From Carex sylvatica (taxonomy: Eukaryota; Streptophyta; Magnoliopsida; Poales; Cyperaceae): a DNA stretch of 64,000 bases. Location of the stretch: the NCBI GenBank assembly GCA_964058845.1, contig CAXKVR010000040.1:243310-307309 (forward strand), given 5' to 3'. Below, one piece after another: positions 1-64,000 of the stretch (within the stretch, counting starts at the first letter, position 1; the number at the start of each line of letters is the position of its first letter). Position numbers and translations under genes: made by a program. The notes under the pieces are model-generated. The model ran no database searches. It had not been told where the DNA came from and saw only the letters and a list, made by a program, of their open reading frames with translations.

Positions 1-1180
1 CAAACATAGTGGGAGATGCATCAATGGATGGTACTTAGCATAACAGCTCATTGAAAATTTGCAGATTCAACCGTCCTTAAGTTCTACCTTTCTCCTTTTT
101 ACTGTGATTTTCCGAAGCTTATTACCAGAGGAATGAAATCAGCTGCGATCTGAATTTAATGAACAGTACTTTGAAATCTCTGTTTTTTCAAATCTAACTG
201 TTCAACCTTTTTCAAATCTACCATTACCAGAAACCTCTTCGGGCTCGGGCTTTCAAATTAATTTATAAGATGCCTTTATATAAGTCGTTATCAATTTTAT
301 AAGATTTTCTTATAACCGGAAACAGAAACGGTCTAGCCGGATACTTTTAGGTAAATTATTTTTTTTGTGCATATTGAAATTTGGTTCTTCAATTTTTTTT
401 TTTTCAAAACAAACTTAGCTGCTAGATCGTTATTTACGTAAAATAAGATCTAAATTTTCAATATAAATAAACTGGTCATCGAATATTTAAAAAATGACAA
501 AATTAATTAGTCCTAAAACTACTATTTGCATTAAATTAGTTTTTTAGTTTAAAAAAATACTAAATTGTATATTTTAAGGGCTGATTTAGTGTAACTAAAA
601 GTTCAGGATTCAACTTGATTTTATTTTTTCAGAAAAAAAGTTCAAAGACTGAATTGATGTGTAAAAAATAAAATAAAAATAAACGTCTTTTAGAGAAATT
701 TTAGGGATCAATGTCTAAAATGCAATGGGTTTTGGAGTTAAAAGCTCACCAAGAAGACCTTAGTTTTACTCAATATTACAATTCATATTTAAGATATAAA
801 AATAAAAAAAAACATGCAGTCACAAAATTGACATAATAAATCAGGAAAAAGCAACAGTAGTCTTCGAACCTATAACAATGGTTACAAAAATGAAAAGAAC
901 ATAAATGAGCTGGCCTCGGACCGAGGGAATCTTTTACAATTACTAGATCTGAACTGTTCTTTTTAACTTGGCACGAATCTCAAAGTCTAAAGATACTGCA
1001 CCCTATTGCGGTCCAAATATCAAACCGGTTGAAATTTAATCTCAAATCGTAAAGTAAGGATGATCCTCTGCAATACCGGAGAGAATACGAATTCGGTGCT
1101 AAAGGCTGTACAGTCATTAACAGTTAAGTTAGTCGGATCTTGTCGGATTTCAATTGAATTCATCTAAATTAAATTATGAT
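1..1180. other. AT-rich intergenic DNA
   Basis: No convincing reading frame or RNA gene is visible. Homopolymer A/T runs dominate. The part around 930-1110 (cggtccaaat, caaaccggtt, tctgcaatacc) resembles a dispersed repeat seen again near 54780-55150 and 60950-61200, so it is probably an eroded transposon fragment. Confidence 0.5.
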
Positions 1181-1443
1181 ATTTTCAATTCATGATTAAT
1201 TTCTATAAGAGAAACAAATCATCCAATTTATTAATTTGTTAGACTTCTATTTTTTAGGTTCATTGATTTGTAGACAAAAATAAATAAATATAAAAAATTG
1301 AACTATCATTAATGATTTAAAAAATATTTAATATTTTTGTCTACTAACCAATGAACCTAAAAAATAGAAGTATAACAAATTATAAATTGGATGATTTTTT
1401 TTTCTCTTATAAAAATTGAACTATCATTAATGATTTAAAAAAA
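1180..1443. repeat. Foldback MITE-like inverted repeat
   Basis: Positions 1201-1281 and about 1330-1413 are inverted copies of each other. The left arm reads caatttattaatttgttaga and the right arm carries the reverse complement. A block around aattgaactatcattaatga occurs both in the loop side (about 1300-1325) and just outside the right arm (about 1415-1440), a short direct duplication. No coding capacity. The superfamily was not determined. Confidence 0.6.
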
Positions 1444-2020
1444 ATTAACTGCAAAGTTGAAGATGGTCAACTATCGGGTGCCTGAAAAGTCCGGCCCGAA
1501 ATTGTACTATTATGTCAAGATAATGAAAGAGCAAATCACCAAATAGTTATAAAACTGTCAACATCATTTTGAAGTTTATTCTCAAAACTTATAATTGTTT
1601 TTAGCAATAATCTTTTACGATTTTTTCTATCTTTTAAAAGATATGCAGATTTAAGTTAAGTTGAATTGCAATATAGAATACTTAAACTGAAGAAAATCAT
1701 GAAAACATTTATCAATAATATAAATTGTAACATCTTAAACTTAGTAAAATTAGTTTGATGTTGTTTCAACAGGAAACAAACGTTAATAACGTTTGTAAAA
1801 CATTGTAACGATTTAACCTGTAAATAAATAATGAGGAACAGCTTGATCAAACTCAAAAATAATCTAAAACGTTGTAACGTTTTAATTAATTTCGAGTTTC
1901 AAAAATCATGTTTTTGATCAAGTTTTTCATAGAGACAAATCGTTGATAATATTTTATAATTGTTGGTAATGTTTTGATTGATCTTGCAGAAAAAACAAAC
2001 CTAAATTCAAATTGAGCTAA

Positions 2021-2081
2021 AACGTTGTAACGTTTTAACAAACGATTGTAACGTTTTAACAAACGATTGTAACGTTTTAAG
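2021..2081. repeat. 21-bp tandem repeat (aacgattgtaacgttttaac)
   Basis: Two perfect 21-bp units (2040-2060 and 2061-2081) follow a slightly shorter unit (2021-2039). The core ttgtaacgtttta also appears singly near 1868-1884, with a diverged form near 1803-1816. The block ends about 28 bp upstream of a TATA box, so it may be an upstream promoter element of an LTR or gene remnant. Confidence 0.7.
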
Positions 2082-2094
2082 TCAAAAAGCACCT

Positions 2095-2558
2095 TTTAGA
2101 GTTGTCTCTATAAATAGGGCTTAGGGATTCTTTCTCAAGCTATAACACAGCCGACCCTAACTTCCAAAAAGCAATTTTTTGTGAGCTAAAGTTCCTCCAT
2201 TGTTGATTGAGCTTAAAACTTCAATATTTCTCAAACAACCTCAAATCCACTTCACTAATCTTGAGTTAGATTTAGAGTGTTTATCTTGAGGATCTAAACT
2301 TCGAGACTTCATTCTCTACTCTAGTTGGCCGTGTGACTTTCCATTACTTTGTAAGGGCTCACCGGTTCACAAGTTGTACATATTTCTCGTCGGGTATAGA
2401 AAGACGTACTTAGAAGAGGTTGCGACGCCCCGGAGATGTTAGCCTTTGTTTTGCCAAACTCCGTTATCACCCCGCGTGTCAAATTTCTCTCAACTCATAT
2501 ATTCACTTTTAAATCGCATTTATTTTCAGTTTTAGAGCGATTAGTGGTGCACTAAGCA
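2095..2558 (+). other. Possible LTR fragment with TATA box and leader
   Basis: TATAAATA lies at 2109-2116, followed by a GC-richer leader-like stretch. That stretch includes tttgtaagggctcaccggtt and gccaaactccgttatcaccc, and has no long reading frame. The layout of upstream repeats, TATA box, R/U5-like segment and a CA at 2557-2558 suggests part of a retrotransposon LTR. I could not find a matching TG start with a target duplication. A non-coding promoter remnant is the alternative. Confidence 0.35.
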
Positions 2559-2624
2559 TAATAATAAGTTGGTGTTACGCAAAATCCACACATATTTATC
2601 AACATTGATAAAACAGAAACTCCA

Positions 2625-3779
2625 TTTTTTTTTTTTGAAATTTTTATTAATACCCAAAAATTCTATCAAATTACTCAATCTACCCAAATTTGTGCAGAAT
2701 CTCAAAAATTGCCCCTTTCGGTTACTAAATAACCGGACTCTATCATTCTTTCCGTTGATTTAGTCACCGAATTTAGAAAATATTTTTGGTTATTAAATAA
2801 CCAGAAAGTTTCCTCTGATTTAGTCACCGAACTTAGTAACTTTTATTTTTTTTGTTTTTTTTACAATTTTTTTTTTAATTTTTTAATTTTTTGTATTGAA
2901 ATATTAGAAATGTTTAATATATTTCTTTGAAAATAGATGAAATAAATATAATTTGATTTATTAGAAAGATTGCAACAAATAATCCGGATCAACATTTTTC
3001 AGGCCAAATTTTTCGCAACTGTAAGAAAAATTAATATATTTCTTTATGTGTTATTAAAAAAAAAATGCTTAGATTCTGAGTTTTTGATCCCAGTTCAAAA
3101 GTCACTTCTAGATAAATACAGAAAATATTGTCATACTTCTAGTATATTTAATTTCTACAAAGTTGTATCTATTTTTGAAAAAAATAAAAACTTTAAGTTA
3201 TTTAATGATTGATATTCAAAAATAATTCTCAAGATATATTCAACTTTTTAGAAATTAAATGTACTAAAAGGATCACAATATTTTATGTATTACCTAGAAG
3301 TGACTTTTGAACTGTGATCAATAACTCACATTCAAAACATTTTTTTTTCCCAATAACACATAAAGAAATACATTAATTTTTCTTACAACCGTGAAAAATC
3401 CAGCCTGAAAAATATTGATTCGTATTATTTGTTGCAGTCTTTCTAATAAATCAAATTATATTGTATTTCATCTATTTTCTTTCAAAGAAATATATTCAAC
3501 ATTTCTAATATTTCAATACAAAAAAAAAATTAAAAATTTCTGTTTTGTAAATTAAAAAAAAAAGTTACTAAGTGTGGTGACTAAATCATAGGCAACTTTC
3601 CAGTTATTTAATAACCGAAAATCTTTTATAAATCCGGTGATTAAATCACTGGAAAGAAAGATAGAGTCCGGTTATTTAGTAACCGGAAGGGGCAATTTTC
3701 GAGATTTTGCGCAAATTTGGGTAGATTGAGTAATTTGATAGAATTTTTGAGTATTAATAAAAAATTTGGAATTTTTTTA
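2625..3779. repeat. Large foldback element with ~550-bp arms
   Basis: The left arm (about 2625-3168) and right arm (about 3236-3779) are diverged inverted copies around a loop of roughly 65 bp. Landmarks seen in both arms include atagagtccggttatttagt (right) against actaaataaccggactctat (left), and aagtcacttctag against ctagaagtgacttttgaact. Short reading frames in the arms translate to the same peptide on opposite strands because of this symmetry, and they are not genes. Long arms suggest a Mutator-like foldback, but no target duplication was identified. Confidence 0.7.
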
Positions 3780-4383
3780 TAGCAAGATATGCATGTGTGA
3801 TTGTAATTTATTGTATAAGTTTCTCTACCTTTATGATAAAACAATAATTTGTTATGTCGTACAAGTTTATTAAATTAAAGTTGATAATTTTTTTTGAATC
3901 TTATAATATAAAATGATTTACGTGTTTGTTTGTGCTCATTTTTTATTTAAACATTTTTATCATAATTTTGAAATATGATCCTGATTGAACCGGAAATTCG
4001 CTAAAATGATTTATGAGGAATCATAAAATGATTTAATGTTGAAACAAGCAATATAAAAGCATCCTATTGAAATCATCAATGTTCTCATAATATATTTTGG
4101 CAATTGAAGAATCTCTCATCAAAGTTCTCATAATATATTTGAATGATGATAATTGTCCCCGCAGGTTCGTTCTCGTAATTATCCCCGCACAAAATACCAA
4201 AAAAACTCCAGCTATTATTTTTTATTCATAAAATATTAATACTTACGTACAAAAATATTTATCTCTAACAACGAAATTATTTATTCCTAAGAACAAAAGT
4301 ATTTAGAGAACCATGCACGTTTTTTTCATGGGAGGTAGGGGGAATCTCAAATCACATAGGGGTACGTTTTTAGAGGTGAATTT

Positions 4384-4905
4384 TTTTTATCTCATTTCAA
4401 TCTCATCCATATTTCTCACGATCTATGAGAAATTTTGCGAATCTAAAACCACGAACGTCTTCTACGTAATTTTCTCTTTCAAATGAGATCCATAATGACA
4501 TACTTTAGGACAAGTTGTTACAGAAGTATTTATCTCTCATCGTGCAAGTATTTATACCCATACTTGAAAGCATTTTTTACATATAATACTTGATAGTAAT
4601 ATTTTCATATATCAATATAAATATTTATAATACATGATATTAATACTTTCATATGTTAGTATAAATACTTATAATACTTGATATTAATACTTTCATATGT
4701 CAGTAACTGTCATATGTAAAAAATATTTACAAATATAGTTATAAATACTTGCATAATGAGAGATAAATATATGTGTAACAACGTGTCCGAAAGTATGTCA
4801 TCATGGATCTCATTTGAAAGAGAAAATTATGTAGAAGACGTTCGTGATTTTAGATTCGTAAAATTCATTATAGATCATTAGAAATATGAATGAGATTGAA
4901 ATAAA
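4384..4905. repeat. Foldback element with internal ~44-bp repeats
   Basis: Arms at about 4384-4545 and 4745-4905 are inverted copies: left cgaacgtcttctacgtaatt pairs with right aattatgtagaagacgttcg. The interior (4546-4744) contains diverged direct repeats around tactttcatatgttagtata and its relatives. A related single arm occurs near 63370-63470. A GA-run lies just outside at 4919-4934. Confidence 0.6.
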
Positions 4906-5039
4906 ATAAACTAATTTGGAGAGAGAGAGAGAGAGTAGGGGGGATGGTGCAGGGATGAAATGGGAGGGAGTGATATAATGTTCAATATATTTTGGCAATT
5001 AAGGAATCTCTCATCAAAGTTCTCATAATATATCTGAAT

Positions 5040-5755
5040 GATCTATTTCTACTTATGCTTGTACATTAATTTGTTTACATTTGTCAAACCAAAATATAGA
5101 ATCTTCGTAGCAAAGAAATTCTATTATACAAGAACGAAAGTGTTTTAAGATATAGTAAAGTAGAATAAAATTAAATTACATGTGTAGATGTTTTATGTAT
5201 AATTTTTTTTTTTTATTGCTGGTTCATCGATGATATGATGACATTTTGATATTTATTCTATACTACATGCATCTACTATTACAAGCATAAAAAAACATAA
5301 AATTGCTACCATCCAGGCATTTCGTTATCGTATTGAATTGATCCTTAATAAATTATTAAATAAACTGAATATAAAAGCCATGAAACGGTTCACATTAAAT
5401 TAGAGATGATATCATGTTAATTTGTTGCTATAGAGGTTTTTCGAAGGCCCACGTAATGAAATAAAAGCCTTTACAAGCTAATTACCCTGATATCTATAGA
5501 TTCAACTAATTGCGTTATTTGAAACACAATTTAAAGAACTGAAATTGTTTTCAGTTGTTAGCCCGTTTTAGCCCAGTGAGAAGCCCATTTACAAAAAAGT
5601 TCAAACCGCAGCGTTTTGTTTTTAATATTTGAGTATTGTTGAATTAATCTTGCTCTTAGTTTTCTGTATTAATTTAACGTGATTGAATAACAAGATAAGA
5701 TATCAACTATGCAATTTTATTGCTAATATATTTATTTCATACATAAACTACCGAA
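5040..5755. other. AT-rich intergenic DNA
   Basis: No gene, RNA or clear repeat boundary seen. Confidence 0.4.
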
Positions 5756-5756
5756 T

Positions 5757-6097
5757 TATTTTTTTATACCATCTCTGAAAAAAAAAAAGATAAACTCAAA
5801 CACCACTTTTATTTTGAAGTAATTCTAAAATTACACGTCTACATATTATAGCTGCACTTGCACACCCAACAGGCCGGCTGCACAGCTATAATATGTGGGA
5901 CCAATATGTTATTGTGCAATTTAATGCATAATGACACTGCAGATTATAACTGCTTAATCAGCTTGTTAGTTGCACAACTTTAATATGTAAATCTGACAAT
6001 TTTAGAATTTTTCTTAAAAAAAATGACGTTTGAATTTCTCTTTTGAATTCATTTTAGATTTATCTTTTTAAAAAAAAAATATGATACTAAAAAAATG
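5757..6097. repeat. Long-TIR foldback MITE
   Basis: The two ends are inverted copies over about 130 bp. Left aattctaaaattacacgtct pairs with right gacaattttagaatt, and left catattatagctgcac pairs with right gcacaactttaatatg. A second short palindrome (catattatagctg / cagctataatatg, 5845-5897) lies inside. Non-coding. Confidence 0.5.
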
Positions 6098-6214
6098 GGC
6101 ATTATAAACTATCCTCAAAGGACGTTCACCCATGGATGACCCATTTGCAAGTTACAATTAGATCTCTCTGTTGCACCGCTTTTGGATCCTCGTTTACCTC
6201 AGCAAAACTACGCA

Positions 6215-6250
6215 CTTTTTCTTTTTCTTTTTCTTTTTCTTTTTCTTTTT
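6215..6250. repeat. (tttttc)n microsatellite
   Basis: About six uninterrupted ctttttctttttc-type units. Confidence 0.85.
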
Positions 6251-6259
6251 GGTTGCCTT

Positions 6260-7260
6260 GTGTTGCTGCAAAAGATCTGTGTAACATATATTATATAAAG
6301 TTTATATTATAAACATATATAGAGAGCGGAGCCTAGAGAGCGGTCTATATTATAAATATATAGATCGCTCTCTAGACTCTGTTTCAGACGGGATGCAGAG
6401 GGAAAAAACGGTAAATTTTTTATATAGAGGCGAAAGTTCGTGAAAGATAAATTTTTTATGTAGAGGTGAAAGCTCGTGAAATTCAGATTGATCAGACGAA
6501 CTCACCTACTTCAGAAGAGGAGAATGGAAGAAGGAGCAAAGGGGAATGAAAGAAAACGTGTGCTGTTTGGAGGAGAGCGACAAGGAGATTTTGGCGAAAT
6601 CTGTCACCCCCAATTTAAAATTTAGATTTTACTATTCGGAAGGTTATCTCTCTGTCGTCCTGTTCCCTTTCTTCTCTTTAATGAGAATTTTCTCTCCAAT
6701 ACTATAACACAACCCTAGTATCAAACTAGATGGCCTTTTAATAATCCGATAATTAGTCAAATATCTTTTGATTTTATTTATGAGAAGGATGACTTAATAA
6801 TGATTTTTTCACAATATAAAATATATTTACCAATCAAAGTAACCAAAATTAATGTGTACTGATGTTGTTGGACATATAAGTACTCTCTCATTGAAATTTC
6901 ATCGATTGAAATATTTTTCTGATGATGCAATAAGGTTGTTAAATTAAGACAGTTAAAAAGAAAAAAAGCTTAAAATTATTTGATAAACGTTAGAAGATGC
7001 ACAATTGTCACGTTTAAATTCAGAACGCTGCAAAAGTGTACATTCGAGATACTTTTGCAACGGTCTAAATTTAAACTTAAGTACGAACTATTTAAATTAT
7101 GTGTGCAATGTTAGATTTCTTATTGATAAATTGAAAAATCTAGTATAATTCTTTATTGATTTCTATTTAACAGACTAAATTCATAATTTTCTTGCCAATC
7201 ATCACGTGCTTCGAGATAATTACATATAACTGATACCATAATACACTGTTACCCATATTT
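6260..7260. other. Intergenic DNA with a small hairpin
   Basis: A palindrome around 6335-6372 (agagagcggtctatat / atatagatcgctctct) is visible. The remainder is AT-rich with no supported gene. Confidence 0.4.
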
Positions 7261-7269
7261 TCAGCCTTG

Positions 7270-7700
7270 TAAGGGAGGCAAAAAGTTCGTATATCGTAGC
7301 TCTATCGTAACTCGCAACTTGTTCGTTAACAGCTCGTTCATTACTAAATCGAGTTATTAACGAGTCAACTCATCACTAGCTCGGTTCAGAATTAACGAGT
7401 TCAAACTGGGACCTAGCTTGCTCGGCTAGACACAAATTCACAAAATTTGTGTGTGTTTTATACTGTTCAGCTCGGTCCAAAAAGTCTGTAAAATTTATTT
7501 CCTTCTTAAAACAAGATCCATTTAGATCCAATGAGCCAATTCGTCAACTCACGAGCTAGCTCGGTCTAACTCATGACGATTTTAAGCTGAGATTTCAACT
7601 CGGATTTCTAAAGTCAGCTCGCTCGTGACTCGAACAAGCTAACTCATAACGAATTCAAGCTGAACCCAACTCGTGACGAGCCAGCTCGTTGCCACCCCTG
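7270..7700. mobile_element. Non-autonomous hAT-type element, agctcg family
   Basis: The right end reads gttgccacccctg, whose reverse complement caggggtggcaac is a typical plant hAT terminus. The left end is a diverged taagggaggcaa. The interior is filled with subterminal motifs such as agctcg, gttaacgag and acgagttcaagc. The same family recurs at about 12356-12735, 15725-16092, 56253-56459 and 60228-60647. No clean 8-bp duplication was found for this copy. Confidence 0.6.
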
Positions 7701-9910
7701 TTTGGCTGTAATTGGTTGAAACTTGGAATGCAACGAATGACAAAACAAAAATCATAATTCTAGTAAGGTTTAGGACGAAAATGAAAAAGATACCAGTCCA
7801 TAATTCACTGTCAGTCCCTTTCTTTGTTTTGGATGCCTACTGTTTGTTGAAAACCGAAGAGGACCTAAATAAGTTAAGCGCAGATATGTCCAAAAATGGG
7901 GCACCTCTTAGCCCTTAGGCCCTTAGACCCTTACCCCCACCTCCACCTCCACCTCCACCTCCACCTCCACGGTGTTTGCTTCTTCGCTAAGGTCTCAAGA
8001 GATAAAAGAGTCCGATTATCTGTGACGGATGCATAACACTAAACAATATTGCGAGTCGTTGACATTGAATGTTTTTTTGTCTTTTCTTATGAAATTCTTA
8101 GATTTATATCATAGTAGCAGCAAGATAACAAGGTTCACAAAAATATGTATTATTATCAAATTACTTTTCCCATAATCGTTTTAAATTAATCCAAATTTAA
8201 TCCGAAATATTAATATGATTTTTATATAATATATATTTCGAGAACATATCTAAAAAAATAGTAAAAAATCTATAAAAAAAAATGTAAATTTTGATATGCA
8301 AATACATTTTCATACGGAAGTCATATTGAGCATTTCGAATCGACTGTTTGAACTTTTAAAATAAAAATATAAATCTACAATACATACTTATTTGTAATGC
8401 AATAATAACATCGGTACACTAACCGATTTGTAATACAATAATAACAAGCTATTTTTCAAATTATATCCATTTTATATTAGAATTACAAAAACTAAATTTG
8501 TTTATTTCTCTCGAATTACAAACTACTATCAGAGGCAGAGCCAAATATAATAATGAGGTCAATTGAACCCAATTTATTTTCAAAATTTTGTACTTATTGG
8601 TAAATTTCTATATAACTTAATAGAAATGCTATGAAATTGTCAAATTGACGCTCATTCGCAGTATAAAAATGTCATATATTTGATCTCCATTCACGTTTGA
8701 TTTTTATAGTCTGAAGATCAGATTTCACCCTGACTACTATGATTCGTATATCACTAACATGCCACCCATTGTGCATTACTTGCCACAAAAACATTATCAT
8801 ATCCAACCTCTATATTTTTGTCCGATTTCACCAACCCAAATTGACATTGGGTACGACCTAATCATTTTTGAGACCTCTAAACCTCTATTCTACTATCTTT
8901 AATTAATGCGGTTGTGCATTATTGGCATTACGTCCCTTTTGCAAGGGGCTGCAATTGGGGAACGATGCCTTTGGAAAATGTCTATTTAAACATCCAAAGC
9001 GCAGTTGAAAATGAAACGAGGAAAAATCCCTCAATCCAATATTTATTTCAATGATCATAATACTAGTAGGCGTAAAGCGGTAAAGGTACTCCAATGGTCT
9101 CATTCCAATATTAAAATATATAAAAACATATGGTTATTATGTATGAAGAGTGTCATCAAAATGACCTATGATCAGATGATGACCACACACAAAATAAAGA
9201 AAATAAACACTAATACTTATAGTGGCATTTCAACTCATATACATACGTGTCAAATTTCAAAATTTTACATTCGATATTTTGAATTATAATATCGAATTAA
9301 GTAGCTTAATAAATTAGTTAAATATTGAACTTATAGAAACCAGAACTTGTAGAAACCAATTTTTACTATTCTACTATTTTTATGATTTTTGAAAGATAAT
9401 CTTTTTTTACATACCAACAATGCATCAATATGCGCACAAATCTCTATTTTTGAAACTAAATGAATTCAATATATATATATATATAAATGAAGCTCTATAG
9501 AAAAAAATCAGTTTGAACTGTTTGAATTTTTTATTTGAAAATCATTATATAAATTTTGAATTGAAAGCATGTAAACTGAAATGCTACTAAAACATATTAG
9601 CTACTCTCTCTGTATATAATATATATATAATTAATAACACAGTGAGAGTTACATAATTGTCAGGTTGGTTGAATAAATCCTCTTTCGCATAAGTTTTAGT
9701 TTGCTTTTGGTTTTGGTCAAAGGATAAAACAGCTGTATGATTCAGAAGAAATTTGAAGTAATCAAGCCTTTTTCAATTTTATTTGAATATTAAAAGTGGG
9801 TATTAATTGTGAGTTAATGTTGAGAGGTGCTATCAAATTTAATAAGTTAGAGAGTGATATGATCAATTAAAAGTTCATATATAATTAAGAACAAATAATT
9901 CAAGGCCACA
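7700..9910. other. Intergenic DNA with ccacct minisatellite and eroded repeats
   Basis: A (ccacct)n run lies at about 7936-7971. Positions 8250-8360 are a diverged arm of the tttggactttgaaaat foldback family. Short frames at 7712-7918 and 8903-9289 show no domain or codon character and were not accepted as genes. Confidence 0.4.
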
Positions 9911-9919
9911 AGTGTTTAG

Positions 9920-10086
9920 CAATGTTGTAAATAATGGTATGCGGTCGTCGGACGGACAGGGTATCGCCAAACGATTAATCGAAAATAATTGGCTAATTCA
10001 TCGGAAAAATTCATAATAGTTTGATCACCGTTAACGACTAATTGGTCAATTAATCAGCTTAAATGGACGTTTTTTTAAAACACTAG
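9920..10086. mobile_element. hAT-type MITE, family A copy 1
   Basis: A 167-bp element begins caatgttgtaaataatggta and ends in ...aacactag. It is flanked by GTGTTTAG (9912-9919) and GTGTTTAT (10087-10094), an 8-bp target duplication with one mismatch. Sisters lie at 20364-20547 and 26385-26569, sharing the end caRtgttgtaaa and the internal block cggacgga. Confidence 0.8.
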
Positions 10087-10379
10087 GTGTTTATTACCGC
10101 AACTTCTTTTTTTCATTTATATTTCCAAATTTTAAACTTCAAATGTCGAATATAATAGGCCATTAACCTTACTTTCATAAGATATGCATACACATATTTG
10201 TTATGATTTTTTAAATTTATTTTATATTAGATCAAGTTGTCAAAAATTAAAGGCATTAAATAATTTATCATAATTAACTAAATTCGTTCATTATTTGACC
10301 ACTTGATATACAATGAAATGAGTTCCAAGAATGTAAATTTTTTTATGTAAATACATATCTCATTAAAATAATAAACAAG

Positions 10380-12197
10380 TGATGCGCGTAAAGTGTACGC
10401 TAAAAAGTTTCAGTACAATAAGATGTACCTTTTAAACCTTAAACGCTTTTGAGTCAAATTGCAAGTGCACAATTATATCAAAGTAGTATTTTAGGTATCG
10501 ATCCACAGAGAGTATGAAAAATACTTAGTTTTGAACTCTAAATAATTAATTTCAGAAAATAATAATAAAGTAAAGTGCAATAAAGTAGAATAGGGGGGGG
10601 TTTGTTTAAGTAATCCTAAAGTTTGGGTTCAATACCCGTGAATAAGGAATAGTAAACAATAGATGTAAATGAAATGAAAGAAAGAAATATTGGTTTGCTT
10701 TCAAGTTGAGAAGATCTAGGGGTCTTTGGTCTACAATCCCTTGCTAATTCAATCTATTCGGTTTGTTTATATTCATGTTTGATTTAAATGAGGTTTCTAA
10801 CCTAATATGTTAGCCTATTTCAATTAATTATTGATACAAGTATTTTGGTGGGTTGGGTTAATTTTCCTCGAGTTTTAGGACTGTCACCATCCTAAAGGGA
10901 TATTTAACAATCACGTTCACACAAAATACATATCAATACTTAATCAATCTAGGTGTCCAAATTAGGGGTTTGACTTCAGAAATACCTACCTCACCAAACC
11001 CTAACTCTAATTTCTGGAGATCCGGTTTATATCCTAGTGTTAATAAGATATCCTATACCTTTATGATTTGATTGATACAGGGTGGATTACTTGACCTATG
11101 CTGGAGTTTAATGATTAAAGCGGAAAAACAGGACATAGCACGATTTCTAGCTACTTTAATTCATTAAACCTAACATGGTACTTGTAATTTCAAGTATATG
11201 AAATCATAAAGAATAATTCACAGAAATTACCATTAAATCAAACAATCATAATAAAAACAATATAACCGAATAAATATAATTAAACAAGTTCATGCATGAT
11301 GACCTAAACCCCTAGAGAGAAAACTACTCACTCTTGGAGAGATCCATTACAAAAATTGGCAAAGTAAGAAGAAATCAAATGAAAGAAAATGATTACACCC
11401 TTTGACAAATCAAAGCCCTCTATCTTGCCGAATCTTGCTCCGAAAATCCTTCTTCTCCTCGCTTGAAAGCTTTCCTTACTCCAGAATTTATCGCTAAGTG
11501 TGTGTAAAGAGAGAATGATGGTGTGTTGGTTGATGTCCGAGATTGAATGAATGATATGACAAAGAACTCTCTCTTTTATAGCCAAGGATTATGCCCGATT
11601 TAGAGGCTAGAAGGTGGGGTTAGTGGGTGCTCTGTTTTACATTACTTCCCTGGCAAGTATGTGTATTTCTGGCAGTAAAAACGCGTCCATAAAGCGCCAA
11701 AAATAGAAAAACTGTCAAACCGGGCAGTTATTGGCTTTCTGCGGGTCCAGTGCAGATGGATGATCCGCACTGCGGGTGGCTTCACCCGCACTGTGACAAG
11801 TTTCCTTTTTTAACTTCTGCAATTTTATCTGGGTGCGGATGCCACTGCGGATGGATGACCCGCACTGCGGGTGGAATCTGCTCTTCTGAAGTTGCTGAAT
11901 TTTGGCTAAGTACTGAATGCGGCTGGGCTCATCCGCACTGTCCTCAGTGCGTCCGCACTAGACTCGGACTTTTCCTCTGCGCCTCGAGTGCGGCTGGATT
12001 GATCCGCAGTGCGGGTGGTTGATCCGCACTGGAGTGTATTTTTGCTATTTTGCATTATTCCCTGCATAGAAAAGCCAAATAACTGCAATAACTTGATTCT
12101 AGGTGTATTTTAATCACTTTATATTATAAATACAAGATAATTGGTGTTATTTCATGATGAAATATAGATCAAATGTGTATATAATTTATGCTTATCA
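10380..12197. mobile_element. Solo LTR, copy 1 (1818 bp)
   Basis: The element starts TGATGCGCGTAAAGTG and ends ATGCTTATCA, so it has TG...CA termini in a TGAT/ATCA inverted form. It is flanked by perfect 5-bp duplications ACAAG at 10375-10379 and 12198-12202. No gag or pol frame lies inside, so this is a single LTR left by recombination between two LTRs. Its GC-richer 3' third (about 11740-12030) has degenerate repeats of the type ccgcactgcgggtgg. A second copy is at 42960-45043. An 85-codon frame on the minus strand is preserved in both copies, but no function is apparent. Confidence 0.88.
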
Positions 12198-12355
12198 ACA
12201 AGACCAACAGTTTGAATTTTAAAATTTAAAACATAAATGGAAAATTGAAGTTTGGATATATATTTTATGGTACTAAACTTATAATTTTAGAGCCCTTGTT
12301 AATTACTATGTGTACAAGATATCAAATTTAAGATTGCTGTTGGAAATAGATCTGG

Positions 12356-12735
12356 AAAAAAAGCTCGTAGCTCGATCGTGATTTGTATCTGACTTGTTTG
12401 CTAACAGTTTATTCGTTATTAGACCAAACTGTTAACGAGCCAGCTCACCACTAGCTTGGTTTAGAATTAACGAGTTCAAGCTAGGGCCTAACTTGCTCGC
12501 CAGCTCACAAGCTAGCTCGGTTAGACATCAATTTGTAAATTTGTATGAATTTGTGTGCATTTTATACTGTTCAGTTCGATCCAAAAAATTTGTAAAACTT
12601 ATTTTCTTCTTAAAAAAGATCCAGTCAAACTCAACAAGCCAACTTATCAGCTTGCAAGCTAATTTGGTCCAGCTCGTGACGATTTCAACCTGAACCTAGC
12701 TCGTGACGAGCTAGCTAACTCGTTGCCAAAATCTA
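12356..12735. mobile_element. hAT-type MITE remnant, agctcg family
   Basis: Homologous to 7270-7700 in the same order, including gttaacgagccagctc, tcgtgacgag and the end ctcgttgcca. The termini are eroded and no target duplication was found. Short frames in it are not genes. Confidence 0.55.
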
Positions 12736-13098
12736 ATTAATAAGCTTGATGACATTATATCAATATTCGCTACTCACATAATAGGACTTGCTCTTGATAT
12801 TCTGTTGTTTAATTTTTTATTTTTTGGGGAACGTTGGTGAATTAATGCTGCTGCTATTACAAAAGCTGATTGTTCACCAAGTTAAAAAGTGAACCAATAT
12901 AAAATTTATCTGACATCCACTTAACGTAACGTTGCGTCTTCGAAATAACAAAAAAGGGCAAAAGAGTAAAGTAACTCGTAGACGACGTAGACTAATTCAC
13001 CTAAACATAGAAAGGCAAAAGGCCTCTTTTGATAAAAGTGAAAAAAACTTCCTGGCAGGCTCAGCTTTGTAATTTTTCAAACTTCAACTAAAACATCA

Positions 13099-13511
13099 GA
13101 GTAGAACTAGGGTGTTCTTAAGCTCACCAAAGTGTTTGATGAGTTTAATTCTAAAATTTATTAAATTGATTTTAAATGACAAATTTGAACTATTAGAACC
13201 CGTCTATCTTACGAGTGATGCATCTATATGTGAAAATTTTAAACATTTGAATTAATTTAGTTTAAAATCAATCGATCAAAATTAAAAAGTTAATAAATTA
13301 ATTTTAGTGCATTTATTTTTTGAATGTTTTTTAATTGCTTGACTTTATACTAAATTAATTTGAACGTTTAAAATTTTTACATGTAGATGCATCACTCGTA
13401 AGATAAGCGGGTTTCAACGGTTTGAATTTATCATTTGAAATCGATTTGATAGATTTTAGAGTTAAGCTCACCAAACACTTTAGTAAGGTTAAGAACACCC
13501 TAGTTCTACTC
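13099..13511. mobile_element. Long-TIR MITE, family B copy 1
   Basis: The ends gagtagaactagggtgttct and its complement ending ccctagttctactc are inverted. The arms extend about 170 bp inward, with gctcaccaaagtgtttg facing caaacactttagtaag. Flanks aaaacatca and aaaacgttg match at 6 of 9 positions, so a 9-bp duplication is only suggested. Related copies lie at 31035-31432 and 55634-56007. Confidence 0.65.
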
Positions 13512-13689
13512 AAAACGTTGAATATCAAATTATATTCATGTCCTGAGGTCACAAGGGTAATGCTCATGCAGCCGATTTGTTTGTTACCATTTTACAAAAA
13601 TAAAATAAAAATAAACAAATTTGACATGGATTTAAAAAAATCCGGTTACACAAATTTATCTGCGCATAGAGTGAAAAAACGTGACATGT

Positions 13690-13945
13690 CGTGCCATGAC
13701 TAACACGCAGTGACTTTGGTCTCGTACCGTGTTGTGTCGTGTCGTAATCAAGTTAATTTTTCACGTACTGTGTTATGATTAAAATGTCAAGAGATGGTCA
13801 TGCCACGTGAGTCACGCCGTGTCTAAACGTGCTGTGACAAGTTTAAAAAAAATGGTCATAGCAAGCGAATGATCACGATACGAAACACACGAATCACAGC
13901 ACGTAACTGACACGCGTGTCGTGTAGTTCTGTACCATAACCGTTT
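13690..13945. repeat. cgtgtcgtg-rich degenerate repeat
   Basis: This stretch is dense in cgtg, cacg and gtgtcg words on both strands, like the subterminal binding-site arrays of hAT elements. No intact ends were seen. Confidence 0.4.
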
Positions 13946-14652
13946 TTGTAACGGAGCTTCCGCCATACCATGCATCTTTCCCACTCTATCTGCACACTCT
14001 TAAGAAGTGGCATGCAGCTACACAACCAATATTGGTAGAATTTAGTCAAATTTTGTACAATTTAATTAGAAACATTCAGATAATATCTCTAGAGATGATG
14101 TGCATATAATATCTGCATACTTCACAATATTGAATTTTTTTCTAAATTTATGTCAACTCCGTCTATTCTTTTTTTGTTTGTTTGTTTGGAAATGGTAACT
14201 AAAAAAAATGGCTTATGCAACACACATATCTCCAAGCTGATTTAGATATATATTTTTGTTAGTCATATTCAATTGGTTATTTATTATTTTTGCAATGAAA
14301 TCTGATAATAAATCCGTTTTGGGTGTACATCAGTGGGGCAAAAGAGTGTTAAATGATATAATTGCTCCTCAAGCTATTTAATGATAGTATACTTTTTATT
14401 AGTAAAGTAAATAAGTTAATTAAACACGCTTAATGACCAAGTCACTGAAAATTTAGTACCACTAGTGCTAATTAGTGGCCCAATCTTATTCATTATTATC
14501 ATTTTATTATTATTTGTTTTCTTAACATATATATGGATTAAAGGTTAGATTACTATGAACCATTACTTGATCTCTCTCCATTTGTTTGAAAACCTGATCA
14601 CCCCCAGCGCAAAATAAATAAATAAATAAAATAAAGTTATCTGAGCATATTA

Positions 14653-15072
14653 GAAGTCCGGCTAATGTCATAACATTATGATTTCAGCTTAAGTTATACC
14701 AAGTGAGTTTTTGTGATTTCAAAGTCCGAAAAGTCGATATGAATCCCGATCTCAGCATAATCTCCATACTAAAATGGGCTTGGAAACCAAAATTTTACAT
14801 TTTTCGAAATTTTTTTATTATATTTTTATATAGATACAAAATCATTGTTTTGGATGGTCTAGAATTATCTGAAAAAAATTAATTTTATACCTATCTACAA
14901 ATTAAAATAGTAAAAAAAAATTTAAAAAAATATAAAATTTGGTCTCCAAGAACATTTAAATATAAAGATCATGTTAAGCGGTTCGAATCGACTGTTTGGA
15001 CATTAAAATTGCAAAAACTTACTCATTATAACTTAAGATGAAATTATAATATTATGACATTAACCGGAACTC
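14653..15072. mobile_element. Mutator-like foldback MITE, family C copy 1
   Basis: A 420-bp element begins gaagtccggctaatgtcata and ends in the complement of gagttccggttaatgtcata. It is flanked by GCATATTA at 14645-14652 and 15073-15080. The arms carry ttggtctccaag and cgactgtttggac, words shared with the foldbacks at 25258-25628, 28033-28330 and 58727-59131. An 8-9 bp duplication and long arms fit a Mutator-like derivative. Confidence 0.7.
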
Positions 15073-15657
15073 GCATATTATAGTTAATTTATATATTTTA
15101 AGTTCTTATATTGTGGTTAATTGACATATGACACTAGCCTATAATATAAATAAAGAAATTTCAAAAATAACTTCTTAATTTCGCTTATTTTATTTTAAGT
15201 GATATAACTATTTTGTAATTATTATGCAGTTAATTGCATTATTCTTCATTATACAAAGTTTTAACATTTTGAAAAAAAATATTTATGTTTAAAAATTTAC
15301 AACATGCAATTTTTTTTAACATAAATTATATTATTTTATATAATTCAAACCTTTTCTTTTCAAACAAATATCTTCCATTGGAGTCACCTAAAATATCTTC
15401 CTTTGATTAAAGTGAAAAGACTACTTCCTGGTAGGACCAGCTTTGTAATATCAATATATTTTCTGAGGCCACTAGGCTTAAATGCCCATGCAGTCTCATA
15501 TCTCCAAGCTGGTTTGAATGTTTGTTACTCCATTAACTAATTTAAGAGAATTTTAAAATAACGCATATCAATATCGATCGAGTACTTTTTTCTTTTCTTT
15601 TGACGATGATATAAATAATAAATATCATAGTAGATACATTATAGTGTGTGTGCGGGG

Positions 15658-15724
15658 GTGGGTGGTGTGGTGGTGGTGGTGGTGGTGGTGGTGGTGGTGG
15701 TGGTGGTGGTGGTGGTGGTGGTGG
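15658..15724. repeat. (GGT)n microsatellite
   Basis: About twenty ggt units with minor interruptions at the left edge. The minus-strand reading gives a polyproline run, which is a repeat artefact rather than a gene. Confidence 0.95.
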
Positions 15725-16092
15725 GGTTGACAACAAAGTACGTAGCTCATGGTTTGATCGTGACTCACATCTGATTCGCTTGTTAACAACTTGTTCGTTA
15801 CTGGACTGAACTGTTAACGAGTCAGTTTGCCACTAGCTCGCCAGTTCGCTCGCTAGCTCAACTAAGCATAAATTTGTGTGCATTTTATATTATTCATTTT
15901 GGTTCTAAAAGTTTGTAAATTTTTATTTTATTCTTAAAACTAGATACAATTAGATCCAGCAAGTTAGTTCGCCAGCTCATGAGTTAGCTCATCATAATTT
16001 CAACTTAGACTCTAAAATCAATTCACTCGTGACTCAGATAAACCAGTTTATAACGAGTTCAAGTTAGACCCAAGTCGTTACCACCTCTAGTG
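15725..16092. mobile_element. hAT-type MITE, agctcg family, abutting the GGT repeat
   Basis: Homologous to 7270-7700, with tagctcatggtttgatcgtg and gttaacgagtcag. The right end reads gtcgttaccacctctag. The left end merges directly into the GGT microsatellite, so the repeat may have grown from the ggtgg-containing terminus. Confidence 0.55.
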
Positions 16093-16099
16093 GAGGGGG

Positions 16100-18180
16100 T
16101 GTACGGACAAAGGAGTGTAGAGCTCATCAGCTATTTAATGATGACAATAATATACTTGTTATTTTCAATGTAATTTAGATCGATCAACACGCTAATGACC
16201 AACTCACCGAAAAACTCAGTACCACTAGCGCTCAGTGGCCCATTTTTAGCTTAATTTTGTTATCATGTTTATTATGTTGCGCATACAACATGATCAAATT
16301 AGAGAGAGTAGGAGATTAGTCATAAACCGTTTTTTTCGTGCATTATTTTATTATAGTTTTGATGGTAACTAATAAAAGGTGTTTTCTTAACATGGGTTAA
16401 AGCTTACATCACTATGAAGAAGTGGTACCTCTCCATTTATATAAACTGGTTCCTCCATTTGTTGACATGTTTCGTAGAACGGTAGATTTGGATGTGCAAA
16501 TTTACAGGATTTATTACAATTATTAAACTTATTGATCTTGTAGAAGTATATATAGTTCAATACCAACGAAATTATACCTCAGATTGAATACACGGTTTCT
16601 CCATTTCATTTTGAAATGGAGATCTTGTATTAGATTTGGAGGAGAGGCTGGGTGGATCTGCTTTTTTACAATTCAGATCAAACCATGTTTGGTTTTCTTT
16701 TTGAATCCTTTTTGCCTAAAAGTCAATATAAAAATATTATATTTCCTTTCGTTTTATGAAGATCTCAGTGTAGGGTAACACTTGTTGCTCTTCCAAGCAC
16801 TAAAGAAATGTATTCTATCATCTGCAGTAACGGAACGTGCGTTAATAGATAGATCTGGACCGTCGGATTGAGATCCGCACTAATATTAAAGGACTCCGCG
16901 AGTTATAGGCATACTGACAAATAAATAGTTCGGGTTCGGTTCGGCGGAGTCAAAAATTTGTGATTCGGTATAATAAAGAAGCAAAAAAAGAACCCAAAAA
17001 TAAAAATAAATGTTTTTAAAAAAAAAATCGTGTTTTTCTTCCAAAGAATTCATGACTCGCATTTTATTCGTGAATAAAACGTATTATACGTTTTTTAACG
17101 TTTTAATCGGAGTTCAGTTCAAAAATGTAAAAAAAATGAATAAAACGTAAATTGTGTGACTATGGTTATAGACGCGGGCTAGATAGGCTCCGATCCGGAT
17201 CAGACGGCCGAGATGCATTAAACTCAAAATGTACGTACTCCTAATGAAAGCACTTCAATATAAAAGAATTGTAATAAAGAAAATATTAATAGTGCCTTCT
17301 TAATTTCACTTCTTGTTTGTTTGTTTTTTTATTATTTTCTTTACTAACCAAAAGAATATTTTTTGCTAGGCCCCCACCTAAATTTGTTATGTGCATTACC
17401 CTTTTGGGTGCTACTTCAATATTCTCACAATGCATATTTCATAGATATTTTTTTATTTCAATGTAAATCCAATTATTCATCCTATCAGTAACATAGTGGT
17501 ATTAAGATTTTGAACATGAACATGATTTATAAAATATGTTAGAAGGCACCTTGCCCTCTAACCTTAAAAAACAAAAGATCAGGAACATGAATATTATTTT
17601 TAAGATAATTAATACATAATTTGTCTCAAATTCCTATATCACACTTTATTCAAAAATAATTTATGGCTTTAGATTTTGGAAATGTTATTGGCGATGGTGT
17701 TATTAATAAAAGAAATAAGGTATTTTAGCAAAATTCTCCAGGATTTATTGAGAGCAGCGTTCGCAGTCCAATTGATGGATTTCATATTCAGTTGAGTAGA
17801 AAATTTGCATTTTCCACAATTAAATCAGACAAAACTTTTTTTCCTTTTTGAAAAATTGACACAGGAAAAATAAGAATATTACTTAGGCTAATTAGAATTT
17901 CTGATGCATCTTCATTCTTCAGACAACAGATTCCATATTATTCCCAAAGTCATTAACAAAATAAGACAGCCTTCCTTAATTTTTATTCTTTCAACAACTG
18001 AAGGATCAAATTATTCACCTACTCATCTAAACTAATTCAAAGATTCCAACGAACTAACTAACAAGAAATCAAAGAAAATTATGGGATAGCACTTCTAATT
18101 AACATAGCTTTTAAAACAAATTCAACATAAGTACAAGGAAAAAAGAACAGTAATTAAATGCTCTCAATCCCCATAACAAA
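16100..18180. other. Intergenic DNA
   Basis: A degraded repeat at about 16920-17170 (gttcgggttcggttcgg to gactatggttatag) resembles 42080-42240. The remainder is AT-rich without supported genes. The 64-codon frame at 16584-16778 has no recognisable feature. Confidence 0.4.
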
Positions 18181-18350
18181 TCTTGCCTCCTAACACTCTT
18201 GTACTTGTTTTTTTTTTTTCTCATTTTTTGTTGAATAAGCCACGCTCATTAACTGAAGCAGTCCATCTTACTGTACTAATTAAACTCTATAATATACTTG
18301 ATATAAAAGCGATCAAAAGTCGAAACAACATCAATCGATCGGTTCATTCC

Positions 18351-19034
18351 TCACCGCATCAACCCTCGGCGGCCACGTCTGATGCTGACATGATCAGGAG
18401 TTGGAGTGCTGGCTATGCTCTGTTGAAGCTTGAGCTGCTCGTAAAACCTCTTAATAAATGCATCTGCTTGTTGATCGACCACTCCATCAGCCGGTGTTCC
18501 CTCTTGTATCGGGAAAGGCGAATCCGTAACCCTAAGTTGTCTTGCGATTGCCGGGCTTTGTCCAAGTGCCAATGCTAGCATTGGGGAAGGTGTAGCAAGA
18601 GCCGACATGCCATCATCACCACCTGCCTCGCCAGTGGAGTTCAGTATTTCAAATGCTTTCGCAATTGCCTCCGCATCGAGTTCGTGTAACTTCTGTTGCT
18701 TCTGATTCCTCTTGTTGCGTTTCGGGAGATGGAAAGCGGCCGGTAAGGTGTTAGGTGTGTTGCTGCAGCTGAATTGCACCTCAGAGGGATTGTAAACGGA
18801 GAGGTTGGGGTCGACGGAGAGGCAGGAGAATGCGGAGGCGCCACCGGAAGTGGAGTTACCGGAATTGTGGGGATGGGGATGGAGGAGGTGCGAAAGTGAT
18901 TTTCCGGCGATTTTGCCGCGCTGGAGGAGAAGGTGGAGATCCATCATGAGCTTCTTCTTGGAGAGGCCCTTGCGGAGCATGTAGTATACTGCTTGTATTA
19001 TGTGCAATATGCGCTTGGAGATGGTTTGTTCCAT
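18351..19034 (-). CDS. DUF761 domain protein (ACRE146-like)
   Basis: An intact single-exon frame of 227 codons. The C-terminal block at residues 186-204 (VDQQADAFIKRFYEQLKLQ) is the DUF761 signature of plant proteins such as Avr9/Cf-9 rapidly elicited protein 146. The N-terminus (residues 1-45) is basic and hydrophobic, with a typical KKKLMMDLHLLLQRGKIAGK segment. The middle is serine- and proline-rich, with a basic patch KRNKRNQKQQK at 105-115 that could act in nuclear localisation. There is no signal peptide. The family's biochemical role is unknown. Some members respond to elicitors or stress, which is family knowledge and not visible here. The start chosen is the first ATG of the frame and lies about 160 bp downstream of a TATA box. 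A 131-codon frame on the other strand is its shadow. Confidence 0.9.
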   Translation of the reverse strand: MEQTISKRILHIIQAVYYMLRKGLSKKKLMMDLHLLLQRGKIAGKSLSHLLHPHPHNSGNSTSGGASAFSCLSVDPNLSVYNPSEVQFSCSNTPNTLPAAFHLPKRNKRNQKQQKLHELDAEAIAKAFEILNSTGEAGGDDGMSALATPSPMLALALGQSPAIARQLRVTDSPFPIQEGTPADGVVDQQADAFIKRFYEQLKLQQSIASTPTPDHVSIRRGRRGLMR

Positions 19035-19194
19035 TGCTAATTTGTTTTCCTTGTATCTATGTATGTATTCAAGTATGTATATTTTGTTTGTTTTTGGGAT
19101 TTGGAGAGGAGGAGGAGGAGGAGATGGTTTTGTTCTGTGATTGGTTTTGTTAATTGGGTTGATATTGAGCGAGTAGAGAGAATGGAAGGGGGAG

Positions 19195-19204
19195 GTATAT
19201 AAAG
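19195..19204 (-). promoter_or_regulatory. TATA box of the DUF761 gene
   Basis: The minus strand reads ccctttatataccTCCC. Transcription from about 30 bp downstream would leave a 5' leader of roughly 130 nt rich in CTC/CTT triplets (19100-19120), a common plant leader composition. Confidence 0.6.
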
Positions 19205-19492
19205 GGACGAGAGAAGCTTAGAAACCGGTGTGCGCGTGTAGTTCCTGTAGCTTGCTTGCTTTTTGGTTGTGTTGTTTCCCTGACATTTTCAGATATAACC
19301 CTGGAAACCTCTAATGTGAATTATGTGATAGTTTATTAGAATGGTTGGTAATTTGTAAGTTCTATGACTTTTCCTTGTTGTACTTACAATTTTTTTTTAG
19401 TAGATCTTTGACCTCTCCTCAATTTTAGTATACATATAATAGAATATTTGTTTGTTTACCTTGAGAAATGCTTAGGTATTTATAGGGTCGGA

Positions 19493-19849
19493 TCCAGAGT
19501 TTTCTTCGGGAGAGGCAAAAGACATATCGAATTGGATTTAAATAGCTAATTGAGTTTTAATCTATTAATTAATTGGGTACTTGATAAAAAAAATAATATT
19601 TTAACTTATACTTTCTAGTGTTTTGACTTGTAATTTCTGATGTTCTAACTTGTAATTCTAATTACCAATCAAAATGCAACAAATTTATTTCAATTTTAAC
19701 TCTAAATTTAATCCGAATTACAATTAAACATCTAGAGGGGGCAAAACAAAATTTAGAGAGGAGCAAAGCCAGTCGAGACCGATAGATCTCCACTAAAACT
19801 CAAAATCCAGAGAAAAATAGCTACCCCGGACCATATAGGTCCACCCCTG
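19493..19849. mobile_element. hAT-type MITE, ggtccaccc family
   Basis: The left end is tagggtcggatcc and the right end ggtccacccctg, which are imperfect inverted ends. Flanks GGTATTTA (19485-19492) and AGTATTTA (19850-19857) form an 8-bp duplication with one mismatch. A relative in the opposite orientation is at 38711-39067. Confidence 0.7.
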
Positions 19850-20363
19850 AGTATTTAAGCTAAATTCTAAAGACTTTCTATTGCTAAGTTGTCATGTAAA
19901 TTTGTCAATATTGTAATAATAAATTCTAGGTTGTTGTTTCTTTGGAATTTCAGATTTAACCTTAAGAAGTTTCTTAATTGCAAATGATGATGCTTTTGCT
20001 TTAAAGCCATCTTGTTTTTGCAAAGATTTATTTCAATCAACGGTCAACAATGTTGGGAAATAATTTTGCATGGTGAGTACAAAATAAATAAATCTAAGTT
20101 CAAGAAAAATAATTTTAAGTTGACATAGTGTCATAGTGAGAAATATTTCCGAAATTCAGCATTAGAAAATTATAATTTCAAGTTATGAATAATTTATAAT
20201 CAGAATAAAATAGAATTTCAAAATCGTCTCGAGTTCCTCCACCATTCCACCAATAAAGTGGTGCCATAAGTACAAACAAACCTAAATAAAATATTCAAAA
20301 AAAAAATCCTATATATGTTTCTTATAAGTGATTGTTGAATTCATTTTATGTGCTTGTATATAT

Positions 20364-20547
20364 GAGTTATTGTAACGGTATGTAGTTATCGGACGGATAT
20401 AATATTGTCAAGCGAATAATCGAAAATAATTGGTTATAATTGAAAATAATTGGCCGATTAATAAAAAAAATACGTAATAATTTAGTTACCGCCAACGACT
20501 AATCAGCTGATTAATCAGCCTAAATAGACGTTTTTTTTACAACACTG
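20364..20547. mobile_element. hAT-type MITE, family A copy 2
   Basis: A 184-bp element ends in ttacaacactg and is flanked by perfect 8-bp duplications GTATATAT at 20356-20363 and 20548-20555. The order of internal motifs matches 9920-10086. Confidence 0.82.
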
Positions 20548-20559
20548 GTATATATTAGC

Positions 20560-22830
20560 GAGCTGATAATGCTAAAATTTGCATTTGTGAGGTTAAATGA
20601 GGTTTGAATATTTGACTTTTATCATAAACTTGTGACCTCAAATAAAATTAATTATAATTTTTTTAAAATAAATACTATTTCAAGCAACATTTAATCTAAT
20701 AACTAAGTCAATATTTTTAGTACGAGAGATTGCATATATAGACCGGAATACTAATTTTCTTTTAGATATTCAAAGTAGAACAATTTCATCCTCATGTTTA
20801 TAAAAAAAAAACAATATTCTGTTGTGAGACAATACAAAGCATAATCAAAAAGTTTTATTTAAAGAAAAGAGTTAAGACAGACAATTAAGTACAAATAATG
20901 GAGCACAATTTTTCTTTTGTTCTTCTCTAGCTATTATCAAGTACAAATAATACTTTTGTAGTCTTATGGATGTTTAATTAGTGTCTTCACATAATATTAG
21001 CTATATATTTCCCAGTTTAAATGTCTCTATTTTTTGTGCCTCTATTTTAAAAAACGTTAATAATTCAAAATTAAAACCATAAATGTCAAAATAAAATAGT
21101 TAAATGTGATCTATGTTATTTTCACTATGTGCTCATAAAAATTTATCACATTTCAATTATGTTTATATGTGAATCAATAAGTTGAAAAATTAACGTCTAA
21201 AAATTATTTACATCAATACATTTTTACAACCTCCCGATGACAAACAAAATAAATTTGAAATGTTGTAATTTTTTACATTTGCATAGATAAAATGATATAG
21301 ATCATATCTAACATTTTTTATTTTGACTTATTAAAGACTTGAAAAATATAAACATAATGAATCACAGAAACTGAAGGCATTTGAATCGTCCTCATATTTC
21401 TCAAATTATTTAGAGAAATATTTCTCAAATTATTTAAGGAAATATTGTGGGGTCTTTTTGGTTTGAATGACCACCTGCAGATGTGATACAATGTTCCTAC
21501 AAATGCGCATGCATGTTTGTACGATTTGAAATTCTAAATTCTCTCTACCCTTTTTAAGTTCCAACAATCATATTTTATTAATTGAGATGATTGAATTTGG
21601 ATCAGTTTTCTCTGTAGTGAGGACAAAAGCCCAAATTCTAGAGGGAAAAAAATTAATGAAAAGAAACAAATAAATGTACTGAACAAATTTAAATGAGGAC
21701 GTCAGGTATGCTTGTACTCTCCTCAATTTTAAAACAAAAAACATGCAGATAACTATTAAGTATTAACAAATTAGGGGAATTAATATTTTAGATCTGAAAT
21801 TGACAAGATTTTTTTTTTTAAAAGAGATTTGATTTCCGGAGGCAGGTTCAGGGTGTGCCCAATTTTTAATATACAGTCTAATTTAGCCACAAATACAAAA
21901 TTTAAGTGAGTTCAGAACTAGAAAACATTAGTTTATTATTTACCTTTTTTTTAAACACAAAAATATTCACAAATTTGGATAGTGAATTAGATTGGTTAGT
22001 CTACCTTCTAGTCTTATACAATAAAGCTGAACCATAAAGAAAGAGGGAAAAAATTGTCTAATAGGATACCAGATTCAACAGAAAAAAGAGAAAATAGTAC
22101 AAATGAGTGTGAAACAACTGTACTCAAGTAATTCACCTTGTCAGATGCCTTCAAAAAAGACGTTATCATGGCTCCAAACAAGAACCAACATCTCTGTTTT
22201 TGAACAACTTTTGCTTCAAAATGTAACTAAATGTTGTTAAAATAGAAATTACATATAGCGTTTGAAAATTTCCAGTTGATAGTAAACTCTGTTACTTTTA
22301 TCTCCATAAATAAAATTAAAGAAAACAATAAGTTCAGCATTAATTTCATAGAGTTTTCTTAATGATTTTTTTTAATTATATTTCATTAATTAGCAGTACA
22401 TCCACGGTACATGTGGACCTGGATCAGGCATCAATTTCTCCGAAACGAATCTTGGATGTGGAAAAGCTCAGGTGGTTTATTACCTGGACTTGGCCTACTT
22501 GCACTTTCTCTTGACATTTTGGGCCCACATTATAGCTTTGTCAAAACTGGCTACCCCATTACCCCTTTCACACAAGGCTAAATCAAGAAATTAATAAATT
22601 TTGGTTTTTCTATATCATCCTCTAATGAAGCTAACCATGCAACTGGTGGGGTTTATGATTTAAAATTTAGGGATTTGTTTCTGTAGCCATCCTTCAAATA
22701 ATGCTACGATATATTTATCTAGTTAAAAAAGATTTCAAGATTTTATCATTTTCCTAATTGACGTTATTGAATTTACCAAATTAAACAAGGTACTTTAGTT
22801 GCCAAATTTCTCGAGTGAAACTACAGTTAT
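20560..22830. other. AT-rich intergenic DNA
   Basis: No gene or delimited repeat was seen. A local duplication of aatatttctcaaattattta occurs at about 21393-21440. Confidence 0.4.
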
Positions 22831-22839
22831 TGTCAATAG

Positions 22840-23180
22840 CGGAGCCACCATATAACAGGGTAGACAATTGTCTACTCCTGAAATTTTAAAATAGAGTATG
22901 AAGTAGTATAAATATGTTGGCCTGTCTACTTCTAAAAATTAAATTGCTTACCTCTGTCCTTTGATAATTTAATACTGCAATCCAATCGAATGAATTAAAT
23001 TGCAAATTGTGACTGATAATTGAGTAAAATTGTTGAGTGTTAATGTTTTTCTTGATTTATGTTTAAATCTGATTTAGAATTTGATGAGATTGATTAAAAT
23101 GATTCAAGTATATATAAGTTAATTTTGCCCACTAACTTGATAACCCGGTAATCCGAAACTTTTTGTCCACCCCTGACTCA
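22840..23180. mobile_element. hAT-type MITE remnant
   Basis: The left end agcggagccacc and right end gtccacccctga are imperfect inverted termini of the same general type as 19493-19849. The target duplication is not clear. Confidence 0.45.
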
Positions 23181-24260
23181 AATCCTAAGTATATATGCCA
23201 CTAGTTATTGCTATAAGAATATGTAACCATGAAACTTAACTGTTATGAAATTGGATCAGGTAAAAACCCTATTGCTAATTCAAAAGTAATAAAGTATATG
23301 ATTTCAAATCAAAACTCTAGACTTAACACATTGGGAATGGAATATGCTAATATCTTTCTTTAAGTTCCATATTCCTTCTTCAGTTTCTATTTTCCAAAAA
23401 ATATATCCAAATTCAATGTATTATATGTATCAAAAGACAACTTACTATAAATAGTTATTATTTGAAATTACAAGCAAGTCATTACAAAGATATTTTAATT
23501 CAGTCTCAATAGTTTTCTCAACTTTTGGTCATATCTTGGGAGCTTGTTTTTGGGTCAAACAGTCAAAGTACACTTAACACCATTTCTAATTCCTTAATGG
23601 CCAAGTGAAGAATTTCTCTTTCCTCTCTTTTCTTTGCTAAAGCTGGTTAGCTCGGAGCTCAAGGAACCTTCACTAATGTGCTTTTGAGCAAGTATTGAAG
23701 TTTTCAAGGTTGAAAATGTAAATTGGGTCCGGGTTCTCCTCTCTTCATTAAGATCAACTTTGTGTACCAACCTTAAAAAAATTTGAAAACAAAAGATAAA
23801 ACACAGAGAACATTTAATTGAAATGGAGACGTCCATTTCTCTATTTTCCGACCATACTTTATAGGCTATACTCTATAGTAGTTGGATTGCACACTGTTTC
23901 TTTTTCTTTTAAGCAAATTTAATTGCTTCTATTTAAGCATGAGAAAGTAGAGACCGCTATGATTTAATCACGTGTCGTGATCTAAACCGTACTTCTACTA
24001 AAAGATCTGACTAGGAATTAAGATTTCGGATAAAAATATATTAAAGGAGGTAATCCTAATTCTAACTAACAAACCGACATTATAAAAGAATTAAACATCT
24101 AAATAAGCTAAAAAAAGCTTAAGAAAGCTAAAAAAGGTGTTGTCGTCATGAAATTTCTGCTATATTTACACATGCGGAATTTGAACAAACAATACCACAT
24201 GTGATATCTTTTATTAAAGCTTGTAATAATTGAATAATTATTTTTAAGTAAAGATTGGAG
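23180..24260. other. Intergenic DNA
   Basis: No supported gene. An 80-codon minus-strand frame at 23594-23836 begins with a hydrophobic stretch but has no family signature or exon context. Confidence 0.35.
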
Positions 24261-24269
24261 GTCAAACTA

Positions 24270-24978
24270 CTAGGGCTGCAAATGAATCGAACCAAATCAA
24301 ACTTACTCTAGTTTGAATTTGAATTTGAGTTTGAGTTTGAGTTTGTATTTGAATAAGATTCGAACCGAACTGGTTTGATATGTATCAGAACGAATTAATA
24401 TGTGATTTTTTTTCGATTGAATTGAAGTCAATCGAATCACGAACTATGAATTTTTTTGGCAGCCACCGGTAGTTGATGCATTAGTTTTCTTCACGCGGAA
24501 CAAAATTCATGCAGTTTCCTTTTACCTTTGACCTTTCACGAATTCACACTGATGAATTATGAGCCAGTTCAAAATTCCTTTACCTTTTACGCTACTGGAT
24601 TGATTAATATCATGGCATGAACCTAGTCAAATGAAACTTATTTTCATTATTAATTTGTTACGCTGTTGAAGTATTTTTCTATTATAAGTTAGCATTATAT
24701 TAATAATTTTGAGCTCTAATATAAGTTTAGTTCCTACATTATTAAAGATTGATGGTTGAAGCCATTAGTTGCATTATTTGAGATTTGAATCTAAATAGTT
24801 CACGAACCAATTCCGAATAAACTATACCTAGTTTGAATTTGAGTTTGAATAAGATTCGAATCGAACTAGTTTGATTTGTTTCAAAACGAACTAATTTCGA
24901 ATATAATTAATTACGAATATTTTTCAAATCAAACTCAAATCGAATAACGAACTACGGACTTTTTGTGGATCCCTACAA
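24270..24978. mobile_element. hAT-type element with gttcgaat subterminal motifs
   Basis: The left end is tagggctgcaaatgaatcga and the right end ttttgtggatccctac, imperfectly inverted. Both flanks are rich in gaattcg, gaatcga and tttgagtttg words, and a middle stretch near 24470-24790 lacks them. That pattern suggests an inserted or captured segment. A related fragment is at 26893-27205. Confidence 0.45.
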
Positions 24979-25257
24979 GCCACACAACTATTAATCTATG
25001 TTATTACAACAAATAATTATTTCCATTTGATTTTGAATTCATAACTTTTCACATAAAAAACCTGCCTTTACTACTAGACCAAAAATTAGTTCTTGTAAGT
25101 TGTAACTGAATAATTATTAATGTCGTATTGACACAGTAATTTGTCTAGTCTTTGACAAAATAATTAAGATACAAGCTTTCATATTATACAGTTTTACAAA
25201 ATCAAACCATTCTGCGTATATACTTAGCGAAAATTTCACAAATTGCCATAATATAAT

Positions 25258-25628
25258 GAGGAGGGATCCAATTACATCTTTTTTTGGTGACACCGAATTA
25301 CACTCTATTTTTAAAGTTTTCAAATTCCAAACAGTCGATCCAAATCATTCAACATGATGGATATGTTAAAATATGCTTGCAGATCAAATTTTATATTTTT
25401 TGAATTTTTTTTTACTATTTATTAAGTATTTAACAAAATCGCTATATTCAGACCATTGAATTTTTGTATCAATCTTAATAAATAGTAAAAAAATTTAGAA
25501 AAATATAAAATTTGATCTGCAAGCACATTTTAACATATCTATTATTGGTTTGGATCGACTGTTTGGACTTTGAAAATATAGAGTGTAATCCGATATCACC
25601 AAAAAAGAGTGTAATTGAATCCCTCCTC
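25258..25628. mobile_element. Mutator-like foldback MITE, family C copy 2
   Basis: A 371-bp element has ends gaggagggatccaattaca and the complement of gaggagggattcaattacac. It is flanked by perfect 9-bp duplications TAATATAAT at 25249-25257 and 25629-25637, the duplication length typical of Mutator-like transposons. The arms extend about 150 bp and carry cagtcgatccaaat / ttggatcgactg and acttttt/aaaatttga blocks. Non-coding. Confidence 0.85.
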
Positions 25629-25723
25629 TAATATAATAAGTAATTTTTGCATAACAAAAAAATAACAACGTATTCATGTGCCTTGCAATGATTATACAAG
25701 AAATTTATTACAATGAAGCGAGT

Positions 25724-25761
25724 CAGGGACGGATCCAATCAGTATAAAATGAGGTCAATTG

Positions 25762-25812
<51 letters not shown>

Positions 25813-25885
25813 GTATGATTTTTTATATAATTTAAAGTAAAATGTTATGAGTACTATCTAATTTAAAAGTTTGGCTCCGTCTCTG
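25724..25885. mobile_element. hAT-type MITE with internal (TA)n
   Basis: Ends cagggacggatccaatc and ttggctccgtctctg are inverted. Flanks AAGCGAGT and AAGAGAAT share 6 of 8 bases. A TA run of about 45 bp occupies 25765-25807. Confidence 0.6.
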
Positions 25886-26384
25886 AAGAGAATACTGTAA
25901 AATTCCAACAAAGATATACTTGGTTGTTTTGGAATTACTTGCTAAATTTAGAGGAAAATAATTTGGTTCACCCGGTCAAATTAACAAAAGTAGAAATTAA
26001 TTGAAAAAAAGGGAAAAAGAAATCACATTTTTGCAGCTTTCTGGCTTTTAAGAGCGTGGCATTAATTATTAGCTTAGTGCCCAAGTGGGTTAGTGGGTTG
26101 ATGCTACTCAACATATGGGTCTCTTTTTATTTGTTTAATAGCAAAGTAATTCCATTAAGCCCAAAAGTAACACACCTGGACCCATATGTAAATTCACCAC
26201 TTCTCCTCTCCAGTTGTATTCAACTTGATAGTTCAAGCCCTTTACTTGCCACACATTTGCATAAAAAAAATACGCTAACTAAATTTTTTGGATAATGATG
26301 ATAATACATTATATAAGTGTGGAATAATTTGTCAGTGCTCATTTATTGTAAGAAAAGAATAATTTGGCTCTTTGTAGTTTGTAC

Positions 26385-26569
26385 CAGTGTTGTAAAAAAG
26401 GTCGGTCAAGGCAGATTAATCAGCCAATTAGTTATTAGCGATGATCAAATCGTCATAGATATTTTCGACTAATCGGATGATTATTTCTGAATATAGCCGA
26501 TTATTTTCGATTAATTATTTGACAGTATCTTGTCCGTCTGATGACCGCATACCATTATTTACAATATTG
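26385..26569. mobile_element. hAT-type MITE, family A copy 3
   Basis: A 185-bp element is inverted relative to the other two copies. It starts cagtgttgtaaa and ends tttacaatattg. Flanks GTTTGTAC (26377-26384) and ATTTGTAC (26570-26577) form an 8-bp duplication with one mismatch. Confidence 0.8.
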
Positions 26570-26892
26570 ATTTGTACAAAATCATAAACTCATAGAAGAG
26601 TTAATGGATATGTCCATTAGGTGAAAATGGAGGGGAAGAAACTGCTATTAATCAGTGGGTACAACTGTACAAGTACTACTTCGTACCCAGATTCGGCCGA
26701 AAACTTTTGGATCCAAATAAAGATCCAAAAATTCTTTATTTGATTAGGTATTAACAAATGTGAAAGATTATCAACGATTAAGATATTATCCCTGAAATTT
26801 TAACGGCCGTGATGAAGTGGAATAGGTCAATTTGGTTTACAAACCGAACCGACAAAGTCGGAACGCACGCTAAAAGTCGTTAGCTCTGAGAT

Positions 26893-27205
26893 GAAGTAGG
26901 GCTGCAAACGAATTGAATCGAACTTAATCTAGTTTGAGTTTGAGTTTGAGTTCGAGTTCGAATCAAATTCGAACTGAACCAGTTCAAAATTGAAAAGAAG
27001 AGTTTGAGTTTGATTTGGTGCGATTAGAATCAATTTTGAACCGAATTGGTTCGAAATTGAAGCAGGGTTTAGAACTGAAAAAAGAGAGTTTCGAACCGAG
27101 TTAGACTTCGTTCGAGTTCGATTTAATTCGTTTTGAACTAAATTTTTTTCAAATCAAACTCAATCAAATCATGAGCTACAATCTTTTTGTACATTTCTAG
27201 ATGAA
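26893..27205. mobile_element. hAT-type element remnant, gttcgaat family
   Basis: The left end tagggctgcaaacgaattga is almost the same as at 24270. The interior is made of gagtttgagtt and gttcgaa words, and the right end fades near tttgtacatttcta. Confidence 0.5.
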
Positions 27206-27408
27206 AGGCAGGTGTAATTTTTTTTGGAAAGTAACATAAAATTGAGTCTGACAATTTTATTTAATATTTATTTGCTTAACTCCTGAAGAAAGAAAAAATA
27301 TTATTCTGGTATACATCTAATTTTTATATACATCATTAAATATTTTGAAAAAAATGATTATAATATAAATCAACTCTTATAGTACATTCAATTTTTATGA
27401 TAATAACG

Positions 27409-27802
27409 TCTAGTTTGGATGGATAGTAGAGGAAGAGGGAAGACGAAGAATAGAAAAAAATTGAATGGAATAAAAATGAAAGTAAACATATTTATCATTT
27501 TATCGTTTGAATGATTAATGAGAATTTTTTTTTCATCTTATTTCTTTCTTGTTTGGTTAATTAAAATTATAAAAGTTAATCAAATATTTTTAATACTATT
27601 AGTTTTCTTTCCCTCTTTTCAATCCACTACACCTCAAATCAGAAGAAAAATTAGTTAAATTATCTAAAATAATGCAAGGTTAAATTTTTTCTCTCGTGTA
27701 CTATTCACCTATGTCATAATTTATTAACCAAACACGACTTGATATATATTTTTCTTTCTATTACATTACCTCCCTTTCTCTACTCTCCATCCAAACAAGG
27801 TG
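27409..27802. mobile_element. PIF/Harbinger-type (Tourist-like) MITE, copy 1
   Basis: A 394-bp element has ends cgtctagtttggatgga and the complement of caccttgtttggatggaga. It is flanked by TAA at 27406-27408 and 27803-27805, the 3-bp duplication expected for Harbinger elements. A second copy is at 56020-56709. Confidence 0.75.
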
Positions 27803-27946
27803 TAAGAATAGGGTAAAATACTCCTTGAATTTGTGCCACAACCCCACATTCTTATCTCTATTTTTAAAATCCACTTAGACAAATCTGTACCGCTCAACAC
27901 GATCTCCATATTATAATGTGCATGGTTGATGTCCACATGTAGCTCA

Positions 27947-27947
27947 A

Positions 27948-27987
<40 letters not shown>

Positions 27988-27988
27988 G
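27947..27988. repeat. (CT)n(AT)n microsatellite
   Basis: A ct run of about 20 bp passes directly into a ta run of about 20 bp. Confidence 0.9.
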
Positions 27989-28032
27989 GTTGGCCAATAT
28001 CAAAACGTTTGTTCCTAGGCCATGAAACAAAT

Positions 28033-28330
28033 ACTTCGATTTTTACATTTTCAAAGTTCAAACGGTCGATCCAAACCGTTCATCATTCAATTTATAATAA
28101 AATATGTTTGGAGACTAAATTTTATATTTTTTTTAAACTTTTTTACTATTTATTAAGCCATTTTTAACATCGTTGTTTTTAATAATTCATAATTTTTTCA
28201 TTGTTTATTAAAATCAGCGATTTTAAAACTGGCTTAATAAATTGAAAAATTTGGTCCCTAAGCACATTTTAATATAAAGATCACATCAAACGGTTTGAAT
28301 TGGCCGTTTGGACTTTGAAAATTGGAAAAC
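28033..28330. mobile_element. Mutator-like foldback MITE, family C copy 3
   Basis: Inverted arms share ttcaaacggtcgatccaaac / gtttgaattggccgtttgga and ttggagactaaattttatat / aaatttggtccctaagcac. The outer ends are eroded, so boundaries are approximate and no duplication was assigned. Confidence 0.55.
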
Positions 28331-28339
28331 CAATTGGTT

Positions 28340-29200
28340 GCACCACAGTTCCAGAACAAACATTTTGATATTAGCCAACCCCCCACTCTTTCTCTCTCTA
28401 TATATATTAAAAAACTATATATATTTTTTATTTATATTACTATGAGAGTTTTTTTTTTTATGAGTTGTCAGAGGCTGCCAAAAATATTACTTAAAATATT
28501 ACTTAAAATACGTATGATTATTCATAAAAGATGTAGAAATGTTATTCATTTCTTAAATAGCACATGTATCAAATTTGGATCGTTTTAAATACATTTACTA
28601 TCCATCAAATAATTTAACTTTTAATTAGTGGAATTTAGTGATTTCATGATAAATGACCAATCAAACTTCAAATTGACATAAAGGTTAAACATGTCGTATT
28701 AAAATAATTGAATACACATCTACAATTTTATGTTATAAATTAAATGTATCATAAAAATTAATACACATTTCAAAACTAAAAAAAATGGTAAACAAAGGAA
28801 TTGAGTCAAGAACTATAAATGGAACTCAAATCCGGTTTTCATGCTTGCTGTTTTAATATACTCCACTATAAACTCAAACACAATTTATTTCGAAAGTGCC
28901 CCTCGTAAATATCTTATTAGTTCCTAACCGCCAATATATAATTGAAGGAAGCTTCCTGTTTGGTGGGTTTTCCATATTTCTTTTGTTTTTCTTCTCTCTT
29001 TTGCCATGATTTTTGTGGTTTGAATCAAGCTAGCCCGCAATTGCTTTATTATATATTTAGGCCTGATCCATGTGCTTCTTTTGTTTGCTTACAATGAAAG
29101 GAAAAAAGCTCAAAGGAGGCCTTCACTATTATTGTATCCAGATCTTCTGTTGCATGTATTCTAATGGCTTTTGTGTTAAACATTGTTGATGGTTGTTAGC
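28340..29200. other. Intergenic DNA
   Basis: No supported gene. The 88-codon frame at 28322-28588 begins inside a foldback arm and runs through T-rich DNA. Confidence 0.4.
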
Positions 29201-29209
29201 ATAGTCACA

Positions 29210-29494
29210 AGATTCGTGAATTATATCCGAATTATTCATTTTTTTAGTGATGTCGAACCGAGCGCCGAATTATTCAGTTGAATGAACATTGACCGAATTA
29301 AACCCGAATAATTCGCGAATTTTACGAATTATTCACAAATTTTTCCCATAACATATTTTTTTTTGCTCTCTTGCAGAACTTAGACTTCTGATCTGGATAA
29401 TTCTGAATCATTTCCAAATTATATTCAAATTATTTCCGAATTACGAATTTTTGACATCTCCAAACCGAATCTGAATAATTCATTTGTCACTATG
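29210..29494. mobile_element. hAT-type MITE, gaattattc family
   Basis: Ends catagtcacaag and ttgtcactatg are inverted. The interior is full of gaattatt and aattcg words. Flanks GTTGTTAG and GCTGTTAC match at 6 of 8 bases. A right-end fragment of the same family is at 50463-50555. Confidence 0.65.
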
Positions 29495-29499
29495 GCTGT

Positions 29500-30170
29500 T
29501 ACACTGGTGCAAGTGAAGTAGTGAACTGCATGCAAGATTTTGTGTGGTGTCAATAATTACGTGGCCTTTTCGTACAAAGTATTCAAAAGAAAAGAGATTG
29601 AAAACCATGTCTTTTCCTGGCTTGATAAAAGAGGCACGCATGCAAAAACTTCTCTTTATATAACAGTCCTCCATTAAAATTAAAGGTTGACTTAAGCAGG
29701 TCCATTAAAATAATTTCAATTATCATTAAAATTAAAATTAAATGTTGTAATTGCTAGTGTAAAATGGGAGCGGAGTTCAATAATTTACGGTATTCATTGT
29801 ATTTTTCCGTATGTTTCAAATATATAGTTTTAAAAATTATAAATATTTTTTTTTTATCAATCAAATTATTAGTAAGTATTTAAAATCACTAATTTAAAAA
29901 AAAATAGATACACAACATTCTTTTACATTTTGATTGTCCGCTTCTGGTTCGGAGTTTGGATTCTCTAACTCAAATTTTGAGTTTGGTTTCAAACCGTCTG
30001 ATCAGAATATGTACAAATATAAAAGAATTTTGTGATTTTTAATTTGAACCGAGTTAATTCAAATTATGATTGAACAATCTAGTTTTAAACTTAAAATTTG
30101 AATTACTAGATAATCCTGACCCACAGTTCGGACCAATTAACTCTATACCATCACATCTTTCATAAAATGG
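29500..30170. other. AT-rich intergenic DNA
   Basis: No gene seen. A degenerate gaaccg/ttcggac segment near 29935-30145 is probably an old repeat. Confidence 0.4.
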
Positions 30171-30178
30171 CACGTATA

Positions 30179-30450
30179 GGAGCTGTTCGGTAGTGATTAA
30201 GAGCTTAAGAAGCATTAAGAAATTAATGTTCGGTTGTCTTAATCCGTAGGTAAAGGGTAAGGAAGTTAAAAGAAAAGGTAGAGGTGCTTTAAGATTCAGA
30301 CAGATGATTAATATCTGAACAAAAGAAAACTAAAGGAGATGATTTTAATATGTGCTAAGAAACCAGTGTTCGGCAAAATTAGATAGCTAAGGAAGCTAAA
30401 AGAAACAAATTTAGTCTTAGGAAGACTTAATTCTTTATTGTCGAACGGCC
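30179..30450. mobile_element. PIF/Harbinger-like MITE
   Basis: The ends ggagctgttcggtagtgatt and gtcgaacggcc are inverted in part. The interior repeats agcttaagaag and ttaagaa words. Flanking ATA trinucleotides (30176-30178, 30451-30453) suit a 3-bp duplication but are weak evidence in AT-rich DNA. Confidence 0.5.
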
Positions 30451-31034
30451 ATAATAATGTAGTTTTTGCTTCTCAACATACGGAAAAATCATGGTTTTTT
30501 AGGTATAAAATATTTATACTTTTAGAGGCCAGATATGAATGCTAATCCAAATACTCATTCTTCTTCATCTTGCTTTAATTAATTTCCCTGGACGAGTTAT
30601 TTAACTTACTTTTTTCTCAAGGAAGTTTCCCGTTCAAAATTATTGCAAGTATATAATTGCTCGTAGGAGACCTTTTAACCCATCACGCATGTAAATATAG
30701 TAATTAATTAAAGTGATAATTTTGTATTAGTTGGCTCTAATCTGTCTCATAAAGGCCATGGCATTGGCAGCTGTACTATCATTGCCAGGCTGCACTAACA
30801 ACGTACACTTTAATTGTCCTTTTAAAACTTTAAATATATTATTTCGAATAAGGGCCATCTTCTGATCTTCTTTCTGTCTTACTTTTTCCTAGTGAGAATG
30901 TCAGATTATTGTATTTCCAATAACTAAATTATCGGATCGTATATATATCAGCTTCTTTTCAAGATACTGTTTTGTTGTATGCATAATGCATGCATATTGT
31001 ATGTCACTTTAAACCCAATTTTTTTATTTATACT

Positions 31035-31432
31035 GAGGTGTTCTTAAGCTCACCAAGATGTTTGGTGAGCTTAATTTTAAAATATATTATATCAGTTTCA
31101 AATTACAAATTTAAGCCATTGAAATTCATCTACTTCGCAAGTGATGAATTTACATGCAAATATTTGAAGTTTTCGAATTATTTTAGTATAAAGTCGAGCA
31201 TTTAAGATTATAAGGTTTATAAATTCATTTTAGTGCATTTATTTTTTTATATTTTTTTACCACTTTATACAAAATTAATTTGAAAATTTAAAAACTTCAC
31301 ATGTAAATTCATCACTCGTAAAGTAAATCGGTTTCAACAGTTTTAAATTTATTGTTTAAAGCTAATCTAATAGATTTTGAAGTTAAGCTCGCAAAACACC
31401 TTGGTGAGCTTAAGAACACCCTAGTTCTACTC
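31035..31432. mobile_element. Long-TIR MITE, family B copy 2
   Basis: Left aggtgttcttaagctcacca faces right ggtgagcttaagaacaccct, and the right end ccctagttctactc is identical to copy 1. The outermost left bases are lost. The 71-codon frame inside is a by-product. Confidence 0.65.
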
Positions 31433-31439
31433 ATATATC

Positions 31440-32155
31440 ATATATTTTAATATATATTATGAATTATGTTATTCAACATTAAATTAGATAAATATTATGA
31501 ACTTCATAATTTTTTTATATTATTTTAATAAATATTCGATCCAATCTGTGTTCATATCTGTATCTGTATTCAGCTAATATCTAATCCGTATTCATATCAA
31601 AAAAAATTAAAAAAAAATATATAAAAATAATTTTACCACTGTCTGCTCAGTTTCCACCCCTATGCCAGAGGTAACATCAAAATCTCAAACGATGGATCCA
31701 CTCAAAGTTTAAGTTTAAATTCAGACCATCCGATCAGAATCAGATTAATCCGAATTGAACTAGAATTCACAGGTATCCTTTAAAATTCGTATAGATTTAA
31801 TCGGACGGTCTGAATTAAAGCATACTCCCCTCGAATTCAGATTCAATAAAATTGCGCGCGTCAGAATGAAAATCCGAATCATTCGTTTCAATCTGACGCG
31901 ATTTTATAAAATTACCGTGTATCGGATCCCTTTTACTCTAATTCGAATCCGTTGCATTAACTCAAACTTTAAGTTAATGTAAAATGAATCTAGACCGTCC
32001 GATCTGCATTGCCACGAATATTACCTTGGCCTAGATCCTGATCGGACAGCCGATATGCATTAACTCAAAGTTGGAGTTACTGCAGAGATACGCACTGAAC
32101 TCACGTCTCTCCATCTCCATTCACTTTCTCAATCGGAGCTGTACTGGAGTGACAA
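31440..32155. repeat. hAT remnant and dispersed gaccgtccgat repeat
   Basis: Positions 31530-31662 match the right part of the element at 35696-36149 (tccgtattcatatc, gtttccacccct). Positions 31700-32070 contain inverted segments tcggacggtctgaatt and gaccgtccgatc, a family also present near 54840-55140 and 60990-61200. Confidence 0.5.
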
Positions 32156-32157
32156 CC

Positions 32158-32608
32158 ATGGCTAGATCTCTCTTTTTCCCCTTCCGCTATCTTCCAGCCC
32201 AGACCTTCTCTATCCAGTCCGAAACTTGCTTCTTCGCTTCCCATCAACTAGGTGAGACCTCTATATCCATTTTAAAAGTTAGGACCATCACTCCATTAAT
32301 GAAGTCGAGCTGGTGTTTCATCAATTGTTGTTCAAGTGTGGCAGTTGAAAGTTGAAACTGAAGCGGAGACTTGTATTGAGAAGAGTAATAATTAAATTCA
32401 GACCTTTTTTTTTTTCTGGTAAGGTTTGCTTATTTCTATAAATATTACTGGAAATTTTACTTTTATTTTAACTAAACATAATGATTTTGAACTATAATTT
32501 TGACTGTGCTTTGAATTTTTGATAATTTGTTGTAGAACCCGCTGCATTTTACACCGTGATGGACATAAGCCAGATCAGCGAAATTAAATAATTGTCAGGG
32601 ATGATTGT
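32158..32608 (+). pseudogene. FabZ pseudogene fragment (exons 1-2)
   Basis: The ATG at 32158 opens a segment clearly homologous to exon 1 of the FabZ copy at 36334-38571. The shared order is MARSLF, a serine-rich transit-like segment, a TPLM/SPLME block and a VEVE-like tail. The frame is broken and ends in TGA at 32353-32355. Exon 2 follows a typical acceptor ttgttgtag at about 32528-32536 and encodes a PAAFYTVMDISQIS segment, then stops at TAA near 32588. Intron sequence is shared with the other copy, so this arose by DNA duplication rather than retroposition. Exons 3 and 4, which carry the catalytic His and Glu, are absent. It cannot encode a working dehydratase. Confidence 0.8.
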
Positions 32609-32735
32609 GACATCGGCACTGATAATATGGTAAAGTTTGATGTGTCTGACAGGAAATCAGTTACCAGTAGGCATTGTTCTATCAGGAAATATGGAGCCAG
32701 GGTTTAAGAGGTCAGTTTCCCATTTTGTATTCCTC

Positions 32736-32760
32736 AGGGTTTAGGGTTTAGGGTTTAGGG
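32736..32760. repeat. Interstitial telomere-type repeat (TTTAGGG)3
   Basis: Three consecutive tttaggg units, the plant telomere repeat, lie 130 bp downstream of the FabZ fragment. Such short arrays often mark break repair or promoter telo-boxes. Confidence 0.8.
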
Positions 32761-33322
32761 ATATTCGTTTATTAAATCATCTTTTCAATGGTTAGCTCAC
32801 CATTTTTGCACAATGAAAATAGGAGCTTATGTTTTTAATCCTTCTATAGTTCTTCTGTTTGAATTTAATACTGATTCTATGTTATTTTTCAGGGTTATAT
32901 ACTGTTCTTGGACACGAGTAAAGATAAATGTTTTGTTTTTCTTAAGAGACATAAGTCCTTCACCACGTTGCAAAAGGATCCCGTGCTTTAGAATTGATTC
33001 TCTGGCCCACAAGTCCTTCACCTGAGCCTAGTTTTACTGGTATAAAAATGAATGTATAAGATTCTTAGGTTAACATAAAAAGGAGTTGAGAATAATATAT
33101 GCACTTGGTTTTAATAGTTTGAATTTCTTGAAGCTTTCATTGTCATATGAACTTTATCAATCGTTGAATACGTACTAATTTACACAAGTTAATTTGCTAT
33201 AAGATCTCTATGCATAAAGCCCAAATAAGAACAACCAAAACCTCAACAAGGAAAACAGTGACCAGGTTTTTACAAATTACAAACACAAGGCAATTCCACT
33301 TATTCTGCAATCCATGCTACAA

Positions 33323-33505
33323 TTATGATTTTCTTTTCCGGCTTGGATGGTCTTCATGCAATTTCTCTTCATATATAGATGCTTCTATCAGAACTTTCAG
33401 GTCTATTTCTGGAACGAGGTTTGATGCTTCAGTATCTGTGTGTTGTGCCGGTTTGCTCTGAGAGCCTGATGATCTACTGGTCTTAATTTGCTTTACGTTG
33501 TACAA
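33323..33505 (-). pseudogene. Possible terminal exon of unknown protein
   Basis: A 60-codon frame has coding-like composition: a serine/glutamine segment, then EIDLKVLIEASIYEEKLHED, then a basic end SRKRKS followed by a stop. The tail resembles a nuclear localisation patch. I do not recognise the family, and no upstream exons could be joined. It lies between the two FabZ copies, so it is probably a fragment carried along with or stranded by the rearrangement. Confidence 0.3.
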
Positions 33506-33509
33506 ACTT

Positions 33510-34090
33510 GATTAATTGAAATGATCACGTGGCAATGCTGAAATAATCATTTTTTGTAAGGCAAGATATTTACAAAAAATGAAAGGTAATATGCTTCTGT
33601 TTAACTGTTTTGATGTACTTCTTTGCACTGGTAGTTTGTGGGTCTTATTATTACTTTACTGGAGTATTACCAGTGCTTTTGAGGCTTTAAGTTATCTGTA
33701 TATTAGATACTGGCTTGATTTTAGCAAGACTGGTACCGGAGAAGAATCCATGTTAGCTAGTTTGAGATCACTATTTTACAAAAGCTTATCTCCATTTTGT
33801 TCTAAATGGAACCAGGTCAGAGAAATAGTGTCACTTCTATTTAAAAATGGAAGAAGGAAAATATGACTTAGCACTGGAAGCAAAAACAACACTAACCTGA
33901 TCAGTAGGGGAATCATGAGCTTTTTTTTGTAGGCATTCTTTTCCTAAATTAATACAAAATAGCCAACACCAAACATCTTTCCAAAATAATTTAACTACAT
34001 AACAAAAAGAAGTTATAAATAAATAAATAAACCTACATCAACTCCTAAGAAATGAAAAATATCTTCATCCTCATACTTCTGAAGAGAGAG
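33510..34090. other. Unassigned stretch
   Basis: A plus-strand frame at 33579-33866 (95 codons) has a hydrophobic segment LWVLLLLYWSITSAF and a following FEALSYLYIRYWLDF. It might be an exon remnant, but there is no family match I can support. Confidence 0.25.
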
Positions 34091-34095
34091 ATTTA

Positions 34096-34402
34096 GGTTG
34101 TGCTCCAGAACTGAGGGGTAAACTCCTCATTAAAGCAAAGGGAAGGAACAGATCGGAGGTAGTCTCACCTCATAACAGTGTTTTTACACTCCGATTTAGA
34201 GGTGACACGATTTCTCAAAAATCAATGCTTCACGGCTCCGCTCTACCCTCCGGACAATAAGCCTTCACCTCCACTTCCTCTCTCATTCATCTCTTCTGGA
34301 GTAGGAAAAATTACCAGGCAGCTGCAGTCTGGGATGAGACTCTTCTCTGCAGAGTATTTTTTTCTTCCTCTCCCTCCGTGTACCTCTAATTGGAGCACAA
34401 CC
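34096..34402. mobile_element. PIF/Harbinger-type MITE with TTA duplication
   Basis: A 307-bp element has perfect inverted ends ggttgtgctcca / tggagcacaacc, flanked by TTA at 34093-34095 and 34403-34405. It also contains ccagaactgagg/ctctcattcatctcttctgg-type internal symmetry. The 111- and 120-codon frames overlapping it are not genes. Confidence 0.75.
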
Positions 34403-34409
34403 TTAGAAA

Positions 34410-35690
34410 GGACCAAGGAGGGTAGTAGGGAAATGATGCAAATGAGGATATGTTTCATGTTTTGGCAGCATATGCATGCATTTTTAAATGTTAGATCAGT
34501 ATACCATAACTTTAGTATATCCATACACAGATATTTCTGAAAATTTTGTTGAAATATCAAAAAGATATTTTTTTTCATCCCTCAAATCTATATCAAAATG
34601 AGCAAAACATAATAAAACATATAACCATAATTGCACCTATCAAGGAAACTAAAAGAGCTATAGAAATGAGTTCAAAGGGAAGAAAAAAAAATCTGTTGCT
34701 AAATGAATCCCAATTTGTTGAACGTTATTTATGAGATCATGTTCTATAATACAAAAAAACAGGAATAAAAACTCATATTTTGATACATAAGAATTATATA
34801 AGAAACGAGAGAGTCCAAATATTTTCTTTTGAGAATATAGAAACCGATTTCTTTGAATCTAATCCTCCAAACTACTAAAAAATGAATTAAGAATGTTGTG
34901 AGGAAAAAAAAATGAATGAGGTAAGGGTAGTTGATACTCTAGAAAAAAAAAAAAATTCGAATCAAGGCTTATCAATCATGAGAAAAAAAAAATATCAGTC
35001 CAGCAATAAAATTACTAGAGGGAATTTGACGACATTTTGCAACCCTTTTTCGAAAGAAGGTCAATTTTTGACAGTTTATGTAATTTCTGCATCAATAAGA
35101 ACCACAAAATTAAAATTCTTGGTCCAGAGAACATGGTACGATTGTACTACACTGTTACGGTACTGGGCCTAAAAGGTACACACTGTCTGGCACAAGATCA
35201 ACCGAAAGGTGTAAATTTTAGAAGATGTCTCAGTGCATCAGCCACAAGCACTTTTACTGACAGCCAGAATTGAGGTACATGCCAAAAAGTTAAAACAAGC
35301 TACTGATGAACTCTGTTAGAAGAATTAACTAAGAAGCTGAGAAACAAGCGAGTGAATTTTAAGATTTTTAATGCGTAAACAACAAAAATGGAGAAGGCAG
35401 GATTAGGCACCGTTCATTTTTACATGTAATTAGAAGTGTGCTGGTTTTCTTTAATCGTTACATCTTTCTGACTGGTTTTCTTGAATGTTTCCTGTCTGCT
35501 AGATCGAGATCAAACAGTTGAGAAAATGTAGGACCTGTACCAGTCTAAATTTCTCTGTGATTGTTTAATTGGTCAAATGGAACAGGGTCCCATTTCAATT
35601 TATCTAATAAGTGCTGTTACTTTCGTATTTCACCTGATTGTTTATTCAACGCCAATGTAGCAGGAAACAATCAGCTTCATCAGATGGGAT
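34410..35690. other. Intergenic DNA with short open frames
   Basis: Frames at 34546-34734 and 34912-35273 are A-rich or lack any family signature. No splice-supported gene was found. Confidence 0.35.
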
Positions 35691-35695
35691 TATTC

Positions 35696-36149
35696 TAGGG
35701 GTGAAAACGGAGCGGATAATATCCGATTCATATTAAAAAGTTAAATACAGACGTATGATATCCGTATAGGTTTAGATATATATATATGATTTTAAATATT
35801 TAATTATTCATATCCGAATAGTAAATACATACCATTTAGTTTAATATATATTATGAAAAAATTAATGTTATTCATCATTATAATTAGATAAATATTATAA
35901 ACTTGGATATTTTTCAATAATATTTATATATATTTTAATAAGTAATAGTATTGAAAAAAAAAAGCAGAGAAATAAGAAATAGTAAATTTATATAAATCAT
36001 TGAAGCAAGATTTACATTCATATTGGTATTCGAATAATATTTGAAATATATTTGTATCCGTCTAATATCTGATCCGAGTTCATATCCGAAATAAAATAAA
36101 AACGGATACGGATATGGTCTTACCACTATCCGATCCGTTTTCACCCCTA
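35696..36149. mobile_element. hAT-type MITE, gatatccg family
   Basis: A 454-bp element has near-perfect inverted ends taggggtgaaaacggagcgg and ccgatccgttttcaccccta. Flanks GATTATTC (35688-35695) and GATTGTTC (36150-36157) form an 8-bp duplication with one mismatch. Its interior repeats tatccg and catatccg. A partial relative is at 31530-31662. Confidence 0.82.
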
Positions 36150-36333
36150 GATTGTTCACAGACCTCCAACAAAGCATAACTAAACAAAAATGTTCGCACG
36201 AAATTAAAAATGAATACCTTGAAATGTATAGGTCTCTAAACAATTTATATTTAGACTGCAGAAGTTTTGGTAAAAAAAAAAAAAAATCTTGTTATGATAA
36301 ACCCCTGAACTGCAAAAATAAAAACAATAAAAA

Positions 36334-38571
36334 TCATTCACTGCTGCCGGTAGCCATCAGAAATTCTCCTTCACAAACAACTTCAACCCCGACATAGGCT
36401 TTACCTTCCATCTTTGCAATACCGAATCTCTTTTGGAGTTTAACAAGTGTCATGCGCATTACAAGTGTCTCCAGCAATAACTGGTTTCCGAAATCTAACC
36501 TTGTCTATTCCTGCAAAAAAGAAATTTTCGCGCAACCCACCAACTTCAGGTTGAAGCATCACCATTCCTCCTACTTAGGCCATTGCCTTCACCAACAAAA
36601 ACAAAATATCAATTACTGATGTTGCATCTGGTACCATTTGTTAATGACTGATACATTACTGATGTTTTGTGACTCCGGTTGGCTTTCATTCTAGCCTACC
36701 CCAACTTGTTTTAAACTAAATGCTTGGTTGCTGCTGCTGTTGATACATGATTGATAACAAGTTTAAAAGAAGAATCTTGCAGATTTCGATATATATATGC
36801 ATGGTGAACAGAAAAGTCAATAAGATGTGTGCGCCTATTAAATAATGAAAGGCCCGTAAAACCAATAAAGATGTATAGGTTCCACTATTCATATTTCTTC
36901 TTAAAAAAAAAAAAAAGGATTTAAATATTACAAAACCCCTGTCATGGACCTACTACTCAGATTAAAACAAGCTACTCTGGTGTTTCTATTATTTCTTGTG
37001 CTTGTGACAGTTTCTTGAAGCTGTAATACTTATTTTATACAAGACAAACATCACTTGCAGAGTTGCAGTACATAAATAAAGAAATCAGAGAAATAAGAAA
37101 AAGTAAATTAATTGACACAGATATAAAAAAATAATTTAAACAATAATAAGCTAAGTACCTCAACCATGAGAACCCCGGGCATGATTGGGTGTTTAGGAAA
37201 ATGTCCAGGGAAGAAATTATCATTTATTGTTACATTTTTAATACCAACAGCTGTTACACCAGGCTTGCATTCTATCACTCTATCCACTAGCAAGAACGGA
37301 AACCTATGTCCAAAAGATAACAAACAAAAGAATAAATATAATAATACTAAGCTGCTGTGAGGAATATGACCAATACAGGAGTACTTTAAGCCTGGAACCA
37401 GTAGTCCTGGATCTTTAAATAAAAACTTTGTTAATGTTGCTACCATTCAAATGCTCAGAAGTTAAGATTAGTCACATCTTTTTCTCTTTTATAACATGTA
37501 AAATTGGGTTGTTGTCTATCCCTGTAGAAACTTTTGCCTACCCTGATAGATATGATGGCTATGCTCCTGACACTTTTAATACACTAGACCGAAAAAAATG
37601 GCAATGTATGATACATGGCTATTATTGCAGATCTCAAATCTTGCAAGTTTGCATGCTAACCCAGAATTTACATGGAGAACACTTCCTTACAGCTTAAACT
37701 TGGTATGTTGAAAAGTTCATAATGTAAATAGGTTGCACTTGGTTTGGCATTTCTTATATGGGTTCAGGGCATTGGTGGATCCCAATGCATCATTTGGTGT
37801 TAGATTGAACACCCAAAGTTTGAAAAATATAAGATGAATTTACTAAATTCTGTAATGCAAGTTTAATTAGTTAAATCCTGCTTGCAATTAAGATATGCAT
37901 ATATTATACAATAGGTTTCTATTGTATATGTTCAATAAATAAAAATTGTTAGCTTTGCACTGTAAAAGCAAGTAAATTGTAGGCATTAGCCTTAAAAAAA
38001 ATGCTAGTAGAGTTCCTATGTGAATGCATTCGCAGAGCAGAACTATAACGAAAGATAAATTTTTCTCTCTAATCTTATATCCAAGAAAATAGTTAAAAAC
38101 TGAAGAATCTCACCTGTTAGGCAAAATCTCCCTGATTTGGTTTATATCCATCACGGTTGGAAATGCAGCAAATTCTACAACAAATTTTAAAAAGATCAAA
38201 GCACAGTCAGAATTCTAGTAAAAGTATCATGCCAATAAAAAAATGTTTAGTTAAAATAAAAGTAAAATTTCCAGTACAATTTATAGCAATAAGCAAATCT
38301 TTCTAAAAAAAAGTCTAGAAAAAAATGCTTACTCTTCTCAATAGGAATCTCCGCTTCAGTTTCAACTTCCACACTTGACCAAATAGCGTCTCGACTCCAT
38401 TAATGGAGAGACTGGCCTAGCTTTTGAAATGGATAGAGGTCTCGCTTCTTGAGCTTGAAGAGTTGATTTAATGGAAAGCGAAGCAGCAAGTTTCGGACGG
38501 GAGAGAGAAGAGCTGGGCTGGAAGACTGAGGAATGGGGAAAGAGAGATCTAGCCATGGTTGTTGCCTCCAT
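36334..38571 (-). pseudogene. FabZ: Plastid 3-hydroxyacyl-ACP dehydratase (FabZ) pseudogene
   Basis: Four exons were recognised: 38333-38571, 38114-38174, 37159-37303 and 36334-36586, all with GT/AG junctions. FabZ acts in the plastid fatty acid synthase cycle. Exon 1 encodes a Ser/Arg-rich transit-like segment. Exon 2 ends DINQIREILPNR, with Asn where most relatives have His. Exon 3 carries [11 protein letters not shown] and the catalytic-His motif [14 protein letters not shown], then VLMVE with the catalytic Glu. Exon 4 should continue ALAQVGG, but reads AMA then TAA (36575-36577). A 2-nt deletion near 36462-36466 shifts the frame before MRMTLVKLQKRFGIAKMEGK. Exon 1 also has a frameshift near its end, since the ATG frame stops at 38362. 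The rest is well conserved, so loss of function looks recent. Confidence 0.82.
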
Positions 38572-38710
38572 TAACTATGATCAGAAGTTAAACCTGTTAG
38601 AATTTAGTTGTTTCAGTAAAATAAAATAGAATGTGAATTGGTTCGAATTGACCTTATTTGATCGGAGGCAACATTGAGAGAAAAAAATTTGGTTGCATAA
38701 ATATGACATT

Positions 38711-39067
38711 CAGGGGCAGACCCAGAGTACAACAGGGGGGCAACTCCTGGATTTCGAGTTTTAGTGGTGATCTATCGGTACTGATCGACTTTGTTCCTTG
38801 GAATTTTTTTTGTCCCCCTCTAAATATTTGATTTGTAATTCAGATTAAATTTAGTGTTAAAATCAAAATAAATTTCTTGAATTATAATTGATAATTAGAA
38901 TTATAAGTTAAAGCATCATAAATTATAAGTCAGAGTATTAGAAAATATAAGTCAAAGTATTATTTTTGTATCGAGTATTCAATTAGTTAATGAGTTTAAA
39001 TCCGATAAGTTATTTAAACCCGATTCTCTATTTTTTTGCCCCCACGAAAATTCTAGGTCCGCCCCTT
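38711..39067. mobile_element. hAT-type MITE, ggtccaccc family, inverted copy
   Basis: The left end is caggggcagaccc and the right end ggtccgcccctt. The interior matches 19493-19849 in reverse orientation (tatcggtactgatcgact against cagtcgagaccgatagat). No clear target duplication. It lies in the presumed leader intron of the FabZ pseudogene. Confidence 0.6.
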
Positions 39068-39179
39068 ACTCGATAATTTTTCATCTATTAACTACCATTA
39101 CAGTTTACATAGAGGTAATCTCTGAAGATTAAAATCGTAAAGAGAACAAGAGTAAAGAGGAGAGGAGAACAAGCATTAC

Positions 39180-39400
39180 CTTGTCGGAGAGAAGAAGGAA
39201 AGTGAAGAGGAGCAGAGAACACCTTTTCGCCTTCCACTTGCTCTGCTTCTGATCAGACGAACATCGTCAATTTCATTTATATTTATGTTTTGCGTTTGCG
39301 CTTGCGTTTGCCCGACAAACCCTTGTTTCCGAGAGAGATGGCGATGAAAACGATGACAATCCGGTAGCAATATTGAGATTCAAAATCAGACTTTTTCAGG
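39180..39400 (-). other. Possible non-coding first exon of the FabZ pseudogene
   Basis: The minus strand has a CT-rich, leader-like segment that ends in a good donor (ccgacaag|gtaatg, near 39180). A plausible acceptor (ctaacag near 38597) lies just before the ATG at 38571. This would make a 5' leader exon and intron. It is an inference from composition and splice motifs only. Confidence 0.35.
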
Positions 39401-39489
39401 AATGCTATATTGAGTGCATATTTGCTAATTTTGAGAACTAAGATAATTTTTTTTTTAAAATATCGATTTTGTTCTTTCACTCTCTCTAA

Positions 39490-40740
39490 TTCAATTAATA
39501 AGAGAACTATTCAAGAAAATAATTAGAATTTTCTGATCTTCTACCGAGTGATTGATATATGAAATAGATTACACTTTCTTCTTCATATATACTCTTACAA
39601 TTTCTGTTTCTATGCTATCTTATTAATCTTTTAGTGGAAACTGAACCAAATTAAAGTTCAAGTCAATTGGTCCACAATATCTCATATTACTAAACAACAA
39701 GTCAACAAAAAGTAGTGCTTGAACAGTCAAATTAAAATATGCAAAGATAAAAGGCTACCAATTAATATGCTAAATTATAGATGCAACGTTAATGCAGTCT
39801 TCACAGAAACTAATTATTCTGTGCATTTATGTATCCAACATTTCGATGGCTGTTCTTTAAAATAAAATTATTTTACCATTACTGATACACGTACAGTGGC
39901 CATGAATATATAGTACCTGCAAATACAGTGATTAATTCTTGATTGATATATTAAAAAAAATGAACAAAAAACTGTCATATTAAAAAAGCTGTATCTTTCG
40001 TTAGAAGATGTACAAATAGGTTGGACTAATAAGGTGCAATTTTTGCTTTTGCTGTAAGCAGGTTACTGTAGTTGGATTTTGTTGTACCGATTGTAATTGT
40101 CTAACTGAGCATGTTGCACCTATTGTAGCATTCTTTTACATTTCAATTAAAAAAAATAGAGAGGAGAGAGTTGTCGAGCATGTTGTACTATTGTAGCACT
40201 CTTTTGTTAGATTTTTAACTTTTGTTGGTGCTAATTTAATTGTCTCTCATTATAAAATTTGTATGAGATATTTATATTATTACATGATTATTTATGTTGT
40301 CGCTAATTTTAAATTTGTCATGCGTATGCTGTTGTCTTTACTGACATTTTAGTTTGCAAATATGCTGTCTTTAGCCGCATACAAAAAAAATTTCAACGCT
40401 TATAAAATTTCATGCTCTCTCACAATTTTTGTTTATTATAACATGTACTTAACTAAAATACTAAATAGGCAATCCTATTTATCTGTCATCATTCTTTTTT
40501 AAGATATAAATAAATAGATATAAATACATATAATTGTTTCCTTTTATGTACACCGTATAGATATTAATGAATCTATCCATATTTAGAAATAAAAAGATGT
40601 GAGTTTTAAAGAGTAAGGATAAATTGGATATTGAAATGAAAAATATTCTCTCAGCTCTCAAAATTGTAAAAGATACGCTCAGTATAGCACTCCCCTTTCT
40701 TTTTTTAGGGTTGAAAAGTTTTTTTATTGTAATGATAATA
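39490..40740. other. AT-rich intergenic DNA
   Basis: No supported gene. The frame at 40479-40748 is A/T-run driven. Confidence 0.4.
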
Positions 40741-40754
40741 TAACTCATAATAAC

Positions 40755-41131
40755 ACATACTTAAAATTGATTTTATGATGAGAAAAGAAAAATAGCACAG
40801 TTGGTAGGAAAAAAAAATCTTAAGACAGTTAGTTATTCAAAGATCAACAATTTGATTTCTTTTCAGGACTTTGTAGTTTTTGTAAAGATTTAAAAAAAAA
40901 GATTTCACGATGAAAAAATAATATATTTCTTTTTGTTATTAAACATACTTAAAATTAATTTTATGATGAGAAAAGAGAGGTGACACAATTGACTAGAAAA
41001 AAAAAATCTTAAAATTAATAGTTATCCAGAAATTAAGAGTTTGATTTCTCACTGTGACTTCATAGTTTTTGTGAAGATCTTAAAAAAAAAAAAACAAAGA
41101 TTTATGATGAAAAAACAATATATTTCTTTGC
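40755..41131 (+). repeat. Tandem pair of SINE-like repeats (~188-bp unit)
   Basis: Two diverged copies (about 40755-40942 and 40943-41131) each contain a box-A-like stretch (gcacagttggtag / gacacaattgactag). Each then has a box-B-like stretch (aatttgatttcttttc / gagtttgatttctcactg) about 60-70 bp later, and A-rich runs. This is the layout of a tRNA-derived SINE or tRNA relic, here duplicated head to tail. Confidence 0.4.
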
Positions 41132-41308
41132 CATTTTTAGTAAACATTATATATATTTTTTCTATGAACGATACATATTTTAATTAGGCAATAGTGAGGA
41201 TAGCGAGAGGGGTCCATATTGAGTAAAATAGACAAACTTCTTGTCATATTCGGTCAGGTCTGAGTAAAATTTGATCCGAGCATAAAAATGTAATTTTATA
41301 ACCGTACC

Positions 41309-42030
41309 TAGAGTATTGCTTTTACCCGCCCGGGTCGGACCCGACCCGTACCCGCCCGTGCCCGTTATCCGGGTTACCCGTGCCCGAGCCCGGGTATGGG
41401 TCGGGTAAACGGGTAGACGGGTACGGGTAAAAAATGGGTAGGGTACGATTTTTTGGTTCAAAACCCGACCAAACCCGGTCCGATTTAAGTCCGACCCGAC
41501 CCGACCAACCCGATCCGGACCCGGACCCGACCCCGACCCGACCCGACCCGATCCGACCCGACCTGACCCGTACCCGACACCGTACCCGACCCCATACCCG
41601 ACCCGTTAAAAAATTCAAAAAAATTCAGAAAAATTCAAAAAAAATTCAAAAAAAATTCAAAAAAATTCAGAAAAAATTCAAAAAAATTCAAAAAATTCAA
41701 TTTTTTTTGAAATTTCGAATTTGCCGCCTAAAAAAAAAAAAAAAAAAAAACAGAAAAAACCAGAAAAAAAACAGAAAAAAAAAAAAAAAAAAAAAACCGG
41801 ACCGGACCGGGTACCCGACCCGGACCGGGTACTATACCCGGACCGCCCTACCCTTGCCGGGTACCACGGGCACGGGTAAAACTCGGGTCGGGTACGGTTT
41901 TTGAAAATTATACCCGAGTATACCCGCCCCGAGATACCCGTTTACCCGACCTACCCGTACCCGACCAAACCCGTGGCCCGACCCCGGGTAAACCCAGTCC
42001 GCCCGAGCCCGATCCGAGAGCAGCCCACTA
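41309..42030. mobile_element. Non-autonomous hAT element, acccg family (722 bp)
   Basis: It begins tagagtattgc and ends gcagcccacta, and is flanked by perfect 8-bp duplications ACCGTACC at 41301-41308 and 42031-42038. Both ends are packed with acccg/cgggt motifs, probable transposase binding sites. The middle (cccgttaaaaa, aattc runs, gaatttgccgcc, then A-runs with cagaaaa) matches the two ends of the large element at 42782-50233 with everything between removed. It is therefore an internal-deletion derivative of that element. Reading frames in the GC-rich repeats are artefacts. Confidence 0.88.
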
Positions 42031-42079
42031 ACCGTACCTATGATTTAACTGGCACATTTTAAAATCACGTTTTACCGCT

Positions 42080-42240
42080 TCTAACCATAGTAATAGAGTT
42101 CGGGTTTTGGATTTATCAACGAATCAATTCACATTTAATACAACGATTTACGTATTAAACGATCAATTCGCGAATTAATCGCCTATTTAACGAAATTTTC
42201 CGTTTTATACGCGTTTTTTACAATAAAATTCGTTGCTGTC
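42080..42240. repeat. Eroded repeat with gaattcg/aacgaatt words
   Basis: The segment accatagtaatagagttcgg to cgttttttacaataaaattc resembles 16920-17170. The right end is missing. Confidence 0.35.
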
Positions 42241-42310
42241 CATCATGCTATCACATGCTCTCCTAGAAGAAAGTGCCAAAAACTCGAAATTTCTGCATGT
42301 GGGGGGCTAA

Positions 42311-42778
42311 TAGGGTGTTCAGTTGAAACCGAACTGAAATTGGTAAATCAAAGTTATAATTTGATTTTAAAAATAGACTGAACTGAACCGAATTAGTATT
42401 GTAACCGAACTGAACCAAAGTTTTATTTCGGTTTGTTAGATTTGTTCGGTTCAAACCGAAATATATTAATTTTTTTTATTTAAAATAATTGATTTATAAT
42501 AAACCGAACTATATTAAGAAATAAACCGGAGTGTTAAGAAATAAATCAAATATTTAAAGGAATTGATTAAGAAATAAACCGGAGTATTGTTAAGAAATAA
42601 ACCGGGTGGTTCGGATTAAATTCATATTATATGAAAGTTTGGTCGGTTCGGTTAATTCAGTTTTGAAATTTTTCAAACCGAACCGAACCGATCCAATAAA
42701 CCAAAATAACCGAACCGTTTAAACCGAACTAACGGTTCGGTCCAAAACCTATTAAACCGAACCGTTTGAGCACCCCTA
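42311..42778. mobile_element. Small hAT element, aaccgaac family
   Basis: Ends tagggtgttcagtt and the complement of taggggtgctcaaac are inverted. The interior is filled with aaccgaac, ccgaactg and ggttcgg motifs. The left flank is GGGGCTAA (42303-42310). The matching right flank GGGGCTAT (50239-50246) is now 7.4 kb away, because the large hAT element inserted across its right edge. Confidence 0.8.
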
Positions 42779-42959
42779 GGGTAGAGGGTTGCAAAAACCC
42801 GGGTCGGGCGGCCCGTACCCGACCCGTCCGTGCCCGGTACCTGGGGTACCCGTGCCCGAGCCCGGGTATAGGTCGGGTAAACGGGTACACAGGCATAAAA
42901 CGGGTAGGGTACGGTTATTTTGTTCAATACCCGGGCAAACACGGCCCGAATTACGCCCG

Positions 42960-45043
42960 TGATGCGCGTAAAGTGTACGCTAAGAAGTTTCAGTACAATA
43001 AGATGTACCTTTTAAACCTTAAACGCTTTTGAGTCAAATTGCAAGTGCACAATTATATCAAAGTAGTATTTTAGGTATCGATCCACAGAGAGTATGGAAA
43101 ATACTTAGTTTTAAACCCTAAATAATTAATTTCAGTAAATAAAAGTAAAGTGCAATAAAGTAAAGTAAAAGGGGGGGTTTGTTTAAGTAATCCTAAAGGT
43201 TGGGTTCAATACCCGAGAATAAGGAATAGTAAACAATAGATGTAAATGAAATGAAAGAAAGAAATATTGGTTTGCTTTTCAAGTTGAGAAAATCTAGGGG
43301 TCTTTGGTCTACAATCCCTTGCTAATTCTATCTATTCGGTTTGTTTATATTCATGTTTGATTTAAATGAGGTTTCTAACCTAATATGTTAGCCTATTTCA
43401 ATTAATTATTGATATAAGTATTTTGGTGGGTTGGGTTAATTTTCCTCGAGTTTTAGGGCTGTCACCATCCTAAAGGGATATTTAACAATCACGTTCACAC
43501 AAAATACATATCAATACTTAATCAATCTAGGTGTCCAAATTAGGAGTTTGACTTCAGAAATACCTACCTCACCAAAACCCTAACTCTAATTTCTGGAGAT
43601 CCGGTTTATATCCTAGTGTTAATAAGATATCCTATACCTTTATGATTTGATTGATACAGGGTGGATTACTTGACCTATGCTGGGGTTTAATGATTAAAGC
43701 GGAAAAACAGGACATAGCACGATTTCTAGCTACTTTAATTCATTAAAGCTAACATGGTACTTGAATTTCAAGTATATGAAATCATAAAGAATAATTCACA
43801 GAAATTACCATTAAATCAAACAATCATAATAAAAACAGTATAACCGAATAAATATAATTAAACAAGTTCATGCATGATGACCTAAACCCCTAGAGAGAGA
43901 ACTACTCACTCTTGGAGAGGTCCATTACAAAAATTGGCAAAGTAAGAAGAAATCAAATGAAAGAAAATGATTACACCCTTTGACAAATCAAAGCCCTCTG
44001 TCTTGCCGAATATTGCTCCGGAAATCCTTCTTCTCCTCCCTTGAAAGCTTTCCTTACTCCAGAATTTATCGCTAAGTGTGTGTAAAGAGAGAATGATGGT
44101 GTGTTGGTTGATGTGAGATTGAATGATGGATGGTTGGGAAAGGACTCTCCCTTTTATAGCCAAGGATTATGCCCGATTTAGAGGCTAGAAGGTGGGGTTA
44201 GTGGGTGCTCTGTTTAGCATTACTTCCCTGGCAAGTAAGTGTATTTCTGGCAGTAAAAACGCGTCCATAAAGCGCCAAAAATAGAAAAACTGTCAAACCG
44301 GGCAGTTATTGGCTTTCTGCGGGTCCAGTGCGTATGGATGACCCGTACTGCGGGTGGCTTCACCCGCACTGGGACAAGTTTCCTTATTTAACTTCTGCAA
44401 TTATCTCTGGGTGCGGATGGCACTGCGGATGGATGACCCGCACTGCGGGTGGAATCTGCTCTTCTGAAGTTGCCGAAATTTGGCTAAGTCCTGAATGCGG
44501 ATGGGCTCATCCGCAGTGCGTGTGGTCCATCCGCACTGGGAAGAATTTTTCATTATTTTTCATTTTTTATTTTCTCAAGTTGTAGATCTTCTCGTTGGCT
44601 TTCCGAAAAGTGGTCATATGTCCAAAACGGAGTTACGAGTCAAAAGTTGTGGCCGTTTTAAGTTCAGACTCTATTTTTGTAGTTCTGCTACAGTGCGTCC
44701 GCACTGGGCTCGGACTTTTTCTGTTCGACCAGTGTGCGGCCGCATCGATATCCGTGCGTCCGCACGGATCTTGACGAATAGCTTATTATACCTTTTTAAA
44801 ATTGGCGCGCGTCCAGAAATCCATCTAAGTACTCATTATGACCATATCGTAAACCGTGCGTTCGCACTAGGCATTTTTCTTCGTTTTTCTTCATTTTTCT
44901 TTGTTTCCTGCAAATTAAAACCAAACAAATGCAGTAACTTGATTCTAGGTGTATTATATTCTCTTTATATTCAAAATACAAGATATTTGGTGTTATTTTA
45001 TGATGAAAACTAGATCGAATATGTATATAATTTATGCTTATCA
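42960..45043. mobile_element. Solo LTR, copy 2 (2084 bp), nested in hAT
   Basis: Starts TGATGCGCGTAAAGTG and ends ATGCTTATCA exactly as copy 1. It is flanked by perfect 5-bp duplications GCCCG at 42955-42959 and 45044-45048, both lying in the acccg array of the hAT element. It is collinear with 10380-12197 at very high identity over the first 1.5 kb. It differs in its 3' third, where about 266 extra bases (roughly 44540-44890) carry further gcgtccgcac-type repeats. No internal retrotransposon genes. Confidence 0.9.
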
Positions 45044-45234
45044 GCCCGTACCCGCCCGACCCGTACCCGGCGCCCGACTCGTACCCGTACCCGTACCCGT
45101 ACCCGTACCCATACCCGTACCCGACCCGTTAAAAATTCAAATTTTTTTGAAATTTTGAATTTGCCGCCGGTTCAACCGGGCCCAGACCCATCGTCCCGTC
45201 GGTTTTTTTTTTTTTTTTCAAATTTTATTCCCTC

Positions 45235-45480
45235 CCAATATTTTCTTTAAATACCCCCTATTCCTCTCAAAAAATTCACACTCTCATTCTCTCATCTCTC
45301 ATTTTCTCAATCTCAATTCTCAAATTTAATTTTTCACAATTTTTTAATTTATTGTTTAAAAAAAAATATAGTTGTAAATTTAATTCATTATACAAATCCG
45401 CAAACGGAATTACGAAGGTATCGAAATTACGAAGTTCGGCACCTCCCGCAAAATTTTTTCGCGAGATTTAAAGGTAACAT
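45235..45480 (+). promoter_or_regulatory. Putative promoter and 5' leader of the hAT transposase
   Basis: A TATA-like ctttaaatac near 45244 is followed by a CT/TC-rich leader (cactctcattctctcatctc). A donor-like aaag|gtaaca lies near 45473. The next coding ATG is at 46831, so the leader probably contained an intron of about 1.3 kb. Confidence 0.45.
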
Positions 45481-45658
45481 TTATTTCATTTTAGATTAAT
45501 TTATTTTTGTAGAGTACATTTAGTTTATGCTATATTTATTGAATATTAAGTAATTAGATTTGTTATTTGTTAGGTTTGTTAAATTTATTAAGTAATTAGA
45601 TTTGTTAGATTTATTGAATATGTTAGATTTATTTAGTTTATGTTAGATTTGAATATGT

Positions 45659-46260
45659 CAAGTAATTATATTTGTTTTGAATATGTTAGATTTTATTTTT
45701 CAAATTGTTAGATTTATTTTTAATATGTTTTTTTAAAATAGATTAGTTTTATAGATTTGAATATATGAAGTGATTATATTTGTTTTGAATATGTTAGATT
45801 TATTTTTCAAAATTCGGATTTATTTTTAATAGGTTTTTTAAAATATGTTAGTTTTATAGATTTGAATATGTGAAGTGATTATAATTGTTTTGAATATGTT
45901 AGATTTATTTTTCAAAATTCGGATTTATTTTTAATAGGTTTTTTAAAATAGGTTAGTTTTATAGATTTGAATATGTGAAGTGATTATATTTGTTTTGAAT
46001 AGGTTAGATTTATTTTTCAAAATTCAGATTTATTTTTAATAGGTTTTTTAAAATAAGTTAGTTTTATAGATTTGAATATGTGAAGTGATTATATTTGTTT
46101 TGAATAGGTTAGATTTATTTTTCAAAATTCGGATTTATTTTTAATAGGTTTTTAAAAATATGTTAGTTTTATAGATTTGAATATGTGAAGTGATTATATT
46201 TGTTTTGAATAGGTTAGATTTATTTTTCAAAATTCGGATTTATTTTTAATAGGTTTTTTA
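45659..46260 (+). repeat. 105-bp tandem repeat, ~5.5 copies
   Basis: The motif gtgattatatttgttttgaa recurs at about 45770, 45875, 45979, 46084 and 46189. Each unit also contains tttttcaaaattcggattta and ggttagttttatagatttga. It lies within the presumed leader intron of the transposase. Confidence 0.85.
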
Positions 46261-46725
46261 ATTTCTGTTTTTTAATTTCTGTTTTTTAAATTCAGTTTTT
46301 TAATTTCTGATTTTTAAATTCTGATTTTTAAATTCTGTTTTTTAATTTCTGTTTTTTAAATTCTGTTTTTTAAATTCTGTTTTTTAATTTCTGTTTTTTA
46401 ATTTCTGTTTTTTAAATGCTGTTTTTTAATTTCTGTTTTTTAAATTCTGGTTTTTAATTTCTGTTTTTTAATTTCTGTTTTTTAATTTCTGTTTTTTAAT
46501 TTCTGTTTTTTAATTTCTGTTTTTTAAATTCTGTTTTTTAATTTCTGATTTTTAATTTCTGTTTTTTAAATTCTGTTTTTTAAATTCTGTTTTTAATTTC
46601 TGTTTTTTAAATTCTTTTTTTAAATTTCTGTTTTTTAAATTCTGTTTTTTAAATTCTGTTTTTTAATTTCTGTTTTTTAAATTCTATTTTTTAAATTCTG
46701 TTTTTTAAATTCTGTTTTTTATTTT
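46261..46725 (+). repeat. 13-14-bp minisatellite (tttctgttttttaaa)
   Basis: More than thirty imperfect units of ttctgttttttaa(a/t) run head to tail with no interruption, directly after the 105-bp array. Confidence 0.9.
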
Positions 46726-46830
46726 TCAATGTATGTTAGAATTATTTTGAGTAGGTGAAATAAATAGGTTACATATATTTTTTTAATATGTCAAGTAATT
46801 TACATTTATTATTTTGAATAGGTTTAATAA

Positions 46831-49370
46831 ATGTCATCTCATCGTGATTCCGTGAAAGATGACATCGCGAGACTGTCGGCCGATATTTTTGGCCCGCCAA
46901 TACCAAATTATCCACAAAATTATCCACAAAATTCCTCCCAAATTGCACTACCTAATTATCCACAAAATTATCCACCAAATTATCAAAGAAGGGACCAAAT
47001 GCTAGATTTGAATTATCAACAACCCCCACAAATGAGTGCACCGCCACCGTATTATATTTCAAATGATCCAAATGTATATATTCCACAAGAAACACTTCAA
47101 CCGACACCACAGTATACATATGGAGGCATTGGCTCTTCTTCTGTAGCATCAAGTCAATTCATTGACACTGCTCCTGTAGGAGGTACACCTTCGATAGGTG
47201 AACCTAAAATTCAAGAAGAAGTTGTCTCTCCTTCGACAAGTGACCCGCAAGAACCAGCAGAAAAGAAGACTAAAAGACCTCCTCCCGAATACAATCAACC
47301 GTGGGCGAAATTTTATAATATTACCAGAGGAAAGGGCAACATTATGAATTTTCTACAATGTAAGGTAAAAAATTGCCGAATTTTTTTTGAGTATAAACAA
47401 ACTAGTGGTATGAGTAGTTTTAAGAGACATGTCGCAATGCACGAAAAAAAGAGTGAGGTTCCAACTGAAAATCCTGAACCGAGACAAATCCAAACCCTTA
47501 TAAACGGGATGGTACTAGAACAAATCCAAAATTTGATGAATAAAAAATGCTTAGTGAATTGGCCCGGTACATTATCCATAAAGAACAACCAATAAGTATG
47601 GGTGGTTGCACGAGTTTTACCCGGTTATGCATTCGGGGGTTAGGTCAACCAATGTACAAGAGGATCCATCATAGAAAGATAGTTAGTGAAATAAAAAATC
47701 AGTTTACCTCGACCAAAAATGACCTTAAAGCTCAATTTGTATACCAAAACAATAAGGTGTCAATTACCTCCGATATATGGACTGCTGGTAAATATGGCCT
47801 TCGGTACTCTTGTATTACCGGCAATTGGATCGATGATCATTGGGTATTACAAAAAAGAATATTAAGTTTTCGAGTTTTGGATTCTCCCAAACTACAAATG
47901 TAATTTTCAAATCCATTATTGAGGTTTTAGAAGAGTATAACCTTAAGAGGAATTTGGGTAACAAGGTTTTTTCTAAATCTTTCGATAATGCTAGCAACAA
48001 CATTGCTTCCATTGAGATTTTTAAACGGTCACTAAACCCGATCATGAACGGTGAAATGTTTCACCAAAAGTGTGCTTGCCACGTTCTTAACCTCGTCGTG
48101 AAGGCGGGTCTAAAAACAGAAGCCGTAAAACTATTGATAATTAAATTTAAGAATGCCCTCAACCACATTGTTTCAAACCAAGAAAGAAAACAACAATTTG
48201 CTGCATTATGCGTCACCTATAGATTGAGCAAGTTGAAGGTACCTTGGGATATAGATACCCGTTGGAACTCAACATATAGGTTGTTGAACCGATGCCTTCC
48301 TTACAAAGCTGTTATAGGGGAGTTTTTGAGAAGCTCCAACCCCGAGGCATTGCAATTCGAACTCATTGACGAAGAATGGGATAAACTGCAAAGGCTTAGC
48401 AAATTTCTAGGGATCTTTTTTACTGCAACCGTTCAACTATCATGCTCGTACTCACCGACGTCGTTTGAGTTGCTGAGACATCTCTATGACATCTCCAAGG
48501 TGTATTGCGAATTGGAACAAGCTGAAATCTATGATGCATCTCTCACGCCAATTGTAGATGCCATGAAACAAAAATTCCTAAAATATTAGGAAGATGTACC
48601 TCTCCTAGCCATTATCGCAAACTGCCTCCACCGGGCATACAAGAAGTTTTACACGATCAAAGTAGTTGAGAGGTACAAACAGAATTTACATTTAGACTCA
48701 ACCGGGGTGGAGGCTTACGTGAATTCAAAGTTCGATGAGATGTTTAACATATACCACTCAAGAATGAGTGACAACCGAAACCCAGCTTCGTCCCGTGCCG
48801 CCCCTAGGTATGAATATAAATATACATGTGTTTTCAATCTTTATTATTTATAATATCTACATTATTTGTCCACTAATTTTTTTAATTGTTTAATAGTTCC
48901 ACTTCTAGGAGCACTAGCAGTGGTGGATTATTAGCAGATTTTCAGTTGAAGAGCCAACCGCACACATCCACAAACGAGTTATTGGGCTATATATCGATGA
49001 TCAACGAAAGTGAACAAGGACTTGACGTGATGGCATGGTGGATGAGGCATCAAAGTTCCTTGCCAACGGTGGCGATGATGGCCCGCGATGTATTTGCCGT
49101 CCCCGTATCAACCGTCCCTTCTGAAAGTTATTTCAGTTCGGCGAACAAGATCCTCTCCGATAAACGAAGTAAGTTGGGTGCACATGTTTTTGAGAGACTT
49201 GTGTGCTTGAAGGATTAGATTGCTGCTGAAGAGCGGACGCAACATGTGCCTCAACAACCATCATCATCTGAAGCCGACACTGAAGAAAGCGGTACCGAGG
49301 CGCTGAGGTTAATTCAAATTCTAACGGTGCCGAAGAGAGCGAACAATGGTATATGAATCCAAACTACTAA
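46831..49370 (+). pseudogene. hAT transposase pseudogene (RICESLEEPER-like)
   Basis: The start ATG at 46831 opens a Pro/Gln/Asn-rich N-terminus with repeated NYPQNYP units. A BED-type zinc finger follows (PWAKFYN, LQCKVKNC, KRHVAMHEK; about residues 155-210). A 1-nt deletion in an A-run near 47541 shifts to the next frame, which carries ITSDIWTAGKYGLRYSCITG with a catalytic-type Asp. A second 1-nt loss near 47886 shifts to a frame with FDNASNN, NPIMNGEMFHQKCACHVLN and DTRWNSTY. TAG at 48587-48589 replaces an expected Trp. The frame then reads on to a GT-AG intron (48808-48896), followed by the hAT dimerisation domain (VPVSTVPSESYFSSANKILS). Another TAG (49216-49218) and a frameshift near 49300 precede the original stop at 49368-49370. 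It is not functional as it stands. Confidence 0.88.
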
Positions 49371-49379
49371 ATAGGTAGT

Positions 49380-49995
49380 GTCGGTATAAATTTCTAACCT
49401 CTTTTAATCTTTATGGTTATTTTTTAAATTATAAATTTCTAAACATTTCAATTAGTTTTTAAATTATCTATTTTAAAGAAGAATTAATAACAAAAAAAAA
49501 GTTAGAACTCCGCCTATGTTATTTTACATAGTCGGTCCCAAGCCCGAAATTAAGGAGGAGAGTAACTTTTATTTTTTAATCTATTATTTTAAAATAATTC
49601 ATACTTGTTTTTATAGTAATTGATTTAAGAAATTTTTTATTTTTATTTTATTCTTTTAAAGTTTCTGATTTAATTATATTTTTGATTTATATTTTATGTA
49701 ACCTATTAAAAATAAATGAACATTTATAAAATATATTATAGATATAAATAAATTATGAAGTTATATAATTAGAATGAAAATTTGAAAATAAAATAAAATG
49801 ACTGATGTAAAGAAATAAATAAATACATTTGTATTTAGCCGAATAAATATACAAATTTTCGCATGAATAATTTTTATATATAAGTTACAAATTTTATTTA
49901 TTTATATACACTATTTGATATTGAACTATTTTGATTTTAAAAGTCGAATTATAAACACGTAATGATATTCGTACAACACCGTAAAAAAATAACGG
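49380..49995. other. 3' non-coding region of the hAT element
   Basis: AT-rich sequence between the transposase remnant and the right subterminal acccg array. No gene. Confidence 0.5.
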
Positions 49996-50241
49996 AAAAA
50001 AAAACAGAGAAAAAAAAAAAAAACCCGACAAGGTACCCTACCCGGACCACCCTGCCCGTCAAGGGTACCACGGGCACGGATATAAGACGGGTAGGGCACG
50101 GGTTTTGAAAAAAATACCCGTAATACCCGGTCTGTGGTACCCGTATACCCGTGATACCTGTATCCGACCCATACTCATGCCCAACCCCAGGTATACCCTA
50201 CCCGCCCGGCCCGTACCCGTTAGCAAACCCCTACCCTCGGG

Positions 50242-51120
50242 GCTATCACGTGAATGTTGACAATAATTTGGCAATAACTTTTGTACTGTTGATAGTAACT
50301 TTAAAAAAAAAAAAAAATTCAAGATGCAGTGTGAAATATTCCATGTAATTTTTGTATAGAAGTAATCTAATTATTTATAATTTATTGTTACTTTGTTAAA
50401 TAGAATTAAATAATTTAAAATTCCTCTTTTAAACTCGTAACACGTCTTGTTTAAGCCACAAATTATTTCTGAATTATACCTGCATTATATCCGAATCACA
50501 AATTTTTAACCCATCAAATCGAATCTGAACTATTCATTTGTCAATATGCTTCTAACTAGATTAGTTTCAGATTCGACCGGTTTGAAACCGGATGAATAAA
50601 AAGAGCAACCCTAGTATTGCAAGTTTACAACTATATACCCAATTATATTAGTTCACACAAATAAGCCACATTAAAGCAATCCACTTACTACCGACGTTTG
50701 CGTGGATGTCCATACTATACACGAAGAGATGTAACCTCACCATTTTTCCCATTTAGGCTGAAAGATATAGAAGATGAAACAATTTCCAGTCAATTTTGTA
50801 CATGAAATGAGAGCAATAGGAGTCAAAATACCACTATGTATATGCTTCGGGTTTTAGACTTACCATTGTTATGCTATTGGATCCAAAATATCCAATAGTC
50901 CATGACAAATCCAAAGTTCCAACTTCAAATTGTTTCCTTCTATACACTAAAGATGATATGCTTCTATTATTTATTTCAAATTCATGAATATGTATACCTA
51001 TTTGTCAAACAAACTAACAGTCAGTGCCATATTAGCTTGAATAGAGCTCGACTAGAAAGGAGCAAATGGAATTAGAAAAACAATAAGCCCAGTTGGCTGT
51101 GGGCATAAGAAGATCGACTT
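50242..51120. other. Intergenic DNA and 3' flank of the Mg transporter gene
   Basis: Positions 50463-50555 are a right-end fragment of the gaattattc hAT family (as at 29210-29494). The stretch 50900-51120 is probably the 3' untranslated region of the minus-strand transporter gene, though no single clear polyadenylation signal stands out. Confidence 0.45.
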
Positions 51121-51121
51121 G

Positions 51122-54100
51122 TCATTGCAGCAATCCACTCTTCTTCCCCCAACCAATAGCCAGAATGTATAAGATGACACAACCTCCAATTGTACCAAAA
51201 GTAGTGCCCCAAAATTTCATATCAGACTTTTGAGCTTCTTCTGGAGTGGTAGGAGTGTTGTAGAGGGAGATGCCAATGTTCATGCCAAAGAGACCTACAA
51301 CGACTACACCTGTAGTAATGACCACGGTTGCAGTAGATAGCATTACACCCATTTGTAGCAACTGGTTTTGCTTGTCATCTAGCATTATGTTGATATAGTC
51401 CTCTGTGTCATCCACGTACTCCCTCAACTATAATAATAAAATTCCATTTACTAGATTAATAGTGGAGTTAGTTTCAATCTTTGCTCCTATAAAACCTGAC
51501 AATCTGCAAACCAATGCAGTCCTACAGAAATAAGCATTGCTAAAAGGTGAACCTTAAACACATTTCCTCTTTTTTTGTTCCCCCCAGAAAATGATCAAGC
51601 TAAAACCCTTGTTTCTCATCCAGAGAAAACCATGTTCTTGTTAACATATTATCTCATCCAGACTTACTAATTGCTTCATGTAGCAATCCACAGCCCTCAT
51701 ACAGACATCTAATTGCAATTGCATATGAATTGAGGGAAACAGATGGCATGAAGAAATTCCAGTAATGGAATGAAAAATAATATAATTCTTTTCCAAAACT
51801 CTAGCAAAAAGAGGAAGCACATACATGAGATAATTTGTTAAGAGTTCCATCAATCTGCACAAAATAAGCTTCTAAGAGCATCTCCAATTCTTCAATGTTA
51901 GGCTTCATGGCAGTAATGCTCCCATTGCTGTTACCTGGATCTGATTGTATGTCTTCACCCCTAAAATATACATAACAGATTTTTATAAGCATTCTGTAAT
52001 GTATTAGCCTAAGATTTATTTATTTTTAAAACAGACCTAATATCTTAGCATGCTTCTCATTTTGTTAAAGAAAAATAACAGTGATATTCATTATCACCTG
52101 TAACCATTTCATTGCAGAAGCAATTATAAGCTTCTGAATTAATGAATTGATTTCTAATTTTCTACTTACAAAGCAATTTATTTGAGCATATTAGAATATT
52201 GGAGTAAGCTGGGCAATTTATGCATCTATTGACTATGGTTCAATCAGCTAGATGTCATATATTGAAGCTATACAAAAATATTGAGTTCTATCAAGCTTGT
52301 CAGGCATTACATGTGAAGACAAAGATTGAGGCATTTTGCAAAGACAGCAAGAGAATGCAAATTGAAATGTTTTACCCAAGATAGAGATGGCCTAACCTGT
52401 TCCCTTCAGTGACGTCATCATCATCATCATCATTATCGACGTCATGATGATCCTTGCCGTCATGATTATGATCGTTCTCATGAATACGGGACAGAGATGA
52501 CTCAAAAATACGTTGATTCATGAGTTTCTCTGTGAGATACATCTCTGCCATATCCATGTCATCATCCAACAGGTGCTCCAGTTCATCCCTCACCTTTCCA
52601 CCCCAATAAATCAAAATCAAAATCAAAAGAACTCACATGCAACTTTATTCAAGGGATGAAAAAAAGTATATCCTGCATTGTGCCAGTCATCATTATTTTA
52701 AGGGTAGGTACCTGAAGTAATCCTATACATAAATTTTTGTTTAATGTTAGTTTCTATATGTCCAATGTCCTAATTACCATTCCCTTTAATTACAATCAGT
52801 CAATCCGATCCTTGTACACTTGCATCGCATTGACCCAGATAACCATTAATATGGCAAAAAAAAAAAAATCTTTCCTTACCAGAAAGTGCTACAAATAGTA
52901 ATTAAAAAAAATAAAATTTACCTTCTGGACACGACCAGAGATAGCCACCAAGCGACTCTTGATTTGTCTGACGCGCTCTAGGTTAAGTGTGCTGATTTTT
53001 GAAGTCAACTCATCTAAAGCTGGATATGCCTCTTTTTCCAGAGTCAAAGTCTAACAAATAAGAGAAAAATTCAAATTGTTCTTGCCTGTACCAAACAAAT
53101 TGGCGCACTTTAGACTTTTATTTAGTCATAAATAACTGATATCAGCCTTGACTAATACCATTCAAAAACTCTTACAGATGGTTTAGAGGATTGAAATGAA
53201 CTATGCGCTAATTTAACCCTCAAGCTTAAGCAGTTCAATATTTAACTCGTTTCAGTTTCAACAAGTCGCTCAATTTTGGAAGGTATGCACCAAGAAGCCA
53301 AGAAAGACCAAAATGAAACACTGGAGTCAACTGGCCTAAGCAGGGCTCAGCCTGGTTCAAACTTTTTTAAATTAAAGTTTGTTGTACACTAAAACTTGAA
53401 AGTTTGGAAAGCACCTCAGCTTCTAGACACCTACAAGCAGATTCCAGGCACACCTCCAGAGCTCTAAATTCAAAAGGAAGAACTTTCTTCATGCTTTGAA
53501 CCTTGAGTAATGCCAGAGGTGGTGGTGCTGGTAGACTACTGTTCTCTCTAGCTGGAATGCTATTATTTTGTTCGGACGCCTCAAGTGCATCTCTCTGTCC
53601 TGCACCAGGTACAGCAATCCCGGGCGACGAAGATGTTTCCTTTGTCAGAGCTTCTCCATCTAAGTCACACTAGAAAAGAAAGGGCAAAAAGCAAGTTATA
53701 TAATTGGTGCTTAATGAGACTATAAACAGGGGCTAAGTCACACTAGAAAAGAAAGGGCAAAAGCAAGTTATATAATTGGTGCTTAATGAGACTATAAACA
53801 GGGGCTAAGTCACACTAGAAAAGAAAGGGAAAAAGCAAGTTATATAATTGGTGCTTAATGAGACTATAAACAGGGGCAACAACTACGTGAGGCTTACCAA
53901 TATTCATGAAACCGAAAGGTTCCCCTAATAATGTCGTAACCCCATGCCAGTCTAACAATAACAACAGAAGGTAATCTACAATATCAGGAAAAAAATGACC
54001 AATAACCAGCAATTATATTTCTGAATTGAGACAGAGGTAATCCTATAGGAAAAAAATACACCGGTTGAACCTTGGTGAATTTCATTCATGTGTCCATTGT

Positions 54101-54562
54101 GTTTTAGACAAATCAGAAAAGGCAACTAGACTCTATTAGTAATCCCATTTCCTGAAGACAAATGCTAGTCGTATGTTTAACAATTACCGTTTGATTTGTC
54201 CCACCAGAATCCGAAACCCTGGCTTGTAATTCACGAACCAAAGGTGCCACCACTGGATCTTTAGAATTTGGGATTAACACCTCCTGTGCAGTTATTACAG
54301 CCCTGAATCTCTCCAAATTCACCACAATCGCTCTTTCTCTTCCCAGTATAGACGAAGGATACGACAGGTTAGGGTCGAGCACGCGCAGGTCACGCGCGGG
54401 GAGACCCGTACGGGCCATGACTTGGTGCTTTCCCACATCTTCCAGGCATGCGCCGCCAGATGACGAGACGACCAGCCACTCACGAGTAGCCGCCGCTGCC
54501 GCCTTGCGCCGGGTCCCTCCAGGCGGAGGAACGGCCTGTGCACGTGCGTGGGGGGTCTCCAT
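51122..54562 (-). CDS. MRS2: MRS2/CorA-type magnesium transporter
   Basis: Six exons join in frame: 54188-54562, 53415-53669, 52922-53050, 52397-52593, 51825-51960 and 51122-51427. All have GT-AG introns, giving 465 codons, a usual size for plant MRS2/MGT proteins. These are Mg2+ channels, probably pentameric, in the plasma membrane or internal membranes. The N-terminal domain includes ARDLRVLDPNLSYPSSILGRERAIVVNLE. LPFEFRALEVCLE and a long helical region follow (residues 185-260). The C-terminus has two membrane helices (about 392-414 and 437-458) with the selectivity motif GMN at 412-414. YVDDTEDYINIMLDDKQN precedes the first helix, as in the family. A His/Asp-rich stretch lies at 291-313. 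The paralogue number cannot be fixed from the sequence alone. The first ATG is used, since upstream sequence has in-frame stops. The tandemly repeated splice acceptor of exon 2 is listed separately. Confidence 0.95.
53661..53877 (-). repeat. Triplicated 72-73-bp repeat spanning the exon 2 splice acceptor
   Basis: Three tandem copies lie at 53661-53733, 53734-53805 and 53806-53877, almost identical apart from one or two bases near gggcaaaaag. Each contains on the minus strand cttttctag|tgtgactta, the intron 1 acceptor plus the first nine bases of exon 2. Only the copy nearest the exon (acceptor before 53669) gives an open frame. Use of the acceptors before 53742 or 53814 would add 73 or 145 nt and meet in-frame stops. 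Confidence 0.92.
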
Positions 54563-54720
54563 AAATTAGGGTTCGGTTTAGCCTTTTTATGAAGGAGAGA
54601 ACGCGAGGCTGAGAGAGAGTGAGAGAGGTGTTCTACCTATCTTTTGGCTCACGAGTCACGACTGCCAATGTCAGGCTGGACAGTAGTAGTAAGTATTAAC
54701 GCCTAACGGGGAAATGGGGA
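54563..54720 (-). promoter_or_regulatory. 5' leader and proximal promoter of the Mg transporter gene
   Basis: Upstream of the ATG the minus strand is rich in CTCTC runs (gag/gagaga on the plus strand, 54595-54630), as in many plant leaders. No clear TATA box was found. Confidence 0.4.
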
Positions 54721-54769
54721 ATTCGTATCACCCAGGTACTTGACTCAAGGAAATTGGAAACGGACGCCC

Positions 54770-55150
54770 CAGGATCGTTCTTTGAACTTGGCACGAATCG
54801 TAGAGCAAAAATAATGCGGCAAATCCTCCATCTCCGAATAGGTACCCTTTCGAGTTAATCTGTACCGTCCGTTTCAATTTGCTTGAGTCAGGTACATGAG
54901 AGGATTAGGATTCGAAAATGGGTTACTGTATAAACCAAATTTAGTGCACATCTCGAGACTCGAGTGGTGGTTCTTGTATGATTAAGATGACCGCGAGACC
55001 CTGGACTGGCGGAATTCCTACTTAAATCCGAACCGTCCGATTTAAATCTGCACGAAATTAAGTGGCATCAGACGTGGACCCGATTGGCCGGAAACTGATC
55101 GGACAGTCCAGATCTAAACTCAAACGGTACATTAATGCAGAGAATTCGGG
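54770..55150. repeat. Dispersed repeat with gaccgtccgat-type inverted segments
   Basis: It contains cttggcacgaatc (as near 965), taccgtccgtttcaatt, aaccgtccgatttaaat and gatcggacagtccagatc. Similar words at 930-1110, 31700-32070 and 60960-61200 point to one old transposon family. Confidence 0.45.
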
Positions 55151-55159
55151 ATGTATATT

Positions 55160-55630
55160 TCTTTCTCATATATTCAAATCTCTGTGAGTCAGTGGCCTTC
55201 ATTGCAAACGGGGCCTATATTTTTGTTGTTGTTAAAACAGGACCAATAATTGGGCCATTTACAAGTAAATGAGGGAGGAGACCAGCCTTGATTTCATAAA
55301 TTTTAGAGGAAACGACCACTTATAATTTATCTCAGGACCTTTAAAAAATAAATATATGGGGGAAATCAGCAAAAGTTTCTCTAATATCATAAATTAACTA
55401 TTCATTTTTCGAGTGTTTAAATTATCTATCATAGCATAAGGATATATGAATCTAAACCTATAGCAGAGGAATCTTGTGATATTACATATGGACCTAAATT
55501 GGTAAGAGCCCAACAACCATAGTAATCCTTGGTCCAGTGACATATCATATATCATAAATTGGTAAGAGCCCAAAAATATTAATTGATCCAATATTTATAG
55601 AAAAGTGAAGTTGGTACCATTAGCTGGAAC
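55160..55630. other. Intergenic DNA with a short direct repeat
   Basis: The segment attggtaagagcccaa occurs at 55498-55513 and 55558-55573. No gene seen. Confidence 0.45.
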
Positions 55631-55633
55631 AAA

Positions 55634-56007
55634 GCTAGTGTGTACCTTGCTTACTAGGAGAGCTTGATAAGTATAACTTTAAAATTTATTAGATATATTT
55701 TATAAGACGAAGTCAAATTGTTGAAATCGATCTATTTTATTAGTGATGTTTGTATAGAAATTTTAAAATTTATTTAGTATAAAGCCAAGTTGAAGTTTCA
55801 TAAGTTATTTAAAGCGTTAATTTTTCATCATTTTTTTACTGCTTAATTTATACTAAATGAATTCGAAATTTTTATAATTTGTATGTACACACCACTCATA
55901 AAGTAGGTTAGTTTCAACAATTTGAATTCATAATATGAAATTAACCTGATAGATTTTGAAGTTATGCTCACGTACCAAGTTCTCTTGATTACCATAGCAC
56001 ACCCACT
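55634..56007. mobile_element. Long-TIR MITE, family B copy 3 (diverged)
   Basis: Left ctagtgtgtaccttgcttac faces right gtaccaagttctcttgatta...cacccacta. Inner blocks aaatttattagatatatttt and ttagtgatgtttgtatagaa match family B copies at 13099 and 31035. Confidence 0.55.
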
Positions 56008-56019
56008 ATTTTCCTTTTA

Positions 56020-56709
56020 CACCTTGTTTGGATGGAGAGTAGAGGAAGGGAGGGAATGGAAAGAAAACTTTCCATCGAATCGTGTTTGGTTGATAAAATT
56101 ATGTCGGAGGTGAAATGTTTAACCTTGTATTATTGTATTCAATAGAATCGGTTTCCCTCTCAATTTGAGGTGTAACAGATGGAATTTTTTTTTTTTTACA
56201 AATATTTTTAGAAAAAATAATACAAACATCGATCTAACTCAATATCCTACCTAGGGGTGTCAACGAGTTGGCTCGGTCCGAGCTAGGCTCTAGCTCAGCT
56301 TGTTAATTCTGGACCGAGCTACAGCGGAGCGAGCTGGACCTAGGGCATCCGAATTAAAACCTCAGCTTGAACTCGTGACAAGCCAGCCCGAGCTAGCTCT
56401 CAAGCTGACGAGCTGGCTTACTGGATCTAGCTGGATCTTGTTTTAAAAAGAAAATAAATTCCTACCTATGTAATTTCCATACAAATTTTTTGTCACAATC
56501 CTACAACAGCCACCTAATTTCTCATTAACCTTCTAAATTTTAATTAACCAAATAAGAAATAAGATGAAAATGAAAATTAAATTTATTTTCCTTTATTAAT
56601 TATTCAAATACGAAGAAGTCAAATATGCTAATCTTCCTTTCTATTCCATTCCCTTCCCTTCTATTCTTCACCTCCCCTTCCTTCCTCTACTGTCCATCCA
56701 AACATGGTG
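56020..56709. mobile_element. PIF/Harbinger-type MITE, copy 2, with nested insertion
   Basis: Ends caccttgtttggatggagag and its complement ending catccaaacatggtg are inverted. It is flanked by TTA at 56017-56019 and 56710-56712. Without the 56253-56459 insertion its length is about 475 bp, comparable with copy 1 at 27409-27802. Confidence 0.78.
56253..56459. mobile_element. hAT-type insertion inside the Harbinger MITE
   Basis: The left end aggggtgtcaacgagttggc is of the agctcg hAT family. Flanks TCCTACCT at 56245-56252 and 56460-56467 are a perfect 8-bp duplication. The right end stops inside the family's interior (gttttaaaaagaaaataaat) and lacks a hAT terminus. It is therefore a one-ended or internally truncated insertion. 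Confidence 0.65.
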
Positions 56710-56719
56710 TTAAACTCTT

Positions 56720-57800
56720 TGATTACATACAATCCTCTATTTTTTAGGCCTCTTGTCTAATTACAAGCAGCTCAATGCGCTGGCTATAACTGCCTAACAT
56801 ATATAATAACATAAATTGTTAAGCCAAAACTAATCCTGATACCCACACTTTGACTCTTGGTCAATGTTTCATTGTACTGCCAAATACACCTAATTACAAT
56901 ATATACTAGAATAACAGAATCGTAAAACACAGTTTCAAATGTTGGTTGGCTCTTGGCTGAGATGTTCTTGGCTATCTTGTTGTCCAGTTGAAGTAGAACT
57001 GGAGTGCTCCATTATATTCCTATTAAAAGCACTTATATATTGCAAAGAAATAAAAATCTAAATCATTTTATCTTAAGAAAATAAAATTTCTTTGGCAACT
57101 ATATGTAGCTTTTCACATGCATTGAAAAGGTAATGTTTGAACTAATTAAAGCTTAATTATTTTTTTGAAAGCCCTTAGCAATTGTATTGATAAAAAAGAT
57201 ACAAAGTAGTTATTACATAATATTAGACAATGAGTGTCTGTGAAAATATACAGCTAAATAAAACTAAATGCATAGAGAGATATACCTATTATGTGGATAC
57301 AATTTGATAATCCTTCCTTGATTGAGGTGATAGGAGCCTAATGATAGTTTCCTCTGTATGCATATCACAACTAAGAAGATACTGAATCCAAACCAGACTG
57401 GAAACTAAATCAACCGGACCATGACAGTCACCTATCAGCCGAGAAGGCACTGAATCAAATCAGACTGACAAATTAATCAGCTAGTCCATAACAACCATCT
57501 CTAAACATAAAGAGAAGAAAAAGAGGTAGAAGAATTAAGGAAATCAGTAAGCAACACAAAACAACACCTAAACATCAAATCAAAAACAGAAGGTGTACCT
57601 ACTGTATACAGACAAGAGACCACTCGCTCTTTCATCATCGAAGAGGAGAAGGCACCCGCAACTAATTCGTTACTTCAATCTAACATTCATAAAAAAAGAA
57701 AACAAAAAGATACCATGACATTTTCCTGCACTGATCGCCTCATGTCGCCTTTCTGTATACACCACCTTTTATTCTTCCTATTATTGGAGTCTATCCATCC
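56720..57800. other. Intergenic DNA with a dispersed repeat
   Basis: Positions 57300-57500 (ggtgataggagcctaatgat, ctgaatccaaaccagactgg) are related to 61360-61570. No gene is supported. Confidence 0.4.
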
Positions 57801-57805
57801 TAGTC

Positions 57806-58008
57806 GGAGTAGGTCCGATGCCCATTGGACCTACTTTGGTTCGATGGGTGTTGTGACCATCTAATTGCATCAAGATTCGTGCAATTCGTATTAAAATATG
57901 TGCAAGTTTTTTTTATTAATTTTTGTGCGCACAGATCTTAATGCTGATTGTACGGTGATAGAGCCCATTGAACCTAAAAGTAGGTCCAATGGACATCGGA
58001 CCTACTCC
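57806..58008. repeat. Short MITE-like element with ~33-bp inverted ends
   Basis: ggagtaggtccgatgcccat (left) faces atggacatcggacctactcc (right). The element is about 200 bp long. No certain target duplication. Confidence 0.6.
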
Positions 58009-58014
58009 TATCTC

Positions 58015-58720
58015 CTATCCATCATGTTGGACCATTAATTAATATAGTCATTGGAGTGTGGCTAACAGCAAACCCACTTACTGCTTCAAATGTCAACCAA
58101 GATCCACAAACAACATGACTTTTAGTTATAGATGACACCGTCTTTTTGTGCATTTTCTACACCAGCCAAAATATAATATTCAATAAAATAAATGAATGAA
58201 TAATATGCATGCATGGTCAGCTCTCTCATTTTCAGAGATGGAAATTAAAGACTAATCAAGCAGGGAAAGATGCCAGAATTTGAAAGCCGTATCTCCAACT
58301 TAGATGGAAAAAGACTGGAATATAAAAGGAAATGATAAAAATGTCTACAGCACATACTTCAACTTAACATGTATTGAAAACTTGTAGCAGCAACCAACTT
58401 AATATGCGTAATTGAATTGTACAATCATGGTAGTCATGGTGATGATGTTGAAAATGTACGAACATTGTAGACCATCATTAACTTACTAATTGTATGGAAA
58501 ATATTCATCCAAAGGGAACAAATAGAATGAAACAGTCGAAAATTATTTGAAATTTTTACTAGCACAATAACCCTAAACGGAAAATGAAATGGAAATAAAA
58601 CGGGCGAAATAATTAAGGGCCGAAGTTGAATGGACCAGATCTTTGTAGGCGCTTTAGAGACAACGGGCCAGATTGGGCCACATTTTACTCAGAAAAGTGC
58701 GTTCACGAGTAATATATATA
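58015..58720. other. Intergenic DNA
   Basis: No gene or bounded repeat identified. Confidence 0.4.
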
Positions 58721-58726
58721 TATATA

Positions 58727-59131
58727 GGGAGCGGCTAAATTGCTGCTGGCAGCATTTCTGCCCGAGGTGCTGCCGGCTGTTTTTTTTATTTTGTGTCCAA
58801 ACAACAAATCCAAACCGTTAGATGTTTAATCCATATTATAATCTACTTGGAGACCAAATTTTACATTTTTCTGAATTTTTTTACTATTTATTAAGCTGGT
58901 TTGAAAACTGCTGATTTCAGTAAATTTCTGCAGCATTGAAATCAGCAGTTTTCAAACCAGCTTAATAAATAGTAAAAAAATTCATAAAAATGTAAAATTT
59001 GGTCTCCAAGTAGATTATAATATGGATTAAACATCTAACGGTTTGGATTTGTTGTTTGGACATCACAAAATAAAAAAACGGCCGGCAGCACCTCGAACAG
59101 AAATGCTGCCAGCAGCAATTTAGCTGTTCCC
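58727..59131. mobile_element. Near-perfect 405-bp hairpin MITE, family C copy 4
   Basis: Arms 58727-58920 and about 58938-59131 are almost exact inverted copies around a loop of roughly 17 bp (gtaaatttctgcagcat). Pairs include ggcagcatttctg / cagaaatgctgcc and aagctggtttgaaaactgct / its complement. Ends gggagcggctaaattgctgc and the complement of gggaacagctaaattgctgc are flanked by TATATATAT on both sides. That fits a 9-bp Mutator-like duplication but lies in a TA run. Confidence 0.82.
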
Positions 59132-59626
59132 TATATATATATAATTTTTTTGAAAATTTTAAATTTATTTAGTACGAAATTAAGTGGATAATTTTTTTTT
59201 AAGCATTATAAGTTATTTTAATGCATTCAATTTTTATTAATTTTGCAAACATTTTGTTTTGCATAATATTTTTGCAAAGATTTTTCAAAAGATTTTTCAT
59301 TGTAAATATAATATATATATACTAGCATCGTATCCGTGCGTTGCAACGGAAACAGATTATTTTATTATAAAATATTATAAAATGAAGAAGATCAAGCGTT
59401 TCACTATTTCATTATTTGCATGACCTTTTTGAAAATCAACCGTTCAAACACGTGCTGCACAAATCTCAAAGCAATAATAATACTGATACGATACGGATAC
59501 GGCGATACGGTAATTTTCAAAAATGAAGGATACGATACGGCTATTAATATATACATATATTTTTATTATTTTATATATGATATTTATATAATTATAATTT
59601 AAATCAAATTTGTAGAGAAAAATAGT

Positions 59627-59790
59627 TAAATATTATATTTATCTACAAGATAACACATGTAAACTCTAGTGTAGTGGTAAGAATTTTGGCACTAACAGAA
59701 CTCAACTGGGTTTGAATCCCGCCTTCAGCAGAAAAATAGATAAATATTATATTTATCTACAATATTATTTTTATCTACAAGATAACACAG
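59627..59790 (+). repeat. tRNA-derived SINE-like insertion with long direct repeats
   Basis: Box A-like tagtgtagtggtaag (59668-59682) and box B gggtttgaatccc (59708-59720) are spaced as in tRNA-derived SINEs. The unit is bracketed by repeats of aaatattatatttatctaca at about 59630-59648 and 59743-59761. A further atctacaagataacaca occurs at 59641-59657 and 59773-59789. This suggests retroposition followed by a local duplication. A poly-A tail is not evident. Confidence 0.45.
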
Positions 59791-60227
59791 GCACCGTGCG
59801 TGGTTCAGAGGCGCGGTCCACGGGTGCGGCGTGCGGTTTACGGGCGCTGGGATCATATGCGGCGTAACCAGTGCATGCTTAAGTGTTGAAGCGCATAATT
59901 TGGAAAATTCATCTATGTGCGATCTGAAAATTCAACAGCTGAGCATCCTTTTAAAAAAAAAAACAGTAAATCAGGACCCTTGCAGAATCTAGACATGAGA
60001 GATATAATAAATTAAATTTCTCACAAACTAATTACACAGTACAATTGAACATTTATTTTAACACATTCTCATAATTATTTTCATGAATATTCATGAATAT
60101 GAGTTTCTGAACTCGTAAAATCTTATCTTGCATAATCACATATAATCACATGACAAATTTCAACTATATCGCGCTTATTTATACTTACTCGTTTATATCG
60201 AGCTCAGGTTTGACGCTCCATCCATGC

Positions 60228-60647
60228 TAGGAGTGCCAATGATCTGGATTTAGCATGAACTCGTTACGAGCTGGTTCATCTGAGTTACGAGCGAGCTGAA
60301 ATTTCAGCATGAAACATGAGCAGGATCGAGCTAACTCACGAGCTGGTTCATTGAGTCTAGATGGATCCTATTTTAAAAAGAAAATAATTTCTACAAATTT
60401 TTTGGACCGAGTTGAACTGAGTTAGACAGTATAAAATGCACACAAATTCATAAAAATTCACAAATTGATGTCTAACCGAGTTAGCTTATGAGATGGCGAG
60501 CAAGTTACGCCTCAGCTTGAACTCGTTAATTTTGAACCGAACTAATAGAGAGCTAACTCGTTAACAACTCAGTTCAGTAACAAATGAGTTGTTAACAAAC
60601 GAATTAAATACAAATCACAATCACGATTTTTTTTTTTTCCACCCTCA
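60228..60647. mobile_element. hAT-type MITE, agctcg family, intact copy
   Basis: The element begins taggagtgccaatgatc and ends ttccaccctca. It is flanked by perfect 8-bp duplications ATCCATGC at 60220-60227 and 60648-60655. The interior matches 7270-7700 (agttggtttgattcgagt-type words, gttttaaaaagaaaataa, ggaccgagttgaactgag). This copy fixes the target-site length of the family. Confidence 0.85.
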
Positions 60648-60659
60648 ATCCATGCAATT

Positions 60660-61670
60660 TGAAACGACGTCCCTGAATATGAGGTTTAAAACACGTATAT
60701 CTAAAAAAGGATCTGAGTCACTTAATAAACATGCATAAAATTAGGAGCTAGTCTTGTAAGAGGGTAGGAACCTAAATTAAAAGTCAAAGGAAAACGAAAT
60801 AGTAACTACGGGTCCACGGCACAACACGTTCTGTAAGACTGTAAAGGACAAAATTGGCTTCTCCTTTCTTTTTCTTATTCTTATTACGATAACCGATTGG
60901 CGGTTGCTCCTAGGAAAACCGCCAGTTTCCTCTAACAGACTCCAATTTATATTTATACCCTCCGAATCTCGAATTCGTATCCTCTGCATTAACTCAAAAA
61001 GGAATCTTTTGAATTAATACATCTGTCCAATCAGCTTTAAAATTTGTGCGATTTAGATCTGCACAAATTTTAAAGACTCCTATGTTATAGGTAGAAGCTG
61101 AATGGGCTCCGTTTTCAATCAGACGGTCCATATTCATTAACTGAAAAGATTCTCTTTTGAGTTAATGCAGACGATGCGGACTCCCGAATCTCCGATACAA
61201 AAATCAGACGGCTCAAAAATTCAATCATCATGAAATATATAATATATATATATATATATTTTGGTTGTTATGTAAGATTAGACTATGGGTGTTTGAAAAA
61301 GCATACAGTTGTGAACAAACTAAAAACGCACAAGTTGATCATACCAAATTGATCATCATTGCTTGATGGAAATGATAGAAACCTAGTGATTGTTTCCTCA
61401 GTGCGCATAGTTGTCATATTTCTTCTGGCAGACTACATTGGAGAAAACACTAAATCAAATCGGACCGGAAACTGAATCAACTTGACTAGAACAGTCACCA
61501 CTTGGAAGTTCCAAGAGAGGCACTGAATCAACCGGATCGGGACAATCACCACTCAGAGGTTCCAATAAAGAGCCGCCAATGTGGAAGTAAGAAAAAGAAG
61601 GAAAAAGAGGAGGGAAAGAAAGCTAGCACATAACAAACGCCAACAAATAACCAACACATACAACAACATA
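60660..61670. other. Intergenic DNA with dispersed repeats and (TA)n
   Basis: Positions 60950-61200 belong to the gaccgtccgat-type family, and a TA run lies at 61235-61258. Positions 61360-61570 are related to 57300-57500. The 70-codon minus frame at 60777-60989 is not supported. Confidence 0.4.
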
Positions 61671-61677
61671 TAAAATT

Positions 61678-62360
61678 GGGAGAATTTCATATATATCCCT
61701 CAAAAGTTTCAATATTACGTATTTATCCCTCTAAAATAAGTAATTACATATTTATCCTTTAAAATTGTACAAATTTACATATTTGTCCAATCTAACTCTA
61801 TGACATATCAGATATCGCCAAAAATAATTAAATATTTTTTTTAAAACTTAAAATTTATTTTACAATATAATTAATAATATGTTGACCATTATGTCCTTTG
61901 ATCACTTTAGTCCACCTGCGTTCTCTTCTCTGTAAGGCGTCAAACATCTCCCGCCTCTCTCTCAAAACATGCCAAATCACAGATTTCTTTCCTCCTTCTC
62001 TAGTCACCACCCTTCTAACATATTTCTGCCGCCTCTGGCTGCTTTAATTTTTAATTTTCGTTTGTAGAGAGAGATAGGAGGTTTGACTCCTTATAGAGAA
62101 GAGAACTTAGACAAACTAAATAGTCAAAAATGAAGAGTATAATAGTCAACATATATTTTTTAATTAATACTGTAAAATAATTTTTTTAAGTTTTAAATAA
62201 TATTATTTCATTATTTTTGGAGATATTTGATATGTTATGGAGTTAGATTGGAGAAATATGTGAGTTTGTATGATTTTCAAGGATAAATATGTAATCATTA
62301 ATTTTGAAGGGATAAATATGTAATATTGAAACTTTTGAGGTATATACATGAAATTGCCCC
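61678..62360. mobile_element. Mutator-like element (683 bp) with 9-bp duplication, possible captured DNA
   Basis: Ends gggagaatttcatatatatc and the complement of ggggcaatttcatgtatata are inverted, and the arms extend about 150-200 bp. Perfect 9-bp duplications TATAAAATT flank it at 61669-61677 and 62361-62369. The middle (about 61905-62105) is clearly GC-richer (ccgcctctctctcaaaacat, ttctgccgcctctggctgct) than the arms, as in Pack-MULE elements that carry host gene pieces. No complete frame was found. Confidence 0.82.
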
Positions 62361-62412
62361 TATAAAATTAAGTATATATATGTACAGCTCAGTTCGCCCA
62401 CTCTTCCATTGC

Positions 62413-62612
62413 TAAAGAGGGGAAGAAGAGCTTGAAAGAAGAGAAAAAAAAAACGAATTGCTTGCCGTGAAGAATAAAAACCCTCAGAAAGCCGAAGCGA
62501 AGAGTTGGAACCAGATCCAGAAAGCAAAAGTACCGAAAAACGATAAATCACCTGCTCAAATAAAGACGAAGCAACAAGCAGTGGCCAAATCCACTAGACG
62601 AAAGCATCAATA
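62413..62612 (+). pseudogene. Possible lysine-rich C-terminal coding remnant
   Basis: The plus strand carries an open stretch of about 60 codons without a start, ending in TAG at about 62610. It encodes a strongly basic tail: NELLAVKNKNPQKAEAK, then SWNQIQKAKVPKNDK, then STRRKHQ. Such composition resembles nucleolar or ribosome-associated protein ends, but I do not recognise the family. An A10 run upstream may hide a frameshift. It abuts the 62360 end of the Mutator-like element. Confidence 0.3.
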
Positions 62613-62668
62613 GCATGATCAAAATTGCTTTATGGCTTATGTGAGAAGCAGCCCACTAAACTTTTTTT

Positions 62669-62770
62669 ATGAAATAATTTCTCTACATCCTCATAAGAAT
62701 AAACACTGCGGGATGAACACTGCGGGATGAAATAATTTCTCTACATCCTCATAAGAATAAACACTGCGGG
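62669..62770. repeat. Local duplication with gaacactgcgggat units
   Basis: A 44-bp unit (atgaaataatttctctacat ... cactgcggg) occurs at 62669-62712 and 62727-62770. The two are separated by an extra 14-bp atgaacactgcggg. Confidence 0.8.
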
Positions 62771-62789
62771 ATGAATCAACATTGGGTCA

Positions 62790-64000
62790 TTGCCTCATTG
62801 GAAATTTGAAATAGATAAGGGCTCAAATGTTTCACTATTTTTGTGCTCCAATTATACATTATATCTTTATCTTCGTTTTTAAAGTTTAAACAGATGATTC
62901 GAACTATTCGACATAATTTTCAAATTAAAATGTGTTTGGAGACCAAATTTTAATTACCTTTGATCATGGCCATTTTATAGAAAGTTGCTAGAGCATTTAC
63001 AGCTGACGTTACGTACAAGTCTTTAAATCTAACATTTCAAATTTTTATACATAGCATATCAAGAAAAAGAGAAAAAAAAACTCAAATATAACTTAAAAGT
63101 ACTTCATCATTAATCTCATTTTAAAGATAATATCAAGTAGAAGAAGTTCATAGTTTTAGATTCGTAAAAATTCTCATAGATCGTTAGAAAAATGAACGAG
63201 ATTGATCAGAGAGAAAAAAAATGGATGCAAGTCTTTTAAAAGTTCAAAGTGCAATCTTTGTGTATATCATATTAAATCTTTATATTTAATATATGAAGTC
63301 TTTGAATTTAGCATATCAAGAATAAAAAAATTAACAACAATACAAATATAATTCAAAATTACTTTATGATGGATCTCATTTGAAAAAAAAGAAATTGAAT
63401 AAAAGACGTTTATAGTTTTTTATCCGCAAAATTTCTCACATATCATTAGAATAATATACAAGATTGATAAGAGAAAAAAACTTATGAAATAAATCTTTCT
63501 TTTGACTTGAGTGCAAACCGGAAGATCGATCTTGTTAAGGATAATTTCCATGGTTAAAGAAAAAAACACATTTAAATTTCAAAAAGATCCTGACATTATA
63601 GCACAATACTCATGGTTAATGAAAAAACATACCCAATTTAAAAAATGGTACTGAAATGCCATTTTAGAGCAATACACGTTTATATTAATTTCAAAAAGCT
63701 ACAGTCATGAACAATGTTAAAAAGTCTCCTGTAGAAGCCGACTAATTGACTTAGCAAAACATTTATCCTCACAATAAAAGCATGCATATATAAGTTCCCA
63801 AATACAAACAAATATTTAGATGTCATGCTGAAACTGCCTATATCAAAAGGTGGCCAACAGAAACTTTGGTTGTAGATGTCTTTTCTTACCTAATCAAAGG
63901 TATAGTTTGTACAAGGATTGAATTACGGTCGTCTTTGCCGAAAGATTCAATTTCGCCTTGTTTCGTCAATTTTAGCCGAAACTGTCAGTTTCGAACGGAA
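62790..64000. other. AT-rich intergenic DNA to the window end
   Basis: Positions 63050-63200 and 63370-63480 are diverged copies of the 4384-4905 foldback arm (tctcatttgaaa, agacgttta). The last 80 bases (cgaaagattcaatttcgcct, gccgaaact) look like the start of another hAT-type element cut by the window edge. Confidence 0.4.

What the first reader, a model, noticed from the sequence alone, without database searches (positions are those of the whole stretch)
53661..53877. Splice acceptor of Mg transporter exon 2 is present three times in tandem
Three 72-73-bp repeats each hold the intron 1 acceptor and the first nine bases of exon 2. The copies are nearly identical, so the upstream two are strong candidate 3' splice sites. 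Using either would insert 73 or 145 nt and lead to in-frame stops (read by hand in both cases). This would produce transcripts prone to decay and could tune transporter output.
Basis: partly seen in the sequence, partly recalled or inferred. Interest (0 to 1): 0.75.

Follow-up and report, generated by a model that had tools for sequence, protein, structure and literature searches.

The report
Triplicated splice acceptor in sedge gene
In a sedge magnesium-transporter gene a 72-base piece spanning the end of intron 1 and the start of exon 2 stands three times in a row, which adds two good-looking decoy splice sites that could waste some transcripts; this is most likely an ordinary DNA accident and not a regulatory switch.

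Summary
Three units (72, 72 and 73 bp) lie head to tail at 53876-53660 on the minus strand. Each holds an intron-1 3' end and the first bases of exon 2. This is far beyond chance: TRF score 420, against at most 76 in 40 simulated windows. The gene is an MRS2-F-like Mg transporter, six coding exons, 465 aa; the closest protein is from the sedge Carex rostrata, 96% identical. The productive acceptor is the distal one, 53669, as judged from 8 aligned relatives. Either upstream acceptor adds 73 or 145 nt and gives a stop 250 or 328 nt before the next exon junction, so decay is expected. The three acceptors have the best pyrimidine tracts of intron 1, but only copy 3 is followed by exon-like purine-rich sequence. 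I expect mostly distal splicing with some unproductive leakage, from a recent and probably neutral duplication. Tuning of output has no evidence here: no RNA, other haplotypes or relatives' DNA could be examined. A close precedent is a potato RdRp gene with a tandem duplication across an intron-exon boundary.

The parts
53805..53876 (-). repeat unit 1 (72 bp), with acceptor 1 (first exon base 53814)
53733..53804 (-). repeat unit 2 (72 bp), with acceptor 2 (first exon base 53742)
53660..53732 (-). repeat unit 3 (73 bp), with the productive acceptor (first exon base 53669)
   Evidence: protein alignment
54188..54562 (-). coding exon 1 of the MRS2-F-like gene (375 nt)
53670..54187 (-). intron 1 (518 nt with the distal acceptor)
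53415..53669 (-). coding exon 2 (255 nt)
52922..53050 (-). coding exon 3
52397..52593 (-). coding exon 4
51825..51960 (-). coding exon 5
51122..51427 (-). coding exon 6, to the stop codon
53743..53745 (-). premature TAG if acceptor 1 is used (it is the TAG of acceptor 2)
   Evidence: position follows
53665..53667 (-). premature TGA if acceptor 2 is used (inside the first bases of exon 2)
   Evidence: position follows

Best explanation
A short tandem duplication crossing the intron 1/exon 2 boundary, expanded to three copies, arose recently in this sedge lineage (inferred from near-identity). It left the original acceptor, with its exon-like downstream context, in the last copy and placed two decoy acceptors, each with the same candidate branch region, pyrimidine tract and AG, 73 and 145 nt upstream (shown). 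Most productive splicing goes to the distal copy (inferred from protein conservation and context). A minority of splicing to the decoys yields transcripts with premature stops that are expected to decay (stops shown, use and decay inferred). The array is most likely neutral or mildly deleterious, not selected.
For: Near-identical units. Far above chance. One place found in the held genome, so no sign of a dispersed element. Of 3659 hits 120 were listed and 8 aligned: the four sedge and rush proteins read NQx-[CS][DE][LI]DGE across the join without any inserted residue, the other four have 3-4 more residues nearby but nothing like a 24-residue insert, and the G of the motif is the same in 9 of 9 rows. 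Copy 3 alone of the three has exon-like downstream sequence. Stops lie 250 and 328 nt before the exon 2/3 junction, with four further exons downstream. Short tandem arrays occur elsewhere in this genome: by one filter (period 40-150, at least 1.9 copies, at least 90% match) 4 in a 120-kb sample and 1 in a paralog locus.
Against: No RNA was examined. The decoys' tracts are as good as or better than the productive one (0.95 and 0.90 against 0.90) and they lie nearer the donor, so their use could be substantial. The A+T step at copy 1 (0.07) is larger than at the real acceptor of exon 3 (0.05). Neutrality is the default here, not something tested. The context comparison rests on 7 acceptors taken as real.
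Confidence: 0.62

Rival explanations
1. The upstream acceptors are used heavily and in a regulated way, so that unproductive splicing coupled to nonsense-mediated decay sets the output of the transporter.
For: Both decoys have complete-looking acceptors and give decay-type stops; by reading, an insert of 72 nt would meet a stop too.
Against: No RNA or Mg-response data; intron-like downstream context of the decoys; a recent array leaves little time for selection. None of the 10 proteins that I read, of 120 listed and 428 found, carries the decoy reading frame; this is weak evidence, since such products are rarely deposited.
Confidence: 0.13
2. Assembly error, or a private haplotype whose copy number differs between individuals.
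For: Tandem arrays are error-prone; the unit differences sit in a homopolymer-rich stretch; the held assembly is in 950 contigs.
Against: The units are not identical, and a 217-bp array is short for modern reads (inference). No reads could be examined.
Confidence: 0.15
3. Early stage of intron gain by tandem duplication: the exonic piece of an upstream copy gives a donor and the next copy gives an acceptor, as in potato RdRp.
For: The same kind of duplication across the intron 1/exon 2 boundary as in PMC4974935.
Against: The only GT in the exonic piece (T|GTGACT) matches 4 of 8 consensus positions; the introns would be 71, 72 or 144 nt; the single combinations add 1 nt and the double one 2 nt, and they reach a stop after 126 or 128 residues.
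Confidence: 0.04

Closest known systems
Potato RdRp gene PGSC0003DMG402000361, intron gain by tandem duplication (PMC4974935; abstract and Results section read)
   Same: Plant gene; tandem duplication crosses the boundary of intron 1 and exon 2; the copy inherits putative branch site, pyrimidine tract and 3' splice site. That gene also has an 83-bp tandem duplication inside its first intron that did not change the gene structure.
   Different: Two copies there, three here; there a GTAAG donor gave a new intron shown by RNA-seq reads; here no good donor lies in the array and no RNA was seen.
Short tandem duplications from break repair (PMC8355091, passages read; Schiml et al. 2016 PNAS seen only as a reference there)
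   Same: Head-to-tail form of a short DNA stretch; here the unit edges share a single G
   Different: The mechanism was not tested here; the third copy needs a further step such as slippage or unequal exchange (inference).
MRS2/CorA family Mg transporters
   Same: Protein encoded by the gene (Pfam MRS2-like PF22099)
   Different: Nothing unusual was seen in the protein; the oddity is at the intron 1 end.

Membership tests
MRS2-like Mg transporter | MRS2-like domain and a GMN motif (importance of GMN recalled) | tested here: met
   PF22099 at 119.3 bits, cut-off 27; the CorA model stays below its cut-off, 22.6 of 27. GMN at residues 412-414 in 9 of 9 aligned rows.
Short tandem duplication across an intron-exon boundary | Adjacent near-identical units containing intron end and exon start | tested here: met
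Intron gain by tandem duplication (potato RdRp type) | Usable donor within the duplicated part | tested here: not met
   Best GT inside the array matches 4 of 8 consensus positions, the real donor 6 of 8; products frameshifted to a stop
Intron gain by tandem duplication (potato RdRp type) | New intron spliced out in RNA | not testable with these tools
   no RNA data
Alternative 3' splice sites coupled to nonsense-mediated decay | Alternative acceptor creates a stop more than about 50 nt before an exon junction (rule recalled) | tested here: met
   250 and 328 nt
Alternative 3' splice sites coupled to nonsense-mediated decay | The alternative junction is used in RNA and the transcript decays | not testable with these tools
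   no RNA data

The most novel reading that the evidence does not exclude
A copy-number-variable ladder of splice acceptors: each added 72-bp unit adds one decoy acceptor and lowers the productive share of splicing, so that unit number, and perhaps splicing factors or Mg status, sets transporter dosage among plants.
Probability: 0.06. Interest if true: 0.6.

Novelty: new member of a known kind. Interest (0 to 1): 0.3.

Why it matters
It is a natural test of acceptor choice: three nearly identical 3' splice sites in a row that differ mainly in the sequence downstream. RNA from this plant would show directly how far nearness to the donor or exon context decides acceptor choice in a monocot. It also shows how small tandem duplications at intron ends can load a gene with decoy sites. 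If neutral, it is a minor curiosity.

Tried and rejected
Dispersed repeat or mobile element: no support, since the 301-bp query matched one place in the held genome. Paralogs sharing the array: two MRS2 paralog loci (C34, C519) were read. C34 has an intron at the corresponding place, without such an array, though its acceptor could not be fixed exactly; C519 has no intron there, its first exon running on into the part that is exon 2 here. TRF finds other arrays in both loci, none with this unit. Decoy isoform in protein collections: one search found 428 proteins and listed 120; I read 10 of these and aligned 5. P0121, listed at 100% coverage, is exon 1 run into intron 1 past the same donor position, not the decoy frame. 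Mini-introns inside the array: not supported. Papers: 10 searches ran, two of them with no paper listed. In the titles and abstract beginnings that these listings showed I saw no report of a triplicated plant acceptor; most papers of subscription journals are not held, so this is no proof of absence. The divergence time (0.7-3.5 My for one difference in 72 bp) uses recalled rates and is only an order of magnitude.

Full report
What is there. On the minus strand of the window, 53876-53660, three units of 72, 72 and 73 bp lie head to tail. They differ only where the pyrimidine tract reads TTTTTCCC, TTTTGCCC or TTTTTGCCC. Each contains a candidate branch region (my reading), a pyrimidine tract, CTAG and then TGTGACTTAG, the first ten bases of exon 2. 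The upstream flank and the unit end share a single G, so the edge is ambiguous by one base. TRF gives score 420; 40 order-3 Markov versions of the window gave at most 76, and no array with a period of 40 or more. A 301-bp query over the stretch matches once in the 64 Mb held of this genome.

The gene. Six coding exons join to a 465-aa open frame that matches the MRS2-like family; 6 distinct PDB sequences, all Mrs2 proteins, match it distantly (best E 5.8e-18). The best protein is from Carex rostrata, 96% identical, followed by Carex littledalei (88%) and Rhynchospora pubera (85%); the rush Juncus effusus comes fifth. The host is thus a sedge, probably Carex (inference). I aligned 8 of the 120 listed relatives. 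The four sedge and rush rows cross the exon 1-2 join without inserted residues; the other four have 3-4 more residues nearby. The fifth residue of exon 2, glycine 130, is the same in 9 of 9 rows. This marks 53669 as the ancestral, productive acceptor. All three units carry the leucine codon that is third in exon 2. C. rostrata has leucine there too, while C. littledalei, Rhynchospora and Juncus have isoleucine. This fits a duplication after that change, though later homogenisation of the units cannot be excluded.

What the extra acceptors would do. Using 53742 adds 73 nt and reaches TGA after 150 residues; using 53814 adds 145 nt and reaches TAG after 148. The stops lie 250 and 328 nt before the exon 2/3 junction, so by the recalled 50-nt rule both transcripts should decay. 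By reading, a 72-nt insert would end in the in-frame TAG of the unit itself, so the result does not hang on the single extra base.

Which acceptor wins. Among the AGs of intron 1 that end at least 40 nt from its start, the three unit acceptors rank first by pyrimidine content (0.95, 0.90, 0.90), and they exceed the 6 other acceptors of this gene and its paralogs that I scored (0.50-0.75). Downstream, however, copy 3 has purine 0.63 and 7 purine-rich triplets in 60 nt, like the 6 others (0.57-0.63; 6-10), while copies 1 and 2 have 0.37 and 1. The A+T step is less clear: 0.07, 0.03 and 0.17 for copies 1-3 against 0.05-0.27 for the others, so the real acceptor of exon 3 lies below copy 1. Purine richness is also what coding sequence tends to show, so it is a cue and not a measurement of strength. 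I infer mostly distal use with some leakage. The decoys' nearness to the donor speaks the other way. RNA alone can settle this.

How it arose and how unusual it is. The form fits the small tandem duplications ascribed to break repair (PMC8355091, passages read). By one filter (period 40-150, at least 1.9 copies, at least 90% match, overlapping rows dropped) the window has 3 arrays in 64 kb, the sample of 12 stretches (fixed positions, not drawn at random) has 4 in 120 kb, and two paralog loci have 1 in 14.8 kb. At the sample's density the 64 Mb held would have about two thousand arrays; if acceptors stand every few kilobases (assumed, not measured), tens to a hundred or so would fall on one by chance, selection ignored. 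With at least 95% match and 2.5 copies the sample has none and the window two (rows), so this array is at the clean end.

Comparison. The closest case found is the potato RdRp gene, where a tandem duplication across the intron 1/exon 2 boundary made a new intron (PMC4974935; abstract, Results). Here the array holds no good donor, and mini-introns would shift the frame. The finding is thus a new instance of a known kind of event, with three copies and decoy acceptors rather than a new intron.

Verdict. Observation confirmed; consequence for the reading frame confirmed; use of the decoys in RNA unknown; regulatory function unsupported.

Noticed in passing
window 53975-53898 (minus strand): A possible 78-nt cryptic exon inside intron 1: acceptor GATATTGTAG (pyrimidine 0.75) and donor TG|GTAAGC, equal to the real donor by consensus matches (6 of 8); it would put TAG in frame after 7 codons.
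   Followed up: partly
window 46831-49218 (plus strand): Reading frames downstream of the transporter gene; 1 of 4 scanned (48886-49218) matches the hAT transposase dimerisation domain.
   Followed up: partly
window 45644-46725: A 105-bp array of 5.9 copies followed by a 14-bp array of 33.9 copies, just before the hAT-like frames.
   Followed up: no
L017 6444-6568: A 57-bp tandem duplication (2.2 copies, 94% match) inside a paralogous MRS2 gene, between two of its matched exon pieces.
   Followed up: no
L018 3468-4040: A 297-bp tandem duplication (2.0 copies, 84% match) within the second MRS2 paralog locus.
   Followed up: no
L018, first exon of the C519 paralog: This MRS2 paralog lacks the intron that is intron 1 in the window gene; its first exon runs on into the corresponding part of exon 2 (by reading).
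   Followed up: no
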